Source of the DNA: Crocinitomicaceae bacterium
Lineage (GTDB): Bacteria > Bacteroidota > Bacteroidia > Flavobacteriales_D > Crocinitomicaceae
Assembly (NCBI GenBank): GCA_030727405.1
Contig: JANRBR010000022.1
Location: forward strand, 1-64,000
Direction: 5' to 3'
DNA: 64,000 nt
In this document: one piece after another, positions 1-64,000 of the stretch
Position numbering within the stretch: the first letter of the stretch is position 1
Layout of the letters: each line of letters opens with the position of its first letter
The notes under the pieces: generated by a model
The model's database searches: none
The model's input: only the letters and a program-made list of their open reading frames with translations
Told to the model about the DNA's origin: nothing
Made by a program: the position numbers and the translations under genes

Positions 1-3
1 CGA

Positions 4-3000
4 CTATCGTATAAGTGTAATAAACCCTTGTTTTTGCACTTCCGTTCCACCGAGCATGATGCCTTTTAATAAATAAAAATAAACACCATCTGTGTGCGGC
101 TTCCCATCTGTGGAAATCCCATCCCAAACGGCTACACCTGATTGATCCTCGAGAATACTGACCAAATTCCCCCAACGATTGAAGATCATGATATCATAGG
201 ATTTAAATGCAGGATAAGGCAAGACAACAAAGTCATTTACTCCATCGCCATTCGGCGTAAAAACGTTTGGAACCCAAATATCCGGATCACTCACATAAAC
301 CGTTGTTTCGTAATAAGAAACACACCCGAGTTGGTCAACCACAGTTAAGGTAATTACATGTGGTCCACCTTGTCCAAAAGAGGTTGTTGGAGCGGTATTC
401 GTATTCCAGGTAAAAGAAGAATCACTGTCTAAGTTCCATGTCCAACTAACAATCGGTGCATTCGTAAAGGTAGATTGATCGTTGAAATTAATGATGCCAT
501 TGATATCTGCATAAACCGGATTTGGAACAAAAAAGGCGTCTAAATCATCGTCATTAACGGTGATGGGTTCAAGGGGTAAAATGATTTGACATCCAACCGA
601 GTCCCAGATTGTCACCGTAGGCTGGTAGGTGCCTGGTGCTGGATAGAAGTAATTGAAATTCAAAGAGTCTGAGTAGATCGTGCCATTCCCTAAATTCCAA
701 ACCAAGCTATCTAGATTTGAAACATTCGACACGTAAAATTGGGCTCCTTGCGCACAGATGGAAGCATTTTGAAGGTAGTTTGGTGTCGCTAATGGACCTC
801 CGATGGATATGTAATCCAACACGGTTGTGTCGTCGGTGCAACCATATTCGTCCGTTACGATGAAATTTAAATCAAATGATCCATTAGTGACCAACGTATT
901 TGAAGGATTCTGAAGAATGGAATTATTTCCATTTCCAAAAGACCAATTCCAAGCGGAGATGTCTCCATAGGAAAAGGAGGAGTCTTGAAAAAGACAAAAG
1001 ATGGGTGGACAATCGTATTCACCATTCGCGTTTGGAACTGCTCCAGTAAAATAGAAATTTGGTACCGCAAGTGGTGTGGACATGATCAAGGTGCGATTCA
1101 TGGTATCCTTACAGCCATTCCCATCCGTGCACACTAAACTTAGGTTGTGTGTGTTGAATAATTGTCCATTATTGGGATTGGTTAAACTCACCAAAGTGTC
1201 CGTACTGGTGCCAATGAGGGTGTTGTTTAAGAACCACTCATAACTAAGGTTTGGTGTACCGGTTGATAGGTTTAAGGTTGCATTTGTATCCAAGGCACAG
1301 AAAACAGAATCAATCTCAAAATCAGCATTTGGTTTTGTAATCGTTACGGTTATACTAGATGGAAGGGAAGTACAGCCAAAGATGTCTGTAGCCACAATGG
1401 ATGCGGTATAGGCTCCCTCACCAAAAAAGGTGTGAACGATTGGTTGATTCACATTAGTGGTGTTAAGGATGGAATTATCATCCGAAAAGGTGGTGTTAAA
1501 TGAGGCAAGCGGCAAGCCATTTGCAAGGCTGAAAGAAGTGTTTGTAAATGGAACGGTGAATGGAGAACAACCACTGTATTCATTCGCTAGTAATCCTGCA
1601 ATAGGTTTGTTGACAACCTTAACCGTTTTGGTAACAGTTGATGAGCATCCGGCACTGTTTATGACAAGTAAGGAGACTGTGTAGTTTCCTGGAGCAGGGT
1701 AGGTGTAGTTTTGATTTGGTCCATTGTGGATGGTTTGACCATTTCCCATGTTGTAATACCAATCAATGACAGGATGGGAGGAAGTTGCACTTGACCAAGA
1801 AGTGCTGACATCGTTGAAATTGATAGCCGTCCCATTGCAAACCGTATCGTTGGACATGTTAAACTGACTGGCAAGTTGCGAAATGGTGATGGTTGAGGTG
1901 ATGCTATCGGAGCAGCCCGTGGTATAATTATGAACCACTTGTTCAATGCTATAGGAACCATATGTTGGATAGGTGTGACTCGTATTTCCACCATTGGGGA
2001 CATCGAGTTGCGCGTTGGTGAAATTCACATTCGGTGAGCCGTCAAAAAATTCATAGTGCATCGCAACATTGTCCGAAAGAACACCATGAATGGAATTGTC
2101 ATCGATGTTCACGTTCAAAGGAAAAGAACTTGGGTTACAAAACAAATACGCATCGGGCGAAAAAGCCGCGATGGGTGCAAGAATGTAGACGGCATCTTCC
2201 ACCGTGAAAGTATCCTTGCAGCCTCTGAAGTCAGCAATAAACATCACATCAAAATACCCCGTATCTGATTCAAATTGATGGCTTGGATTTTGTTCGATGG
2301 AATTCCCATCTCCAAAGTCCCAAAAGTAACTTACTTCATTCGCATTATGTGGAACGGAAATGTACGTGGAACTCGTGAAATTCACATCCTCATTGGAACA
2401 GGCAATTAATGGTGTATAAGTGAAACTGACGGAATCAATGTGTCCAACAGTCACGTAGTCGTTTTTAATGATGGTGTCAGTACAACCCGATTGCGTGGTA
2501 ATAATCAACTGCACATCATATACCCCAATTTGGTATGTTTGTGTAGGTGGGAAATGTCCATTGTAGGTATTGCCATTGCCGAAATTCCATTGCCAAGATA
2601 CGATTGGATTGGACGGAGTAAAAGAGGTGTCGACGAAATTCACAACCAAGGGATCACAACCTGCAGTATCCATCGCGAAAAATCCTGCTTCCACATTTGT
2701 CATGTGAATGTAATCATTGAGGGTGGTTGTCCCACTGCAACCTGCAGCAGTCGTTAAGGTTAATGTGACGTCATAATAACCACTTTGGGCATAAATGTGG
2801 GGAGGAGGAGTGATTCCAGTAAAGGTTTGACCATCTCCGAAATTCCAAACATAGGTTCCCGGTAATGTTGTGCTGCTCGTGAACTGTATGGAGCCTGGAG
2901 CACAGTTTGAAGTCGGATTAGCGCTAAATATAGGATTGGTATTTGCTTGAATGTTAATCGGCTGAGTAATCGTTGAGGTACATCCGGAACTGGTATTTTG

Positions 3001-3753
3001 CGACGTCAACTGAACGGTATACGTTCCAGGGGCACTAAAAGAAAAGGTTGGATTTTCTAAGTTACTCGTTCCTTGTCCACCAAAATTCCAATTCCAAGAA
3101 TTTGCGCCGGCAGTGGAATTGTCTTGAAAAGCGACGGATTGACCAACACATCCGATCGAAGGAGCCGTTATTCCCGCTTGAAAATTCGCGACTTGAATGT
3201 TTTGAGAACTATTTGCAACACAGGAAGTAGTTGTATTTGTCACCGATAAATTGATGGTATAGCTACCCGCTGCGTTATAGGTGATGTTTGGTGGATTTGC
3301 AAGAGTACTAGTCTGACTATTGCCAAAATTCCAAGATTGACTGAAATTCGTACCACTCGAGGAACTATTTGAAAAAGACAAGGTAAGTGGAACGGTACAT
3401 CCCAAGCCATTCACAGAAAATGCCACTAAGGGCAAAGGATTCACAGTAATATAGGATGTTTTTATTTCCGCGTCTACGGTGCCATTTGCATTGGTTACGA
3501 CTAAGGTGATGGTAAAAGTGCCTGCAGTGCTAAAAGCATGCGAAGGGCTAGTCAAATTTGACAATGCCCCATCGCCAAAATCCCAAGCACTTGAAACAAT
3601 GGCACTTGAGCCATTAGGAGTGGAAGTATTAGTGAAGTTCACTGGAACGCCAACACAGACAACCAAGGGATTTGCAGTGAAATTTGCTGTAGGAGTTTGC
3701 GCTTTTAAAAAAATGGCAAAGGCAAGAAAGAATGCCGTGATGAAAAAGCGCAT
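4..3753 (-). CDS. PKD-repeat surface protein with type B T9SS C-terminal domain
   Basis: A 1249-residue secreted protein. The first ~19 residues are a signal peptide (hydrophobic stretch ending KAQ). The body is about a dozen PKD-type Ig-like units, recognisable by repeated WxFGDG/WNFGNG motifs (for example near residues 57, 141, 303, 391 and 481) followed by a 'G.Y.V.L' strand; later units are more degenerate. The last ~90 residues carry VPNVFTPNGDGVNDF, then IFNRWGN and DG.Y.Y, the hallmark of the 'gliding motility-associated' type B sorting domain. Known of the family: such domains direct export by the type IX secretion system and surface attachment. No enzymatic domain is visible, so an adhesin or matrix role is inferred. 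The TAG stop lies at 4-6, so the gene is complete. Confidence 0.93.
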   Translation of the reverse strand: MRFFITAFFLAFAIFLKAQTPTANFTANPLVVCVGVPVNFTNTSTPNGSSAIVSSAWDFGDGALSNLTSPSHAFSTAGTFTITLVVTNANGTVDAEIKTSYITVNPLPLVAFSVNGLGCTVPLTLSFSNSSSSGTNFSQSWNFGNSQTSTLANPPNITYNAAGSYTINLSVTNTTTSCVANSSQNIQVANFQAGITAPSIGCVGQSVAFQDNSTAGANSWNWNFGGQGTSNLENPTFSFSAPGTYTVQLTSQNTSSGCTSTITQPINIQANTNPIFSANPTSNCAPGSIQFTSSTTLPGTYVWNFGDGQTFTGITPPPHIYAQSGYYDVTLTLTTAAGCSGTTTLNDYIHMTNVEAGFFAMDTAGCDPLVVNFVDTSFTPSNPIVSWQWNFGNGNTYNGHFPPTQTYQIGVYDVQLIITTQSGCTDTIIKNDYVTVGHIDSVSFTYTPLIACSNEDVNFTSSTYISVPHNANEVSYFWDFGDGNSIEQNPSHQFESDTGYFDVMFIADFRGCKDTFTVEDAVYILAPIAAFSPDAYLFCNPSSFPLNVNIDDNSIHGVLSDNVAMHYEFFDGSPNVNFTNAQLDVPNGGNTSHTYPTYGSYSIEQVVHNYTTGCSDSITSTITISQLASQFNMSNDTVCNGTAINFNDVSTSWSSATSSHPVIDWYYNMGNGQTIHNGPNQNYTYPAPGNYTVSLLVINSAGCSSTVTKTVKVVNKPIAGLLANEYSGCSPFTVPFTNTSFSLANGLPLASFNTTFSDDNSILNTTNVNQPIVHTFFGEGAYTASIVATDIFGCTSLPSSITVTITKPNADFEIDSVFCALDTNATLNLSTGTPNLSYEWFLNNTLIGTSTDTLVSLTNPNNGQLFNTHNLSLVCTDGNGCKDTMNRTLIMSTPLAVPNFYFTGAVPNANGEYDCPPIFCLFQDSSFSYGDISAWNWSFGNGNNSILQNPSNTLVTNGSFDLNFIVTDEYGCTDDTTVLDYISIGGPLATPNYLQNASICAQGAQFYVSNVSNLDSLVWNLGNGTIYSDSLNFNYFYPAPGTYQPTVTIWDSVGCQIILPLEPITVNDDDLDAFFVPNPVYADINGIINFNDQSTFTNAPIVSWTWNLDSDSSFTWNTNTAPTTSFGQGGPHVITLTVVDQLGCVSYYETTVYVSDPDIWVPNVFTPNGDGVNDFVVLPYPAFKSYDIMIFNRWGNLVSILEDQSGVAVWDGISTDGKPHTDGVYFYLLKGIMLGGTEVQKQGFITLIR

Positions 3754-3881
3754 CTGAGTTAAGTCGGTTTAGGTAGTTAAATAACGAAAAAACAGCAAGA
3801 TAAGTTGCTTAATTCTACTAAAAACTAGAAAAAACTTTTCAATCTGTTTTTTATGCATTCGGAATCTGATATCTTCGTTTC

Positions 3882-4910
3882 ATGAAAATCCTTTTCTTCT
3901 GTTTCGCACTTCTTTGTGGAAATGTCTCTGCACAGTCCCTTCAAATTGCATTTGGCTCTTGTTCACATCAAAACCAAGCACTCCCAATTTTACAGCAAAT
4001 TGGTGATTTGAAACCAGATTATTTTCTCTTTCTAGGGGATAATATTTATGGCGACACCCGAGATTCAACCATTCTGAAACAGAAATACGATCAACTTGGA
4101 AAGAACCCAAACTACCAATATTTGAAAGCGCAAACAAAAATTCTCGCAACTTGGGATGATCATGATTATGGCGAAAATGACGCCGGAAAGCATTACCCCT
4201 TAAAGGAGGTTTCTAAGCGCATATTCTTAAACTTTTTTGAAGAACCTCTTGGTTCGAGTCGTTTTCAACACGAAGGTATTTACACTTCCTATATAATCAA
4301 AAAGAATAGAAAGCGCATTCAAATTATTTTATTGGACACCAGAACGTTTCGTTCCGATTTAACACGTTTTAATCCTGCGGAACACGCTAAGGATAGTGTG
4401 TTTTTCTATGACTTAGAATATGTTCCAACCGCATCCGCAGACTCAACGATGTTGGGAGAACAACAATGGCGTTGGCTTAAAAAAGAGCTCGGTAAAAAAG
4501 CGGATATTCGAATCATCGCAAGTTCTACCCAGTTTGCTCATAGCTATAACGGATATGAATCTTGGAATAATTTTCCAGAAGAAAAACAACGCATGTTTGA
4601 AACCATCAAGAATGCCAAGGCAAACGGTGTGCTTTTTATATCAGGGGATGTTCATTATGCAGAACTTTCTGAAGATCGGGTAGCAGGATTATATCCGATT
4701 CATGATTTGACTGCTAGTGGAATCTCCCAATCTTGGCATTTTGCCACGCCAAACACGCAGCGAACTCAAGGACCGGTGATGGAAAACCATTTTGGTCTGA
4801 TTCAAATAGACTGCAAGAGTCAAACAGTGAAACTTTCGATTATTGACCAGCAAAAAACGGAGCGAATTCAAGAACTTATTCCGTGGAAATCGCTTCAAAT
4901 GGCTAATTAA
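3882..4910 (+). CDS. PhoD-like secreted metallophosphoesterase
   Basis: 342 residues with a signal peptide (residues 1-17, ending VSAQ). Metal-binding motifs of the PhoD/alkaline phosphatase D family are in order: GSCSH (~26), LGDNIYGD (~50), TWDDHDYGENDAGK (~90) and SGDVHYAEL (~255). Family members hydrolyse phosphomonoesters or phosphodiesters outside the cytoplasm; the actual substrate cannot be read from sequence. A near-match to the -7 box (TATCTTCG, 3870-3877) sits just before the ATG. The 3' end overlaps the convergent transferase gene by 8 bases. Confidence 0.9.
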   Translation: MKILFFCFALLCGNVSAQSLQIAFGSCSHQNQALPILQQIGDLKPDYFLFLGDNIYGDTRDSTILKQKYDQLGKNPNYQYLKAQTKILATWDDHDYGENDAGKHYPLKEVSKRIFLNFFEEPLGSSRFQHEGIYTSYIIKKNRKRIQIILLDTRTFRSDLTRFNPAEHAKDSVFFYDLEYVPTASADSTMLGEQQWRWLKKELGKKADIRIIASSTQFAHSYNGYESWNNFPEEKQRMFETIKNAKANGVLFISGDVHYAELSEDRVAGLYPIHDLTASGISQSWHFATPNTQRTQGPVMENHFGLIQIDCKSQTVKLSIIDQQKTERIQELIPWKSLQMAN

Positions 4911-6735
4911 ACACCTTTAGAAAGCGTTCACAAACAGGATAGGATTTGATGCAGTTGAGCACTTCCTGCTTATGCGTTTTTGTCATGAACTTGCGTTTAT
5001 TGTGCAACTCACCAATGTCTTTTCTCCACCAATAAAATTCTTGGCGATTTGGAACAATGTTCGTTCGAAATAAAAAATGCCAGTGCATACTTGCCACAGA
5101 TAGACCCGTATTGAAATTGGTAATTTGGTTGTTATTCAATGAGATCACTTTTCGGCTTCGCGGTATCCTAGAAAGCAAGCTATAACCGGTAAAGTTTTTC
5201 TTCCAGTTGTTCCATGATGGATGCTTATCTAGGTGTAAAAGTTCCAATATTGTTGGGGCAATATCAATGTTAGAAGTCAAGCATTTGCGGTTTAGTTTTA
5301 ACTCCTTTTTTTGTTGTTTTGTCAAAAACTTTTCAGGGATGTAAGCAAATAGTGGAATGCTTATTGTTTCCGTATAATTGGTTTCGGCATGTCCCAAATT
5401 CCGATGTTCCATCAAGGATTCTCCGTGGTCGCTCACAAAAAAGATGGCGGTATTTTCTAGCAACTTTTTTTCCTTTAATTCCTTGAATAAACCAGCTAAT
5501 AATTCATCTTGATAGCGCACAGCATTGTCGTAAGTTGCACTAAAACTTTCGTTCCATTTTTCGTATTTCTTCGGCACGTGAAAAGGGAAGTGGGTGGTAT
5601 TTAATTGAATGACGCCAAAGAATGGATTTCTACCATTGTATAGTTGTGTTTTTGCTTGATGGATGGTTTTTTCATCCATGATGCCAAGGTCATTAAAGTA
5701 GGGTAGACCTGAAACATCTTTGTTCCAAACGTAATCTAGTTTTGCTTTTTTATAAAATTGATCAAAGCGGTACCATTTAAGTGTGTGTGATGACAAGAAA
5801 AATGTTCGGTAATTTTGTTGTTGTCCCATTTCAAAAATCATGGGTTGGTGGTAAAGGACATTGGAATCTTGGTAAGGACCAATGCCGGTCATGATAGCAG
5901 GAACCGCCAACATGGTGGTTGAAGCAATGCTCAAAGGTTGGTCGAATTGGTAAAACGCATTTTTGTATTTCTTTGAGAATGCAACTAAGTTCGGTGTTGT
6001 TTCGCGTTTATGGCCGTATAATTGCAAGCTTCGTTTTCGGAAGCTTTCGAAAACAATCACTAGGACATTTGGTTTTAATGTCCCGTCCACTTTCGGTAGG
6101 GATGCAGGTTCGTGAACGGAAAGTCCTTTTCCTTTGAAATTCATGTGTTCATCCCAACTAAACGCATTTCGTTGAACACATGCTGCAAAGTTGGCATCCA
6201 CGATGGCACATTGGTCGTAGTGTTGGTGCTTAAATATCAGAAATTCAAATAAAAGTATTTGAACAATGGAAAAATAGATGAGGTACTTGCCACTTAATGT
6301 CGGAACGTGGTTTTTCACAAACCATCGAATGAAAACAAGCATTGAAAGGGATCCTAGGAAAAAAAAGACAAGCTCCTTCCAACCACTGACATCATGAATG
6401 ATCATCATGGCGCTTTTCGGCTCTGTTTTGAAATACAGTAGGGTGTAATAATTGGGAAAAATCCCATTCAATGAGAAGAAAGCATAGGACCCAATATAGG
6501 AGAAAAACAGGGGGATAAGTAATAAAAGAGCGATGCTAAAAAAGAGTACTTTTCGTCTTTCGACATACTTTAGAATCAAACTCAAAAGCACAAAGAATCC
6601 GACGGAAACAAGGATGGAATACAGGTAGAATGAAAGTTGATTATTGCTATACAAAGGCAGAAGTTCACTTCTGAAATAAAGATCGATGCCAACAAAAATG
6701 AAGGGGATGATGCAAAGTTTCAGAATGGCCTTCAT
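4903..6735 (-). CDS. Membrane phosphoethanolamine/phosphoglycerol transferase-like protein (alkaline phosphatase superfamily)
   Basis: 610 residues. About five transmembrane helices occupy the first ~175 residues, followed by an extracytoplasmic sulfatase-fold domain. Visible active-site elements: NVLVIVFESFRK (metal-binding Glu, ~225), STTMLAVPAIMTG (candidate nucleophilic Thr, ~270), VSDHGES (~435) and GHAETNY. This is the architecture of EptA-type and LtaS-type enzymes, which move phosphoethanolamine or glycerol-phosphate onto lipid A, glycans or lipids. Which donor and acceptor are used is unknown. It starts 5 bases after the DUF4340 gene, so it is probably the last gene of the gldFG operon. 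Confidence 0.85.
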   Translation of the reverse strand: MKAILKLCIIPFIFVGIDLYFRSELLPLYSNNQLSFYLYSILVSVGFFVLLSLILKYVERRKVLFFSIALLLLIPLFFSYIGSYAFFSLNGIFPNYYTLLYFKTEPKSAMMIIHDVSGWKELVFFFLGSLSMLVFIRWFVKNHVPTLSGKYLIYFSIVQILLFEFLIFKHQHYDQCAIVDANFAACVQRNAFSWDEHMNFKGKGLSVHEPASLPKVDGTLKPNVLVIVFESFRKRSLQLYGHKRETTPNLVAFSKKYKNAFYQFDQPLSIASTTMLAVPAIMTGIGPYQDSNVLYHQPMIFEMGQQQNYRTFFLSSHTLKWYRFDQFYKKAKLDYVWNKDVSGLPYFNDLGIMDEKTIHQAKTQLYNGRNPFFGVIQLNTTHFPFHVPKKYEKWNESFSATYDNAVRYQDELLAGLFKELKEKKLLENTAIFFVSDHGESLMEHRNLGHAETNYTETISIPLFAYIPEKFLTKQQKKELKLNRKCLTSNIDIAPTILELLHLDKHPSWNNWKKNFTGYSLLSRIPRSRKVISLNNNQITNFNTGLSVASMHWHFLFRTNIVPNRQEFYWWRKDIGELHNKRKFMTKTHKQEVLNCIKSYPVCERFLKVFN

Positions 6736-6740
6736 CGAAC

Positions 6741-7787
6741 TTAACGCGCTTGTTTGAATTCCTTAGGAAAAATTCGTTCCATACCAGGGAAAAATACATG
6801 TCCCATAGTAAGTGGATTGAAAACAAAGTATTGGCATTTCACCAAGTCTCCATTTGGAAGTTCACACCAAAACTTATTCATGTCCATGTTTTCCAATTCT
6901 CCAAATTCATTTTGTTGAGCGACTTTGGTTGTGATTTTGAACATGCGCAACTTGGTCATTTTCGCTTTCTTTTCTTTTACCGTTAACACGCAAAATGGAC
7001 TTGATCGTTTAAGACTGTCTACTTGTTTTTTAGATAGTTCGTAATTAGCTAATTCAAAATGGATGTTTTTATAGCCTTGCAAATATCGATAGATGTTCAT
7101 GGTATCTACATCTGGTATTTTCTGGCCGTTTTGTGTCAATGAAAACTTCGTTCCTTTCGCATCAATGTGAAAATTACGGAAGGATTCAGCAGGATATTTG
7201 ACATCCACACTGGCAATTTGATCCATCTCCAATTCGAAAACGTTGGTGCATGCCCATTTTCTTGGATCGGCAAAAAAGCGTGGTTCAATGATGCCTGTCA
7301 TTCCTTTTATTTGCATCATCACTGGATTGGAACTCTTTCCGTCTTCGGCAGTTTCTAATAACATTATTTGACCATTATGGTCCTGTGCAGATGGTCCGAT
7401 AAACCATGTTTTGGTCCATTCACCATCTTGAAAAATTTCAACTTTGGTGTGGCTAGCCGACATTAATTTAACGAATTGTTTGTGGCTTTTTTCAGCTAAG
7501 TATCCTTTGAGTGAGATGTTGCCAAGTGCCTCTAAAATGTAATGAGCGCTTGATTGCATGATGCATCCTCCTTTTTCGTCGGTCCATTCGTCCCCTTTTC
7601 TGATTAAAGTGAATTTGTTGGAAAAGGCATCAGAGATGATGATTTTATTGACGGAATTCGTATCCTTCACGGCAAACTCAATGTATTCCGTATCGGTAAC
7701 TCCGTCATTTCTCGATAAGTCGAACGCAAACCATCCTAGAACGGCCAAAACGATAAACAGGGAAACAAGGGTGATGATTTTTTTCAT
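6741..7787 (-). CDS. DUF4340 domain protein of the gldFG operon
   Basis: 348 residues with one N-terminal membrane anchor (residues 4-22) followed by the DUF4340 fold: a 'V.KI.I.D....FTL.R.G..W' segment at ~48-75 and related repeats. DUF4340 proteins commonly sit beside ABC-2 permease and GldG-type genes. Here the start is 6 bases downstream of gldG, so a role as accessory subunit of that transporter is likely. No catalytic residues are recognisable and the biochemical role is unknown. Confidence 0.8.
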   Translation of the reverse strand: MKKIITLVSLFIVLAVLGWFAFDLSRNDGVTDTEYIEFAVKDTNSVNKIIISDAFSNKFTLIRKGDEWTDEKGGCIMQSSAHYILEALGNISLKGYLAEKSHKQFVKLMSASHTKVEIFQDGEWTKTWFIGPSAQDHNGQIMLLETAEDGKSSNPVMMQIKGMTGIIEPRFFADPRKWACTNVFELEMDQIASVDVKYPAESFRNFHIDAKGTKFSLTQNGQKIPDVDTMNIYRYLQGYKNIHFELANYELSKKQVDSLKRSSPFCVLTVKEKKAKMTKLRMFKITTKVAQQNEFGELENMDMNKFWCELPNGDLVKCQYFVFNPLTMGHVFFPGMERIFPKEFKQAR

Positions 7788-7793
7788 GTCAAG

Positions 7794-9587
7794 TTATTTT
7801 CTCGCGTAGCGACGCGTTCGGATGAAATGCATTAGCACACTCAGTAAGATGATGATTCCAAGTGGCAATAACATATTGATGGTTTTATAAAAACCGGCAA
7901 ATTTGGTCACCTTTTCTTTATCGATTTCTTTGATGTCAATCTGACGGCTACGAATGTCCAAAACGGAATTATCTCCCATCATGTAATCGACAATGTTTTG
8001 AAAGAATTCTTGGTTGCCGTAATAAATCGAAATGCGGCGTTGGTATAAATCCGGGTCCATTTTAAGTTCATTAAATGAATTTGGACGGTACAAGTAATTT
8101 AATCCTTTCGGATTAGGCATTGAATCATACGTATTTGCAAAGAAGGTTCCATTTCCGATTACGAGCACTTTTCCTTCTTTTTTACTTTTGGGTAAAAAAG
8201 CATATTTTTTTGGTAGATTCTTCACGAATTCAGGAGGAAGACGATTGTTATACCTGGAATGAAAATAACCTTCCACCATAGCACCTAAGCATAATTTGTT
8301 CACAGGATCTTCAGGGTTATCGATTAGTTTCGGTGATTTTCCGTAGTTTAAAGGCAGAGCAAGATTGACAAAAGGTTGGAGTCCAGATGGAATCGAGTTT
8401 GTCGATGAGGTGATGAGCTTTGTTTGTTTAATATTGGGTAAATCCACCAAACTAATTTCGTTGGCATATTTCAATAAAATGGGATCCACGTTGCGCGTGA
8501 TAGGGTGCTTTGAAGGCGTTGCCAAGACATGAAAGAACCATGGGATAAAAGTGGATTCGGCAAATGGAACAATTTTCGGAGAACATTGTGCGTCCATCAG
8601 GTAGTTTTCACGGATGTTAATCCCGTAATCATACAACAGCTTATCTAATTTCAAGTATTTCCTCGTGGTGTGTGTCATGCCTTTCGACATGAGGCTATCC
8701 TCGCTATGCCAAAGCGTGTTCATGAAAACCATTAATTTTCCACCACGCATGACAAATTGATCGAGAATATACAAGCTGCTATCTGAATATGGAATGCGTG
8801 GATTTGCGATAATCACACCATCAACGTCATTGAAAGCAGCGATGGAGTCTTTTAGCGTCACATCTTTTAACGTGAAATAAGGAGCTAATAAAGCTCTAGC
8901 GCGCATGGTTTGTTGGTAAGTCAATTCTCCATGTCCCTGAAGAAAAGCAATGGTTGGCTTACTCACTTGAGTCAAGCGTCGCATGCTGGCGATTAAATTG
9001 TATTCAAGGTTATTCAAAGATGTTTCAATGACCTCATTCATCTCCTCCAAACTGTATGGATGTCCGGGCTGTGTACCAGGCAAGAATTGCACCATGTTTT
9101 CTTTGGTGACCCCGTTCACGGTATAACTCATGATGGCACCAGGAAACAACATTACCTTGCTTTGTGTACCATCTTTCATGTACAAAATCTCCAAGGGCAT
9201 GATTCCTTTTCCTTTGTCGTACAATTGTGCCCGCATGGCATTGATTTCTTCATCAGAACCCACATTGATGTCTGTAAACAAATACTCAATTCGATTCCCT
9301 GCAACACGTTTAAAATCTTGAAGTTTATCTTTTAATGCCGTTTGAAAATGCTTGATTTCAGAAGGCATATTTCCTTCTAAATAGATCTGAATGCTGATTC
9401 GATTTTCAAAATTGTCTTTGTTTTCAAGGAACGTTTCTGTACTAGGTCCCAAGGAATAACGCTGATCCTTGGTCATATCAATTTTATAGTAAAGAAAGGA
9501 ACCAATGACATTGACAAGAACAATGGCTAGACCAATTAAAGCGAGAACAGTCCAATTGAAGAGTCCTTTTGTGAGATTCTTTTTCAT
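7794..9587 (-). CDS. gldG: Gliding-motility ABC transporter auxiliary protein GldG
   Basis: 597 residues with transmembrane helices at ~15-35 and near the C-terminus (~572-590), and a large periplasmic GldG/ABC_transp_aux domain between them, including the typical FLQGHGE segment (~215). In Flavobacterium johnsoniae GldG works with GldF and the ATPase GldA as an ABC complex required for gliding. gldF lies immediately upstream with one intervening base; no gldA is present in this window. The length matches the family. Confidence 0.93.
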   Translation of the reverse strand: MKKNLTKGLFNWTVLALIGLAIVLVNVIGSFLYYKIDMTKDQRYSLGPSTETFLENKDNFENRISIQIYLEGNMPSEIKHFQTALKDKLQDFKRVAGNRIEYLFTDINVGSDEEINAMRAQLYDKGKGIMPLEILYMKDGTQSKVMLFPGAIMSYTVNGVTKENMVQFLPGTQPGHPYSLEEMNEVIETSLNNLEYNLIASMRRLTQVSKPTIAFLQGHGELTYQQTMRARALLAPYFTLKDVTLKDSIAAFNDVDGVIIANPRIPYSDSSLYILDQFVMRGGKLMVFMNTLWHSEDSLMSKGMTHTTRKYLKLDKLLYDYGINIRENYLMDAQCSPKIVPFAESTFIPWFFHVLATPSKHPITRNVDPILLKYANEISLVDLPNIKQTKLITSSTNSIPSGLQPFVNLALPLNYGKSPKLIDNPEDPVNKLCLGAMVEGYFHSRYNNRLPPEFVKNLPKKYAFLPKSKKEGKVLVIGNGTFFANTYDSMPNPKGLNYLYRPNSFNELKMDPDLYQRRISIYYGNQEFFQNIVDYMMGDNSVLDIRSRQIDIKEIDKEKVTKFAGFYKTINMLLPLGIIILLSVLMHFIRTRRYARK

Positions 9588-9588
9588 G

Positions 9589-10320
9589 TTATTTTTTCAA
9601 TGTTTTAATTACCGTCAAAGAGGCAAATAAGAACAACATATTCAGCGTGACAAAATAGATGATATCACCGGTATCAATCACCCCTTTTTTAATGGAGTCA
9701 TAGTGGAAGGCGATACCCACATATTTAATGAAGTAATCCAAACCACCAAATTGGCTGAAGTTACCCAGGAGGTTGAATCCATCGTAAAATACCCAACATA
9801 AGAACATTGCTAGAATAAACGCAACAATTTGACTATTGGTGAGTGCAGATGCAAATATTCCAATGGAAACAAAAACGGCCCCAAGTAAAATGAGTCCAAT
9901 GTAGGAGGTTACTGTAGCTCCAGCATCAATATTTCCTACCGGTTTCCCTAGGTAATACATGGAGATAAAATAAATGATGGTTGGAATGATGGCGATGACG
10001 AGGAGAGCCACACCAGCAAAATATTTAGCGAGGATTAATTTGAAATCGGAAATAGGGCGCGTTAATAACAATTCAATTGTTCCCGTTCTTCGCTCTTCCG
10101 CAATGGAACGCATGGTAATTGCTGGAATAAGGATAAAAAAGATTACGGGTGAAAGGTTGAAAAAAGGAATCATATCGGCTTCAGTTCCTTCCAATAAGTT
10201 TGTGTTATAGGAAAGCACCCAATGGAAAAGTCCTGATGCAATGAGGTAGATTAGGATAAAAACATACCCAATAACCGAACTTAGAAAACTATTTATTTCT
10301 TTAAAAAAGAGTGCGCGCAT
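9589..10320 (-). CDS. gldF: Gliding-motility ABC transporter permease GldF
   Basis: 243 residues with six predicted transmembrane helices and the ABC-2 permease signature 'RSIAEERRTGTIELLLTRP' at ~67-86, which contacts the ATPase in this family. It is the first gene of a tight minus-strand operon with gldG, the DUF4340 gene and the transferase gene. A possible -7 box (TATTTTTG on the minus strand, 10338-10345) gives a leader of about a dozen bases. Confidence 0.93.
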   Translation of the reverse strand: MRALFFKEINSFLSSVIGYVFILIYLIASGLFHWVLSYNTNLLEGTEADMIPFFNLSPVIFFILIPAITMRSIAEERRTGTIELLLTRPISDFKLILAKYFAGVALLVIAIIPTIIYFISMYYLGKPVGNIDAGATVTSYIGLILLGAVFVSIGIFASALTNSQIVAFILAMFLCWVFYDGFNLLGNFSQFGGLDYFIKYVGIAFHYDSIKKGVIDTGDIIYFVTLNMLFLFASLTVIKTLKK

Positions 10321-10337
10321 ACGATGATTTCAGTTCT

Positions 10338-10345
10338 CAAAAATA
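10338..10345 (-). promoter_or_regulatory. Candidate -7 box for the gldFG operon
   Basis: The minus strand reads TATTTTTG, matching the Bacteroidota -7 consensus TAnnTTTG. It lies between the cold-shock gene terminator and the gldF ATG. No clear TTTG -33 element is seen at 19 bases, so confidence is modest. Confidence 0.4.
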
Positions 10346-10401
10346 AGGATTTTCCTGGTACAATGAACAGCGATTTCATTCAATTGGGGAAATATTCATT
10401 C

Positions 10402-10432
10402 AAAAAAAAATCCCGCTTGAGGCGGGATTTTC
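10402..10432 (-). terminator. Rho-independent terminator of the cold-shock gene
   Basis: Hairpin with arms AAATCCCGC (10408-10416) and GCGGGATTT (10422-10430) and a 5-base loop. On the minus strand it is followed by a run of nine T (complement of 10402-10410). It ends the cold-shock transcript before gldF. Confidence 0.9.
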
Positions 10433-10449
10433 ATGATGAGAATGTATTA

Positions 10450-10641
10450 CTATGCTTTTTTGACATTGATTGCATTCAAACCTTTACGACCTTCTTGTAA
10501 ATCGTACTCAACTTCGTCGTTTTCTTTGACTTTGTCGATTAATCCTGTAACATGAACAAAATATTCTTTGTTCGTGTCGTCTTCGATAATAAATCCAAAT
10601 CCTTTAGATTCATTAAAGAACTTTACTGTTCCTCTACTCAT
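10450..10641 (-). CDS. Cold-shock domain protein (CspA family)
   Basis: 63 residues, a single cold-shock OB-fold. RNP1 (KGFGFI, ~14-19) and RNP2 (YFVHV, ~27-31) are intact. Family members bind single-stranded RNA or DNA and act as RNA chaperones or antiterminators. It is monocistronic, with its own near-consensus promoter (10663-10692) and terminator (10402-10432). Confidence 0.95.
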   Translation of the reverse strand: MSRGTVKFFNESKGFGFIIEDDTNKEYFVHVTGLIDKVKENDEVEYDLQEGRKGLNAINVKKA

Positions 10642-10662
10642 TTTGTAATAAATTAATTTCGG

Positions 10663-10692
10663 TAAAGGTAGACTTAATTACCGGTTATCCAA
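10663..10692 (-). promoter_or_regulatory. Promoter of the cold-shock gene
   Basis: On the minus strand a TTG (10692-10690) is followed after 19 bases by TACCTTTA (10670-10663), one mismatch from TAnnTTTG. The predicted transcription start leaves a leader of roughly 17-20 bases before the ATG at 10641. Confidence 0.6.
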
Positions 10693-10730
10693 TAAATATT
10701 CGAATTATTTGAAAGGTTTGGGTCCTACCT

Positions 10731-11030
10731 CTACTGAAAACCATTGAAATACTGCTGGCAACTCCATGCTTCTGGCTTGGAAGAAAACCAAGGCTTAATC
10801 GTGGGCCAGATCGATTGAAAAAGTGTTGAAACCCTATATTTTTCTAGTGCTTCCTCGCTTTCCCATTCACTGTAAGTCATGACTTGATTAGGGTTATTAA
10901 GGTCTTGAACTAGACGCATTCCGTGGCAACCAGGAAAAGAAGCAACTTCCCACTTAACATTCTCGAAATGCGCAAGAAAATCAGCTAATTTATCTTCTTG
11001 AAAGGATAATTTTACAATGCGAATGATCAT
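10731..11030 (-). CDS. ABM-family (antibiotic biosynthesis monooxygenase-like) small protein
   Basis: 99 residues forming a dimeric alpha-beta-barrel (ABM) domain: 'MIIRIVKLSF' strand, 'FPGCHGMRLVQD' and 'YSEWESEEALEKY'. Despite the family name, many members are small oxygenases or stress proteins, and no specific substrate can be assigned. It starts 3 bases after the SAM hydrolase gene stop, so the two are co-transcribed. Confidence 0.8.
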   Translation of the reverse strand: MIIRIVKLSFQEDKLADFLAHFENVKWEVASFPGCHGMRLVQDLNNPNQVMTYSEWESEEALEKYRVSTLFQSIWPTIKPWFSSKPEAWSCQQYFNGFQ

Positions 11031-11033
11031 TTT

Positions 11034-11888
11034 TTATTCAAAAAGTGACTGAATATCTTCTTTCGACCCTTTTGGTGTGAATTCGACATGCACAGGATCG
11101 CCTTGACGCATACCAAACAATTTGTTTGCTCCGCCAGTACTGCCATTTGCTCCTCGATTAATGGCGATTTCTAAAAGTTGACTGCTATTAAACAGCGCCA
11201 CACGTTCTCCCATAGAGACGTTGTTATAGGTCTCATTGATTTCGTCGATGTAGTATTCTTTGTTTAGATATTTGATGGTAAAGGGTGTTCCAGTCCCAAA
11301 TCGTTCAAAATCCGCTTTGGTGATGTTGGTGATTAAGTTTCCATAACCGTCAATGTGTATCACATTTCCTCGGATAGCCAAATGCTCAATCGCAGGTTTT
11401 TGTATAAATGCGCGCTTGAATGCATTGGTTGGTGTGGCAAAACTTCCAATTGCTTCGCCTGCAACAATTCTTTTTGCCAAAGGAATGAAACAATTTTTCG
11501 TGGGAAACTTGATCATTTCAGGTTGATTCATCACATCTGTATAACTGTAAAGTTCGTCGGGATGGGCTTCGTCAAGAAAACAACCAAAAAATCCGTTGTC
11601 ATTGGAAATGAAATATTGACCTTCAAACAACATGATGCTTGGCAAGCTTTTTCTTTCCCCAATTAATATCGGTTCGCTGTCCACCCCAATGATGTGAATG
11701 GTGCCTTTTGGGAAGTCTTTGTAGCAACAACGTAGTTGAAATGCTGCATTGGCAACGTCAAAAGGTCGGATGTTGTGCGAAATATCTATGATGCTCGCTT
11801 GTGGAATGTGATTCAATAAGGCACCTTTCATCGCTGCCACGTAGTAGTCTTGAAGTCCAGTGTCTGAAGTAAGTGTTACGATTTGCAT
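11034..11888 (-). CDS. S-adenosyl-L-methionine hydrolase (adenosine-forming), DUF62 family
   Basis: 284 residues with N-terminal 'TLTSDTGLQDYYVAAMKG' and later 'IIDISHNIRPFD', 'GVDSEPIL' and 'ISNDNGFFG', all typical of the DUF62/SAM hydroxide adenosyltransferase family. Characterised bacterial members hydrolyse SAM to adenosine and methionine. The related fluorinase and chlorinase are rare actinobacterial branches, and nothing here suggests halogenation. The gene is divergent from phoH. Confidence 0.88.
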   Translation of the reverse strand: MQIVTLTSDTGLQDYYVAAMKGALLNHIPQASIIDISHNIRPFDVANAAFQLRCCYKDFPKGTIHIIGVDSEPILIGERKSLPSIMLFEGQYFISNDNGFFGCFLDEAHPDELYSYTDVMNQPEMIKFPTKNCFIPLAKRIVAGEAIGSFATPTNAFKRAFIQKPAIEHLAIRGNVIHIDGYGNLITNITKADFERFGTGTPFTIKYLNKEYYIDEINETYNNVSMGERVALFNSSQLLEIAINRGANGSTGGANKLFGMRQGDPVHVEFTPKGSKEDIQSLFE

Positions 11889-11929
11889 GTCAAACAGAAA
11901 TCAGTGTCCGCAGAAATTTATAATTTTAC

Positions 11930-11937
11930 CAAAAGTA
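11930..11937 (-). promoter_or_regulatory. Candidate -7 box for the SAM hydrolase/ABM operon
   Basis: The minus strand reads TACTTTTG, a match to TAnnTTTG about 40 bases upstream of the ATG at 11888. No TTTG is seen at the expected -33 spacing. Confidence 0.4.
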
Positions 11938-11979
11938 ATCTAAATAAGAGTATCAGCCCTGAACATACAAGAAAATAAA

Positions 11980-12969
11980 TTGAACATAGGAAATCGAAAT
12001 ATCGAAATTAATGGATTGAATCCCGCAGAGATCTTTGGCGTGAATGATACCAACCTGCGCCACATCAAAAGCTTTTTCCCAAAATTAAAAATTACTGCTC
12101 GAGGAAATACCATTTCCTTAAATGGAGATGAAGAGGTGATGGATGAATTTGAGCGAAAATTTAATTTGCTGGTTCTTCATTACCAAAAATTCAATCACCT
12201 AACTGAAAATAACATTGATAACCTGATGTTGGTGGATGGTTCTAAAATGTTGTCCATTGAGGATGGCTCTGAAATTTTGGTACATGGTAATGGTGGCACT
12301 AAAATCAAAGCCAGAACGGTTAATCAAAAGAAATTGGTTCAGGCTGCAGATAAAAACGACATGGTATTTGCCGTTGGTCCAGCAGGAACAGGTAAAACAT
12401 ATACGGCAGTAGCTCTAGCTGTTCGAGCTTTGAAGGCAAAGGAAGTTAAACGCATCATCTTAACCCGACCTGCAGTTGAAGCTGGGGAGAATTTGGGTTT
12501 TCTTCCTGGAGATTTAAAAGAAAAGTTGGATCCTTATTTAATGCCGTTATATGATGCCCTTCGAGACATGATTCCTGCTGAAAAATTGGCGGATATGATC
12601 GAGTTCGGTGTCATTGAAATTGCACCTTTGGCTTTCATGCGTGGAAGAACGTTGGACAAAGCCTTTGTTATTTTGGACGAAGCACAAAATACCACTCAAA
12701 TGCAGATGAAAATGTTTTTGACACGGATGGGAATGACCGCGAAATTCATCATTACCGGGGATATGTCTCAAGTAGATTTACCGAGCAAGCAACGATCTGG
12801 ATTAGCATACGCATTGGATGTTTTGAAGGATGTGGATGAAATTGCTGTTGTGCGCTTAGGTCAAAGTGATGTCATCCGACACCGATTGGTCAAAAAAATA
12901 ATAGAAGCCTTTGATAAAGCAGAGATAGAAGAGAAAAACCGTAAAGAACTAAAAGATAAAAAAGAATGA
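11980..12969 (+). CDS. PhoH-family ATPase
   Basis: 329 residues. An N-terminal KH-like segment (~1-90) precedes the PhoH P-loop domain: [16 protein letters not shown] (~132), [19 protein letters not shown] (~160) and ILDEAQNTT (~230). PhoH proteins are cytosolic ATPases linked to RNA metabolism and, in some bacteria, phosphate starvation. There is no ATG in the conserved N-terminal stretch: the open frame runs from the TAA at 11941 and the best start is TTG at 11980, with CTG at 11959 the alternative. It is coupled to purC by an ATGA overlap. Confidence 0.88.
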
Positions 12970-13910
12970 GCGCAATCACAGAGTCAAATTTTAATTTCAA
13001 AGGACAAACCAATGTTTACCATGGTAAGGTAAGGGATGTCTACACACTAGATAATGGTTTATTGGTGATGGTCGCTTCCGATCGAATATCTGCTTTTGAT
13101 CACATTCTTCCGAAAGGCATTCCATTCAAAGGACAAGTATTGAATCAAGTCGCAACCATGTTTTTAGATGCAACCCGAGATATCGTTCCAAATTGGTTGT
13201 TGGCAACGCCGGATCCAAGTGTTGCGATTGGTTATGCTTGCGAACCTGTTCGAGTAGAAATGGTCATTCGTGGATACCTCGCTGGACACGCTGCGCGTGA
13301 ATATAAATTAGGAAAACGAATCTTGTGTGGAGTCGTGTTACCGGAAGGAATGAAAGAAAATGATAAATTTCCGGAACCAATTATTACACCTGCCACCAAA
13401 GCAGAAGAAGGACACGATGAAGATATTTCGCGCGAGGACATCCTTTCAAAGGGTATCGTTCCTCAAGCAATTTATGAGAAAATGGAGTCCTACACACGCG
13501 CTTTGTTTCAACGTGGAACCGAAATGGCTGCCGACCATGGACTCATTTTAGTCGACACAAAGTATGAGTTTGGAATCCGTGACGGAGAAGTCATCTTGAT
13601 TGACGAAATCCATACTCCAGATTCTTCCCGTTATTTTTACAAAGACGGGTATGAAGAAAGGCAAGCGAAGGATGAAGCGCAAAAACAATTGTCCAAAGAA
13701 TTCGTTCGTCAATGGTTGATTGAGCATAACTTTCAAGGACTTGATGGACAAGACATGCCTTTCATGCCAGATGAATTTGTCGCAACGATTACCGATCGAT
13801 ACATCGAATTATATGAAAAAATCACGGGCATGGATTTTGTGAAATCGGAAACTTCAGATATTAGCTACCGCATTCAATCAAATGTCGACGCATATTTAAA
13901 GACACTTTAA
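12966..13910 (+). CDS. purC: Phosphoribosylaminoimidazole-succinocarboxamide synthase
   Basis: 314 residues. SAICAR synthetase motifs are GKVRDVY (~20), [13 protein letters not shown] (~97) and [13 protein letters not shown] (~214). It ligates aspartate to CAIR in purine synthesis, using ATP. The length fits the longer form common in Bacteroidota. The start overlaps the phoH stop by 4 bases (ATGA), indicating translational coupling. Confidence 0.96.
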
Positions 13911-13955
13911 ATCTAGCTGAAACTTCTTGAATTAGTAGATTCAAAGATTAAGCCT

Positions 13956-13963
13956 TAATTTTG
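13956..13963 (+). promoter_or_regulatory. Candidate -7 box for panB
   Basis: TAATTTTG matches TAnnTTTG in the 112-base gap between purC and panB. The predicted leader is about 55 bases. The -33 element is unclear (TTG at 13928-13930, spacing 25). Confidence 0.4.
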
Positions 13964-14022
13964 CTTAAATGATGCTGGAAGTTTGATTCTATGGGGTCAA
14001 ACCAGCTGAATAACCTGTAACT

Positions 14023-14838
14023 ATGTCAGTTCATTCAAACGTAAAAAAAGTCACTACGCACACCCTTCATGAAATGAAGCTTGCGGGACAAAAAATATCC
14101 ATGTTAACGGCCTATGATTTTTCCATGGCACGCATCGTTGACGAAGCAGGAATCGATGTCATTTTAGTTGGTGATTCCGCATCGAATGTCATGGCTGGAC
14201 ATGAAACGACATTGCCCATTACCTTGGATCAAATGATTTACCACGCTTCTTCGGTTGTAAGAGCAGTAAAACGTTCCCTTGTGGTCGTGGATATGCCGTT
14301 TGGATCTTACCAAGGGAATTCTAAGGAGGCGCTTTCAAGTGCAATTAAAATCATGAAGGAATCCGGCGGACATGCTGTGAAAATGGAAGGTGGACAAGAA
14401 ATCATTGAGTCTATTGGAAGAATTTTAACGGCGGGCATTCCTGTCATGGGACACTTAGGATTAACGCCACAGTCGATCTATAAATTTGGAACATACGTGG
14501 TGCGAGCGAAAGAAGACGAAGAAGCACAACGATTAATTGAAGATGCAAAGGCCTTAGAGGCAGTTGGATGCTTTGCTATTGTTTTAGAGAAAATCCCAGC
14601 ACAATTAGCTGCTCAAGTGGCGAAAATGGTTTCGATTCCGATTATTGGAATTGGCGCTGGAAATGGTGTGGATGGTCAAGTATTAGTTGTACACGATATG
14701 TTAGGAATCAACAATGAATTTAATCCTCGATTTTTGCGCAAATACAATAATTTACATGAGCAAATGATGCAATCGTTTCAAGCATACATTACGGATGTTC
14801 GTTCAGGTGACTTTCCAAATGAATCGGAGCAATATTAA
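14023..14838 (+). CDS. panB: 3-methyl-2-oxobutanoate hydroxymethyltransferase
   Basis: 271 residues with ketopantoate hydroxymethyltransferase motifs: [34 protein letters not shown] (metal and substrate binding, ~45-62), MEGG and GHLGLTPQS. It makes ketopantoate from 2-oxoisovalerate for pantothenate and CoA. The next gene, an importer component, starts only 4 bases later, so they are probably co-transcribed. Confidence 0.96.
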
Positions 14839-14842
14839 GTAA

Positions 14843-15889
14843 ATGAAGGTCTTATCGATCGTTTTTTGCATGCTGTTTCTTTCGTGCTCGAATCAAACGA
14901 AGAAACCCAATCAAACGGATCCGAAAACGCAAAATTTATGCCGGTATAGCCAATATTTGCGCATCTTAAAAAAGGGAAAAGGGTACCACATTGAAATCCT
15001 TCATCCAGATAAACAACAAGAAAATTACCAACTTCAGATTGATCAAGCTGCTGGACATATTGCCGCATTGTCAGCTACACAAATAGGAATGTTATCGGCA
15101 CTTCATGAAGAGAAACGCGTAGCAGCCGTTACGGATATCCGCTATGTATTTAGTCCTAAAGTAAAAGGACGCTTTCGTCAAAACCTTGTTTTTGAATTGA
15201 AAAACGAATCCAACATTTCCATTGATGTTTTGATGCGTGCCAAAACAGACTATTTAATTTATAGTGCATTTGAAGGTGCGTTTGCATCGGAAAAACAGTT
15301 GAAAAAAATTGGGATTACGTGCATACCTGATTATGACTGGAGAGAAGCGACGGCGCTTGGTAGAGCAGAATGGATTCTTTTATTTGGTGTATTGTGTGAT
15401 CGTCTACCTGAAGCCTTGAAATTATTTAAGACCATCGAGCAATCCTATTTAAAAACCGTCCGAACACCACAGCAACATGATGCGCTAAACATGATTTCAG
15501 GGAATGTAACGGGGGACTTTTGGTACACACCGGCAGGAGAAAGTTTCCTGGCTGAAATATATAAAAGAGCAGGTTTGTCTTATGTTTATGCTTCGACAAA
15601 AGGGACAGGAAGTTTGGCTTATTCCATAGAAAAAATCTTGAAAGACGGATCTGGAGTTCAATTGTGGTTGAATCCTGGTTTCCCAACTAAACAAGCTATT
15701 TTAAATGCCAATCCAAAAGCCAAGTACTTGACTTTCTTTAAAACTGGAAAGATCTTTTGTTATACGCACAACCCGAATAAATTCTGGGAATTAAGTACCT
15801 TACGTCCAGATTGGTTGGTGGAGGATCTTTCACAAATCGCTCACGGAAAAATAACGAATAAACTTCATTTTTATCAAGAAGTAGAATGA
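14843..15889 (+). CDS. ABC importer substrate-binding lipoprotein (cobalamin/siderophore type)
   Basis: 348 residues. A lipoprotein signal ends at LFLSCSNQ (Cys ~15). The rest resembles the helical-backbone metal receptor (BtuF/FhuD) fold: a DxxY-like 'TDYLIYSAFEG' region, a long central helix (~165-190) and a C-terminal 'LRPDWLVEDLSQIAHG'. It is followed by a FecCD-type permease and an ATPase, giving a complete importer. The ligand (cobalamin, haem or Fe-siderophore) is not determined by the sequence. Confidence 0.85.
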   Translation: MKVLSIVFCMLFLSCSNQTKKPNQTDPKTQNLCRYSQYLRILKKGKGYHIEILHPDKQQENYQLQIDQAAGHIAALSATQIGMLSALHEEKRVAAVTDIRYVFSPKVKGRFRQNLVFELKNESNISIDVLMRAKTDYLIYSAFEGAFASEKQLKKIGITCIPDYDWREATALGRAEWILLFGVLCDRLPEALKLFKTIEQSYLKTVRTPQQHDALNMISGNVTGDFWYTPAGESFLAEIYKRAGLSYVYASTKGTGSLAYSIEKILKDGSGVQLWLNPGFPTKQAILNANPKAKYLTFFKTGKIFCYTHNPNKFWELSTLRPDWLVEDLSQIAHGKITNKLHFYQEVE

Positions 15890-16881
15890 AAGATTGGTCA
15901 ATGAAATGGATAATAATTTGCTTGTGGTGCTTGTTGCCCATTGCGATGTATGTTCATATCATTTCTGGACAAATTGAAGTTTCATTCGCATCCTTTTATC
16001 AAGCAGTTTTTCATTTTGATGCAAACGACACCATGCAAGTATTGGTGAGGGAATTTAGAATCCCGAGATTGCTAATGGCTATGATGGCCGGTGCGGGATT
16101 GTCCTTGTCGGGAATGTTGATGCAAACCTTGTTTAAAAATCCCTTAGCAGGTCCATATGTTCTAGGAATAAATTCTGGAGCAAGTTTGTTGATGGCGATA
16201 AGTTTAATGACGGGAATCCAATTTTTTCAATCAAATTTTGGTTTAATCGGCACAGCGTTCATAGGAGCATTTGGCGCTGGAATTCTCATGATGAGCGTTG
16301 CACAACGTTTGCGTTCACAACTTTCCTTGCTTTTGGTTGGATTGATGTTTGGAAGTTTCACTTCTGCTTTCGTTTCCATCATTGAATCCCTAGCGGGTGC
16401 AGACTCCTTAAAATCCTTTACTATGTGGTCTATGGGTTCCCTGCAACAAGTCGAATTTGGACAACTTGGAGCCATTGTTTTGATTTTTTGCGTTGCGCTT
16501 GTTTTTGCTTTTTTATTGGTGAAGCCACTGAATTTATTGGTAATAGGGGAGAAGCCTGCCCAATTATTAGGATTGTCCATTAAGAAAACGCGCAGGTCGG
16601 TATTGTTATTAACCGCATTAATTGCTGGCTTGATCACGGCATTTTGTGGCCCCATTGCTTTCGTTGGTATGGCCATTCCAAATTTGACCAGGTTGTTGTT
16701 TCAAACGACAAATCACCGCCATTTAATACTTGGGAATTTATTAATAGGTGCGATTTTTCTCTTGTTTATGGATGCATTTATCCAAGTTTTGGAGGCGTTT
16801 ATCAGCCTTCCTTTGAATGCCATTACGTCGATTGTAGGTGCGCCATTTGTTGTCTTTTTGTTAATACGTAAATTGAAATGA
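15886..16881 (+). CDS. FecCD/BtuC-type ABC transporter permease
   Basis: 331 residues with about ten transmembrane helices. Family motifs include 'REFRIPRLLMAMMAGAGLSL', 'NPLAGPYVLGINSGA' (~85-100) and 'GPIAFVGMAIPNLTR' (~248). It overlaps the upstream lipoprotein gene and the downstream ATPase gene by 4 bases each (ATGA). A second in-frame ATG five codons later is an alternative start, but the ATGA coupling favours the first. Confidence 0.93.
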   Translation: MKDWSMKWIIICLWCLLPIAMYVHIISGQIEVSFASFYQAVFHFDANDTMQVLVREFRIPRLLMAMMAGAGLSLSGMLMQTLFKNPLAGPYVLGINSGASLLMAISLMTGIQFFQSNFGLIGTAFIGAFGAGILMMSVAQRLRSQLSLLLVGLMFGSFTSAFVSIIESLAGADSLKSFTMWSMGSLQQVEFGQLGAIVLIFCVALVFAFLLVKPLNLLVIGEKPAQLLGLSIKKTRRSVLLLTALIAGLITAFCGPIAFVGMAIPNLTRLLFQTTNHRHLILGNLLIGAIFLLFMDAFIQVLEAFISLPLNAITSIVGAPFVVFLLIRKLK

Positions 16882-17573
16882 TTCAACTCAATCAAGTGGG
16901 CATCGGATATCAGAAGGAAATCCTTCGGACCAATGACATTTTCTTGGAGTCAGGTAAGGTGTATGCTTTAGTGGGTAGAAATGGTATTGGTAAATCGACA
17001 TTCATTCAAACCATCATCGGTCAACAAATCGTTTTATCAGGTGATATATTGATCGATCAACGATCGATTTCCACTTTTAGCTCGAAGGAACTTTCCGAAA
17101 CCATAGCTTTGGTTGAAACCCGTTTTGAGGGAGTGGAGTATTTAACCGTAAAGGATTACCTTGCTCTAGGAAGAGCTCCTTTTACGGATGCCTATGGCCG
17201 GATGACTTCTGTAGATTGGGAAATTGTTCAAAAAACTGCAGCCGATTTATCCATTGGTCACCTTTTGGAGAAAAATACCGATTGCATCAGTGATGGAGAA
17301 CGTCAACTTTGTGCTGTTGGTAGAGCCTTTGTTCAAGAAACGCCCATCATTCTATTAGATGAACCAACGGCATTTTTGGATTACATCAATCGGAATAAAT
17401 TATTGGAAATATTAGTTGCGTTGGCTTCGAAGAAGAACAAATGCATCATCTTATCCACCCATGACATTGATCTTTGTTTGGATCAAGCGGTTCCTTTGTT
17501 GTTGGCATCATCAGGAAAGATTGAGTTATTTTCATCGTTAAGCAAGGACGAGATTCTAAATGCCATGTACTAA
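16878..17573 (+). CDS. ABC importer ATP-binding protein (FecE/BtuD type)
   Basis: 231 residues. Walker A GRNGIGKST (~34), Walker B PIILLDEPTAFLD (~152) and H-loop STHDID are intact. The ABC signature reads ISDGERQ instead of the usual LSGGERQ; the first Gly is replaced by Asp, which is uncommon. It completes the three-gene importer behind panB. Confidence 0.92.
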   Translation: MIQLNQVGIGYQKEILRTNDIFLESGKVYALVGRNGIGKSTFIQTIIGQQIVLSGDILIDQRSISTFSSKELSETIALVETRFEGVEYLTVKDYLALGRAPFTDAYGRMTSVDWEIVQKTAADLSIGHLLEKNTDCISDGERQLCAVGRAFVQETPIILLDEPTAFLDYINRNKLLEILVALASKKNKCIILSTHDIDLCLDQAVPLLLASSGKIELFSSLSKDEILNAMY

Positions 17574-17574
17574 A

Positions 17575-17599
17575 AAAGGCCAGTTAAAAACTGACCTTT
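17575..17599 (-). terminator. Terminator downstream of frr
   Basis: Hairpin of AAAGG-C-CAGT against ACTG-A-CCTTT with a 5-base loop and one internal mismatch. On the minus strand it is followed by T residues (complement of 17572-17577). It lies between the convergent ABC ATPase and frr genes and best fits frr. Confidence 0.65.
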
Positions 17600-17622
17600 C
17601 ATAATATATAGTGAACCGTTTC

Positions 17623-18186
17623 CTATACGGTCATGATGTCTTTTTCTTTGATTTCGACTAATTCATCAATTTTTTTAATCGCACCATTAGTGATTTTTTG
17701 GACTTCCTCTTCAGCACCTTTCGCTAAATCTTCGGATAGTCCATCGGTTTTAAGGTCTTTAATCATGTCGATGGCATCCTTTCGGTTGTTCCGAACACCA
17801 ACTTTTGCTTGTTCTGCTTCACCTTTCGCTCGTTTCACAAGATCACGTCTACGTTCCTCGGTTAAAGGTGGGACAGTAATGATTAATTGTTCCCCATTGT
17901 TTTGAGGATTGAGACCAAGATTGGAATTAATGATTCCACGTGCAATTTCGTTTAACATTGGTTTTTCCCACGGTTGAACGAGGATAGTGCGTGCATCTGA
18001 AGTATTGATGTTTGCCACTTGTTGTATCGGTGTCATGGCTCCATAATAATCCACCATCACTCCACCAAGCATGGAAGGTGATGCTTTACCAGCGCGAATT
18101 TTGGTTAATTCACTTTCAAAATGACTTAATGTTTTGTTGTTTGACATTTTAAAGTCATCATAGATCATAGTTAATTCTTCCGTCAT
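17623..18186 (-). CDS. frr: Ribosome recycling factor
   Basis: 187 residues, the normal RRF length. Signature segments are 'ELTKIRAGKASPSML' (~26-40), 'QPWEKPMLNEIARGI', 'NPQNNGEQLIITVPPLTEERR' split across ~117-137, and 'VRNNRKDA' (~152). With EF-G it splits the 70S ribosome after termination. It starts 6 bases downstream of pyrH, a conserved pairing. Confidence 0.97.
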   Translation of the reverse strand: MTEELTMIYDDFKMSNNKTLSHFESELTKIRAGKASPSMLGGVMVDYYGAMTPIQQVANINTSDARTILVQPWEKPMLNEIARGIINSNLGLNPQNNGEQLIITVPPLTEERRRDLVKRAKGEAEQAKVGVRNNRKDAIDMIKDLKTDGLSEDLAKGAEEEVQKITNGAIKKIDELVEIKEKDIMTV

Positions 18187-18192
18187 CTTCTT

Positions 18193-18900
18193 TTAATTAC
18201 AAACGATTGTACCTACTTTTTCGCCCGACATTAATTTTTTCAAATTACCTGGCGTATCCATATCAAACACGATTATGGGTAAATTATTTTCTTTACAGAG
18301 CGTAAATGCTGTTAAATCCATCACATTAAGTCCTTTTGAATAAACTTCATCAAAAGAAATTTGGTCGTATTTTGTAGCTGTTTTATCTTTTTCTGGATCA
18401 GCAGTATAGATGCCATCCACGCGTGTACCTTTCAAAATCACGTTTGCGTTGATTTCAATTGCCCGCAGGGACGCAGCAGAGTCGGTCGTAAAGAATGGAT
18501 TTCCAGTACCTGCACCGAAAATCACCACGCGACCTTTTTCCAAATGTCGAACAGCGCGTCTTCGAACAAAGGGCTCTGCAATTTCTTTCATCTCAATCGC
18601 TGATAGTAAGCGGGTATTCACGCCATTAGATTCCAAGGCAGATTGTAGCGCCATGGAGTTAATCATCGTGGCTAGCATGCCCATGTAATCACCATGTGTA
18701 CGATCCATTCCACCTTCCTCGGCTTGAACGCCGCGAAAAATGTTTCCACCTCCAATGACAATGGCCACCTCGACACCCATTTTGTGCAGTTCTTTGATTT
18801 GAACAGCATATGCATTGATGCGTTGGTTATCAATTCCAAATTGTTTAGCTCCCATTAGGGACTCTCCACTTAATTTTAGAAGGATACGTTTATAGGTCAT
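18193..18900 (-). CDS. pyrH: UMP kinase
   Basis: 235 residues beginning [15 protein letters not shown]. This start is preferred over an upstream in-frame ATG at 18927 because homologous UMP kinases begin here and the likely -7 box (18917-18924) lies between the two. Motifs: [17 protein letters not shown] (~52), [14 protein letters not shown] and [12 protein letters not shown] (~160). It makes UDP from UMP and forms hexamers. Operon with frr. Confidence 0.96.
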
Positions 18901-18916
18901 GTTGTAAAGGATTGAG

Positions 18917-18924
18917 CAAATATA
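18917..18924 (-). promoter_or_regulatory. Candidate -7 box for pyrH-frr
   Basis: The minus strand reads TATATTTG (TAnnTTTG). The predicted leader to the ATG at 18900 is about 12 bases. This supports the shorter pyrH start. Confidence 0.45.
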
Positions 18925-18953
18925 CAAATCGTTTGGCTAGTTAAAATTAAACA

Positions 18954-18989
18954 CAAAAAAAAAGCTATCAATTGATAGCTTTTTTTTTA
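18954..18989. terminator. Terminator between tsf and pyrH
   Basis: Perfect palindrome AAAGCTATCAA/TTGATAGCTTT flanked by A-run and T-run on either side, so it could work in both directions. Its natural user is tsf on the minus strand. Confidence 0.88.
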
Positions 18990-18994
18990 GTTTA

Positions 18995-19828
18995 TTAACT
19001 TAAGGAGAATCGTTTAAAGTCGGTGACTGTTAATCCTTTCTCTGTACTGTTCAAAAATTGTTCTACGGTCATTTTATTGTCTCGAACGAAAGCTTGACTA
19101 AGTAAAGTGTTTTCTTGGAAGAATTTATTCAAGCGACCCATGGCAATTTTCTCAGCCATTTCCGCTGGTTTACCTTCTTGGATAGCCAAATCTTTTCCTA
19201 CTTCGATTTCACGTTCAATGGTACGAGCATCTACTCCGTCTTTATCGATAGCGATAGGATTCATAGCTGCTACTTGCATGGCAACTTGACGTCCAGCCTC
19301 AGCGATGTCTGCTGCAGCATCTGAACTCAATCCAACTAGCGTCGCTAATTGATTACCTGGGTGGTTGTATGCAACAACTTTGCTTCCTTTGATTACAGCG
19401 AAATTAGATAAGTCTAATTTTTCACCGATAACACCTACTTGCTCAGTGATTTTTTCTTCCACTGACAAACGAGCATCATAAGGCAACGCTTTTAATTCTT
19501 CCGCCGTAGCTGGAAGTTTATCTAAAGCTAAATCTACCAATGATTGAACCAAAGCAACGTAACCGTCATTTTTCGCAACGAAATCTGTTTCACAGTTTAA
19601 TGTTAAGATTACTCCGGATTTTCCGTCTGCAGAAGCTTGAGCAATGATTACTCCTTCTTTCGCATCGTTGTCACCACGTTTTGCAGCGATTTTTTGTCCT
19701 TTTTTACGAAGAATGTCAACTGCTGCTTCAAAATCACCATTAGCTTCTACTAATGCGTTTTTGCAATCCATCATTCCTGCGCCTGTTTGTTGACGCAATT
19801 TGTTTACATCTGAAGCTGTAATAGCCAT
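18995..19828 (-). CDS. tsf: Translation elongation factor Ts
   Basis: 277 residues. N-terminal UBA-like segment with 'VNKLRQQTGAGMMDCKNAL' (~8-26), then 'NCETDFVAKN' (~78), the EF-Tu-interacting signature. It exchanges GDP on EF-Tu. It lies 22 bases downstream of rpsB, the usual rpsB-tsf order. Confidence 0.97.
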   Translation of the reverse strand: MAITASDVNKLRQQTGAGMMDCKNALVEANGDFEAAVDILRKKGQKIAAKRGDNDAKEGVIIAQASADGKSGVILTLNCETDFVAKNDGYVALVQSLVDLALDKLPATAEELKALPYDARLSVEEKITEQVGVIGEKLDLSNFAVIKGSKVVAYNHPGNQLATLVGLSSDAAADIAEAGRQVAMQVAAMNPIAIDKDGVDARTIEREIEVGKDLAIQEGKPAEMAEKIAMGRLNKFFQENTLLSQAFVRDNKMTVEQFLNSTEKGLTVTDFKRFSLS

Positions 19829-19850
19829 GATTTGATTATTTTTTAATTAA

Positions 19851-20717
19851 TTATTCAGCTGAATTTTCTGTCGATTCTTCCGTTTCTGGAGCAACCTCTG
19901 CTACAGGAGCTTCTACTACTGCAGGTGCAGCCTCAACAACTGGTGCTACTTCAACAACTGGTGCTGCTTCAACAACTGCATTAACAACGTCAGAAGCATC
20001 CGCTTCATCTTTGTCACCAGCTTTTAAGTTTTTACGGTCTTCCAATCCTTCGCGAATTGCTTCACAAATTTGGTCCATAATTAAAGCAATTGATTTTGTT
20101 GCATCATCATTCGCCGGAATAGGGAAGTCAACTAATTTTGGATTAGAGTTGGTATCTACCATTGCAAACGTTGGGATGTTCAAACGATGAGCCTCAGCTA
20201 ATGCAATGTGTTCTTTTAAGATATCAATGATGAAAATAGCCGCTGGTTGACGCGTCATGTCTGCGATGGAACCAAACGTTTTCTCTAATTTTTCTCTTTG
20301 ACGAGTTTTGAATAATTTCTCACGTTTGTTCAATGTTTCCCATGAACCATCTGACTTCATTTTGTCAATCATGGCCATTTTACGGATAGACTTACGTGTT
20401 GTTTGAAAGTTTGTCAACATACCACCTGTCCAACGCTCTGTTACGAAAGGCATGTTTACTTTTGCCACGCGCTCAGAAACGATTTCTTTGGCTTGTTTTT
20501 TAGTAGCAACGAAAAGAACTTTTTTACCAGATTTAGCAATCTGCTTCATAGCAGCACAAGCTTGATCTAAGTGAACCATCGTTTTGTTCAAATCGATGAT
20601 GTGGATTCCTTTTTTCTCTTCAAAGATGTAAGGAGCCATTGCTGGGTTCCATTTTCTTTTCAAGTGACCAAAATGTACACCTGCTTCTAATAAAGTTTCA
20701 AATTTTAATTTAGACAT
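19851..20717 (-). CDS. rpsB: Small ribosomal subunit protein uS2
   Basis: 288 residues. The S2 core (~1-230) has 'LLEAGVHFGHLKRKWNP', 'VLFVATKKQA' and 'NIPTFAMVDTNSNP'. The final ~45 residues are a low-complexity Ala/Val/Pro/Glu tail that is absent from short S2 proteins and encoded partly by an 18-base tandem repeat (19933-19980). A 111-base leader separates it from rpsI. Confidence 0.97.
   Translation of the reverse strand: MSKLKFETLLEAGVHFGHLKRKWNPAMAPYIFEEKKGIHIIDLNKTMVHLDQACAAMKQIAKSGKKVLFVATKKQAKEIVSERVAKVNMPFVTERWTGGMLTNFQTTRKSIRKMAMIDKMKSDGSWETLNKREKLFKTRQREKLEKTFGSIADMTRQPAAIFIIDILKEHIALAEAHRLNIPTFAMVDTNSNPKLVDFPIPANDDATKSIALIMDQICEAIREGLEDRKNLKAGDKDEADASDVVNAVVEAAPVVEVAPVVEAAPAVVEAPVAEVAPETEESTENSAE
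19933..19980. repeat. 18-base tandem repeat in the rpsB tail
   Basis: Two near-identical 18-base units starting TCAACAACTGGTGCT plus a 12-base partial third copy. They encode the repeated (V)VEAAP/VVEVAP segment of the S2 tail. In-frame repeats like this can expand or contract. Confidence 0.75.
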
Positions 20718-20828
20718 ATTTTGTTTTTGTTTACGTTCCTAATATAATAAGTTAAGCAACGAAGGAGGGACAACCATTGATTGTAGGTACTCCATCGTTT
20801 GGATGCTAAACAGCCTAATCCTCGAAGA
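20718..20828 (-). promoter_or_regulatory. rpsI-rpsB intergenic leader, possible structured mRNA
   Basis: 111 bases precede rpsB, much longer than the other gaps in this operon. On the minus strand GGAG...CTCC and an inner ACAA...TTGT can pair as nested stems. No terminator is visible. This might be an autoregulatory S2 leader, but only weak complementarity supports it. Confidence 0.25.
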
Positions 20829-21215
20829 TTAACGTTTCGAGAACTGGAATTTCTTACGTGCTTTCGGTTGACCTGGTTTCTTACGCTCAACCATTCTTGG
20901 ATCACGTGTCATCAATCCTTCTGCTTTCAATAATGGTTTGTAATCAGCAGATAACTCAACAAGCGCTCTGGAGATACCCAAACGAATCGCTTCAGCCTGA
21001 CCATTGATTCCACCACCCATGACGTTTACTTTAATGTCATATTGACCTACAGTGTCCGTAAGGATAAATGGTTGGTTGATTTTCGCTTGAAGTACATCAA
21101 TTGGAAACATTACCTTCATTTCTTTTTTATTCACAACGATTTTCCCCTTACCTTTTGACATGTAAACGCGAGCAACAGCTGTTTTTCTTCTTCCTAAAGC
21201 ATTAATTACTTCCAT
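20829..21215 (-). CDS. rpsI: Small ribosomal subunit protein uS9
   Basis: 128 residues. Begins 'MEVINALGRRKTAVARVYM' and ends 'RKKFQFSKR', the conserved basic tail that reaches the P-site tRNA. The central 'VMGGGINGQAEAIRLGISRAL' is typical. It starts 5 bases after rplM. Confidence 0.97.
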   Translation of the reverse strand: MEVINALGRRKTAVARVYMSKGKGKIVVNKKEMKVMFPIDVLQAKINQPFILTDTVGQYDIKVNVMGGGINGQAEAIRLGISRALVELSADYKPLLKAEGLMTRDPRMVERKKPGQPKARKKFQFSKR

Positions 21216-21220
21216 GATTC

Positions 21221-21676
21221 TTATTTGAGTGTATCAAGATTTAATAACTGAGGTTGTTGAGCTTCGTGTTTGTGCTCCCCACCTGTATAAACTTTTAAAT
21301 TGGTGTACAATTTACGACCAAGTGTATTTTTAGGCAACATTCCTTTTACCGCTTTCTCGATCAAACGCTCTGGATGTTTTCTTAACATTTCCTCAGCTGA
21401 AGTGAAACGTTGTCCACCTGGGTATCCAGAGAAACGTACGTATTCTTTGTCTTCTAACTTAGTTCCTGAAAAAGCAACTTTCTCTGCGTTGATGACAATC
21501 ACATTGTCGCCACAATCCGCATGCGGAGTATAACAGGTTTTGTATTTTCCTCGGATGATTTTAGCCACTTTACTAGCTAATCTACCTACTGTTTGACCTT
21601 CTGCATCTACAACATACCACTTTTTGTCTGCAGTTTCTGTGTTGCCTGATAACGTTCTGTAACTTAATGTATTCAC
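21221..21676 (-). CDS. rplM: Large ribosomal subunit protein uL13
   Basis: 151 residues with L13 motifs '[19 protein letters not shown]' (~20-38), '[18 protein letters not shown]' and '[11 protein letters not shown]' (~113). First gene of the rplM-rpsI-rpsB-tsf block, behind a consensus promoter. Confidence 0.97.
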
Positions 21677-21724
21677 GGTACTTTTTATTAAATAAAAAAC
21701 GAATAAACCCTAAAATTAGGGGTG

Positions 21725-21755
21725 CAAAGATACAACTATTGTGATTAAATACAAA
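21725..21755 (-). promoter_or_regulatory. Consensus promoter of the rplM operon
   Basis: On the minus strand TTTG (21755-21752), 19 bases, then TATCTTTG (21732-21725). This is an exact fit to the Bacteroidota TTTG-N19-TAnnTTTG promoter. The leader is about 45 bases. Confidence 0.85.
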
Positions 21756-21778
21756 TGAAAAGCGAAAAAAAGACGAAT

Positions 21779-22549
21779 TTATTTTGCTTTAAATGCAGAA
21801 ATGGCATTTCTCGTGAAATCACTGAGTACAAGTCGACCACTTATTGAAGCGCGCTCCATGAGTAATTGATCCCAATTCTCCGTTCCTCGCCAAAAAATAC
21901 GCTTTAATTCCATCATTGCTTCGGGATTCGACTGGAGCAATTGTTGAATCAATTGATCGATGGCCTGATCCATTGTTTCCGCATCTTCATAGGTGTTTGT
22001 GTACAATCCTTTTTCTTTTGCCCATTCTGCCGAGCGCCACTCGCTTGCATTGATGGCCAATTCACTCATTGCCGATAAGCCTATTTTTCGCTCTACTGCT
22101 GGACCAACCACAAATGGACCTATGCCCACTGCTAATTCGGATAATTTCACTTCTGCACGATTCGTAGCAAAACAATAATCTACGGAGGAGGCAAGTCCAA
22201 CGCCACCGCCAACAGCTTTTCCTTGGACACGACCAATGATTAATTTTGGACATTTACGACATGCATTGATTACCAATGCGAAGCCTGAAAAGAAATGGTG
22301 GCCTGTTTCTAAATCTTCGATGGAAATGAGCTCGTCAAAACTCGCCCCAGCACAAAACGCGCGTTCTCCACTTGAACGTAGTAAAATCACCTTTACGGCT
22401 TCATTCTGTCCCAATTCGCTAATGGTTTCTGCTAGTTTGCGTAATATTTTACCTGGTAAAGAATTACTCATTGGGTGACCAAACGTGATCGTTCCTAGTC
22501 CATTTGAGCTTAATTCTACATCTACAAATCCTTGTTCTCTTGCGTCCAT
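21779..22549 (-). CDS. Enoyl-CoA hydratase/isomerase (crotonase) family protein
   Basis: 256 residues. Crotonase fold with the oxyanion-hole region 'AFCAGASFDEL' (~66) and 'GKAVGGGVGLASSVDY' (~107). A Glu at 'LSELAVGIGP' (~140) occupies a usual catalytic position. Hydratase, isomerase or methylglutaconyl-CoA hydratase activity cannot be separated by eye. It starts 3 bases after the coiled-coil membrane protein gene, so it is probably co-transcribed with it. Confidence 0.85.
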   Translation of the reverse strand: MDAREQGFVDVELSSNGLGTITFGHPMSNSLPGKILRKLAETISELGQNEAVKVILLRSSGERAFCAGASFDELISIEDLETGHHFFSGFALVINACRKCPKLIIGRVQGKAVGGGVGLASSVDYCFATNRAEVKLSELAVGIGPFVVGPAVERKIGLSAMSELAINASEWRSAEWAKEKGLYTNTYEDAETMDQAIDQLIQQLLQSNPEAMMELKRIFWRGTENWDQLLMERASISGRLVLSDFTRNAISAFKAK

Positions 22550-22552
22550 ATC

Positions 22553-23512
22553 TTATTTCAATGAAAAGCTATCCGTTCCAATCAAATACCCATCACAGTA
22601 TAAACTTACTTTGTAAGCTCCTTTTGATAAGTCTTCTCCTTTGATGCTGTAATAAATGGTTAAATCAATCGCTTCGTTTTGATAGTCGATTTCTTTGCGT
22701 TCCGAATAGGAAATACTTCCGCTCTCCGTTTCAAAAATGTAATTCGCTTTGGTTTGAATGGTTTGACCGTTTGGACCAACAATTCGCATGTAAACGATTT
22801 TCTTTCCGGCATTTGCCAAGACGTTTTCAGATAAGGTAAAGCTGCTGCGAATTTGCACGGCATTTCTTGCTTTATCTGTAGGTTCGGGTATGTTGTTTAA
22901 CTTCAGGCGTAATGCGGTCGATTGGATGTTGTAGGCCTGAAGTTTACTTCCTTTTTTCACTTGCTGCTGACTAGTTTCTGCCGCTTTTCGGTATTCATCG
23001 CGTTCGTTCGACGTGCTTGATAATTTAGCGGAGGTTTCCACCAATTCAGAGCCAATTTTGATGTTTAAGGTATTCAAGGAATCAATGGTGCGAACGTAGC
23101 TTCGCATAATGCCTCTTAACGTTTCATTTTCTTTGCGAACCTTCACGAGTTCTCGGTAGGTTAGCTTGCCGCTTTCCACTTTTTGTAAAAGGGTATTGAT
23201 GCGGTCTTTCTGTTTGTTTAAACTGTCTGCTTTGGAAGCGTCCATTTCTATTAACTTGTCGTAATTATCGAGCATGTTACGAAAATCTTTCTTCAAGTCC
23301 TTTGATAAGTCTCCCACGTTAATGTATCCACCGAGCATTTCTTCCATGCCGGCCATGTCATTCGTTAATTGAGCATTTTCATTTTTACATTGATTTAATT
23401 TTGTTCGTTGTGTCGACCAAGCATAGGCTAAGGCAGAAATTCCGATCAATAAAATGAAAATAAATCCGAGGTATAAACCATTGGAACTTTTTGGCGTTTG
23501 ATCTTCTGTCAT
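22553..23512 (-). CDS. Membrane-anchored coiled-coil protein of unknown function
   Basis: 319 residues. One transmembrane helix (~14-30), then a long charged helical/coiled-coil region (~35-190), then a beta-rich C-terminal domain (~195-319) with 'YMRIVGPNGQTI' and 'YKVSLYCDGYLIGTDSFSL'. The C-terminal end resembles surface or Ig-like domains. I do not recognise a named family. Its partner downstream is a crotonase. Confidence 0.7.
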   Translation of the reverse strand: MTEDQTPKSSNGLYLGFIFILLIGISALAYAWSTQRTKLNQCKNENAQLTNDMAGMEEMLGGYINVGDLSKDLKKDFRNMLDNYDKLIEMDASKADSLNKQKDRINTLLQKVESGKLTYRELVKVRKENETLRGIMRSYVRTIDSLNTLNIKIGSELVETSAKLSSTSNERDEYRKAAETSQQQVKKGSKLQAYNIQSTALRLKLNNIPEPTDKARNAVQIRSSFTLSENVLANAGKKIVYMRIVGPNGQTIQTKANYIFETESGSISYSERKEIDYQNEAIDLTIYYSIKGEDLSKGAYKVSLYCDGYLIGTDSFSLK

Positions 23513-23553
23513 CGTTTTTAAATTTTAATCAAAAATACGACAATTCTTGTTTT

Positions 23554-24987
23554 TTAAGTTATGTTTTGAACTTGAATCGTTACATCTTTTTGAAATCGCT
23601 GGATGCTATCTTGTCCAACAGCCGTAAACCGAACATCGCTACTTGCTGGGTATGGTCCACCATGGTGCATCGTTTCAACGACACGAACTCCGGTAGGAAC
23701 ACCATTAAGTACGATTCGACCAACTTTCGCACTGAGTAATTCGATCCATTCTTCCACTTTTGAATCTTGATTATGGTAAAAAATACTGCCCGTTAATTGA
23801 CCGGAAAATAGCCTTAGGCATTCGTTCAATTCGTGTGCTCGTTCATACCTCACCACGAGGGTAAAGGGGCCAAAAACCTCCTCTTGCATCGTTTTGTGTG
23901 CTTTAAAATACTTCAAGGTAGTTTCGGCTAAGCACCATTTTCCTTCAATGCCCTTTGTTTCTGTTTCGCTCAAATAAGCCTGCACGCCATCAATGGAAAG
24001 TATTTGATTCTTTCTCGATTCATAATTTTGGAGTATTCGAGGATGGAGCATCGGTACTGGAGTGGTAGCGGAAATCGCTTGTTTTAGTTTTTCAAAAAAT
24101 CCCTCGCCAGCTTCACCATTCGGAACGAAAATAATGCCAGGTTTTGTGCAGAATTGTCCGGCATCATTGGTGATTGAAAACGCTAGTTTTGTTGCGTAAT
24201 CCACTTGCTCAAATTTGCTCAGATCATCGTGAATGATCACTGGGTTTGCGCTCCCCATTTCAGCGAATACGGGAATGGGATTCTTTCTTGTAAGGACTAG
24301 GTCCATGAATGCTTTTCCGCCTTTAAAGCTTCCGGTGAATCCGACAGCTTGAATCCGTTCATCAAGGCAAAGGTTTTGTGCTAATTGGTGTCCGTCATCG
24401 ATAAGGTGCGTAAAAATCCCATAGGGATATGCAACTTGTTTCACTGCTTCAAGGATGCAATTTGCGACAGCAGTACTGGTCCCAACATGCATGGGATGAG
24501 CTTTCACCACGACACAGCATCCTGCAGCAAGCGCGGAGATGGTGTCGCCGCCGGCGGTTGAGTAGGCAAGCGGAAAATTACTTGACCCCAATACAAGAAC
24601 GGGTCCAATTGGATATTTTCGTTTGCTAATTTGAAGCGATTCACTCGGAAAATATTGAACCTTCTCCTCTAAATAATCGGTGCTTAAGTAGTTAGCAAAC
24701 AGCTCGATGGTTTGAATGGTTCGGTTCCATTCACTTTCAAATCGACTTTCAGATAAGCCACTTTCGCATAGGTAAAGATGCTTTATTCCTTCTTTATGCG
24801 TATTCATTTTGACCGCAATCACTCGAAGGAATTCAGCACGTTTCGCAGGACTTTCTTTTCCATAAAACGACTGTCCACTTGATAATGAGTCAAGCAGAAA
24901 GGCACAATCATCCTCAGAAGTCGGGAAATAAACTTCAGGATTCCATGAATTTTTACGTGGATTAAAGGTTCGAAAACCCGCGGACAT
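23554..24987 (-). CDS. Aldehyde dehydrogenase (NADP+-type, 2-oxoglutarate semialdehyde dehydrogenase-like)
   Basis: 477 residues. Catalytic Cys in 'NDAGQFCTKPG' (~280), catalytic Glu in 'VFAEMGSANPVI' (~244) and cofactor loop 'GFTGSFKGGKA' (~220). The short N-terminus and 'FCTKPG' resemble the alpha-ketoglutaric semialdehyde dehydrogenase subgroup, but the substrate is not certain. It begins one base after the purS stop, so it is in the pssA-purS operon. Confidence 0.85.
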   Translation of the reverse strand: MSAGFRTFNPRKNSWNPEVYFPTSEDDCAFLLDSLSSGQSFYGKESPAKRAEFLRVIAVKMNTHKEGIKHLYLCESGLSESRFESEWNRTIQTIELFANYLSTDYLEEKVQYFPSESLQISKRKYPIGPVLVLGSSNFPLAYSTAGGDTISALAAGCCVVVKAHPMHVGTSTAVANCILEAVKQVAYPYGIFTHLIDDGHQLAQNLCLDERIQAVGFTGSFKGGKAFMDLVLTRKNPIPVFAEMGSANPVIIHDDLSKFEQVDYATKLAFSITNDAGQFCTKPGIIFVPNGEAGEGFFEKLKQAISATTPVPMLHPRILQNYESRKNQILSIDGVQAYLSETETKGIEGKWCLAETTLKYFKAHKTMQEEVFGPFTLVVRYERAHELNECLRLFSGQLTGSIFYHNQDSKVEEWIELLSAKVGRIVLNGVPTGVRVVETMHHGGPYPASSDVRFTAVGQDSIQRFQKDVTIQVQNIT

Positions 24988-24988
24988 C

Positions 24989-25240
24989 TTAAGCCTCAGT
25001 TACAGAGAAATGAAAGCTTTCCATGATTTGATTTGCCAACATTTTTTGACAAGCCAAGGTTACTTTTTCTTCTGCCGCTGCTTTTGAGTCTGCCTCAACA
25101 AACAAGCGAATGTGTTTTCCAATACGTACGCCTTCTATTTCGGAAAGACCAATGTTTTTCATGGATTGAGATACAGCTTTACCTTGTGGGTCTAAAAGCG
25201 CATCTAACGGCATTACATCAATTTCAGCTTTGAATTTCAT
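24989..25240 (-). CDS. purS: Phosphoribosylformylglycinamidine synthase subunit PurS
   Basis: 83 residues from the ATG at 25240 (MKFKAEIDVMPLDALLDPQG); an upstream in-frame ATG at 25264 would add eight residues unlike the family. Signature 'LLDPQGKAVSQSM' and 'VRIGKHIRLFVEA' are diagnostic for PurS, which bridges PurL and PurQ in the FGAM synthase complex. No purL or purQ lies in this window. The start overlaps the end of pssA by 17 bases. Confidence 0.9.
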   Translation of the reverse strand: MKFKAEIDVMPLDALLDPQGKAVSQSMKNIGLSEIEGVRIGKHIRLFVEADSKAAAEEKVTLACQKMLANQIMESFHFSVTEA

Positions 25241-26072
25241 GTTTTTTACTTTGATTGTGTTCAATGATGGATAAAATCAGGTACAAAATTACAATTATTG
25301 GAATCGACCAGATAAAGAAAATAGGAATACTTATCAACGAAATGATAACAAGTAAGTAACGGTAGGTATTTTCCCGCCAGCCCCATGTTTTAAATTTCAA
25401 GGCAATTAATGGAAGTGGAGCAATCATTAAAATGGAGAATAACACACAAATCGCCGCCAAAGAATAGCAATCAAAAAGACCATAAATAAAATCGCTTTGA
25501 TGGCTCCAATTTTCCTTTTGATACCAAAAGTATAAAGGGAAGAACAAGAAGAAAAAGGTGCTTAGCGGTGTTGGAACGCCAATGAATTTATCCGACTGGC
25601 GTGTGTCAATGTTGAATTTAGCCAGGCGAAACATGGAGAAAAAAGGAATGATCAGGGCTGTGAAGGGCAAAAATTTAATGGAGGCATCGAATGAATTATT
25701 CACATCGTAGGACAAAGAAGCAAACCAAGCCATAATTTGATTGAAAACAAAATATTTCTGGGTATCTTCTACGGAGTTAGTGAGTTTGAGGTCAATCAGT
25801 GCGCTATAATCTACTCCCAACACAATCATCACCATCATAAAAATACCGGGGGCAACACCGAACGAAACAACATCGGCGAGTGAATCCAATTGCTTACCTA
25901 GTTCTCCGCTCGTTTTTGTTAAGCGGGCAACAAATCCATCTGCGAAATCAGCGATAACAGAAAAGAGCAAAAACATGGCTGCATAATCAAGCCTTCCACT
26001 CAATGTGAAAATAATTGACACAATTCCACAGCATAAATTCGTTGCAGTTAGTAAATTAGCGAGTCCAAACAT
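25224..26072 (-). CDS. pssA: CDP-diacylglycerol-serine O-phosphatidyltransferase
   Basis: 282 residues, multi-pass membrane protein. The CDP-alcohol phosphotransferase motif D-G-x2-A-R-x8-G-x3-D-x3-D is complete (starts ~45). Together with the N-terminal 'LANLLTATNLCCGI' this is typical of the type II PssA subfamily. It makes phosphatidylserine, precursor of phosphatidylethanolamine. First gene of a purS/aldehyde dehydrogenase operon. Confidence 0.92.
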   Translation of the reverse strand: MFGLANLLTATNLCCGIVSIIFTLSGRLDYAAMFLLFSVIADFADGFVARLTKTSGELGKQLDSLADVVSFGVAPGIFMMVMIVLGVDYSALIDLKLTNSVEDTQKYFVFNQIMAWFASLSYDVNNSFDASIKFLPFTALIIPFFSMFRLAKFNIDTRQSDKFIGVPTPLSTFFFLFFPLYFWYQKENWSHQSDFIYGLFDCYSLAAICVLFSILMIAPLPLIALKFKTWGWRENTYRYLLVIISLISIPIFFIWSIPIIVILYLILSIIEHNQSKKHEIQS

Positions 26073-26179
26073 GTGTTTTTTCGGGTAAATTTAGAATAAT
26101 TCTGAAAGCTGATCATGTTCGTGCCGTGTGTTTTTAGGAGAAATGCACAATTTTTACATCAAATTTGAGTTATTGACAC

Positions 26180-27268
26180 ATGATTAAATCTTTTCTTTTC
26201 TCTTTCAGCATCGTATTTCCATTCATAACCTTGAATGCGCAAGAAACCATCGCTCCCAAATACTCGAATGAATTCCTTTCTCTAGGCGTTGGAGCAGATG
26301 CTTTTTCTATGGGAAATGCAGTTGTTGCCTCAACTGAAGGTGTGAATGCGACCTATTGGAATCCCGCGGGGCTCATCAATCAAAAGACACAAATGGAAGC
26401 CAGCTTGATGCATTCCGAATATTTCGCCGGTATAGCAAAGTATGACCATGCTGCTTACAGTTATAAGTTGGATGAGGATCGGGCTATTGGGTTTTCATTT
26501 ATTCGATTTGGCGTAGACGACATCCCGAATACCACACAATTAATCGACAACAACGGTGTCATCAATTACGATAATGTACAGTTATTCACGGCAGGTGATT
26601 ACGCTTTTACAGGTTCTTATGCACAACGATTGAAAGTGAAAGGAATGAGCATCGGGGGAACAGCCAAAGTCATTTATCGAAACATTGGAGATTTCGCCCA
26701 TTCTTGGGGATTTGGTTTGGATGCAGGCTGGCAGTACCAACTTCCAAAGCATTGGAAATTTGGGATCATGGCGCGCGACATCACGACCACCTTCAATGCC
26801 TGGGTTTTTGACTTGAGTCCGGAAATGCAATCGGTTTTTCTGAACACACAAAATGAACTTCCAACAAATGGACTTGAATTAACCTTGCCTCGTTTGGTTT
26901 TTGCTGCATCCGGAAACGTAGATCTCGGTAAAAAGGGCCTTAATCTGAGCGGTGAAATCGATTTGGATATGACGACAGATGGCAAGCGAAACGTGCTTTT
27001 TAAAACAAATTTCGCGTCGTTTGACCCCCATGCTGGCATTTGCTTTTCCTATAAAAACATCTTGAAAGTTCGTGGTGGCGTGTCGAGTATTCAGCAATTC
27101 ACCAATTACGATTTATCGACTTATTGGGGATTTCAACCAAACATCGGAGTGGGGGTAAAATTAAAAAATGTTCAATTGGATTATGCTTTCACGCGTTTGG
27201 GGGATGTTAAAACCAATTATTACACCCACGTTTTTTCGCTGCGATTTCAGTTTGGGAAACGCGCTTAA
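26180..27268 (+). CDS. PorV/PorQ-like type IX secretion-associated outer-membrane protein (PorV2-like)
   Basis: 362 residues with a signal peptide (1-20, ending NAQ) and then a beta-barrel of the PorV/FadL-like group: 'FLSLGVGADAFSMGNAVVA' (~30-48) and 'NATYWNPAGLI' (~56) are diagnostic. PorV shuttles T9SS substrates to the attachment complex; paralogues called PorV2 are common and of uncertain role. It overlaps the convergent phosphatase gene by 4 bases. Confidence 0.82.
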   Translation: MIKSFLFSFSIVFPFITLNAQETIAPKYSNEFLSLGVGADAFSMGNAVVASTEGVNATYWNPAGLINQKTQMEASLMHSEYFAGIAKYDHAAYSYKLDEDRAIGFSFIRFGVDDIPNTTQLIDNNGVINYDNVQLFTAGDYAFTGSYAQRLKVKGMSIGGTAKVIYRNIGDFAHSWGFGLDAGWQYQLPKHWKFGIMARDITTTFNAWVFDLSPEMQSVFLNTQNELPTNGLELTLPRLVFAASGNVDLGKKGLNLSGEIDLDMTTDGKRNVLFKTNFASFDPHAGICFSYKNILKVRGGVSSIQQFTNYDLSTYWGFQPNIGVGVKLKNVQLDYAFTRLGDVKTNYYTHVFSLRFQFGKRA

Positions 27269-28488
27269 AAGAATTTACAGCTGAAAATCGCCGTGTCGTC
27301 CACGTAATTTAGCGGGCCTTTCCAATCTTCTAATTTGGAAAAAATGATGTTATTCATGTCTTCCATTTTCAATGGAGCATATGCTTGCACATTCTTTATG
27401 AGTCGTTCCACACCAAATTGTTCTCCTTCTTCGTTCTCTAATTCCACTACTCCGTCGGTGAAAAGCACAAAGGTGGTATTGGTATTCAAAACGAGTTTAC
27501 CCACTTTAATGCTCGGAAGTTCATCCAACATGCCAAGCCCAATGCAACCGTCTTTGAGCATGGTTACTTTTCTTCCGTTGAGTAAAAAAGGATGATTGTG
27601 GCCCGCATTCACGTAGGTCATCTTTCTCGTGTAGGCATTGTAGTGTGCTAGGAAAAACGTGATAAACTTCTCTCCTTTGGCACTCTTCATGACCAATTTG
27701 TTGAGTTCCTCCATTAGGAAGGACATTTCAAATCGTTGGTATTTGAAAAGTGTTCGAATGGTGGCTTGAAAATTCGCCATCAACATAGCTGCACTGATTC
27801 CTTTTCCGCTGACATCGCCGATGCAAATAATGTACTCTTCATCGCCTAATGGAATGAAGTCATAATAATCACCACCGATTGCATGACGGGGAATGTATTT
27901 TCCAGAAAGGTCCATTTTTCTGTTGGACGGAAGTTCGGATGGAAAGAGTAATTTTTGCATTTCCGAAGCTACTTCGAGTTCTTTTGAAATGCGTTCCTTG
28001 ATGATGTGTTGTTTGACCAAACGATGATTCTCAACGGCAACTGAAATGATGTTCGCTAGTGTTTGTGCAAATGAAAAATGGGCGGGCTCGAGAAACTCGG
28101 TTTTCCCCATGGTTGAGATCAACAAGTAGGCGAGGGGTTTGCCTTGATGGCTAACTGGTATTACTGCTTGAAAATCACTTAAAAGGTGCGAGTTGGAAGA
28201 TTCAACTAAGGTAATTTCTTTGAAACGAACAAGTTCCGCTTCCATCAATTGAAGGTCGATTCGCCCCTTATATCCTACTTTAACCGGGCAATGCCATTCT
28301 TCTTCTTTGATGAAAAGCACAAAACGATTGAAACTGAGTTGTTCCTTTAGGATAAAGGAAAAAAGTTTAAATAAAGACTCAACGGGCAAGTTGGAATTAA
28401 TGGCATTCGTTATCTCCAACAAGGAATGAAGGCGATTGTCCTTCATCTCTAATTGGGTCAATAATTCAGTGCCTGTATTGAATCGCAT
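27265..28488 (-). CDS. GAF-SpoIIE (PP2C-type) serine phosphatase
   Basis: 407 residues. N-terminal GAF-like domain (~20-160), a linker helix (~165-190) and a C-terminal SpoIIE/RsbU phosphatase domain with metal-binding 'AIGGDYYDF' (~204) and 'CIGDVSGKGISAAMLMA' (~222). These enzymes usually dephosphorylate anti-sigma-factor antagonists in partner-switching or act in stress signalling. No partner STAS or kinase gene is nearby. It follows lpxD with two bases between them. Confidence 0.88.
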   Translation of the reverse strand: MRFNTGTELLTQLEMKDNRLHSLLEITNAINSNLPVESLFKLFSFILKEQLSFNRFVLFIKEEEWHCPVKVGYKGRIDLQLMEAELVRFKEITLVESSNSHLLSDFQAVIPVSHQGKPLAYLLISTMGKTEFLEPAHFSFAQTLANIISVAVENHRLVKQHIIKERISKELEVASEMQKLLFPSELPSNRKMDLSGKYIPRHAIGGDYYDFIPLGDEEYIICIGDVSGKGISAAMLMANFQATIRTLFKYQRFEMSFLMEELNKLVMKSAKGEKFITFFLAHYNAYTRKMTYVNAGHNHPFLLNGRKVTMLKDGCIGLGMLDELPSIKVGKLVLNTNTTFVLFTDGVVELENEEGEQFGVERLIKNVQAYAPLKMEDMNNIIFSKLEDWKGPLNYVDDTAIFSCKFF

Positions 28489-28490
28489 GT

Positions 28491-29390
28491 TTAGTTTTTA
28501 ACTTGGTTTCGCAAATAAACCAGTTCTGTGTATTTATCTTTTGAGGGTCCAGCAGGAGTACCAAAATACTCAGCCCCTTCCGGTACATTTTTTGTGACCC
28601 CAGATTGACCTAAAATAACAGCGTTGTCATGAACTTTAACCCCGCTTGCCATTCCAACTTGACCCCAAATCGTAACATTGTTTCCGATTTCTACGCATCC
28701 TGAGATTCCGCATCCAGCTGCAATTAAGGTATTTGTTCCAATTTGTGTGTCGTGTCCAATGTGAACTTGGTTATCGATTTTTGTCCCTTTTCCAATTCGC
28801 GTTACACCGGTAACACCTCGATCTATGGTGCATAGCGCACCAATTTCTACGTTTGATTCTATGTGAACTCCTCCTGAAGAATTCAATCGATCATACCCTT
28901 CAGGCTTCTTTTTGTAATAGAACGCATCGTATCCAATGACTGAATTTGGTCCAATGATCACACCTGATTCAAGGTGCGTGTGATCCGCTATGTGAGCACC
29001 CGCATGAATCACGCAGTTTTCTTCGATGCGCACATTTTTACCTAGGTACACATTTGGATAAACCTTAGCGCTTACATGAATCCAGGCATCTTTTAAGGTC
29101 TGTTCCGCAGCGAAGTGTTTTAAAAGAAAATTAAAGGCGTCAAATGGCTTGGGGTGTACTAGGAGGGATTTTCCTTCTGGTACAAGTAATTCTTCAGGTA
29201 TGATAATGATTGTAGCCGCTGAAAGAAGGGCTTTTTGGTAGTATTTGGGATGATCTACAAAGACGATGTCTCCATGCTCAACCATGTGAATTTCATTTAT
29301 TCCGCTTGCACATTGATCCTTATCCCCCTTAACTTTACAGTTTAGCAGGGTTGCCAGGAATTGAATATTATGGGTCGTTGTGAATTTCAT
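28491..29390 (-). CDS. lpxD: UDP-3-O-(3-hydroxyacyl)glucosamine N-acyltransferase (LpxD) family
   Basis: 299 residues. N-terminal uridine-binding-like domain (~1-95), then left-handed beta-helix hexapeptide repeats (~105-270) with 'IDNQVHIGHDTQIG' carrying the catalytic His (~218). Shorter than E. coli LpxD (about 341). Bacteroidota often carry two LpxD-like genes, and this could be the second paralogue rather than the lipid A enzyme itself. Operon with the SpoIIE phosphatase. Confidence 0.8.
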   Translation of the reverse strand: MKFTTTHNIQFLATLLNCKVKGDKDQCASGINEIHMVEHGDIVFVDHPKYYQKALLSAATIIIIPEELLVPEGKSLLVHPKPFDAFNFLLKHFAAEQTLKDAWIHVSAKVYPNVYLGKNVRIEENCVIHAGAHIADHTHLESGVIIGPNSVIGYDAFYYKKKPEGYDRLNSSGGVHIESNVEIGALCTIDRGVTGVTRIGKGTKIDNQVHIGHDTQIGTNTLIAAGCGISGCVEIGNNVTIWGQVGMASGVKVHDNAVILGQSGVTKNVPEGAEYFGTPAGPSKDKYTELVYLRNQVKN

Positions 29391-29404
29391 CTAATAAATC
29401 TGAA

Positions 29405-29412
29405 CAAAAGTA
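29405..29412 (-). promoter_or_regulatory. Candidate -7 box for lpxD
   Basis: The minus strand reads TACTTTTG (TAnnTTTG), 14 bases from the lpxD ATG. No -33 element is recognisable. Confidence 0.35.
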
Positions 29413-29507
29413 AGCGCGGAAGAACGATGTAAATCATTGGTTTTTGGATTTTATCCCCTGTGAATTGTTCAAATGATAGAAAAAAGAAAGGATTTTTGTA
29501 TTTTTTC

Positions 29508-29537
29508 TTGTTTATCAAAAAGAAATAGCTAAATTTG
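29508..29537 (+). promoter_or_regulatory. Promoter of rpmE2
   Basis: TTG (29508-29510), 19 bases, then TAAATTTG (29530-29537). Good fit to the Bacteroidota consensus, leader about 28 bases. Confidence 0.7.
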
Positions 29538-29569
29538 CAATCCATTTTCGAATAAGAAACTCAGTTCAA

Positions 29570-29824
29570 ATGAAAAAAGATATACACCCAGAAGACTACA
29601 GACTTGTTGTATTTAAAGACATGTCGAATGATTATATGTTTTTGTGCCCATCATGTGCCATTACAAAAGAAACCATTCAATGGGAAGATGGAAACGAGTA
29701 TCCATTGTTTAAATTGGATATCTCTCACAAGTCTCACCCTTTCTTCACTGGTATTGCACAGTTCGTGGATACTGCGGGTCGTATCGATAAATTTAAAAAC
29801 CGTTACGGTCGTCACCTTAAATAG
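29570..29824 (+). CDS. rpmE2: Large ribosomal subunit protein bL31, type B
   Basis: 84 residues. '[20 protein letters not shown]', '[25 protein letters not shown]' (split ~34-59) and '[16 protein letters not shown]' identify type B L31. Type B forms normally lack the zinc-binding cysteines, yet this one has CPSC at ~27-30, so a half site may remain. It is monocistronic, with its own promoter and terminator. Confidence 0.93.
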
Positions 29825-29846
29825 GAAGTTGACCCAAAAAAAATAC

Positions 29847-29876
29847 GAGCCATCAGTTATGATGGCTTTTTTTTTA
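29847..29876 (+). terminator. Terminator of rpmE2
   Basis: AGCCATCA (29848-29855) pairs with TGATGGCT (29860-29867) around a 4-base loop and runs into nine T. Confidence 0.9.
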
Positions 29877-29896
29877 CTCATTTATTTCTTTTTTGC

Positions 29897-30859
29897 TTAA
29901 CTAAATTTTGCGGTCGCTCTTTTTAATCGGTCATTCATCGTTTTCCCTAATCGATCATTTGGAAATGCTTCGATGAAAATGCGTGCATATCCCTTCTGAT
30001 CCATTTCATGAAGGGCTGCGTAAAGGTTTTTTGCTGCTTCGCTCAATTCACCACCTTCACTCAAAAAAATTGCCGCTTTTTTAGTGTTTTGATGTTCTTT
30101 TTTTGAAAACAAGATGAAACCATCTTTGTCCGTGTAGGCATCCCGTTTCGGATTCATGAAAAATAAAGGTGTTTCGGTCGCGTAATGGTATTTTACCATG
30201 CCACTCGTTCGAACCCCATGATGCAGTTCATTTTTTACTTCTGGAACGTAACCAAGTTCTGCTTCCAATTGCTCGAGGGAAATCCCTCCTAAGCGGTATA
30301 CAATAACCTTCTTTTCAGCTAATCCAATGATGGTTGATTCCAGTCCAGTTTGACAAGCACCGCCATCTAAGATGTAAGGAATACGCTTGCTTAATTGCAT
30401 TTCCACATGAAGGGCAGTTGTTGGACTTATTCCTCCGTAGCGATTTGCGCTGGGTGCAGCAAGTGGAAAATCCAATTGTTGCAGTAATTCAAGTGTCATC
30501 GGGTGTTCCGGAACCCTCACTGCGACTGTTTCTTGTCCTGCGGTAATAATGGAGGGTACAAGCGAGCTTTTCGGTAGAATGAAGGTTAGAGGTCCTGGAC
30601 AAAAAAATGTTGCCAGTCGTTTCAGTTCTTCAGGGAAATCCGAAACATAGGGATCAATCGCTTCGATGCTTGGAAAATGTAAGATCAAGGGATTTGAAGT
30701 GGGACGTCCTTTTGCTTCGAAAATGCTTAAAACAGCGTCCTCATTGGTGGAGTCAGCGGCTAGTCCGTATACCGTTTCTGTTGGAATCGCAACAGTTCCT
30801 CCTTGTTTTAACAAAGAAATTGCCTGTTGAATGTCTGTGCCGATCACTGTTTTCACCAA
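29897..30859 (-). CDS. Threonylcarbamoyl-AMP synthase (Sua5/YwlC type)
   Basis: 320 residues. YrdC domain (~10-200) with 'GGTVAIPTETVYGLAADS' (~19), 'EAKGRPTSNPLILHF' (~49) and 'APSANRYGGISPT' (~135), followed by a Sua5 C-terminal domain. It makes threonylcarbamoyl-AMP for tRNA t6A37. The start is TTG at 30859 or GTG at 30856; there is no ATG nearby. The -7 box (30861-30868) abuts it, suggesting a leaderless message. Confidence 0.92.
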   Translation of the reverse strand: MVKTVIGTDIQQAISLLKQGGTVAIPTETVYGLAADSTNEDAVLSIFEAKGRPTSNPLILHFPSIEAIDPYVSDFPEELKRLATFFCPGPLTFILPKSSLVPSIITAGQETVAVRVPEHPMTLELLQQLDFPLAAPSANRYGGISPTTALHVEMQLSKRIPYILDGGACQTGLESTIIGLAEKKVIVYRLGGISLEQLEAELGYVPEVKNELHHGVRTSGMVKYHYATETPLFFMNPKRDAYTDKDGFILFSKKEHQNTKKAAIFLSEGGELSEAAKNLYAALHEMDQKGYARIFIEAFPNDRLGKTMNDRLKRATAKFS

Positions 30860-30860
30860 G

Positions 30861-30868
30861 CAAAGGTA
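30861..30868 (-). promoter_or_regulatory. -7 box abutting the tsaC start
   Basis: The minus strand reads TACCTTTG, an exact TAnnTTTG match that ends 1 base before the TTG start codon and 4 before the GTG. Transcription would start at or within a few bases of the start codon. Confidence 0.45.
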
Positions 30869-30918
30869 AGTCCTTCCATTGAACTTGTGAACAGCTTGTT
30901 GAAAATACCCCTGGATTT

Positions 30919-30952
30919 TTTGTGCTTTGTTTTCAAAACTACCTTACCTTTG
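30919..30952 (+). promoter_or_regulatory. Promoter of the LuxR-type regulator
   Basis: TTTG (30919-30922), 22 bases, then TACCTTTG (30945-30952), identical in sequence to the divergent tsaC box. A second TTTG at 30926-30929 gives a 15-base spacing. Confidence 0.55.
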
Positions 30953-30973
30953 TTTATAATTATTCTAAATAAG

Positions 30974-31651
30974 GTGAATATAATATTAGCAGACAGCAAT
31001 GATTTGATCCGAATCGGACTTCGTACCATCTTGATGGCGGAGTTAGATGCGACTATTGTTGGAGAGGCAAGAAACGAGCGAGAGCTTACAGAGCAAATCG
31101 ATTCTTTCGGTGCTTCCGTTGTTGTAATTGATTTTACTTCAGAAGGATTTACCATAGATACCATTCAGCGAATTTCCGGAAAGAACAAGGAAGTGAAGTT
31201 TCTAGCGGTTACTAGTGCTCAAAATGCACAAACGTTGGTAGATGCTTTGCGCTCTGGCGTCACGAGCTATGTGAAAAAGGACTGTGAACTGAGTGAAATT
31301 GTCAACGCTGTAAGCGAAACCAACCGTGGAAATAAATTTTTCTGTGGACAGATTTTGGAAACGATTCAACGTGCAAACATCGATATTTACGATTTAGATT
31401 TTGATTCCTTCAGTTGTGAGCCGGTAATTCTATCGGAAAGAGAAAATGAAATCATCACGTTAATAGCGGAAGGACATACGAATGAAATCATTGCAGAACA
31501 ATTATTCTTGAGTAAGCATACGGTGAACACCCACCGTAAAAACATCATGGCGAAATTGGGCGTGAAAAATACCGCAGGAATCGTGATGTATGCGGTAAAA
31601 ACGGACTTGGTTTCACCAAATAAATTCTTATTCGCTCCGTCGCTAAATTGA
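30974..31651 (+). CDS. NarL/FixJ-type response regulator
   Basis: 225 residues from a GTG start at 30974 (VNIILADSNDLIRIGLRT); a longer frame from 30827 would put ~49 unrelated residues upstream and cross the promoter. Receiver domain (~1-120) with acidic DSND (~7), phosphoacceptor Asp in 'VVVIDF' (~53) and Lys in 'SYVKKD'. C-terminal LuxR helix-turn-helix 'LSERENEIITLIAEGHTN' to 'KHTVNTHRKNIMAKL' (~155-195). It is an orphan: no histidine kinase nearby. The 3' end overlaps the convergent receptor gene by 9 bases. Confidence 0.9.
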   Translation: MNIILADSNDLIRIGLRTILMAELDATIVGEARNERELTEQIDSFGASVVVIDFTSEGFTIDTIQRISGKNKEVKFLAVTSAQNAQTLVDALRSGVTSYVKKDCELSEIVNAVSETNRGNKFFCGQILETIQRANIDIYDLDFDSFSCEPVILSERENEIITLIAEGHTNEIIAEQLFLSKHTVNTHRKNIMAKLGVKNTAGIVMYAVKTDLVSPNKFLFAPSLN

Positions 31652-34270
31652 AATACTTAGTTTTAAATTAAACCTCCGTGAGGTTAAATAATTTGGAATG
31701 GCGTAGTATTTACCCTCCACATCTTGGATCCATTGCTTGGAAAGTACGTTGTTGATTCCCAGTAAATTGAAAATCTCCAAAGACACCGATGCGGATTCGC
31801 ATTTTTTCGCAAAAGCACTTTTGGCTATTCGACCACCTTTTAATAGGTCATAGGAAAGACCTAAATCGACCCGGAAATAGGATTTTATGCGCAAAGTGTC
31901 CTTGTAACGAGTGAAATCCGGTGGACCATATGGAAGCCTAGATCCGAATTGAAGTCCCATTTGAACACTGAATTGCTCGAAGCCGGGCATTTGATCTTGC
32001 ACTAAGGCACCGATGGTTAATAATTGATCTGTCGGACGGGGAATGTAACCTGGAAAGACAATGTTGCTATCTACCACGACTTGATCTTCACTATAGCCAA
32101 AAATAATGCGTTCACCAGCGGCGTTGAAATATTCGGTGTATCGGTCGTTTAGAATGTCCTCGCGTGTTTGCATCATTCCGATTTTAAAGAAAGATTCAAT
32201 CCCTTTGACAAATTCACCATGTACGTTCATATCGATCCCATAGGCGTAAGCAACGGCATTGTTTTCAGCGTAATACCTTGTTCGTACATTTTCGATTTCA
32301 TAAGGATTGACGTCCCATAAGTATTTATAATAGACTTCTCCAGTGAATTTAAATGGTTTGTTTCGTCCCCACATTTCAAATAAAAGGTCCGTTCCAGCAA
32401 CGAGGTGGAAGGATTTTTGAGCACGAACATTGGTGTTTAGTTTGCCATCAAATGTTCTAAATTCACGGTAGAACGGAGGCTGGTAATATAGTCCACTGGC
32501 CAATCGATAGTTTAGGTTTCTACGAACAATCCGATTGTTTTGAACCATGTAAGCGCGTGGAGAATAAGTCAAACTGAACCGAGGTGTAAAATAGGGTTCA
32601 TTGTTCACCGCAGAATATCCTCCTCTAAGTCCAAGGGATAAAGCAACTTTGCGACTCGACTCGGTCATGACTTTTGAATATTCTTGAACGGACTTCACGT
32701 CGCCGACTTTGTATTTTTTGTGAATTTTAACTTCGTAATTTTTTTTCGTTTTTATCCAGATTTGATTCCATTGGGCGAATCCACTTACCTTGTAATTCAC
32801 TAAGCTAAGGTTCCCTTTAATGGTTTCATAAAGACTTACCTCTTGTGTGTTTGTTTGCGGCAAACTATATCCGGCGGAATCAATCATACGCCATTCACTT
32901 AAAACATCGGTGAATAGGTCGCGTTGAAATTGAGCACCCCATTTTATGGTGGAAACACGCGTGCGCAAGCGAAGGTCGTCGGTATAATTATTGAATAATT
33001 GTATGGAACCATTGTGGTAAGCACTTAAAATGGTAGCGTTTAATCGGTTTCGTGCATGATTTAAAAAAGTCCCAACGCCTAAAGTTGCGATGGAATCACC
33101 ATATTCTTCCTTGGAAGGATCTGTTTCCAACTGATTGATGTAGTATTGACCTTGTACATCGAAATATTCACGTTCATTGGTGTTGAAGGCTGAAACGTAA
33201 AAATCCAAGTTGGTTCGTTTATTCGGTTCAAATTTTAAGGCAGCACCGCCCATCATCGTTTGAAACTTCGTTGCTTCTTTCCCATCGTAATAAATCATCA
33301 GTCGGTACGCTTCGTTTGCAGTTCCGAAATCGGATTCTGCCGTTTGCGGAGAAAATCGATAGGCATTGGAAGAGAAGTGGCCCAAAAGACTAAATGTCAC
33401 TTTTTCTGAAAGTGAATAATTCGTTAATAATTGCGCATCTGCAAAAACAGGATTGTAGGCTCCTTTGGTGGGCAATGAATTTAAAAAATAACCATTCGAC
33501 CGAAAGCGTGCGCCAATAAGGTAGTTGAAACGTGGGGAAACGGCATGTTCTGCATGCGCTTCAACGCCAAGTAAGGAAACCGTGCTACTTGCTTTCGTGC
33601 TGTCAGGTGTTTTATACGTGATGTCTAAAACCGAACTCAAACGGTCACCATATTGCGCATCAAATCCACCTGCAGAAAAACGGACAGATTCAACCAGTGA
33701 CGAATGAATAAAACTCATGCCTTCTTGTTGTCCGCTTCTAGTTAGAAAAGGACGGTAAACCAAAAAACCGTTCACGTAAACCAAATTCTCATCGTAGTTT
33801 CCGCCACGGACATTGTAGTTGGAGGTGAGTTCGTTGTTGGAAGATGCAGCCGTTGAATAGACCAATGCTTTTTCAACATTGATCATTTGAGTAAATTTCA
33901 AGGTGGGCAGTGGGTCTAACGAGAAAGGATCTTTTACGTCATATTGAACAACAACATCCACAATTTCTGAAACCGTAAAGATGATTGGACGAATGGTTTG
34001 ACTCCCTTGATTTTGGATGATTATGAGTTGGTCATCATGTAAATCATAATAAGCATAGGAAATGTGTAACGTGTCTCCTGAATTTGCCTCAAACGAATAC
34101 GCACCTAATATATCCGATAAAAGAAAAATACTTGGGTATTCCTTGATTTTAATTTGAACATTATCTAGGGGTTTATTCCGCTTTCCAACACATGTCCCTT
34201 CAACGCGTACTTTTTGATTCCAAGCGAAGGTAGAGGTCAAGAGTAGGATGAAAAGTGTCCAATAGTTCAT
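31643..34270 (-). CDS. TonB-dependent outer-membrane receptor with carboxypeptidase-like N-terminal domain
   Basis: 875 residues. Signal peptide (~1-18), carboxypeptidase-like regulatory domain (~22-100), TonB plug ('SNYNVRGGNYDENLVYVNG', ~150-168) and a beta-barrel to the C-terminus. No SusD-like partner lies next to it, so it is more likely an iron, vitamin or peptide receptor than a polysaccharide importer. The substrate is unknown. A TAACTTTG box (34276-34283) sits 5 bases before the ATG. Confidence 0.9.
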   Translation of the reverse strand: MNYWTLFILLLTSTFAWNQKVRVEGTCVGKRNKPLDNVQIKIKEYPSIFLLSDILGAYSFEANSGDTLHISYAYYDLHDDQLIIIQNQGSQTIRPIIFTVSEIVDVVVQYDVKDPFSLDPLPTLKFTQMINVEKALVYSTAASSNNELTSNYNVRGGNYDENLVYVNGFLVYRPFLTRSGQQEGMSFIHSSLVESVRFSAGGFDAQYGDRLSSVLDITYKTPDSTKASSTVSLLGVEAHAEHAVSPRFNYLIGARFRSNGYFLNSLPTKGAYNPVFADAQLLTNYSLSEKVTFSLLGHFSSNAYRFSPQTAESDFGTANEAYRLMIYYDGKEATKFQTMMGGAALKFEPNKRTNLDFYVSAFNTNEREYFDVQGQYYINQLETDPSKEEYGDSIATLGVGTFLNHARNRLNATILSAYHNGSIQLFNNYTDDLRLRTRVSTIKWGAQFQRDLFTDVLSEWRMIDSAGYSLPQTNTQEVSLYETIKGNLSLVNYKVSGFAQWNQIWIKTKKNYEVKIHKKYKVGDVKSVQEYSKVMTESSRKVALSLGLRGGYSAVNNEPYFTPRFSLTYSPRAYMVQNNRIVRRNLNYRLASGLYYQPPFYREFRTFDGKLNTNVRAQKSFHLVAGTDLLFEMWGRNKPFKFTGEVYYKYLWDVNPYEIENVRTRYYAENNAVAYAYGIDMNVHGEFVKGIESFFKIGMMQTREDILNDRYTEYFNAAGERIIFGYSEDQVVVDSNIVFPGYIPRPTDQLLTIGALVQDQMPGFEQFSVQMGLQFGSRLPYGPPDFTRYKDTLRIKSYFRVDLGLSYDLLKGGRIAKSAFAKKCESASVSLEIFNLLGINNVLSKQWIQDVEGKYYAIPNYLTSRRFNLKLSISI

Positions 34271-34275
34271 ATAGG

Positions 34276-34283
34276 CAAAGTTA
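34276..34283 (-). promoter_or_regulatory. -7 box abutting the TonB receptor start
   Basis: The minus strand reads TAACTTTG, an exact TAnnTTTG match. It ends 5 bases before the ATG at 34270, so the mRNA would have almost no leader. Confidence 0.4.
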
Positions 34284-34330
34284 CAATGCTTAACGTTCTT
34301 ATCCGAGCTTTATTTTGATTTCTTCTGGAT

Positions 34331-34361
34331 TTTCGTTTTCACAATTATTCAAGTAAATTTG
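34331..34361 (+). promoter_or_regulatory. Promoter of the rimB-rimK operon
   Basis: TTTC (34331-34334), 19 bases, then TAAATTTG (34354-34361). The -33 element has one mismatch. The predicted leader before the ATG at 34372 is only about 7 bases. Confidence 0.55.
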
Positions 34362-34371
34362 TTGTTCATCC

Positions 34372-34806
34372 ATGAAAAAGGAAAAAGTTACAATTGGAAG
34401 ACGCGAAGTGGCTGATCTCGTTGAGTTCGGGCTAAGTGATGTGAAGGTAAAAGTAGATACTGGAGCCTATTCCTCTAGCATACACGTTTCTTTTTGTCAG
34501 GAAAAAGATGGGGTTTTAGAAGTGAAGTTTTTAGATGCTTCTCATCCTGCCTATAGAGACCAAACGTTTTATTTTAATGAGTTTCGAAAGAAACGAGTGA
34601 AAAGTTCAACCGGACAAACCCAAGAGCGTTATTTCATTTATGTGAAAATTCACATGGGCGGCAAAATTGTAAAAACAGAGTTCTCGCTAACCGAGCGAAA
34701 GGGCATGCGCTTTCCAATCCTCATCGGACGTAAATTATTGAATAATCGATTCATCGTTGACACCAGTTTAAAATACCTTCATCCATCCTTACACGCTTCG
34801 TTATGA
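34372..34806 (+). CDS. RimB-like retropepsin-fold protease (PF05618 'ATP-dependent zinc protease')
   Basis: 144 residues, a complete small family member. '[14 protein letters not shown]' (~26-39) contains the DTGA motif of retropepsin-type aspartic proteases, and '[19 protein letters not shown]' (~113-131) is the conserved C-terminal part. The 'zinc protease' family name is a legacy label. In Pseudomonas the homologue RimB lies in rimABK with RimK. Here it overlaps rimK by 4 bases (ATGA), so the two products are probably made together. Confidence 0.88.
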
Positions 34807-35681
34807 AAATTGCCATCCTCTCCAGAAATTCAAACCTATATTCCACGCGCAGACTTGTTGAAGCAGCAGAATCAAGGGGACATGAAGCACACGTGATTGA
34901 TCACTTGAAATGCAACATTGAAATAGAGCAAACTGGACCAGCGCTTTATTATGGAGATCGTTACCTGAAAGGTTTCGACGCAGTGATTCCTCGAATTGGA
35001 GCATCCGTTACTTTTTTTGGAACGGCGGTTGTCCGACAATTTGAAATGATGAACGTCTTTACGGCAGTCAATTCAAGAGGCATTATACATTCTCGCGATA
35101 AATTACGTTGTTTACAAGTTCTTTCGAAGGAAGGAATTGGTTTACCTAAAACGGTTTTCACGAACTATTCAAAGGATGTCAAACACGTGGTTAAATCGGC
35201 AGGTGGAGCACCGGTAGTGTTGAAATTATTGGAAGGAACGCAGGGATTGGGAGTCGTTTTAGCTGAAAACATGAACGCCGCGCAATCGGTATTGGAGGCA
35301 TTTAATGGATTGAAAGCACGCGTTATTGTACAGGAATTCATCCGTGAGGCGAAAGGAGCAGATATCCGAGCTTTTGTTGTCGATGGTGAAGTTGTTGGCG
35401 CGATGAAACGCCAAGGAAAACCCGGAGAGTTTCGTTCGAACCTTCATCGTGGAGGATCTTCTATGGAGATAGAATTAACAACCGAAGAAAAATACACAGC
35501 TATTCTCGCAGCAAAAGCCGTTGGACTCGGAGTTGCAGGAGTGGATATGCTTCAATCAGAAAGAGGACCATTGGTCTTAGAAGTGAATTCTTCACCAGGA
35601 TTAGAAGGCATTGAAAAAACAACGCAGCAGGATATCGCTGGGAAAATCATTTCATTTATCGAGCGCAATGTCAACCGTTAA
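34803..35681 (+). CDS. rimK: RimK-family ATP-grasp alpha-L-glutamate ligase
   Basis: 292 residues. N-terminal preATP-grasp domain (~1-95), ATP-grasp core with '[18 protein letters not shown]' (~140), '[18 protein letters not shown]' (~190) and metal-binding '[13 protein letters not shown]' (~257). E. coli RimK adds glutamates to the C-terminus of ribosomal protein S6 and makes poly-alpha-glutamate. This family also contains ligases for other amino acids and targets, so the substrate is open. It overlaps rimB and the downstream deacylase. Confidence 0.92.
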
Positions 35682-36651
35682 AAAATCACATAAAAAAATG
35701 GTGATCCTTGGCCAAGAAATCTTGCCAGGGAAAAGCGTGCAATTAAACCTCGATGTCGCGCATTTACACACGAGAACGCCGATTTTGGTTCCAGTGATTG
35801 TTGAACGTGCTAAAATTGATGGTCCAACCGTTTTATTAATGGCTGGTTTGCATGGTGATGAAATCAATGGAGTAGAAATCATTCGACGGTTTTTGCGAAA
35901 GAAATTACACAAACCGCTAATTGGCACGATCATATGTATGCCGGTATTCAATATTTTTGGTTTCCTAAATGTTCAACGCGAATTGCCAGACGGTCGAGAT
36001 TTGAATCGAAGTTTCCCAGGAAGTCCAAAGGGTTCACTTGCCTCCCAATTTGCTTTTCATTTCATGAAAGAAATTGCTCCACATTGTGATTACATCATTG
36101 ATTTTCACACCGGAGCCTCGCAGCGAAATAACTTTCCTCAAATTAGGTGTGTTTTCAAGGATGAAGAGAGTGTTGAATTAGCGAAAGTTTTCAATCCTCC
36201 TTTTATCCTCCATTCCAATCTAATCCCGAAAACATTGCGGGAGTCCATGGTGAAACGCAAAAAGAAAATACTCTTATTTGAAGGAGGGAAATCAAATAGC
36301 ATTGAAGAACAGGTCGTTGAAGAAGGATTGAATGGAGTGAAGCGTATCATTGCTCATTTGGGAATGCGTAATTATAAGTACGACATTACAAAGGATCGAG
36401 AACCAATCTTTTTTGAAGAAAGCAAATGGATGCGTGCACCATCCTCTGGGATGTTTCAGGCCTTGATGAAAAATGGTTCAGCTGTTTTGAAAGGAGATGT
36501 GATTGGCATTGTCACGGATCCATATGGAAATTACGAGAAGAAAATCAAAGCAACACAAAACGGATACATCATCTGTTCGAATGAATCTCCAGTTGTATAC
36601 AAGGGAGATGCCATTATAAATATTGCCAAAAAAATAAAAAAGGAAGAATGA
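35668..36651 (+). CDS. Succinylglutamate desuccinylase/aspartoacylase (AstE/M14-like) family protein
   Basis: 327 residues from the ATG at 35668 ([10 protein letters not shown]), overlapping the rimK stop by 14 bases; a frame extension to 35611 would run deep into rimK. Zinc site '[12 protein letters not shown]' (~52), '[12 protein letters not shown]' (~104) and 'IIDFHTGA' (~142), then a C-terminal beta-barrel domain ('[20 protein letters not shown]', ~257). It lacks a signal peptide, so it acts in the cytoplasm. Family members cleave acyl or amide groups from amino acids. In this operon it could remove or trim the RimK product. Confidence 0.9.
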
Positions 36652-39086
36652 AAAAACAATTCTTAGTCCTGCTCATGTGTCTATCGACACTGTTCGCACA
36701 GGCACAAAAATTTACCCCAGCATCGTATTTAGGATATGAAATTGGAACGCGTTTTACACGTCAGGATAAAGTAGTTGGATATTTTCAAGCCTTGCAAAGT
36801 GCCTTCCCAACAACGTTGAAGGTAGAAAAATACGGAGAAACTTATGAGCACCGAGATTTGATTTTAGCTTTTATCGGTACGCCAGAAAATTTGAAAAAAT
36901 TAGAGGAAATTCGTCAAGCTCATCAAACCCATGCTTCCAACGAAAACTTGGCAATTGTTTGGTTGAGCTACAATGTCCATGGAAATGAAAGCTCAGGAAC
37001 AGAAGCAGCGATGCAGACAGCCTACCGCTTATTGACAGACAAAGCCAGCTATTTGGAAAATACCATTGTCATCATGGACCCATGTTTGAATCCAGACGGT
37101 AGGGATCGTTATGTGAATTTTTACCACCAATATGGAAATGCCCCTGCAGACCTTCATAAATTTTCTGCAGAACACAACGAGCCGTGGCCCGGTGGTCGCC
37201 CGAATCACTATTTATTTGATTTAAATCGCGATTGGGCTTGGATGACTCAAGTCGAATCAGAACAGCGCGTTCAACGATACAATCAATGGCTCCCGCATGT
37301 GCATGTGGACTTTCATGAACAAGGCATCAATGAACCGTATTATTTCCCACCAGCTGCTGAACCATATCATGAAGTCATAACGAACTGGCAAAGGGATTTT
37401 CAAAAGGAAATAGGTGCGAATCATGCATCTTATTTTGATAAAGAAGGATGGCTGTATTTTTCGAAGGAAATTTTCGATTTATTGTATCCAAGTTACGGCG
37501 ATACCTATCCAACATACAATGGAAGTATCGGAATGACCTACGAGCAAGGAGGAAGTGGTCGTGCTGGATTGGCGGTGATCACACAAGTTGGCGATACCTT
37601 AAGTTTAATGGACCGTGTTACACATCACGTAACAACAGGCTTATCTACGGTTGAAATGAGTGCGAAAAATTCAGAGAAATTGGTCAAAGAATACCAGTTG
37701 TTCTGCAAAAACAAAAATTATAAGTACAAAACATATGTACTAAGAGCTTCAGAGTCGAAATTAGAACCACTCATGGAATTGATGCAAAAAAATGGCATTC
37801 AAGTGGAAATGGTAGGCTCGTCTTCGCAAGAAATATCCTTAAAAGGATTTCATTTTTTGAATGGACAATCGGAAGCATTGAAATTAGCCCAGGGAGACTT
37901 ATTGATTCACACCAATCAAGAAAAAGGAACCTTAGTCAATGTTTTATTTGAACCAAAAACAAAATTATCAGACAGTTTGACTTATGACATTACCGCATGG
38001 ACACTTCCTTTTGCATTTGGTTTAGATGCTTGGGCAATCGAATCTTCCGGAGTAAAAGGCACTTCTTTTTCCGGGTATGCAAAGCAGTTAAATCAAGTTT
38101 CTTCCCCTGGATGTTATGCCTATGCAGCATCATGGGATGCGATGAAAAGCACGCGTTTTTTAACAGAATTACAGGAAGCAGGATTGTTGGTTTACTTCAA
38201 TGAAAAACGATTTAAAGCAGAGGGTAGTTGGTTTCAACCAGGAACACTTATTGTGTTGAGAGGAGAAAATAAGCGTCCTGATTTTGATCAATTGCTTATC
38301 GAAATCGCCAATAGAAATGCCGTGAAAATCACCGCTCTTACCACCGGTTTTGTACAGGAGGGACTTGACTTAGGATCTTCTTCCGTGAAAAAAATCCCAA
38401 ATCATTCCATAGGAGTTTTGACGGGGTCGCCGGCATCTTCCTTGAATGTTGGTGAAATATGGCACTTCTTTGAGCGGCAAATGGGAAGGTCAGTTCATTT
38501 GGTATTCTTCGACGACTTAGAAGCAGCATTGCCTCAATTGACGGTGTTATTTGTGCCAGAAGGTGGAATTTCCATCTCTGAAAACGCTCAAGTCAAAGAA
38601 TGGATTCAACAAGGCGGGAAATTAATCGTAATTGGATATGCTGTCGATGATTTTATTGGCAAAGAGGGATTTGAGTTAAGTCGAATGGAGTCAAAAATGG
38701 ATAGCATTGAAAAACCAGTTGCCTTTTCACAAGAAGAACGCGATCAAATTTCGAGTACTATTACGGGGGCTATTTATGAATGTGATTTAGATGTGACGAA
38801 TCCGTTGGCCTTTGGTTATCTGAGCTATTTTACACTTCGACAAGGATCAGATCCAATCAAATTAACAGCGAACAATGTTGTTCACTTGAAAAAAGAGGCA
38901 AAAGCATTGAATGGATTTGTTGGAACAAAGGTTAAACACCTACAATCAGAGGCTGGAATTGCGGGTTATCAATCGTATGGAAATGGAAGCATCATTTATT
39001 TCATTGACAATCCCTTATTCCGCGGGTTTTGGGAGAATGGCAAATTAATGGTTGCGAATGCCGTATTCTTCGTTAATGAAAATTAA
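36648..39086 (+). CDS. Secreted M14 zinc carboxypeptidase
   Basis: 812 residues. Signal peptide (1-19, ending AQAQ). M14 domain (~40-330): 'YNVHGNESSGTEAAM' (HxxE zinc ligands, ~107), 'LNPDGRDRY', the third zinc His in 'HVDFHEQGIN' (~223) and a candidate catalytic Glu in 'MTYEQGGSG'. The C-terminal ~450 residues include a glutamine-amidotransferase-like Rossmann segment ('VLFVPEGG'). It overlaps the AstE-like gene by 4 bases (ATGA), so it belongs to the same operon although the product is exported. The 3' end overlaps the convergent gene by 14 bases. Confidence 0.9.
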   Translation: MKKQFLVLLMCLSTLFAQAQKFTPASYLGYEIGTRFTRQDKVVGYFQALQSAFPTTLKVEKYGETYEHRDLILAFIGTPENLKKLEEIRQAHQTHASNENLAIVWLSYNVHGNESSGTEAAMQTAYRLLTDKASYLENTIVIMDPCLNPDGRDRYVNFYHQYGNAPADLHKFSAEHNEPWPGGRPNHYLFDLNRDWAWMTQVESEQRVQRYNQWLPHVHVDFHEQGINEPYYFPPAAEPYHEVITNWQRDFQKEIGANHASYFDKEGWLYFSKEIFDLLYPSYGDTYPTYNGSIGMTYEQGGSGRAGLAVITQVGDTLSLMDRVTHHVTTGLSTVEMSAKNSEKLVKEYQLFCKNKNYKYKTYVLRASESKLEPLMELMQKNGIQVEMVGSSSQEISLKGFHFLNGQSEALKLAQGDLLIHTNQEKGTLVNVLFEPKTKLSDSLTYDITAWTLPFAFGLDAWAIESSGVKGTSFSGYAKQLNQVSSPGCYAYAASWDAMKSTRFLTELQEAGLLVYFNEKRFKAEGSWFQPGTLIVLRGENKRPDFDQLLIEIANRNAVKITALTTGFVQEGLDLGSSSVKKIPNHSIGVLTGSPASSLNVGEIWHFFERQMGRSVHLVFFDDLEAALPQLTVLFVPEGGISISENAQVKEWIQQGGKLIVIGYAVDDFIGKEGFELSRMESKMDSIEKPVAFSQEERDQISSTITGAIYECDLDVTNPLAFGYLSYFTLRQGSDPIKLTANNVVHLKKEAKALNGFVGTKVKHLQSEAGIAGYQSYGNGSIIYFIDNPLFRGFWENGKLMVANAVFFVNEN

Positions 39087-40989
39087 CGAGTGCTTCGTAC
39101 ATCACGTGTTGAATACGCGTTCGAATGCTTAAATCGCGTATTTTCCAATTATCCTCTCTTGGATTCACTCTGTTTGATAGAAAAATAAAGATCACTTTAT
39201 TTTTAGGATCTGCCCAAGCGAGTGTACCAGTGAAACCAGAATGACCAAAACTTTGAGCCGAAGCTAGTACATCGCATGTTCCACCACCACTTGCCTTTGG
39301 ACGATCGAAACCAGCGCCACGTTTATTTCCTGGAAATTGTTGCTTTGTATACTCTTTACAAACCGATTCCGTAAAGAACTCCATTCCTGCATATTTACCT
39401 TTGTTTAAATAGAGTTGCATCACTCCAGCTAGATCGGTTGCGTTGGCGTATAAACCGGCATGTCCCGCTACACCACCTAGCATCGCTGCACCCGGATCAT
39501 GCACGAATCCATGCAACAATTGTTTGCGAAAGGATTGGTCATTTTCCGTTGGAATAATGTGGTTTTTATCAAAATGTGTTAATGGAAGGTAGCGTAGGTA
39601 GCGCAGTCCCATCGGGCGATAAATGTTCTGTTCGAGGTATTGATCTTGTCCACCACCAATTTGTTTCTCTAGGATTTTTTGGGTGAAATAATAGCACAAA
39701 TCGGAGTAAACAAATTTCTTCGGACCTAATTCAGACCTCATTATTTGAGCATACATGCTATCCCTAAACGCATTATTGATGTACAGTCCTTCAGCTACTT
39801 GACGTTCGAATCCTGGTTTTTGTGTGGTGCTGTACACAGATGGGTCCCATACCCCATTTTTAATTGTTTTTTTATAAAAAGGAATAAATGGAATGAGTCC
39901 GGCTTGATGCGCCATCATATCGCGGATGACAATGTCTCCAAAAGGAGTTTTGCCGGTGACTTCAGGAATGTAATCTTTGAGTTTTTTATCCAATGAATAG
40001 AGGTTCTTGCTTTGTAAATGCATGGCTAGCAAAGTAGATCCAGCAATTTTTGTGATGGAAGCAATATCGTAGACATCATTCAATTCAACAGGTGCTGCGT
40101 TTTGGTCGTAGGTTTGTTTTCCGTATGATTTTCTCCAAATGATTTGATCGTTCACGGCAATAAGCACTTGACAACCTGGATACGCACCTTTATCAATTCC
40201 TTCTTTCGCAATGTAATCGACACCTGCTAGTTTCTTGGAATCAATGCCAATTTCTTCAGGAGAAGAAAATTTCAATCGTCCGTTCGGCAATGTTTTTATG
40301 CCGTGTCCGGGATCAAAATTTTGATCCATTGCGTGCAAAGGAGCTTTTAGTACACCAGTTGCACCAATACTTCCAAACAATAATTGACTCACGCGGTCTT
40401 GTGCAATTTCATGATTTTCTTTGGCTAAAATGATGGCATCAAACTTTTTTGTCGGAATGTTTGATAGGATTTTGTCATCCCCAAAAACGCATAAAATCAC
40501 TTTAGATTCCGCTGGAATTTCATCGAAAACACGTGCGTCTAAGGAGTCGATTTGCGTTTTTTTATTGGCATGTAAGCTAATAAAGACGACATCATGTGTC
40601 GCTTTTTGTGCCCAATCTTTTAATTCTGTTGCCTGAATGTTCGTTCGAAGTAGTTCATCACATGTGACATATCGACTCATCCCGTTTTTAAATGCACTTG
40701 GATTGCCTCCGATGGAAATGTGGCCCATTTTCACATCCAAGTTCCCTAAGGGCAGCAAATTGTTCTTGTTTGTTAAAATAACCGTAGTTTTTTCATATGC
40801 CAGCGCTTGTTTATGATTTGGCTGACCATTTAAGGGACTAAATTCGGCGGAGTACCAAGTTCGAGGAGTCTCGGGAAATTCAGAACGTACAGCATGTTTA
40901 GCTGGGCTCATGCAAAATGCAAAGAATAAACCGGAGAAGAGAAGAGCAATGCTTCGAATCATACTAAATGTTTTTATAAAACTAATCAA
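39073..40989 (-). CDS. GH3 C-terminal-like / class C beta-lactamase fusion protein
   Basis: 638 residues with a signal peptide (~10-27). An N-terminal ~45-225 segment resembles the GH3 C-terminal (Rossmann-like) domain: 'EKTTVILTNKNNLLPLGNL'. The second part (~240-638) is a class C beta-lactamase-like serine hydrolase with SxxK 'ASITKIAG' (~320), 'YSD' (~435) and 'GHSGFTG' (~585). Related Bacteroidota proteins of about 970 residues also have a GH3 TIM-barrel catalytic domain at the N-terminus; that barrel is absent here. Probable cell-wall esterase or peptidase rather than glucosaminidase. Confidence 0.85.
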   Translation of the reverse strand: MISFIKTFSMIRSIALLFSGLFFAFCMSPAKHAVRSEFPETPRTWYSAEFSPLNGQPNHKQALAYEKTTVILTNKNNLLPLGNLDVKMGHISIGGNPSAFKNGMSRYVTCDELLRTNIQATELKDWAQKATHDVVFISLHANKKTQIDSLDARVFDEIPAESKVILCVFGDDKILSNIPTKKFDAIILAKENHEIAQDRVSQLLFGSIGATGVLKAPLHAMDQNFDPGHGIKTLPNGRLKFSSPEEIGIDSKKLAGVDYIAKEGIDKGAYPGCQVLIAVNDQIIWRKSYGKQTYDQNAAPVELNDVYDIASITKIAGSTLLAMHLQSKNLYSLDKKLKDYIPEVTGKTPFGDIVIRDMMAHQAGLIPFIPFYKKTIKNGVWDPSVYSTTQKPGFERQVAEGLYINNAFRDSMYAQIMRSELGPKKFVYSDLCYYFTQKILEKQIGGGQDQYLEQNIYRPMGLRYLRYLPLTHFDKNHIIPTENDQSFRKQLLHGFVHDPGAAMLGGVAGHAGLYANATDLAGVMQLYLNKGKYAGMEFFTESVCKEYTKQQFPGNKRGAGFDRPKASGGGTCDVLASAQSFGHSGFTGTLAWADPKNKVIFIFLSNRVNPREDNWKIRDLSIRTRIQHVMYEALVNFH

Positions 40990-41162
40990 TATTACTTTGA
41001 CAAGGAGTAATTAATCGATTTTTCCTCCGCTAAGTGTAGCTTTGACACTTACTTTAATATAGTGAAAAAAAAGAAATTTTGAAAATTATTTTTTAAACAG
41101 ACATCCATCGTAAATGTTAGCAAAAACTATTAAAAATCATGTTTTATTCCTCCGACACCAAG

Positions 41163-41170
41163 TAATTTTG
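41163..41170 (+). promoter_or_regulatory. Candidate -7 box for pckA
   Basis: TAATTTTG matches TAnnTTTG. The predicted leader to the ATG at 41212 is about 37 bases. No clear -33 element. Confidence 0.45.
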
Positions 41171-41211
41171 CAACATCATTGTACGACACAAGTCGTGCCA
41201 AAAAAACGGAT

Positions 41212-42822
41212 ATGGAACTACACGGTAAATTTGGTCAACATGCAGATTTGGCAGCATCCATTGGACTCACAAACTTGGGGGATCAATTTTGGAATTTAAG
41301 TCCTGCTGAATTAGTTGAAGATTGCATCATTCTTGGAGAAGGAATGTTAACAGACACAGGTGCTTTAGCCATCGAAACGGGTGAATTTACGGGTAGGTCA
41401 CCAAAAGATCGATTCATTGTACGCGATGAGAAAACCGAAAATGCTGTCTGGTGGGGCGACATCAACATCGGATTCACTCCGGCTCAATTTGATGCACTTT
41501 ATGACCGTATGACTTCGTTCATGGAAGAACAAGACGTTTACGTAAGAGATGTGTATGCTTGTGCGGAGGAAAAGTACCGAATGAATATTCGTGTTATAAC
41601 CGAATTGCCTTGGTCGAGCTTATTTGCACACAACATGTTTTTGCGTCTAACGGACAATGAAATTGAAACCTTTGTTCCAGAGTGGCACATCGTGTGTGTT
41701 CCTAGTTTTAAAGCGGATCCAAGCATTGATGGGACACGTCAATCCAATTTCGCCATCTTAAACTTCACCAAAAAAATGATTTTAATTGGTGGAACGGGTT
41801 ATACCGGAGAAATTAAAAAAGGAATTTTTTCAGCACTTAATTTCATCTTACCGCATGAGAAAAATGTGTTGTCCATGCATTGTTCAGCAAACATTGGAGA
41901 ATCAGGAGATACGGCCATTTTCTTTGGTTTGTCGGGTACAGGAAAAACAACCTTGTCTTCAGATCCAAATCGACGATTGATTGGAGATGATGAACATGGT
42001 TGGAGTGAAAATGAAGTCTTTAATTTTGAAGGCGGATGCTATGCTAAAACCATTGATTTGAGCCGTGAAAAAGAGCCACAAATCTATGATGCAATTCGTT
42101 TTGGTGCGTTATTAGAAAACATTGGTTTCATCAATGGCACTTCTACTCCGGATTATACGGATGGCTTCATCACGGAAAACACGCGGGTTTCTTATCCGAT
42201 ACATCACATAGACAACATTGCGGTTCCATCCATTGGAGGAGCCCCGAAAAATATATTCTTCTTGACAGCAGATGCTTTTGGTGTTTTACCTCCGATTTCA
42301 AAATTAACGAAGGAGCAAGCCATGTATCACTTTATGTCTGGTTATACAGCTAAGGTAGCGGGAACAGAAGTTGGAATTACCGAACCAACCACCACCTTCT
42401 CAGCGGGATTTGGCGCAGCGTTTTTGCCTTTGCATCCTGCTAAGTATGCGAAGTTATTAGGCGATAAATTATCTGGGACAAACATCAATGTTTGGCTGAT
42501 AAATACAGGATGGTCTGGTGGATCCTATGGTGTTGGAAGTCGCATGAAACTGTCTTATACACGTTCCATGATCACTGCAGCATTAACTGGGAAATTGGAT
42601 CAAGTGGCATTTGAAAACATGCCGATTTTTGACTTGGCCTTCCCAACAACGTGTGAGGGTGTTCCAGCAGAATTGTTGAATCCACGAAATACTTGGTCTG
42701 ATAAAAACGCTTATGACTCCACAGCGGCAAGTTTGGCCGAGAAATTCGTGAAAAACTTTGAGAAATTTGCAGCGGAGTCACATGAATCTATTTTAGCAGC
42801 GGCACCGAAAGTTACCGTTTAA
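41212..42822 (+). CDS. pckA: Phosphoenolpyruvate carboxykinase (ATP)
   Basis: 536 residues from ATG 41212 (MELHGKFGQHADLA); a TTG at 41179 could add 11 residues but would sit beside the promoter. Motifs: 'TGEFTGRSPKDRFIV', 'MHCSANIGESGDTAIFFGLS' (~230), kinase-1a P-loop 'GLSGTGKTTLSSDP' (~248) and 'IGDDEHGW' (~267). It converts oxaloacetate to PEP in gluconeogenesis. It ends at a strong terminator. Confidence 0.97.
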   Translation: MELHGKFGQHADLAASIGLTNLGDQFWNLSPAELVEDCIILGEGMLTDTGALAIETGEFTGRSPKDRFIVRDEKTENAVWWGDINIGFTPAQFDALYDRMTSFMEEQDVYVRDVYACAEEKYRMNIRVITELPWSSLFAHNMFLRLTDNEIETFVPEWHIVCVPSFKADPSIDGTRQSNFAILNFTKKMILIGGTGYTGEIKKGIFSALNFILPHEKNVLSMHCSANIGESGDTAIFFGLSGTGKTTLSSDPNRRLIGDDEHGWSENEVFNFEGGCYAKTIDLSREKEPQIYDAIRFGALLENIGFINGTSTPDYTDGFITENTRVSYPIHHIDNIAVPSIGGAPKNIFFLTADAFGVLPPISKLTKEQAMYHFMSGYTAKVAGTEVGITEPTTTFSAGFGAAFLPLHPAKYAKLLGDKLSGTNINVWLINTGWSGGSYGVGSRMKLSYTRSMITAALTGKLDQVAFENMPIFDLAFPTTCEGVPAELLNPRNTWSDKNAYDSTAASLAEKFVKNFEKFAAESHESILAAAPKVTV

Positions 42823-42854
42823 GCCCTTTCCATCAATCAGCAAGAGCTTGGACA

Positions 42855-42888
42855 AAGCCCCGGACAGTAATGTCAGGGGCTTTTTTTG
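42855..42888 (+). terminator. Terminator of pckA
   Basis: AAGCCCC (42855-42861) pairs with GGGGCTT (42876-42882), extended by GACA/TGTC, then a run of seven T. The hairpin is related in sequence to those at 43141 and 51076. Confidence 0.9.
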
Positions 42889-42891
42889 TTA

Positions 42892-42985
42892 TGTGCCGCA
42901 GGATTTGCAATCCTGGGGTACAACAATCGATACGGCAAAGCTTGTTGTGTAGAAAGAAAGTTCCGCGGGATTGCAAATCCCGCGG
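42892..42985. repeat. REP-like palindrome doublet in inverted orientation
   Basis: First palindrome: CAGGATT-TGC-AATCCTG (42899-42915), extendable to 42892-42922 with few mismatches. Second: CCGCGGGATT-GCA-AATCCCGCGG (42963-42985), ten perfect pairs. The cores GGATTTGCAATCC and GGATTGCAAATCC are reverse complements, so the two form an inverted pair with a 47-base spacer that itself has TACAACAA/TTGTTGTGTA arms. This resembles REPIN/BIME elements. No associated transposase is in the window. Confidence 0.65.
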
Positions 42986-43140
42986 TGCGGTTGACGGGAA
43001 ATGTGGTGGTGATTAGGTAGGGTTGTCTCAACTGTGCAACTTCAGTGGAAAAGTACAGTAACTAAGCCGAACTTTTATTTTTGATAAGGAATTACCGCAG
43101 CAGTAAAATTGCATCGGAACGGTTTAAAGTCGCTTTAAAC
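42986..43140. other. Intergenic stretch without recognisable gene
   Basis: Part of the 368-base gap between pckA and rpmH. I see no tRNA, small RNA or ORF. The only structure is a short inverted repeat GTTTAAAG-TCG-CTTTAAAC (43122-43140) directly upstream of the rpmH terminator hairpin. Confidence 0.5.
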
Positions 43141-43171
43141 AAAAAAAGCCCTGACGTTGCTGTCAGGGCTT
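43141..43171 (-). terminator. Terminator of rpmH
   Basis: AAGCCCTGAC (43146-43155) and GTCAGGGCTT (43162-43171) with loop GTTGCT. On the minus strand seven T follow. Nearly identical to the hairpin at 51076-51114. Confidence 0.9.
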
Positions 43172-43190
43172 GCATATCTTTGAAAAAGAA

Positions 43191-43349
43191 TTAACGTTTG
43201 TGGAAAGGCTCGTCAGAAACAGTTAATTTCTTTCTACCTTTTTTGCGTCGCGCAGCCAAAACTCTACGACCATTTTTAGTAGCCATACGGCTTCTGAATC
43301 CGTGCTTGTTTCTTCTTTTTCTTACCGATGGTTGAAACGTTCTTTTCAT
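43191..43349 (-). CDS. rpmH: Large ribosomal subunit protein bL34
   Basis: 52 residues, read directly from the minus strand: begins [20 protein letters not shown], followed by the conserved [20 protein letters not shown], and ends PFHKR after a short lineage-specific tail. This is a complete L34. It is monocistronic with its own promoter and terminator and is easily missed because it is so short. Confidence 0.97.
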
Positions 43350-43384
43350 GTCGTATCTTAATTATATAATCTATTTTGGGATTG

Positions 43385-43414
43385 CAAAGATATTGATTTT
43401 TTTAAAATTTCAAA
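43385..43414 (-). promoter_or_regulatory. Consensus promoter of rpmH
   Basis: On the minus strand TTTG (43414-43411), 18 bases, TATCTTTG (43392-43385). Leader about 32 bases. Confidence 0.8.
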
Positions 43415-43464
43415 TTCTTTCGACAAAATTATTTAAAAAATCTACTTTACCGCTCAAAGCGCCG

Positions 43465-43472
43465 TAAATTTG
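43465..43472 (+). promoter_or_regulatory. Candidate -7 box for the ABC exporter
   Basis: TAAATTTG matches TAnnTTTG, 16 bases from the ATG at 43489. The -33 element is not evident. Confidence 0.45.
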
Positions 43473-43488
43473 TAAAAAGAATCATTCG

Positions 43489-45303
43489 ATGCTGAGACCA
43501 AAAAAAGAGCAAAAAGAAAAGGTAAAAATCACTAAATCAAGCATTAAGAAAGCTAAGGGGATTTTTACTTACCTAAAACCATATGCTGGAATTTATTTTA
43601 TCGGTTGGATATTTTTGGTACTAAGCACTTCTGCAGGACTCGTTTTCCCTTATTTAATGGGAAAATTGTTGGGCGCAGGTGCTGCTACTTCCAATGTGTC
43701 AGAAGCCATTGGCTTGATTGATATGAGCAACATCAATAATGTGGCCATTGCCTTGTTTGTGCTCTTTGGATTTCAATCGCTTTTCTCGTTCATACGCGTA
43801 GTATTATTTAATAACGTGACCGAAAATGCATTGCGCGATCTTAGAAACGATGCTTTTTCCAAATTGGTCTATATGCCAATGGATTTTTTCAATCGAAATA
43901 AAGTGGGAGAGTTAACGAGTCGCTTGTCCTCGGATATCACACAAATCCAAGAAACGTTGCGCACCACGATCGCCGAATTCTTTCGTCAAATCATCATTGT
44001 AGTCGGTGGAATCCTGTTTCTTTTCTTCATATCTTGGAAATTAGCCTTGATCATGCTTGGGACCGTTCCTGTAATGGCCATCATTGCAGTCATCTTTGGT
44101 CGCTACATTCGTCGATTGAGCAAGGAAGCACAAGATTACGTTGCTGAATCAAATTCCATCGTGGAAGAGGCACTAACGGGAATTGCAAATGTCAAAGCAT
44201 TTACCAATGAGTTATTCATTTTTTCAAACTACAAGAAATCTACCCAGCAAACACGTGACTTGAATGTTCGCAGTGGAATTTGGAGAGGCTTATTTGTTTC
44301 GTTCATCATTTTTTGTTTGTTCGGAGCAATTGTGTTTATTGTTTGGCGTGGACTACTCATGACGCAGGGTGCTCATCCAGAATTGAACCGAGAAGGATTT
44401 TACCAATTTGTGTTGTTTACCATCATGATGGGGGCATCCGTTGGATCCCTTCCCGATTTGTATGCAAGTGTGCAAAAAGCGATTGGTTCGACGGAAAATC
44501 TGATGGACATCATTCACCAGGAAACAGAGATTCAAACAAATAAAGGAAGCCGAAAAGATAAACTAACGGGTGGAATTCAATTCAAACAGGTACGGTTTTC
44601 TTATCCACAGAGAAGCGACGTGGAAGTATTGAAAGAAGTATCCTTCGAAGTGAAAGAAAATCAGACCTTGGCACTTGTTGGACAAAGCGGCTCGGGTAAA
44701 TCAACCATATCCAATTTGTTGTTGCAGTTTTACACCTTGAACCATGGTGAAATATCCTTCGATGGCATTCCTGCCAATGAAATGGATTTAAATGCCCTTA
44801 GAGATCAAATGGCCATCGTTCCGCAGGAAGTCATCCTTTTTTCTGGTAGCATTCGTGAGAACATCTTATTTGGCAATCCAGCGGCAACGGAAGAGCAAAT
44901 CATGGAGGCAGCGAAGCAAGCGAATGCTTGGGAATTCATCGATGCTTTCCCGAAAAAACTTGAGACAGAAGTAGGGGACAGGGGTATTCAGCTTTCTGGT
45001 GGACAAAAACAGCGCATAGCGATTGCTCGTGCCATATTAAAGAATCCAACGATTTTAATTTTGGATGAAGCAACATCTGCATTGGATTCTGAATCCGAAC
45101 GCTTGGTTCAAGATGCTTTAGATAAGCTCATGAAGGGAAGAACGTCGATTGTGATTGCTCACCGACTATCAACCATTCGAAATGCCGATCAAATTTTGGT
45201 CCTTCAATCTGGAAAAGTGGAAGAATCCGGAACGCATCAATCGTTGATGGAATTAAAAGGATTGTACGCAGACTACGTGGGATTGCAGTCCATGAATCAA
45301 TAA
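43489..45303 (+). CDS. ABC exporter, MsbA/half-transporter type
   Basis: 604 residues. Transmembrane domain with six helices (~30-330), then an ATPase domain: Walker A 'GQSGSGKST' (~400), signature 'LSGGQKQRIAIARAI' (~503), Walker B 'ILILDEATSALD' (~523) and H-loop 'IAHRLST'. The fused homodimeric form and the length match lipid A/multidrug exporters. Its substrate is not evident from the sequence. It converges with ftsY, 22 bases apart, no terminator seen. Confidence 0.92.
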   Translation: MLRPKKEQKEKVKITKSSIKKAKGIFTYLKPYAGIYFIGWIFLVLSTSAGLVFPYLMGKLLGAGAATSNVSEAIGLIDMSNINNVAIALFVLFGFQSLFSFIRVVLFNNVTENALRDLRNDAFSKLVYMPMDFFNRNKVGELTSRLSSDITQIQETLRTTIAEFFRQIIIVVGGILFLFFISWKLALIMLGTVPVMAIIAVIFGRYIRRLSKEAQDYVAESNSIVEEALTGIANVKAFTNELFIFSNYKKSTQQTRDLNVRSGIWRGLFVSFIIFCLFGAIVFIVWRGLLMTQGAHPELNREGFYQFVLFTIMMGASVGSLPDLYASVQKAIGSTENLMDIIHQETEIQTNKGSRKDKLTGGIQFKQVRFSYPQRSDVEVLKEVSFEVKENQTLALVGQSGSGKSTISNLLLQFYTLNHGEISFDGIPANEMDLNALRDQMAIVPQEVILFSGSIRENILFGNPAATEEQIMEAAKQANAWEFIDAFPKKLETEVGDRGIQLSGGQKQRIAIARAILKNPTILILDEATSALDSESERLVQDALDKLMKGRTSIVIAHRLSTIRNADQILVLQSGKVEESGTHQSLMELKGLYADYVGLQSMNQ

Positions 45304-45325
45304 GCGTTGTAAATTGTTAAGGGAA

Positions 45326-46285
45326 TTATTCGGAGAACAAAGATTCAACGAATAACTTGCGGTCGAATAATTGAAGGTCTTCCATTTTCTCTCCAATACC
45401 GATGTATTTCACAGGGATTTTCATTTGATCAGAAATACCAATGATGACACCGCCTTTCGCTGTTCCGTCTAATTTTGTTACCGCCAATGCATTGATGTCT
45501 GTTGCTTGAGCAAATTGTTTGGCTTGCTCGAAGGCGTTTTGTCCGGTTGATCCATCCAATACCAATAATATTTCATGTGGTGCACCTGGAATGATTTTTT
45601 CCATGACGCGTTTGATTTTCGTCAACTCAGCCATTAAATTCACTTTGTTGTGCAGTCGTCCGGCTGTATCGATGATGACAACATCCGCTCCTTGCGATTT
45701 AGCTGATTGTAAGGTGTCGAACGCCACACTCGCTGGATCAGCGCCCATTCCTTGCTGAACGATCGGCACATCGACGCGTTTGGACCAAATAATCAATTGT
45801 TCCACAGCTGCTGCACGGAAGGTGTCTGCGGCGCCAAGAACAACTTTTAATCCAGATGCTTTAAATTGGTGAGCGAGTTTTCCAATGGTGGTGGTTTTCC
45901 CCACGCCATTCACACCCACGACCATGATCACGTATGGATTTCCATCCGTAGGCTTTTCAATTTCTAGGTTTCCGTTTTGGTTGGAATTGTTTTCTTCTAA
46001 TAAAGCAATGATTTCTTCTCTGAGGACGCGGTTTAATTCGTCGGAACCCATCACTTTGTCTTTGGATACCCTGGCTTGGATGCGGCCAATGATTTTCAAG
46101 GTTGTTTCCACACCTACATCTGAAGTGATGAGCATTTCTTCTAAATCATCGAGTACTTCCTCGTCAACGTGTGATTTACCAACTAGGACACGTGCAATTT
46201 TCGAGAAAAACGATTGTTTTGTCTTCTCTAGTCCTTGATCTAGTGTTTCTTTTTTAGATTTCGAGAAAAAATCAAATAGTCCCAT
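45326..46285 (-). CDS. ftsY: Signal recognition particle receptor FtsY
   Basis: 319 residues, NG domain with a short N-terminal extension and no long acidic A domain. G1 'GVNGVGKTTTIGKL' (~123), 'DTFRAAAVEQL' (~157), 'DTAGRL' (~206) and 'TKLDGTAKGG' (~267). GTPase receptor for co-translational membrane targeting. It follows the rpmB-rpmG-DUF4295 genes; a terminator-like hairpin (46297-46328) lies between, and a TATCTTTA sequence (46290-46297, minus strand) may give ftsY its own start. Confidence 0.96.
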   Translation of the reverse strand: MGLFDFFSKSKKETLDQGLEKTKQSFFSKIARVLVGKSHVDEEVLDDLEEMLITSDVGVETTLKIIGRIQARVSKDKVMGSDELNRVLREEIIALLEENNSNQNGNLEIEKPTDGNPYVIMVVGVNGVGKTTTIGKLAHQFKASGLKVVLGAADTFRAAAVEQLIIWSKRVDVPIVQQGMGADPASVAFDTLQSAKSQGADVVIIDTAGRLHNKVNLMAELTKIKRVMEKIIPGAPHEILLVLDGSTGQNAFEQAKQFAQATDINALAVTKLDGTAKGGVIIGISDQMKIPVKYIGIGEKMEDLQLFDRKLFVESLFSE

Positions 46286-46296
46286 AGTTTAAAGAT

Positions 46297-46328
46297 AAAA
46301 AAAAAGCTCCCTGAACTGGAAGCTTTTT
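46297..46328 (-). terminator. Terminator-like hairpin between DUF4295 gene and ftsY
   Basis: AAAAAGCTCC (46301-46310) pairs with GGAAGCTTTTT (46318-46328) with one bulged A. On the minus strand a T-run follows. It may end or attenuate the ribosomal protein transcript before ftsY. Confidence 0.75.
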
Positions 46329-46347
46329 ACAAGGTTTTTTTTAAGGA

Positions 46348-46503
46348 TTAGTTCTTAGCGAACCATTCTTTCACTTTATCGTTGTGAACGATTTCCTCTT
46401 TGAATGTATAAGAATTCGATTTCTCGGATTTTACCATTTTAATCACTTTCGTATGTTCTTTACCGCCACCTTTTTGTAGGGAAGCTACAACTTTCTTTGC
46501 CAT
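46348..46503 (-). CDS. DUF4295 family small basic protein
   Basis: 51 residues read directly: MAKKVVASLQKGGGKEHTKV to the C-terminal VKEWFAKN. Known of the family: DUF4295 proteins are ~50-residue Lys-rich proteins in Bacteroidota, nearly always between rpmG and ftsY, as here. Size, charge and context suggest a ribosome-associated protein, but the function is not established. It starts 7 bases after rpmG. Confidence 0.92.
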   Translation of the reverse strand: MAKKVVASLQKGGGKEHTKVIKMVKSEKSNSYTFKEEIVHNDKVKEWFAKN

Positions 46504-46510
46504 GTCCTAG

Positions 46511-46699
46511 TTATTTAATTTCTTTATGAACAGTCATTCTCTTTAAGATCGGATTAAATTTCTTAATCTCCATGCGATCCGGTGTGTTTTTACGGTTTTT
46601 CGTCGTGATGTAACGCGACGTACCAGCCATTCCTGAATCTTTGTGCTCCGTGCACTCTAATATCACTTGGATGCGGTTACCTTTACTCTTCTTAGCCAT
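46511..46699 (-). CDS. rpmG: Large ribosomal subunit protein bL33
   Basis: 62 residues: '[20 protein letters not shown]' at the start, '[21 protein letters not shown]' split across ~28-48, and 'LKRMTVHKE' at the end. It has only one Cys, so it is the zinc-free (C-minus) form. Second gene after rpmB. Confidence 0.96.
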
Positions 46700-46731
46700 T
46701 TTCTTCTTATTTTATCTGTTTCGCAACAGTC

Positions 46732-46968
46732 TTATTTTAAAAAACCTTTCTGACGAGCCTCTTTGATACAAGCGGCGATGCCTTTCTTGTTAATCGTGCG
46801 AAGCGCAGAAGTTGAAATTTTTAATGTAATGTAAGCTTCTTCTTCTGGAAGGAAAAACTTTTTTGTAACCAAATTAGGGTAAAATCTACGTTTGGTTTTA
46901 CGATTTGAGTGAGAAACATTGTTCCCAACCATTACTGACTTACCTGTTAATTGACAAACTCTTGACAT
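46732..46968 (-). CDS. rpmB: Large ribosomal subunit protein bL28
   Basis: 78 residues from the ATG at 46968 (MSRVCQLTGKSVMVGNNVSH). A longer frame reaching 47130 runs through the promoter and is not used. 'NRKTKRRFYPNL' and 'STSALRTINKKGI' are typical L28. First gene of rpmB-rpmG-DUF4295(-ftsY). Confidence 0.96.
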   Translation of the reverse strand: MSRVCQLTGKSVMVGNNVSHSNRKTKRRFYPNLVTKKFFLPEEEAYITLKISTSALRTINKKGIAACIKEARQKGFLK

Positions 46969-47005
46969 GTCTTTAAAATTACTTATAAATGTAAAAAAGC
47001 GGATG

Positions 47006-47036
47006 CAAAGGTAACAAACTTTTGAAATTCCACAAA
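47006..47036 (-). promoter_or_regulatory. Consensus promoter of the rpmB operon
   Basis: On the minus strand TTTG (47036-47033), exactly 19 bases, TACCTTTG (47013-47006). Leader about 34 bases. Confidence 0.85.
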
Positions 47037-47089
47037 GGATTTTACGAATATTCCCAAAAAAAACTTTTACGCCTTGTTTTTTGCTGGAA

Positions 47090-47995
47090 TTATGCTTTCG
47101 CATTTCGTGGATGAAACGACAAAATAGCATCCCTCAAGAAGCGTTGATCGAGGTGTGTATATATCTCGGTCGTTGTGATGGATTCGTGTCCCAGCATCTC
47201 TTGGATAGCCCGTAAATTGGCGCCTCCTTCAATCAGGTGCGTCGCAAAACTATGCCGAAAGGTATGTGGGGAAATGTTCTTTTTTAGACCGATGGATTCT
47301 GCTAAATTTTTGATGATCGTAAAGACCATGACACGGGTTAATTGTGCACCTCTTCTGTTTAAAAAAACGATGTTTTCACTTCCCTTTTGAATGTTCAAAT
47401 GGTTCCGAATGTGTTGCTGATAAATGTCGATTTCTTTTTGTACTTGTGGACTCACCGGAACCAATCGTTCTTTGTTCCCTTTACCAATCACCCGGATAAA
47501 TCCTTCTTCAAAAAACAGATCAGAAAAGCGTAAGCCAACAAGTTCACTGACGCGCAATCCGCAACTGTACAATGTTTCGAGCATGGCGCGGTTTCGGTGC
47601 CCTTCGTTTTTACTTAAGTCAATCGCTGCGAGCAAGGAATCGATTTCTTCAATGGTCAGGACCTCTGGTAGTTTTCTTCCTAATTTTGGTTGTTCCAACA
47701 ATTCACTTGGGTCCTCTTTGATGAGGTTTTCAAGGAGGAGAAAGCCATAGAATTGTTTGATTCCGGAAATAATCCGTGCTTGACTACGTGCGCTAAGTCC
47801 AAGATCGTACAACGTCGTTAGAAATAGTTTTAAGTCGTCATAACTCAATTGATCGGGCAAGCTTGATTTGGACGAGGCAAACTCCTTTAGTTTATCCACA
47901 TCGTGCTGGTAGGCAAGAATCGAATTCTCGGCCAATCCTTTCTCGATTTTCAAGTATGAAACAAAATCCTTAATATAGCGTTCCCAATTCGACAT
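47090..47995 (-). CDS. xerD: Tyrosine recombinase XerD
   Basis: 301 residues. SAM-like N-terminal domain (~4-90), catalytic domain with Arg in 'YSCGLRVSELVGL' (~147), 'HTFRHSFATHL' (~241), 'LGHESITTTEIYTHL' (His ~267 and Tyr ~276). XerC/D resolves chromosome dimers at dif. The length and lone chromosomal setting argue for the housekeeping enzyme, not a phage integrase. Its ATG is only two bases from the divergent aroQ ATG. Confidence 0.92.
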   Translation of the reverse strand: MSNWERYIKDFVSYLKIEKGLAENSILAYQHDVDKLKEFASSKSSLPDQLSYDDLKLFLTTLYDLGLSARSQARIISGIKQFYGFLLLENLIKEDPSELLEQPKLGRKLPEVLTIEEIDSLLAAIDLSKNEGHRNRAMLETLYSCGLRVSELVGLRFSDLFFEEGFIRVIGKGNKERLVPVSPQVQKEIDIYQQHIRNHLNIQKGSENIVFLNRRGAQLTRVMVFTIIKNLAESIGLKKNISPHTFRHSFATHLIEGGANLRAIQEMLGHESITTTEIYTHLDQRFLRDAILSFHPRNAKA

Positions 47996-47997
47996 CT

Positions 47998-48411
47998 ATG
48001 AAAATTCTGATTGTAAACGGTCCAAATTTAAATTTACTCGGTTCCCGTGAAACACAAATATATGGGAATGTTTCGTTTGCAGACTTTTTAACGGAATTGA
48101 AATCGAAATCGAGTGCTGAAATCTCCTATTTTCAGTCCAATGTGGAGGGAGAACTGATCAATGTCCTGCAGGACGCCGACGCCGACGGAATCATCCTCAA
48201 TGCGGGTGGATACACCCATACGAGTGTCGCTTTGCGCGATTGCATTGCCGCGATTTCCACATCCGTTGTCGAAGTACACATCTCTAACATCACCGCTCGT
48301 GAGTCCTTCCGCCACGAATCGATGTTAAGTCCTGTTTGCGCCGGATGCATTTTTGGTTTCGGCATGAAGGGATACGAGATGGCCTTGGGGTATTTTGAAA
48401 CGATGTATTAG
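47998..48411 (+). CDS. aroQ: 3-dehydroquinate dehydratase, type II
   Basis: 137 residues. 'MKILIVNGPNLNLLGSRE' with catalytic Tyr in 'QIYGN' (~22), 'ILNAGGYTHTSVALRDC' (~74) and 'VHISNITARESFRHES' (~100). Third step of the shikimate pathway. Residue use is standard apart from a Gly in the usual NPGAYTH position. Its promoter must lie inside xerD. Confidence 0.95.
   Translation: MKILIVNGPNLNLLGSRETQIYGNVSFADFLTELKSKSSAEISYFQSNVEGELINVLQDADADGIILNAGGYTHTSVALRDCIAAISTSVVEVHISNITARESFRHESMLSPVCAGCIFGFGMKGYEMALGYFETMY
48023..48030 (-). promoter_or_regulatory. Possible -7 box for xerD inside aroQ
   Basis: The minus strand reads TAAATTTG within the first codons of aroQ (NGPNLNL region). TTTG occurs 24 bases upstream, longer than the usual 19. 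It overlaps conserved codons, so the match may be chance. Confidence 0.3.
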
Positions 48412-48473
48412 TATTCTATCTGAACCTTTTCCTTTCTTCGTTGTACCGGGCTGAAACCTTAAGTCTGATATCG

Positions 48474-49586
48474 ATGAAAAAAATCTTATTTTCCTTTTTA
48501 TTTCTTGCTGCAAGTGGCTTTAGTCAAGCACAAACGAGCGCAAGAAGAGTGCAATTAGTTATTTTGTTTGATACTTCCAATAGCATGGATGGATTGATCG
48601 AGCAAGCCAAATCCCGCATTTGGGCCATTGTGAACGAGGCCAGCGGATTAAACTACCAAGGACAAACACCAACTTTAGAAATTGCGATGTACGATTACGG
48701 CAATGAAGGATTGAGCATCGAAAGCAACTACATCCGTCAGCAATTTCCCTTTACAAACGATTTGGATTTGGTATCAGAAAAATTATTTGGACTGCGAACA
48801 AATGGTGGCTCAGAATATTGTGGTGCCGTGATTTCGACTTCTTTGAATCAATTGAACTGGTCTGCTGATCCAGCGGATTTAAAAATGATTTACATTGCGG
48901 GGAATGAGCCTTTTACGCAAGGGCCTATTTCGTACAAGGACGCTTGTCGATTGGCAGAATCGAAACATGTGTTCGTCAACACGATCTATTGTGGATCGTA
49001 TGAGCAAGGTGTGCGCGAGAATTGGAAGGATGGAGCAACGTGCTCGCGAGGGGATTACTTCAACATCAATTCAAATGACCGTGTGGTGACGATTCAAACG
49101 CCATACGACGAGCAAATCAACCAATTGAATATCCAATTAAATCAAACCTACATTTCTTATGGTAGTTTAGGAAAAGAAAACCGTCTGAAACAAAAACGTG
49201 AAGATGACAATGCCTTGTTGCAAGGTGTCGCAGTTTCTTCCGAGCGCGCCTTGGTGAAATCGAAATCGGTTTACTCCAATGGAAGTTGGGACATGGTAGA
49301 CGCAGTAAAAATGGATTCTACGATTGTTGGGAAATTGAAAGATGAAGAATTGCCTGAGGAACTCAAAGGAAAATCCACAGAGGAAAAAGAAGCGTATGTC
49401 AAACAGAAAAGTGAAGAACGCACGAAAATCCAAAGTGAAATCGGTCAATTAGGAAAGCAACGAGAGGCGTTTATCCAAGAGGAGAAAAAGAAACAAGCTG
49501 GACAAGCAACTGATCTCAAAGACGATTTCGGCACAGCCGTTTCCAAAAGTTTAAAAGAAAAAGCAATTTTGAACGGATTTAATTGA
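48474..49586 (+). CDS. Secreted VWA-domain protein
   Basis: 370 residues from the ATG at 48474 (MKKILFSFLFLAASG). A signal peptide ends ~QAQ (19). A von Willebrand A domain (~24-215) has the MIDAS motif 'DTSNSM' (~32). The last ~120 residues are a charged helical region rich in Lys and Glu, probably coiled coil. VWA domains bind proteins through a metal ion; no partner (BatA/MoxR type) is adjacent. Function unknown. Confidence 0.85.
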   Translation: MKKILFSFLFLAASGFSQAQTSARRVQLVILFDTSNSMDGLIEQAKSRIWAIVNEASGLNYQGQTPTLEIAMYDYGNEGLSIESNYIRQQFPFTNDLDLVSEKLFGLRTNGGSEYCGAVISTSLNQLNWSADPADLKMIYIAGNEPFTQGPISYKDACRLAESKHVFVNTIYCGSYEQGVRENWKDGATCSRGDYFNINSNDRVVTIQTPYDEQINQLNIQLNQTYISYGSLGKENRLKQKREDDNALLQGVAVSSERALVKSKSVYSNGSWDMVDAVKMDSTIVGKLKDEELPEELKGKSTEEKEAYVKQKSEERTKIQSEIGQLGKQREAFIQEEKKKQAGQATDLKDDFGTAVSKSLKEKAILNGFN

Positions 49587-49607
49587 TCTTTCGATTCATT
49601 TGATGCT

Positions 49608-49615
49608 TACATTTG
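49608..49615 (+). promoter_or_regulatory. Candidate -7 box for the ZIP transporter
   Basis: TACATTTG matches TAnnTTTG, 14 bases before the ATG at 49630. TTG lies 22 bases upstream (49583-49585). Confidence 0.45.
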
Positions 49616-49629
49616 TGTAAGAATCAGCT

Positions 49630-50454
49630 ATGAAAGAACTCGAACATTACTTCCAGCACATTGATCCAGTTTTTGCGGCATTTCTCGCAACGACCTTCAC
49701 ATGGCTCGTTACAGCAGCGGGAGCATCGCTTGTTTTCTTCTTCAAAAACATGCACCGCGGACTCCTCGATGGCATGTTAGGATTTACCGGTGGTGTGATG
49801 GTGGCTGCTAGTTTTTGGTCCTTGTTATTACCCTCCATCGAACTTTCCGAACGAATTTATCCAAGTATGTCTTGGATGCCAGCTGCCGTTGGATTCTTAG
49901 TCGGAGCTTTGTTTTTGTTCTTTTTAGATAAAAAACTTCCGCATTTACACATCAATTTCAAGGAGGAAGAAAGTGAAGGCGTGAAAACGCAATTGCATAA
50001 AACAACCTTGCTTGTGTTGGCGATTACATTACATAACATTCCTGAAGGACTAGCTGTTGGAGTACTTTTTGGCGCCGCAGCACATGGAATGGAAGGTGCA
50101 ACCATCTCTGGTGCGATTGCATTGGCTATTGGTATTGGGATTCAAAATTTCCCTGAAGGATTTGCTGTAGCGATGCCTTTAAGAAGGGCAGGGGCGAGCC
50201 GCTTTAAAAGTTTCATGTATGGACAATTATCGGCGATAGTTGAACCGATTGCAGGCGTCATCGGAGCCGTTGCCGTAATCTACATGGAACCCATTTTGCC
50301 TTTTGCACTGTCGTTTGCGGCTGGAGCAATGATTTTTGTGGTGGTGGAGGAAGTGATTCCCGAAACCCAGCGGGACAAATACACGGATGTTGCCGTACTT
50401 GGTTTCATCGGTGGCTTCCTCGTAATGATGATTTTAGATGTAGCCTTGGGCTAA
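49630..50454 (+). CDS. ZIP-family divalent metal transporter
   Basis: 274 residues with about eight transmembrane helices. Metal-site motifs 'ITLHNIPEGLAVG' (~137) and 'GIQNFPEGFAVAM' (~172) are the TM4/TM5 signatures of the ZupT/GufA subfamily. Likely zinc or iron uptake. It ends 3 bases from the convergent toxin gene. Confidence 0.93.
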   Translation: MKELEHYFQHIDPVFAAFLATTFTWLVTAAGASLVFFFKNMHRGLLDGMLGFTGGVMVAASFWSLLLPSIELSERIYPSMSWMPAAVGFLVGALFLFFLDKKLPHLHINFKEEESEGVKTQLHKTTLLVLAITLHNIPEGLAVGVLFGAAAHGMEGATISGAIALAIGIGIQNFPEGFAVAMPLRRAGASRFKSFMYGQLSAIVEPIAGVIGAVAVIYMEPILPFALSFAAGAMIFVVVEEVIPETQRDKYTDVAVLGFIGGFLVMMILDVALG

Positions 50455-50457
50455 ATC

Positions 50458-50790
50458 TTAATACGTCAAGATTTCATTCAAGAATTTTTTAATCAACTGA
50501 ACTTCGTTTTCTTCGATGGCACCAATGCGCTTTGTTAGCCGATCCTTCGATATGGATCGAATGTGATGCGTCAGAACTTCAGATTCAGTATCAAGTCCGT
50601 TTTGTTCCGTTGCTTGAAGTACCACATCTCCTTTGTAATGCTTGATTTTTGTTGTCAGTGGACAGCAAATAACCGTGTTCAAATAAGTATTCAGTAAGTT
50701 TCCACTAACGATCACCACTGGACGCATCCCAGCCTGTTCGCTTCCTTTGACTGGACTCAAATTGGCAAACCAAAGTTCTCCCTGCTTCAT
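50458..50790 (-). CDS. MazF/PemK-type toxin
   Basis: 110 residues. 'MKQGELWFANLSPVKGSEQAGMRPVVIVSGN' region (positions ~1-31) and 'NTVICCPLTTKIKHYKGDV' match the MazF/PemK SH3-like endoribonuclease fold. It is preceded by an RHH antitoxin gene that overlaps its start by 4 bases. Family members cleave mRNA at short sequence motifs; the specificity here is unknown. Confidence 0.9.
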   Translation of the reverse strand: MKQGELWFANLSPVKGSEQAGMRPVVIVSGNLLNTYLNTVICCPLTTKIKHYKGDVVLQATEQNGLDTESEVLTHHIRSISKDRLTKRIGAIEENEVQLIKKFLNEILTY

Positions 50791-51032
50791 AGTGATTCGG
50801 GATCTTTGAGTTGCTTGTGGTATTCAGCCATTCCTTCCTCGGCGATTTGAAAAAGATTGGTATCCTCGCTCATTTCTTTATACGAACGAACATAGGCCGC
50901 TTTATTCAATTCTTCCAAGTAAAGACTAAGCGCCTTTTCGATGATTTTATTTTTGGGAATACCGAATTCCTTCGATTTTTCCTGCAATTGCTGCAAGAGA
51001 CTTTCTGGAAGTGTGCTGGTGAATGTTTTCAT
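50787..51032 (-). CDS. Ribbon-helix-helix antitoxin of the MazF pair
   Basis: 81 residues from the ATG at 51032 (MKTFTSTLPESLLQQL). An upstream ATG at 51077 would add 15 residues crossing the operator-like repeat. The N-terminal ~45 residues are an RHH DNA-binding fold ('KNKIIEKALSLYLEEL'), the acidic C-terminus is the toxin-binding part. The antitoxin-toxin order is normal. Confidence 0.88.
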   Translation of the reverse strand: MKTFTSTLPESLLQQLQEKSKEFGIPKNKIIEKALSLYLEELNKAAYVRSYKEMSEDTNLFQIAEEGMAEYHKQLKDPESL

Positions 51033-51055
51033 TATATATGTATAAAACATAAATA
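51033..51055. promoter_or_regulatory. Operator-like palindrome upstream of the antitoxin
   Basis: TATGT-ATAAA-ACATA (51037-51051), extendable by three further pairs on each side with one mismatch. It overlaps a near -7 box (TATGTTTT on the minus strand). RHH antitoxins typically bind such short inverted repeats to repress their own operon. Confidence 0.4.
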
Positions 51056-51075
51056 TAGTGATTTTTTTCAAAAAC

Positions 51076-51114
51076 AAAAAAAAAGCCCTGACGATGCTGT
51101 CAGGGCTTTTAATT
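51076..51114 (-). terminator. Terminator of the phosphohexomutase gene
   Basis: AAAAGCCCTGAC (51081-51092) and GTCAGGGCTTTT (51099-51110) with loop GATGCT. The long A-run before it becomes a T-run on the minus strand. One base differs from the loop of the rpmH terminator. Confidence 0.9.
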
Positions 51115-51132
51115 ATGTGAACGAATGTACTT

Positions 51133-52542
51133 TTATTGACAAATCGTTTCTTCTGTTGCCTTCAAAATTTCACGCACTTCCTCCAATGTTGGTGCTTCGG
51201 CGTAGGTGCGAAGAACAGGCTCCGTTCCCGAAGGACGAATCATGACCCAACGTTTGTCATCGAAGAAATACTTGAATCCATCGATGGTTTTCAATTCTGA
51301 AACTTCGTATTTCCCAAAGGAAGTGTAATTATTTCCTTTGCAGTTTGCAATGATTTTTTGTTTTAAGTCCTCCGTAATGTGCAGGTCGTTGCGTTCAAAT
51401 TTAAATGGCCCAACGATTTCATATACTTCATCAATCAATTCATCCAATGTCTTGCCAGATTTCGCCATGAATTCCCAGATGATTAATCCCATCCAGATTC
51501 CGTCGCGCTCTGGAATGTGTCCTTTCACAGCAATTCCACCGGATTCTTCTCCACCCAGCAGGACATCGTCCTTGATCATGATGGAAGCAATTTCCTTAAA
51601 TCCAATTTTAGTGGTTTGAACTTCGAGTCCATAATGTGCACATAATTTCTCCACACGTGGTGTCACACTGAAAGCGATGACTACTTTACCCGTCATTTGT
51701 TTGTATTTCACCATGTAGTGAATCAACAAGAGGATGATGTGGTGCGAATCGATGAATTCTCCTTTTCCATTGTATAGTCCAATGCGATCTGCATCACCGT
51801 CAGTCGCCAAGGCGCAAGAAACGTTTCCATCTGCTTTGATGAATGCCTCCAATTCCTGCAAGTTTTTCGCAATCGGTTCGGGAGCTTGTCCACGGAAAGA
51901 AGGGTTATGGTCGCAATGCAATAACTGTGTTTTTGGTAAAATCAAAGGCATTACGCGTTGACCAGCACCGTACATAGCATCGTAAACCAAGTTCATTCCT
52001 GAATTGGAAATGGCCTCCAAATCAAAGTTCTTTTTCACGTGATCCACGTAGCGTGTTTCAATGTCCACGATTTCTATTTTTCCAGCTTGAATGGCCGCAT
52101 CCATGTTGATCGATTTATAATCGATTGAGCAAGTGTCCGGAATGATGTCTTCTACCTCTTGAACTTTTTCAGGTTCTAGTGGTCCACCAAAAAACGCTTT
52201 TAATTTAAAACCGTTATAGGAAGGGGGATTGTGGCTAGCGGTTAAAATGATTCCAACTTCGCAAGATAATTGAAATGCTGCTAAGGAAATCATAGGGGTG
52301 GATACAAATCCTTTTGTCATCCGAACCGAAATTCCTTGAGAAAGCAGGACTTTTACAGCGGTTTCCATAAATAGTTCTCCGCCGAAACGACAATCGTGAC
52401 CGATGATCACACGTGGATTTTCGTAATTTTTCTTTAACCAAATACCTGTAGCTTCGGTAATGCGAGCGACGTTTTCAACGGTAAAATCATCTGCAATGAT
52501 GGCTCTCCATCCGTCTGTTCCAAATTTTATTTTCTGTACCAA
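51133..52542 (-). CDS. Phosphoglucomutase/phosphomannomutase family protein
   Basis: 469 residues. Phosphoserine loop 'ILTASHNPPSYNGFKLK' (~100), metal loop 'ALATDGDADRIGLYNG' (~245), sugar-binding 'GGEESGGIAVKGHIPERDG' (~334) and phosphate loop 'RPSGTEPVLRTYAE' (~438). It interconverts hexose 1- and 6-phosphates; glucose, mannose or glucosamine specificity is not decided. Promoter box at 52563. Confidence 0.92.
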   Translation of the reverse strand: MVQKIKFGTDGWRAIIADDFTVENVARITEATGIWLKKNYENPRVIIGHDCRFGGELFMETAVKVLLSQGISVRMTKGFVSTPMISLAAFQLSCEVGIILTASHNPPSYNGFKLKAFFGGPLEPEKVQEVEDIIPDTCSIDYKSINMDAAIQAGKIEIVDIETRYVDHVKKNFDLEAISNSGMNLVYDAMYGAGQRVMPLILPKTQLLHCDHNPSFRGQAPEPIAKNLQELEAFIKADGNVSCALATDGDADRIGLYNGKGEFIDSHHIILLLIHYMVKYKQMTGKVVIAFSVTPRVEKLCAHYGLEVQTTKIGFKEIASIMIKDDVLLGGEESGGIAVKGHIPERDGIWMGLIIWEFMAKSGKTLDELIDEVYEIVGPFKFERNDLHITEDLKQKIIANCKGNNYTSFGKYEVSELKTIDGFKYFFDDKRWVMIRPSGTEPVLRTYAEAPTLEEVREILKATEETICQ

Positions 52543-52562
52543 GTTGAATCAATTTTGTCCGA

Positions 52563-52593
52563 CAAAGATACGGAATTCCGAAGTCTTATTAAA
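52563..52593 (-). promoter_or_regulatory. Promoter of the phosphohexomutase gene
   Basis: On the minus strand TTTA (52593-52590), 19 bases, TATCTTTG (52570-52563). One mismatch in the -33 element. Confidence 0.6.
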
Positions 52594-52604
52594 TGGGACG
52601 GCAA

Positions 52605-53870
52605 TTATTTCGTGAAAGCACGAATTGTTTTTTCGATGATGGCAACGCAATCCATTAATTGACTTTCCGTGATGACCAAAGGCGGAGCAAATCGAATGAT
52701 GTTTCCATGCGTTGGTTTGGCCAAGAGTCCATTGTCTTTCAAAGCAACACAAAGGTTCCATGCGGTTTGACTATCTGGCGAATCGTTGACTACAATTGCA
52801 TTGAGCAATCCTTTTCCGCGTACTTTTAAAATCAAGTCATTGCTTTCGATGATACGGTTCATTTCTTTTCTGAACAGTTCACCTAGACGTCGGGCGTTTT
52901 GAATCAAATTTTCTTCGTAAACGACTTCTAATGCTGCGACAGCTACTTTGGCAGCGATTGGATTTCCACCAAAGGTTGAACCGTGTTGTCCAGGTTTGAT
53001 GACCATCATGATTTCATCGTCCGCTAGTACAGCCGAAACTGGATAAACACCACCAGAAAGTGCTTTTCCTAAAATGAGAATATCTGGACGATTGTATGTT
53101 GCAGTTTGACGCTCACATTTGTGCTCGCAAGTACAGTTTCCACACGTCGCTAGTAAACTTCCTGTTCGAGCGATGCCTGTTTGAACTTCATCCGCGATAA
53201 ATAACACGTCGTTTTCAAGGCAAAGTCTTTTTGCTTCCGATAAATAATTGTCCGCTGGTGTGTAAACTCCCGCTTCACCTTGAATTGGTTCCACTAGAAA
53301 TCCCGCAACATTTTTTCCTTTCAATGCTGTTTCTAAAGCCGAAACGTTATCGTATGGAATGGAAACAAATCCAGCAGGATAAGGACCGAAGTTTTTGTTT
53401 GAATCGGGATCACTGGAAAACGAAACGATGGTGGTCGTTCGACCATGAAAGTTTCCTTCACAAACAACAATGATGGCTTGATTTACTTCTATTCCTTTTT
53501 TCTCGTATGCCCATTTTCGACATAATTTAATCGCAGTTTCAACGGCTTCAGCTCCCGTATTCATTGGAAGCACTTTGTCAAAGCCAAAAGTTTCCGTCAC
53601 AAATTTTTCGTAATATCCCAGTGTGTCGTTGTAAAAAGCGCGCGAAGTCAAGGCCAAGGTTTGCGCTTGATCAATCAAAGCTTTCGTAATTTTCGGATGA
53701 CAATGTCCTTGGTTCACTGCGGAGTATGCCGATAAAAAATCGTAATATTTTTTCCCATCTACGTCCCAAACAAAAACACCTTCTCCCTTTGTTAAAACAA
53801 CTGGCAACGGATGATAGTTGTGTGCTCCGTATTGATCTTCTAAGGCGATGTGTTGATTTGCTTGGCTCAT
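52605..53870 (-). CDS. rocD: Ornithine aminotransferase with a Cys-rich insert
   Basis: 421 residues. Class III aminotransferase: '[19 protein letters not shown]' (~42), '[17 protein letters not shown]' (~100), 'EPIQGEAGV' (~194), '[14 protein letters not shown]' (~224) and PLP Lys in 'ILGKALSGG' (~270). It makes glutamate semialdehyde from ornithine. At ~242-251 it carries '[10 protein letters not shown]', four cysteines within ten residues, right after the PLP Asp motif and absent from the mammalian and E. coli-type proteins I know. Confidence 0.93.
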
Positions 53871-53902
53871 AAGTTGAGGGTAAATGTTGCTAAAATTGGC
53901 TC

Positions 53903-53910
53903 CAAAGATA
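53903..53910 (-). promoter_or_regulatory. Candidate -7 box for rocD
   Basis: The minus strand reads TATCTTTG (TAnnTTTG) about 33 bases upstream of the ATG. The rest of the 206-base gap to the divergent DUF2490 gene has no other feature I recognise. Confidence 0.5.
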
Positions 53911-54076
53911 GGGAAAGGAAATGTGAATTTATTGAACTTAGAGGAGAAATTACTTCACAAGTTTGCTTTCTTAGATAATTAAACTCGGGTAACATTTTGA
54001 TCAACAGACGGAACGATTTTATCAATGTAGAATTAAAGGAAATCAATACATTTGAAAAGCATATAAAATTAAAGAA

Positions 54077-54829
54077 ATGAGGTACGCTTATTCTGTCCTA
54101 TTGTTCATGTTCATTTACACGGGAAACATTTACGCACAAAAAATCATCCAGCCGCAAACGCATGCCTGGGTTATGTATGTTGGAACTCATAAACTAACAG
54201 AAAATGTAAGCCTCATGACCGAATACCAATGGAGACGTGCAGATGGATTTAATGATTGGCAACAATCTTTGTTGCGTTTTGGACTGGAATACAATTTTCA
54301 CCCAAATTTTTCTCTCATGGCTGGCTATGCTTGGGTAAAAACCTTTCCATACGGAGAACAGCCTGTCCTTCATGAATTTGATGAAAACCGAATCTTCGAA
54401 CAAGTAAATTTGAAAAATAAGATTGGGAAAATAGAGGTTCAACACCGCTATCGTTTAGAGCAAAGGTTCCTAGAACAGTATGCAAAGGATGCCTCGCAAA
54501 ACATCGTTCAACTTGATCCTGTTTTTCGTCAAAGGATGCGTTACAGGGCCATGTTGTCAATCCCATTAACAAGAAAAGATAAAGTTGATCACACCTTGTT
54601 TTTAAACCTCAACAACGAGGTTTTTCTAGGGTTTGGAAAAGGCATAGGGAAAAATATTTTAGATCAAAACCGATTCATTTCTGCCCTTGGATGGCGCGTC
54701 AATCAGAACCTGAATTTTCAGTTGGGATACTTAAATCAATTTGTGGTTAAAAATGATGGATTAAAAATGGAGAACAATCATACGCTTTGGATTTCTACCA
54801 CGTTCAATGTGGATTTCACGAAGCATTAA
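54077..54829 (+). CDS. DUF2490 outer-membrane barrel protein
   Basis: 250 residues with a signal peptide (1-20, ending YAQ). Alternating aromatic/polar strands and the 'HRYRLEQRFLEQ' (~122) motif are typical of DUF2490. The predicted fold is a small outer-membrane beta-barrel ending in 'WISTTFNVDF'. Function unknown. It stands alone. Confidence 0.8.
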   Translation: MRYAYSVLLFMFIYTGNIYAQKIIQPQTHAWVMYVGTHKLTENVSLMTEYQWRRADGFNDWQQSLLRFGLEYNFHPNFSLMAGYAWVKTFPYGEQPVLHEFDENRIFEQVNLKNKIGKIEVQHRYRLEQRFLEQYAKDASQNIVQLDPVFRQRMRYRAMLSIPLTRKDKVDHTLFLNLNNEVFLGFGKGIGKNILDQNRFISALGWRVNQNLNFQLGYLNQFVVKNDGLKMENNHTLWISTTFNVDFTKH

Positions 54830-54890
54830 AGAAGTGTTTTCCAGAATCATCAATCCATTGTATGACATGTTTTTGACTTCACTTTTTTAG

Positions 54891-57157
<2,267 letters not shown>

Positions 57158-57171
<14 letters not shown>

Positions 57172-58207
57172 ACAATTGGAAAGATCCATTGCGAATGATT
57201 TTCTTCGCACATTGGGAACTCGGGTACGAAGAATCAGTTTGTTAAAGGGCGGATTGATTCATAAATCGTTTCTCGTTGACGCCATGAATGACCAGTATTT
57301 TGTTTTGCAAGGAGTAAATACCAACGTTTTTCAAAATCCCAATCTTGTGGTGATGAATCAACAAAAAATCGCTCTTTTTTTATCCCACAAGAATTACCCT
57401 AAATCCTGTTTGCAATTAGTGTCTAATCCAGAGGGTCAATTCCTCATTCAAGATGAGAAAGGTCAAGCTTGGCGCATGTTCAAGGCCATTTATCCCACGA
57501 AAAACCTGGAAAATGTCACCCAAGTAACTCAGGCATTTGAGGCGGCAAAAGCCTTGAGTGAATTCCATGCCTATTTGATCGATTTTCCTAAGCAGCAACT
57601 TCAAAACAGCATACCAGGTTTTTTGGATTTTGATAAGCGATGGAAAGATTACAAGCATGCTGTAAAAGTGGCCATTCCGTACCGATTTACCCAGGCCAAA
57701 ACAATCATTGAAAAGCTGGATTCACATGAAGAAATTCTGAATAAATACGCTGAAATTTTACCCGAACTGCCGTTGAGGGTCATTCACGCAGATCCTAAAT
57801 TAAGCAACTTTCTATTTGATGTGAAAGGAAAGGAAATCGTGGCCTTAATTGATTGGGATACCATTATGGTTGGGAGTATACTCTACGATATTGGCGACAT
57901 GATTCGGTCTTTTTGTCAAATAGGAACCGAAGACCGCCATCAAAAAACACATTTCAATGCCGCTATCTTGAAAGAACTTCTTTCTGGCTACATCCACGGG
58001 CCTATGAATGACCATTTAACAGATGTGGAAAGGGAGCATATTTTACTCGGAGCGAAAGCAGTAATTTTCGTCCAAGGTTTACGTTTCCTGAGTGATTACT
58101 TGATTGGTGATCAGTATTATTGGGTAGAAAATGAAGACCATAATTTACGACGGGCTAGAAAGCAACTGTCGATGTTGGAAGAATTGATGGAACTGGATAA
58201 AGAGTGA
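57158..58207 (+). CDS. APH-fold sugar kinase, NahK-like
   Basis: 349 residues. Aminoglycoside phosphotransferase fold: N-lobe 'LLKGGLIHKSFLVD' (~25), catalytic loop 'RVIHADPKLSNFLFD' (~206) and metal-binding 'ALIDWDTIMVGSILYDIGD' (~230). This pattern matches N-acetylhexosamine 1-kinases more than antibiotic-resistance kinases. It might phosphorylate the sugar released by the GH109-like enzyme. The start could also be the ATG two codons later (57164). Its stop directly abuts the convergent KdsC-like gene. Confidence 0.82.
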
Positions 58208-58726
58208 TTACCATTCAAATGCCGCATCGCTCATCCATTTTCCTTGAACGCGCAATGTTTGTTCAATGATGTCACGCACGCAGGCTTTCCCTCCATCGTA
58301 AGGGCTCTGATAAGCTACGATTTGCTTTACATCACTCACTGCATCTTGAGGGCAAGTAGATAATCCAGCGATTTTTAATACCGGAATGTCCGGAATGTCA
58401 TCTCCCATATAGGCAATCTCTTGATCAGTAAGTTGATAATTGCGTTTGATCTCTTCGTAAATGTCTATTTTTTTGTGTGCGCTCAAGAAAACTTTTTCCA
58501 TCCCAAGACCCAATAAGCGATTCCTCACTTCTGTAGAATTTCCACCGGTGATGGCGAATAATTTATAGCCCATTTTAGACGCATATTGAACAGCATAACC
58601 ATCTTTGGAATTCAATGCCCTGACGATTTCATCTTTTAACAGGTATACTTTTCCATCGGTAAAAACACCATCAACATCAAAAATGAAGGTTGTAATGTGG
58701 TTTAATGCGTGCTTGTAACTACTCAT
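58208..58726 (-). CDS. HAD phosphatase, KdsC-like (3-deoxy-manno-octulosonate-8-phosphatase)
   Basis: 172 residues, a capless HAD: 'FIFDVDGVFTDGKVYL' (~13, nucleophile Asp), 'AITGGNSTEVRNRL' (~57) and 'YMGDDIPDIPVL' (~107). The size and motifs match KdsC, which frees Kdo for lipopolysaccharide. It overlaps the upstream DUF2520 gene by 8 bases. Confidence 0.88.
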   Translation of the reverse strand: MSSYKHALNHITTFIFDVDGVFTDGKVYLLKDEIVRALNSKDGYAVQYASKMGYKLFAITGGNSTEVRNRLLGLGMEKVFLSAHKKIDIYEEIKRNYQLTDQEIAYMGDDIPDIPVLKIAGLSTCPQDAVSDVKQIVAYQSPYDGGKACVRDIIEQTLRVQGKWMSDAAFEW

Positions 58727-59486
58727 TTTCGTACGTTTTTTGAATGCTTTTGGTCATCAAAGCGTAGATGTCTCTATCTTTTGGAGGGAGCAGGTTCTGA
58801 TGCGTTTCGATGGTTGTTTGGTCCATTCTTCTTGCTGGACCTGTTTGTGCTTCATGCGCCGTGAAATCGTCTAATTTCGCAATGGTTTCCTCTAAAAGTG
58901 GCGTCAGTAACTCCCAACTTAATTTAGCTTCCTTGACCTGAACTTGAGCCTGGTAAATCAGGTGGTTTACAAAGTTGTTGATGAAAACGGCTGCAAGGTG
59001 GTATTTTTGACGGTCTGCTGTGGAACAATACGCATATCTAAAACCCACGTAGTCACATAATTCGCTGAGTAAATGCTGTAGTTTAGGGTCCTTTGCCTCA
59101 ATTAAAACCGGAATTTCATCAATTCCTAAATGTCGATTACTTGTAAAGGTTTGTAGCGGATAAAAAACGCCCCAATTGACACCAGATAGTTTACCTAAAT
59201 CCACAGCGCCCGCAGTATACGCGAACAATTGCTTCGAGTCAAACAAGGCATGTAGATCCATGACAGACGCATCGTTTGTTGCTACAATGATTAAGTCAGC
59301 TTCTAATAAAAGTGGATTCTCTTCAAATGGACAATTCAACTTTTGAGCAAGGGATTTTCCAGTCGTTGTATTTCGACTTGAAATGCCAGAGATGTGAAGT
59401 CCTTTGAATTGAAAAATAAGCGCTAATTCAGAGGCAACCTTACCGGAGCCAATGAATGCGATACGCGTATCTCTTATTTCTGTCAT
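58719..59486 (-). CDS. DUF2520 Rossmann-fold protein
   Basis: 255 residues. Rossmann N-terminus 'IAFIGSGKVASELALIF' (~9) with NADP-type GxGxxA, and a helical C-terminal domain ('HLAAVFINNFVNHLIYQ', ~167). It looks like a ketopantoate- or F420-dependent reductase relative. The substrate is unknown. Start and secA stop share one base (TAATG). Confidence 0.85.
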   Translation of the reverse strand: MTEIRDTRIAFIGSGKVASELALIFQFKGLHISGISSRNTTTGKSLAQKLNCPFEENPLLLEADLIIVATNDASVMDLHALFDSKQLFAYTAGAVDLGKLSGVNWGVFYPLQTFTSNRHLGIDEIPVLIEAKDPKLQHLLSELCDYVGFRYAYCSTADRQKYHLAAVFINNFVNHLIYQAQVQVKEAKLSWELLTPLLEETIAKLDDFTAHEAQTGPARRMDQTTIETHQNLLPPKDRDIYALMTKSIQKTYENE

Positions 59487-62400
59487 TATTTACCGTGACA
59501 TTGCTTGTATTTCTTGCCACTTCCGCAAGGGCAAGGGTCGTTTCTACCTACTTTCGGATCCGCAATGATTGGCATGCGTTTCTCTGGTTGAGGCATCGAA
59601 TTCGCAATGGCTTGATCGTATCCTTGTCTGCCTTCAAAGGAAGGAGTAGGGGTAGATGAAACGGATTGATTTGTTTGTGCTTGTTGGTAGTTATTTTGAC
59701 GTGCCTCTTGATTTGTCCCTTGAATCGATTGTTCGATTGGAATGTCCAATTTCATCAGCAATTCAACTGCCTCTTCGTTCAAGCGATTCAACATAGAACG
59801 GAACAATTCATAAGATTCCAATTTGTACACAACAAGAGGATCTTTTTGCTCATAGGAAGCATTTCGAACCGCGGATCGCAACTCATCCATTTCACGTAAA
59901 TGTTCTTTCCATTCATCGTCAATTTTTGATAGGATGACGTTTTTCTCGAAGGCCTTAGAAATGATTTTCCCTTCAGATTTATAAGCTTCTTCAATGTTCA
60001 CAATTAATTGCAATTCGCGACGTCCATCTGTTAGAGGGAAAACCATGTCCTTGTATTTGTCCGAAAGGTTTTGATGAACATGTGTAATTTGAGGCAAGGC
60101 ACGGTTAGCGATTTTCTCACATTTACGTTCGTATGAAGCCTTCATGGAATCGTAAATCTTATTTGTCAAATCTTCGCGGTTAATGCCAGCGAATTCTTCC
60201 GCTGAAACCGGTGATTCTATGCCAATTACACGTAATAATTCCATTTCAAACTCATGGTATTCAACACCACCATATTGTTGAACAGTTGTTTCACACAATT
60301 CAAAGAACATGTTGTCGATGTCAATGTCCAAACGATCACCGAAAAGGGCGTTTTTACGTTTTTTGTAAATCGCTTTTCGTTGTGCATTCATCACATCATC
60401 GTACTCCAAGAGGTTTTTACGAACACCGAAATTATTTTCTTCCACTTTTTTCTGAGCGCGTTCAATGGATTTGGACACCATTCCGTGAGAAATTACTTCT
60501 CCTTCTTTTAGTCCCATTCGGTCCATTAATTTTGCGATACGGTCCGAACCAAATTTACGCATTAGATCATCCTCCAAGGAAACAAAGAAACGCGATGATC
60601 CTGGATCACCTTGACGTCCCGAACGCCCCCTTAACTGTCGGTCTACGCGACGTGAATCATGGCGTTCAGTACCAATGATTGCCAATCCACCTGCTTCTTT
60701 CACCCCTTCACCTAACTTAATGTCGGTTCCACGTCCAGCCATATTGGTTGCGATCGTAACTGCACCAGCTAAACCTGCATTTGCAACAATTTCAGCTTCC
60801 TTTTGGTGGTATTTCGCATTCAAAACTTGATGCGTAATTTTTTTCATTTGCAGCATTCGTGAAAGCAATTCCGAAATCTCTACGGTTGTAGTTCCGACTA
60901 GAACAGGTCTGCCAGCAGCAACCAACTCTTCAATTTCTAAAATAACTGCATTGTATTTTTCGCGTGCCGTTTTGTACACGTAATCATCTAAATCGTTTCG
61001 TGAAATGGGTTTATTCGTTGGTACAACAACGACATCTAATTTATAAATGTCCCAGAATTCTTTTGCTTCCGTTTCTGCTGTTCCGGTCATACCAGCCAAT
61101 TTGTGGTACATCCTGAAATAATTTTGTAGCGTCACCGTCGCATAGGTTTGCGTTGCGGCTTCTACTTCCACGTTTTCCTTCGCCTCAATCGCTTGGTGAA
61201 GTCCATCTGAATAACGGCGCCCTTCCAAAATACGACCTGTGGACTCATCCACAATTTTCACCTTGCCATCTAGGATGACATATTCCACCTCTTTTTCGAA
61301 AAGGGTATATGCTTTCAGTAACTGATTGATGGAGTGAATGCGTTCCGATTTGATCGAATATTCGCGCACAAGGACATCCTTCTGCTCTAGGTACGCTTCT
61401 TTTTCTAGGTTTAATTTTTGAAGTTTCGCGATTTCATCACCAATGTCAAGCATGACAAAGAAATTGCGATCATCCTTACCTGAAACCAAATCAATTCCTT
61501 TGTCTGTTAATTCGATGGTGTTGTTTTTTTCATCGATGACAAAGAACAACTCAGCGTCGATTTTCTTCATGTTTTTTCCTTGCTCGGACATGTAGAAATT
61601 CTCTGTTTTCTGAAGGTGAACCTTGATTCCTGGTTCAGATAAAAACTTAATGAGTGTGCGGTTTTTTGGCAAACCACGGTGCGCTCTTAAAAGGGCGATT
61701 CCCCCTTCTTCCAACATTCGCTTCGCTTCGTTTTTGTCCTCCGGTGCTTCGTTGATCACCGTAAGCAATTTTTTGGCTTCTGCTAAACATTGTTGAACGT
61801 ATTGTTTTTGAGCATCCACCACACGTTCAATGCGTGGTTTTAATTCATAAAATTCATGTTCATCTCCTTTCGGAGTAGGTCCAGAAATAATTAATGGCGT
61901 TCGCGCGTCATCAATCAAAACTGAATCGACCTCATCGACAATGGCGAAATGGTGCTTGCGTTGAACAAGGTCATCGACATGTCCGGCCATGTTATCACGA
62001 AGGTAATCGAAACCAAATTCATTGTTCGTGCCGAAAGTAATGTCCGCCATGTAAGCTTTTCTTCTTTCCTTGGAATTGGGACGATGCTTGTCAATGCAAT
62101 CTACCGATAATCCATGAAACTGATATAAAGGACCCATCCATTCCGAGTCGCGTTTCGCTAGGTAGTCATTTACGGTAACGATGTGCACACCTTTGCCTGC
62201 TAATGCATTCAAATAAACAGGGAGTGTGGCTACCAATGTTTTACCTTCTCCTGTTTGCATTTCCGCAATGTTTCCTTTGTGAAGCGCAGCACCACCCATT
62301 AACTGAACATCGTAATGCACCATGTTCCAAGCGATGTGTCCACCAGCTGCTGTCCATTCATTGTGCCAAATAGCTTGATCACCCTCAATAGTAATCCCGT

Positions 62401-62830
62401 CCTTTTTTGCAGCAAGTTCACGGTCGAAATCTTCCGCTCTCACCACCAATTTTCCATTTGTTGCCCAGCGGTAAGCCGTTTCTTTCACGACAGAAAATGC
62501 CTCTGGAAGAATTTTAAGCAAGGTTTCTTCAATTTGTGCGTCCACTTCCTTCTCCAACTTATCGATGCGCTCGAACAAGTCTTCTTTTTCGTTGATGCTT
62601 GTGTCCAAACTTTCTGCTTTTTCGCGAAGTTCTGCTAATTGCAGTTCCAATGCCGCTTTTTCCTCTCGGATTTGGACTTGAAATTCGCGTGATTTTTCAC
62701 GTAATTGTTGGTCACTTAGGGTTTTTATTTTTTCATGAGCAGCATTTGCTTGCCCTACGTAAGGCCAGTATATTTTCTTGTCTTTCGCGTTCTTATCTCC
62801 AAAAATGGATTTTAAGATATCTCCAATCAT
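59486..62830 (-). CDS. secA: Preprotein translocase ATPase SecA
   Basis: 1114 residues from the ATG at 62830 ([19 protein letters not shown]); an ATG at 62857 would give nine extra residues but sits upstream of the likely transcription start. Walker A '[14 protein letters not shown]' (~195), DEAD-like '[17 protein letters not shown]' (~300), '[11 protein letters not shown]' (~690) and a C-terminal zinc site '[18 protein letters not shown]'. Longer than E. coli SecA (901), as is usual for Bacteroidota with insertions. Confidence 0.96.
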
Positions 62831-62854
62831 TTTTTTTCTCTTTAATGCAAGAAA

Positions 62855-62862
62855 CAAAGTTA
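62855..62862 (-). promoter_or_regulatory. Candidate -7 box for secA
   Basis: The minus strand reads TAACTTTG (TAnnTTTG). The implied start of transcription is at about 62850, downstream of the ATG at 62857 and 20 bases before that at 62830, which supports the shorter secA. Confidence 0.5.
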
Positions 62863-63000
62863 ATCAATTCTACTTAAATGTTAAGGCTTTGAACGCTAGG
62901 AATTCGAATAAAATGAAAGAAAGTCAAGTGGGGAACTTTTTCGTGGGATATCCGCCTAAAAGAGCATGGGGATGAAAGGACGCGAATAAGCAATTATGCT

Positions 63001-63008
63001 TATCTTTG
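63001..63008 (+). promoter_or_regulatory. -7 box abutting the guaA start
   Basis: TATCTTTG matches TAnnTTTG exactly and ends 4 bases before the first ATG (63013). This predicts a leaderless mRNA, or a leader of about 10 bases if the second ATG (63022) is used. Confidence 0.5.
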
Positions 63009-63012
63009 TGCC

Positions 63013-64000
63013 ATGCATGAAATGATATTAATTTTAGATTTTGGTTCTCAATATACGCAGTTAATTGCACGAAGAATCCGCGAGTTGAATGTTTATTGTG
63101 AAATCCATCCTTGGAATAAAATCCCTGAAATCACACCAAATATAAAAGGTGTCATCCTTTCTGGGAGTCCTTTTTCTGTAAGAGATGGTGCTTCCCCTCG
63201 TCCAAAATTAGATCAAATTAAGGGTAAAATGCCTTTGTTGGGTGTGTGTTTTGGAGCGCAGTATTTAGCGCATCATTTTGGCGGAGAAGTATTGCCGTCA
63301 AATACCCGAGAATATGGACGGGCACATCTTTCTTACGTGGATGGCGCGCATATTTTAACGAAAGGAATGACCAATGGTTCTCAAGTATGGATGTCGCACG
63401 GCGATACCATTAAGACGATTCCAGATCATTACAAAATCATTGCTAGTACATCTGATGTAGAAATAGCTGGTTACCACATCGAAGGTGAAGAAACCTATGG
63501 AATCCAATTTCACCCCGAAGTGTACCATTCCATTGAGGGAAAAATTCTCTTGAAAAATTTCATTGAACAGATTTGTCATTGCGCATGCGATTGGACCCCA
63601 GATTCATTTGTGGAGGAAACCACTGCGCGTTTGCGTGAGCAATTGGGAGATGATAAAGTGATCCTTGGATTGTCTGGTGGAGTTGACTCATCAGTTGCTG
63701 CTGTATTGTTGCATAAAGCAATCGGATCAAACCTTCATTGCATTTTTGTTGACAATGGTTTGCTTCGCAAAAATGAATACCAGTCTGTTTTAGAGTCCTA
63801 TAAAGGAATGGGTTTAAATGTCAAAGGAGTTGATGCTTCTAGTTTGTTTTACGATGCATTGAGCGGATTAACAGACCCGGAATTAAAACGCAAGGCGATT
63901 GGAAAAGTATTTATCGATGTTTTTGATGAAGAATCGAAAAAAGTCGAAGGAGCAAAATGGCTCGGACAAGGAACCATTTACCCAGATGTCATCGAATCGG
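63013..64000 (+). CDS. guaA: GMP synthase (glutamine-hydrolysing), 5' part
   Basis: 329 codons are present; the gene continues past the right edge. Start [17 protein letters not shown], or the ATG three codons later. Amidotransferase domain: '[15 protein letters not shown]' with catalytic Cys (~77), and '[11 protein letters not shown]' (~163). The ATP pyrophosphatase P-loop '[13 protein letters not shown]' (~219) follows. It converts XMP to GMP. The last readable codons are typical of the PPase domain. Confidence 0.96.

Follow-up and report, generated by a model that had tools for sequence, protein, structure and literature searches.

What kind of element is the pair of palindromes that lies between the convergent genes pckA and rpmH in the window (the whole 64,000-nucleotide stretch of DNA analysed here, part of contig C22 of its genome), and how did it come to stand there? 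The two palindromes are inverted with respect to each other, and a preliminary description took them for a REP/REPIN-like doublet linked to RAYT (TnpA_REP) transposases. Comparison with the window's own genome (G000), with its congeners and with RAYT genes from more distant bacteria leads us to consider it very probable that positions 42896-42985 hold a non-autonomous REPIN, now orphaned, that belongs to a RAYT of Bacteroidota, most likely one of subclass 2.6, and that was gained by an ancestor and has been inherited since.

The palindrome pair and its surroundings

The doublet is extragenic. We take its neighbours to be pckA and rpmH, the names given to them in the preliminary description. 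The features of the gap and its borders are listed below, types 1 and 2 being the two kinds of REP encountered in the genus.

41179..42822, plus strand: pckA (phosphoenolpyruvate carboxykinase), the upstream neighbour, convergent with rpmH
42855..42887, plus strand: terminator-like hairpin of pckA with a T run, read by eye
42896..42918, minus strand: left REP arm, type 1, reading CCCCAGGATTGCAAATCCTGCGG on the minus strand, with 9 of 10 pairs and a TGC loop (3 nt)
42919..42962, no strand: spacer of 44 bases, with 7-bp inner arms at 42920-42926 and 42942-42948
42963..42985, plus strand: right REP arm, type 1, CCGCGGGATTGCAAATCCCGCGG, with a perfect 10-bp stem and a GCA loop (3 nt)
43096..43116, plus strand: decayed single type-2 REP (pattern CGCAGCAGTRCAACTGCAGCG, 3 mismatches), the cognate of another RAYT in congeners
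43141..43171, minus strand: terminator-like hairpin of rpmH, read by eye
43191..43349, minus strand: rpmH (52 aa), the downstream neighbour

The core GGATTTGCAATCC is found at 42901-42913 on the plus strand and its reverse complement at 42968-42980. These exact 13-mers confirm that the pairing of a core with its reverse complement, as first described, is real; the separation of 47 bases given with it has to be corrected, as we measure 44 bases between the palindromes and 54 between the cores. Set against a 21-base type-1 pattern, the left arm (42897-42917) has one mismatch and the right arm (42964-42984) none, and the right palindrome has all ten of the perfect pairs credited to it. The self-complementary arms reported in the spacer are likewise present, as ACAACAA (42920-42926) and TTGTTGT (42942-42948). 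The right end of the spacer, AGAAAGAAAGTT, is common to the right-hand doublet of congener G015 and nearly so to others, and the 39-base segment 42950-42988, which holds the right arm, is identical to that doublet at 39 of 39 positions.

Folding, which the preliminary description had proposed as a check, sets the doublet far apart from shuffled sequence. With RNA energies, the region 42880-42995 forms one long hairpin of -52.7 kcal/mol, where shuffled versions average -30.26 (z -6.45) and none of 200 does as well; with DNA energies, 42893-42988 gives a z of -5.90 (again 0/200), the best fold being three separate hairpins and the centroid the long hairpin. A GT[AG]G foot is absent from both arms, with GTTC before the right arm and GTAC before the left (on the minus strand), and no T run follows either of them. 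Terminator-like structures similar to that on the pckA side are seen in congeners that lack the doublet. A search of 42400-43500 against Rfam returned only sub-threshold matches (eight at E up to 1, the best scoring 30.5 bits where the gathering score is 90). None of these lies over the doublet itself, which therefore corresponds to no known RNA family there.

On the other side of rpmH, the intergenic stretch between rpmH and an ABC transporter gene (43350-43488) is identical to that of G015 at 133 of 138 positions and to that of G002 at 128 of 139, and probably comprises divergent promoters.

Copies and RAYT genes in the host genome and its relatives

The genome of G000 is a draft of 2.23 Mb in 42 contigs and is 99.75% complete. 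The exact 13-mer occurs in the whole of it at these two sites only (reversed control 0), and an extra type-1 arm match at three mismatches (C32:5360-5380) has no convincing context and may be due to chance. When two mismatches are allowed, the 13-mer is found six times in the window against 3.34 expected, a number reached by 11 of 100 shuffles; the loose core is thus not rare in the window, and what is unusual is the exact inverted pair rather than the core alone. The type-2 REP at 43096-43116 is the sole type-2 match in the genome (up to three mismatches), and none of 100 shuffles of the window gives one. No match to a RAYT was obtained in the draft contigs with either the Pfam Y1_Tnp profile or the G015 RAYT protein, and tblastn detected no RAYT remnant in the gap of the window (best E 4.0).

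The preliminary description had expected a population of copies and a mover encoded elsewhere in the genome. Neither expectation is borne out in G000, which has two exact cores only and no RAYT match, and which thus lacks the many dispersed copies and the RAYT of an active REPIN population. A sole copy with no RAYT homologue had also been named as the finding that would speak against a RAYT-linked element, and within G000 this is in substance what is seen; the congeners, however, tie the doublet to RAYTs, and the comparison with them makes the result in G000 that of an orphaned element and not of a non-REP palindrome. With two arms, one weak match and no RAYT, the genome holds an orphaned remnant by descent rather than a living REPIN population.

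The congener G015 provides the most direct comparison, its gap having been identified by tblastn of the neighbour genes. Between its pckA and rpmH stands a RAYT gene encoding 189 amino acids (L075:7656-8225, minus strand), placed between two copies of the doublet (C13 153449-153542 and 154360-154451; 83% and 86% identical to the window by BLAST), with one additional arm on the right-hand side. The protein scores 100.4 bits against NCBIfam NF047646 (REP-associated tyrosine transposase; cut-off 80) and 33.7 against Pfam Y1_Tnp (cut-off 23), and has a weak sequence match to E. coli TnpA_REP (PDB 4ER8; E 0.05). It possesses NHIH, WQ and YIHNNP motifs and an SS tail, with a HuH-Y distance of 85; the W of the WQ motif is followed by R in the RAYT of G084 and by K in those of G086 and G101.

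Relatives of this RAYT number at least 558 in GTDB genomes, and the best 80, G015's own contig included, were scanned for the core. Members of the core family lie within 600 bp of the RAYT in 58 of these best 80 (a count for the narrowed core set; 59 before narrowing) and on both sides of it in 44, the window's exact 11-base core is found in 51, and the inverted order of the window's pair (a GATTTGCAATC-type core upstream and a GATTGCAAATC-type core downstream) is seen in 43. REPs flanking their cognate RAYT are therefore observed both in G015, at the very site of the window's pair, and in 58 of the 80 best relatives, in agreement with the REP/REPIN-like character and RAYT link first proposed. 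In the same 80, 168 cores fall in 92,189 bases near the RAYT against 63 in 340,477 bases further away, with one near and none far in a reversed-letter control. The cores are also skewed by strand, at 77:11 on the upstream side and 13:67 on the downstream side (p = 8e-22, uncorrected for relatedness); the 79 relatives other than G015 are nearly all titled Bacteroidota, many of them Flavobacterium or Chryseobacterium, and so are not independent of one another. No core is found nearby in 22 of the best 80.

Within the genus, the type-1 core lies near the RAYTs of G015, G084 and G100 and near a RAYT fragment of G094. The RAYTs of G086, G101 and G036, which are 52-55% identical to that of G015, have type-2 REPs on their flanks, namely GCAGTTGCACTGC with its complement or a close variant. 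In a comparison of genus RAYTs from which the rows of G100, G009 and G025 were left out as reads in the wrong strand or frame, the type-1 and type-2 proteins fall into distinct lines, about 55-59% identical. With up to three mismatches, type-1 REPs are found in 34 of 86 congeners (all 13 members of the clade defined below and 21 of 73 others) and type-2 REPs in 15 (again 13/13, with 2/73 others, G032 and G098). Type-1 copy numbers are modest, with none in 52 of the 86 and a maximum, in G101, of 21 forward and 8 reverse. The cores seen beside the RAYTs of the genus suggest that each RAYT line has a REP core of its own.

Several further observations concern these lines. G086, G101 and G036 have the type-2 line, which was not found in G000; in the G036 gene the frame contains a TGA codon, and the end of the gene extends into a type-2 REP (L186, about 1950-1980). 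More distant RAYTs of the genus, on L187, L188 and L189 (G009, G007, G025), adjoin other cores, GATTTTAAATC and GATTTGAAATC. Several type-1 REPs and a gene that, by its appearance, we presume to be truB-like lie near the G094 RAYT fragment (L191) and the G084 RAYT (L182).

History and conservation of the site

A pckA gene could be located in 78 of the 86 congeners, and the stretch downstream of it was compared in 77 (G071, a contig-end fragment, being excluded), 54 of them with rpmH; the first 400 bases were scanned where rpmH was missing and the first 1300 in long gaps. The clade to which we refer comprises the 13 genomes, G000 included, with a pckA at least 90% identical. At up to four mismatches, type-1 or type-2 REPs are present in the gap in 12 of these 13 and in none of the 64 others, the types not being counted apart as the type-1 pattern at this setting also catches some type-2 arms (G101, G084, G103). 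The thirteenth genome, G078, has a relic only, recognised by eye, and two genomes with type-1 copies, G032 and G064, are not placeable at the site because no pckA was found in them. The pair is intact in four clade gaps (G000, G002, G086, G015), and in the other nine it is partial, decayed or absent. With a limit of E 10, BLAST of a 111-base region against 60 genomes gave matches in 51, of which many span just 14-20 bases; as it is noisy below the top few rows, it was not used to score presence or absence. A ten-row alignment of the gap, with poor flanks (43% mean identity) and with G086 cut before the right arm, was relied on only for the two arms and the end of the spacer. In nine congeners (G021, G099, G106, G087, G006, G104, G105, G098 and G080) the pckA-rpmH gap has a near-constant length of about 2.25 kb, which suggests that it holds an inserted gene.

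A pckA tree of 22 rows supports the clade at 99/99. The other 12 members group without G000 (94/95, just under the mark of the tool), and G015 is nested within them as the sister of G078 (100/99). Apart from G015, the clade genomes (G078 and 11 others) show no RAYT match downstream of pckA, the stretches in G101, G084, G103, G036 and G079 having been read as far as their sequence extends, and among the congeners no pair of filled and empty sites was found that would prove movement.

The simplest history compatible with these data is an ancestral type-1 doublet and a later gain of the RAYT in the G015 line. The common ancestor of the 13 clade genomes would have acquired a REP doublet between pckA and rpmH when a RAYT (TnpA_REP, of the Y1 HuH family), working in trans on single-stranded hairpins, copied it there. 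The doublet would then have been passed on by descent; the window lineage, which presumably once had a RAYT, would have come to be without one, leaving a pair that is probably immobile today beside a decayed type-2 REP. A RAYT would later have been gained at the gap in the G015 line, type-2 REPs would have been added, and decay would have followed elsewhere.

The pair is better conserved than the rest of the gap. It is identical to the right doublet of G015 at 81 of 92 aligned columns, to the other G015 doublet at 79 of 92 and to the doublet of G002 at 71 of 80, and the two G015 doublets agree with each other at 83 of 94. Four-fold sites of pckA are identical to those of G000 at 72 of 211 in G015 and 76 of 212 in G002 (the rows of G086, read on the wrong strand, being left out of this comparison of pair and four-fold sites). 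The rest of the gap hardly aligns with that of G015 (33/61 identical, 88 gapped). The rpmH gene (155/159 identical to G015) is, like the intergenic stretch that separates it from the ABC transporter gene, more conserved than the pair. Judged by sequence, a pair identity of 88% at a near-saturated synonymous distance is above what would be expected of a dead remnant; constraint, exchange between species or late replacement through RAYT activity would each account for the likeness.

These data bear on three other readings, two of which overlap with the orphaned REPIN favoured here. An unlikely variant of it would make the pair the solo remnant of a RAYT cassette, recombination between the doublets having deleted the gene in the manner that gives rise to a solo LTR. 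RAYT and two doublets do stand in the same gap of G015, and the window's pair is about equally close to both of these doublets; they are, however, as close to each other as to G000, and the gap of the window shows no trace of a RAYT. Moreover, G015 lies deep in a clade of which the other 12 genomes, its sister G078 among them, show no RAYT match downstream of pckA as far as their sequence extends. Repeated losses would demand more events than a single gain in G015.

Rather improbable, too, is an addition to the orphaned-REPIN reading in which the element has been domesticated, the pair being kept for a host function at the junction of convergent genes, for example as an extra barrier between the pckA and rpmH transcripts or in protecting 3' ends of mRNA. 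The identity of the pair to G015 and G002, despite the divergence of the four-fold sites of pckA, would fit such a role, as would its retention at one locus in several deep lineages while the rest of the gap hardly aligns, and the right-arm form GCGGGATT...AATCCCGC is, among the matches listed, limited to this gap (G000, G086 and, twice, G015). Yet only four of the 13 clade gaps have an intact pair, both genes have terminator-like hairpins of their own, also where the element is absent, and the likeness of the pair could stem from local recombination between species, since even higher conservation is seen in the adjacent rpmH and in the region upstream of it. An ordinary bidirectional terminator or a chance palindrome with no RAYT link, which might be suggested by the convergent genes on both sides and by the single pair and missing RAYT match of G000, we consider highly improbable: the arms are followed by no T run and separate terminator-like hairpins are present, the RAYT association comes with a clean control, a RAYT occupies the same site in G015, and none of the 64 gaps outside the clade has the element.

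Significance and comparison with known REP systems

For G000 itself, the doublet is an ordinary relic. Its wider interest lies in documenting, at a single locus, how REPs and RAYTs turn over in bacteria other than the usual Proteobacteria: one gap bears traces of two REP types, for each of which sister species have a separate RAYT line, and one sister has a RAYT in place. It also supplies a concrete core, GGATTGCAAATCC, for the REPs that have been called 'atypical' in a RAYT subclass of Bacteroidota, and enzyme-substrate tests would thereby become straightforward. A literature search with the letters of the core returned no REP paper by title, supplementary tables (Quentin Table S1) lying outside its scope.

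The sections consulted of the work on REPINs discuss both long hairpin and clover folds (Bertels and Rainey 2011, PMC3116915). The doublet resembles the REPINs described there in having two inverted REPs and a short spacer, in its extragenic position, in its long hairpin versus three-hairpin (clover-like) fold and in that the same kind of REP flanks a RAYT in the relative G015, but it differs in sequence and in the missing GT[AG]G foot, and there is a single pair in its genome, with no RAYT match. According to a further study, a REP singlet is in most cases what is left of a REPIN in decay (PMC8049555). With the E. coli TnpA_REP/BIME REPtron (4ER8, PMC8266576) the system shares a HuH Y1 enzyme and inverted REPs nearby, whereas the E. 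coli REPs have GTAG, are abundant and go with a different subclass. E. coli and group 3 enzymes were tested for cleavage in that work, the searched text of which has no match to 'Bacteroid' (PMC8266576).

Subclass 2.6 of TnpA_REP, in the parts of its description consulted, is mostly found in Bacteroidetes, is flanked by atypical structures that lack GT[AG]G and have genomic copies, and includes the whole of Bertels' group 5 (40 sequences; Quentin et al. 2018, PMC6006769). The G015 RAYT conforms to the subclass 2.6 REPtrons, or RAYT group 5, in its NH[LIV]H, WQ and YIH[QN]NP motifs, its SS tail and the absence of GT[AG]G nearby, while the window differs from them in having the REP part only (PMC6006769). 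Subclass 2.4 shares near-identical HuH, W and Y motifs with 2.6, and the HuH-Y distance of 85 in G015 is midway between the medians of 82 for 2.6 and 88 for 2.4 (PMC6006769); with an SS tail and no GT[AG]G nearby, the G015 RAYT most likely belongs to 2.6. As far as can be read from sequence, the doublet is a RAYT-linked REP doublet of a known kind, and a new member of it.
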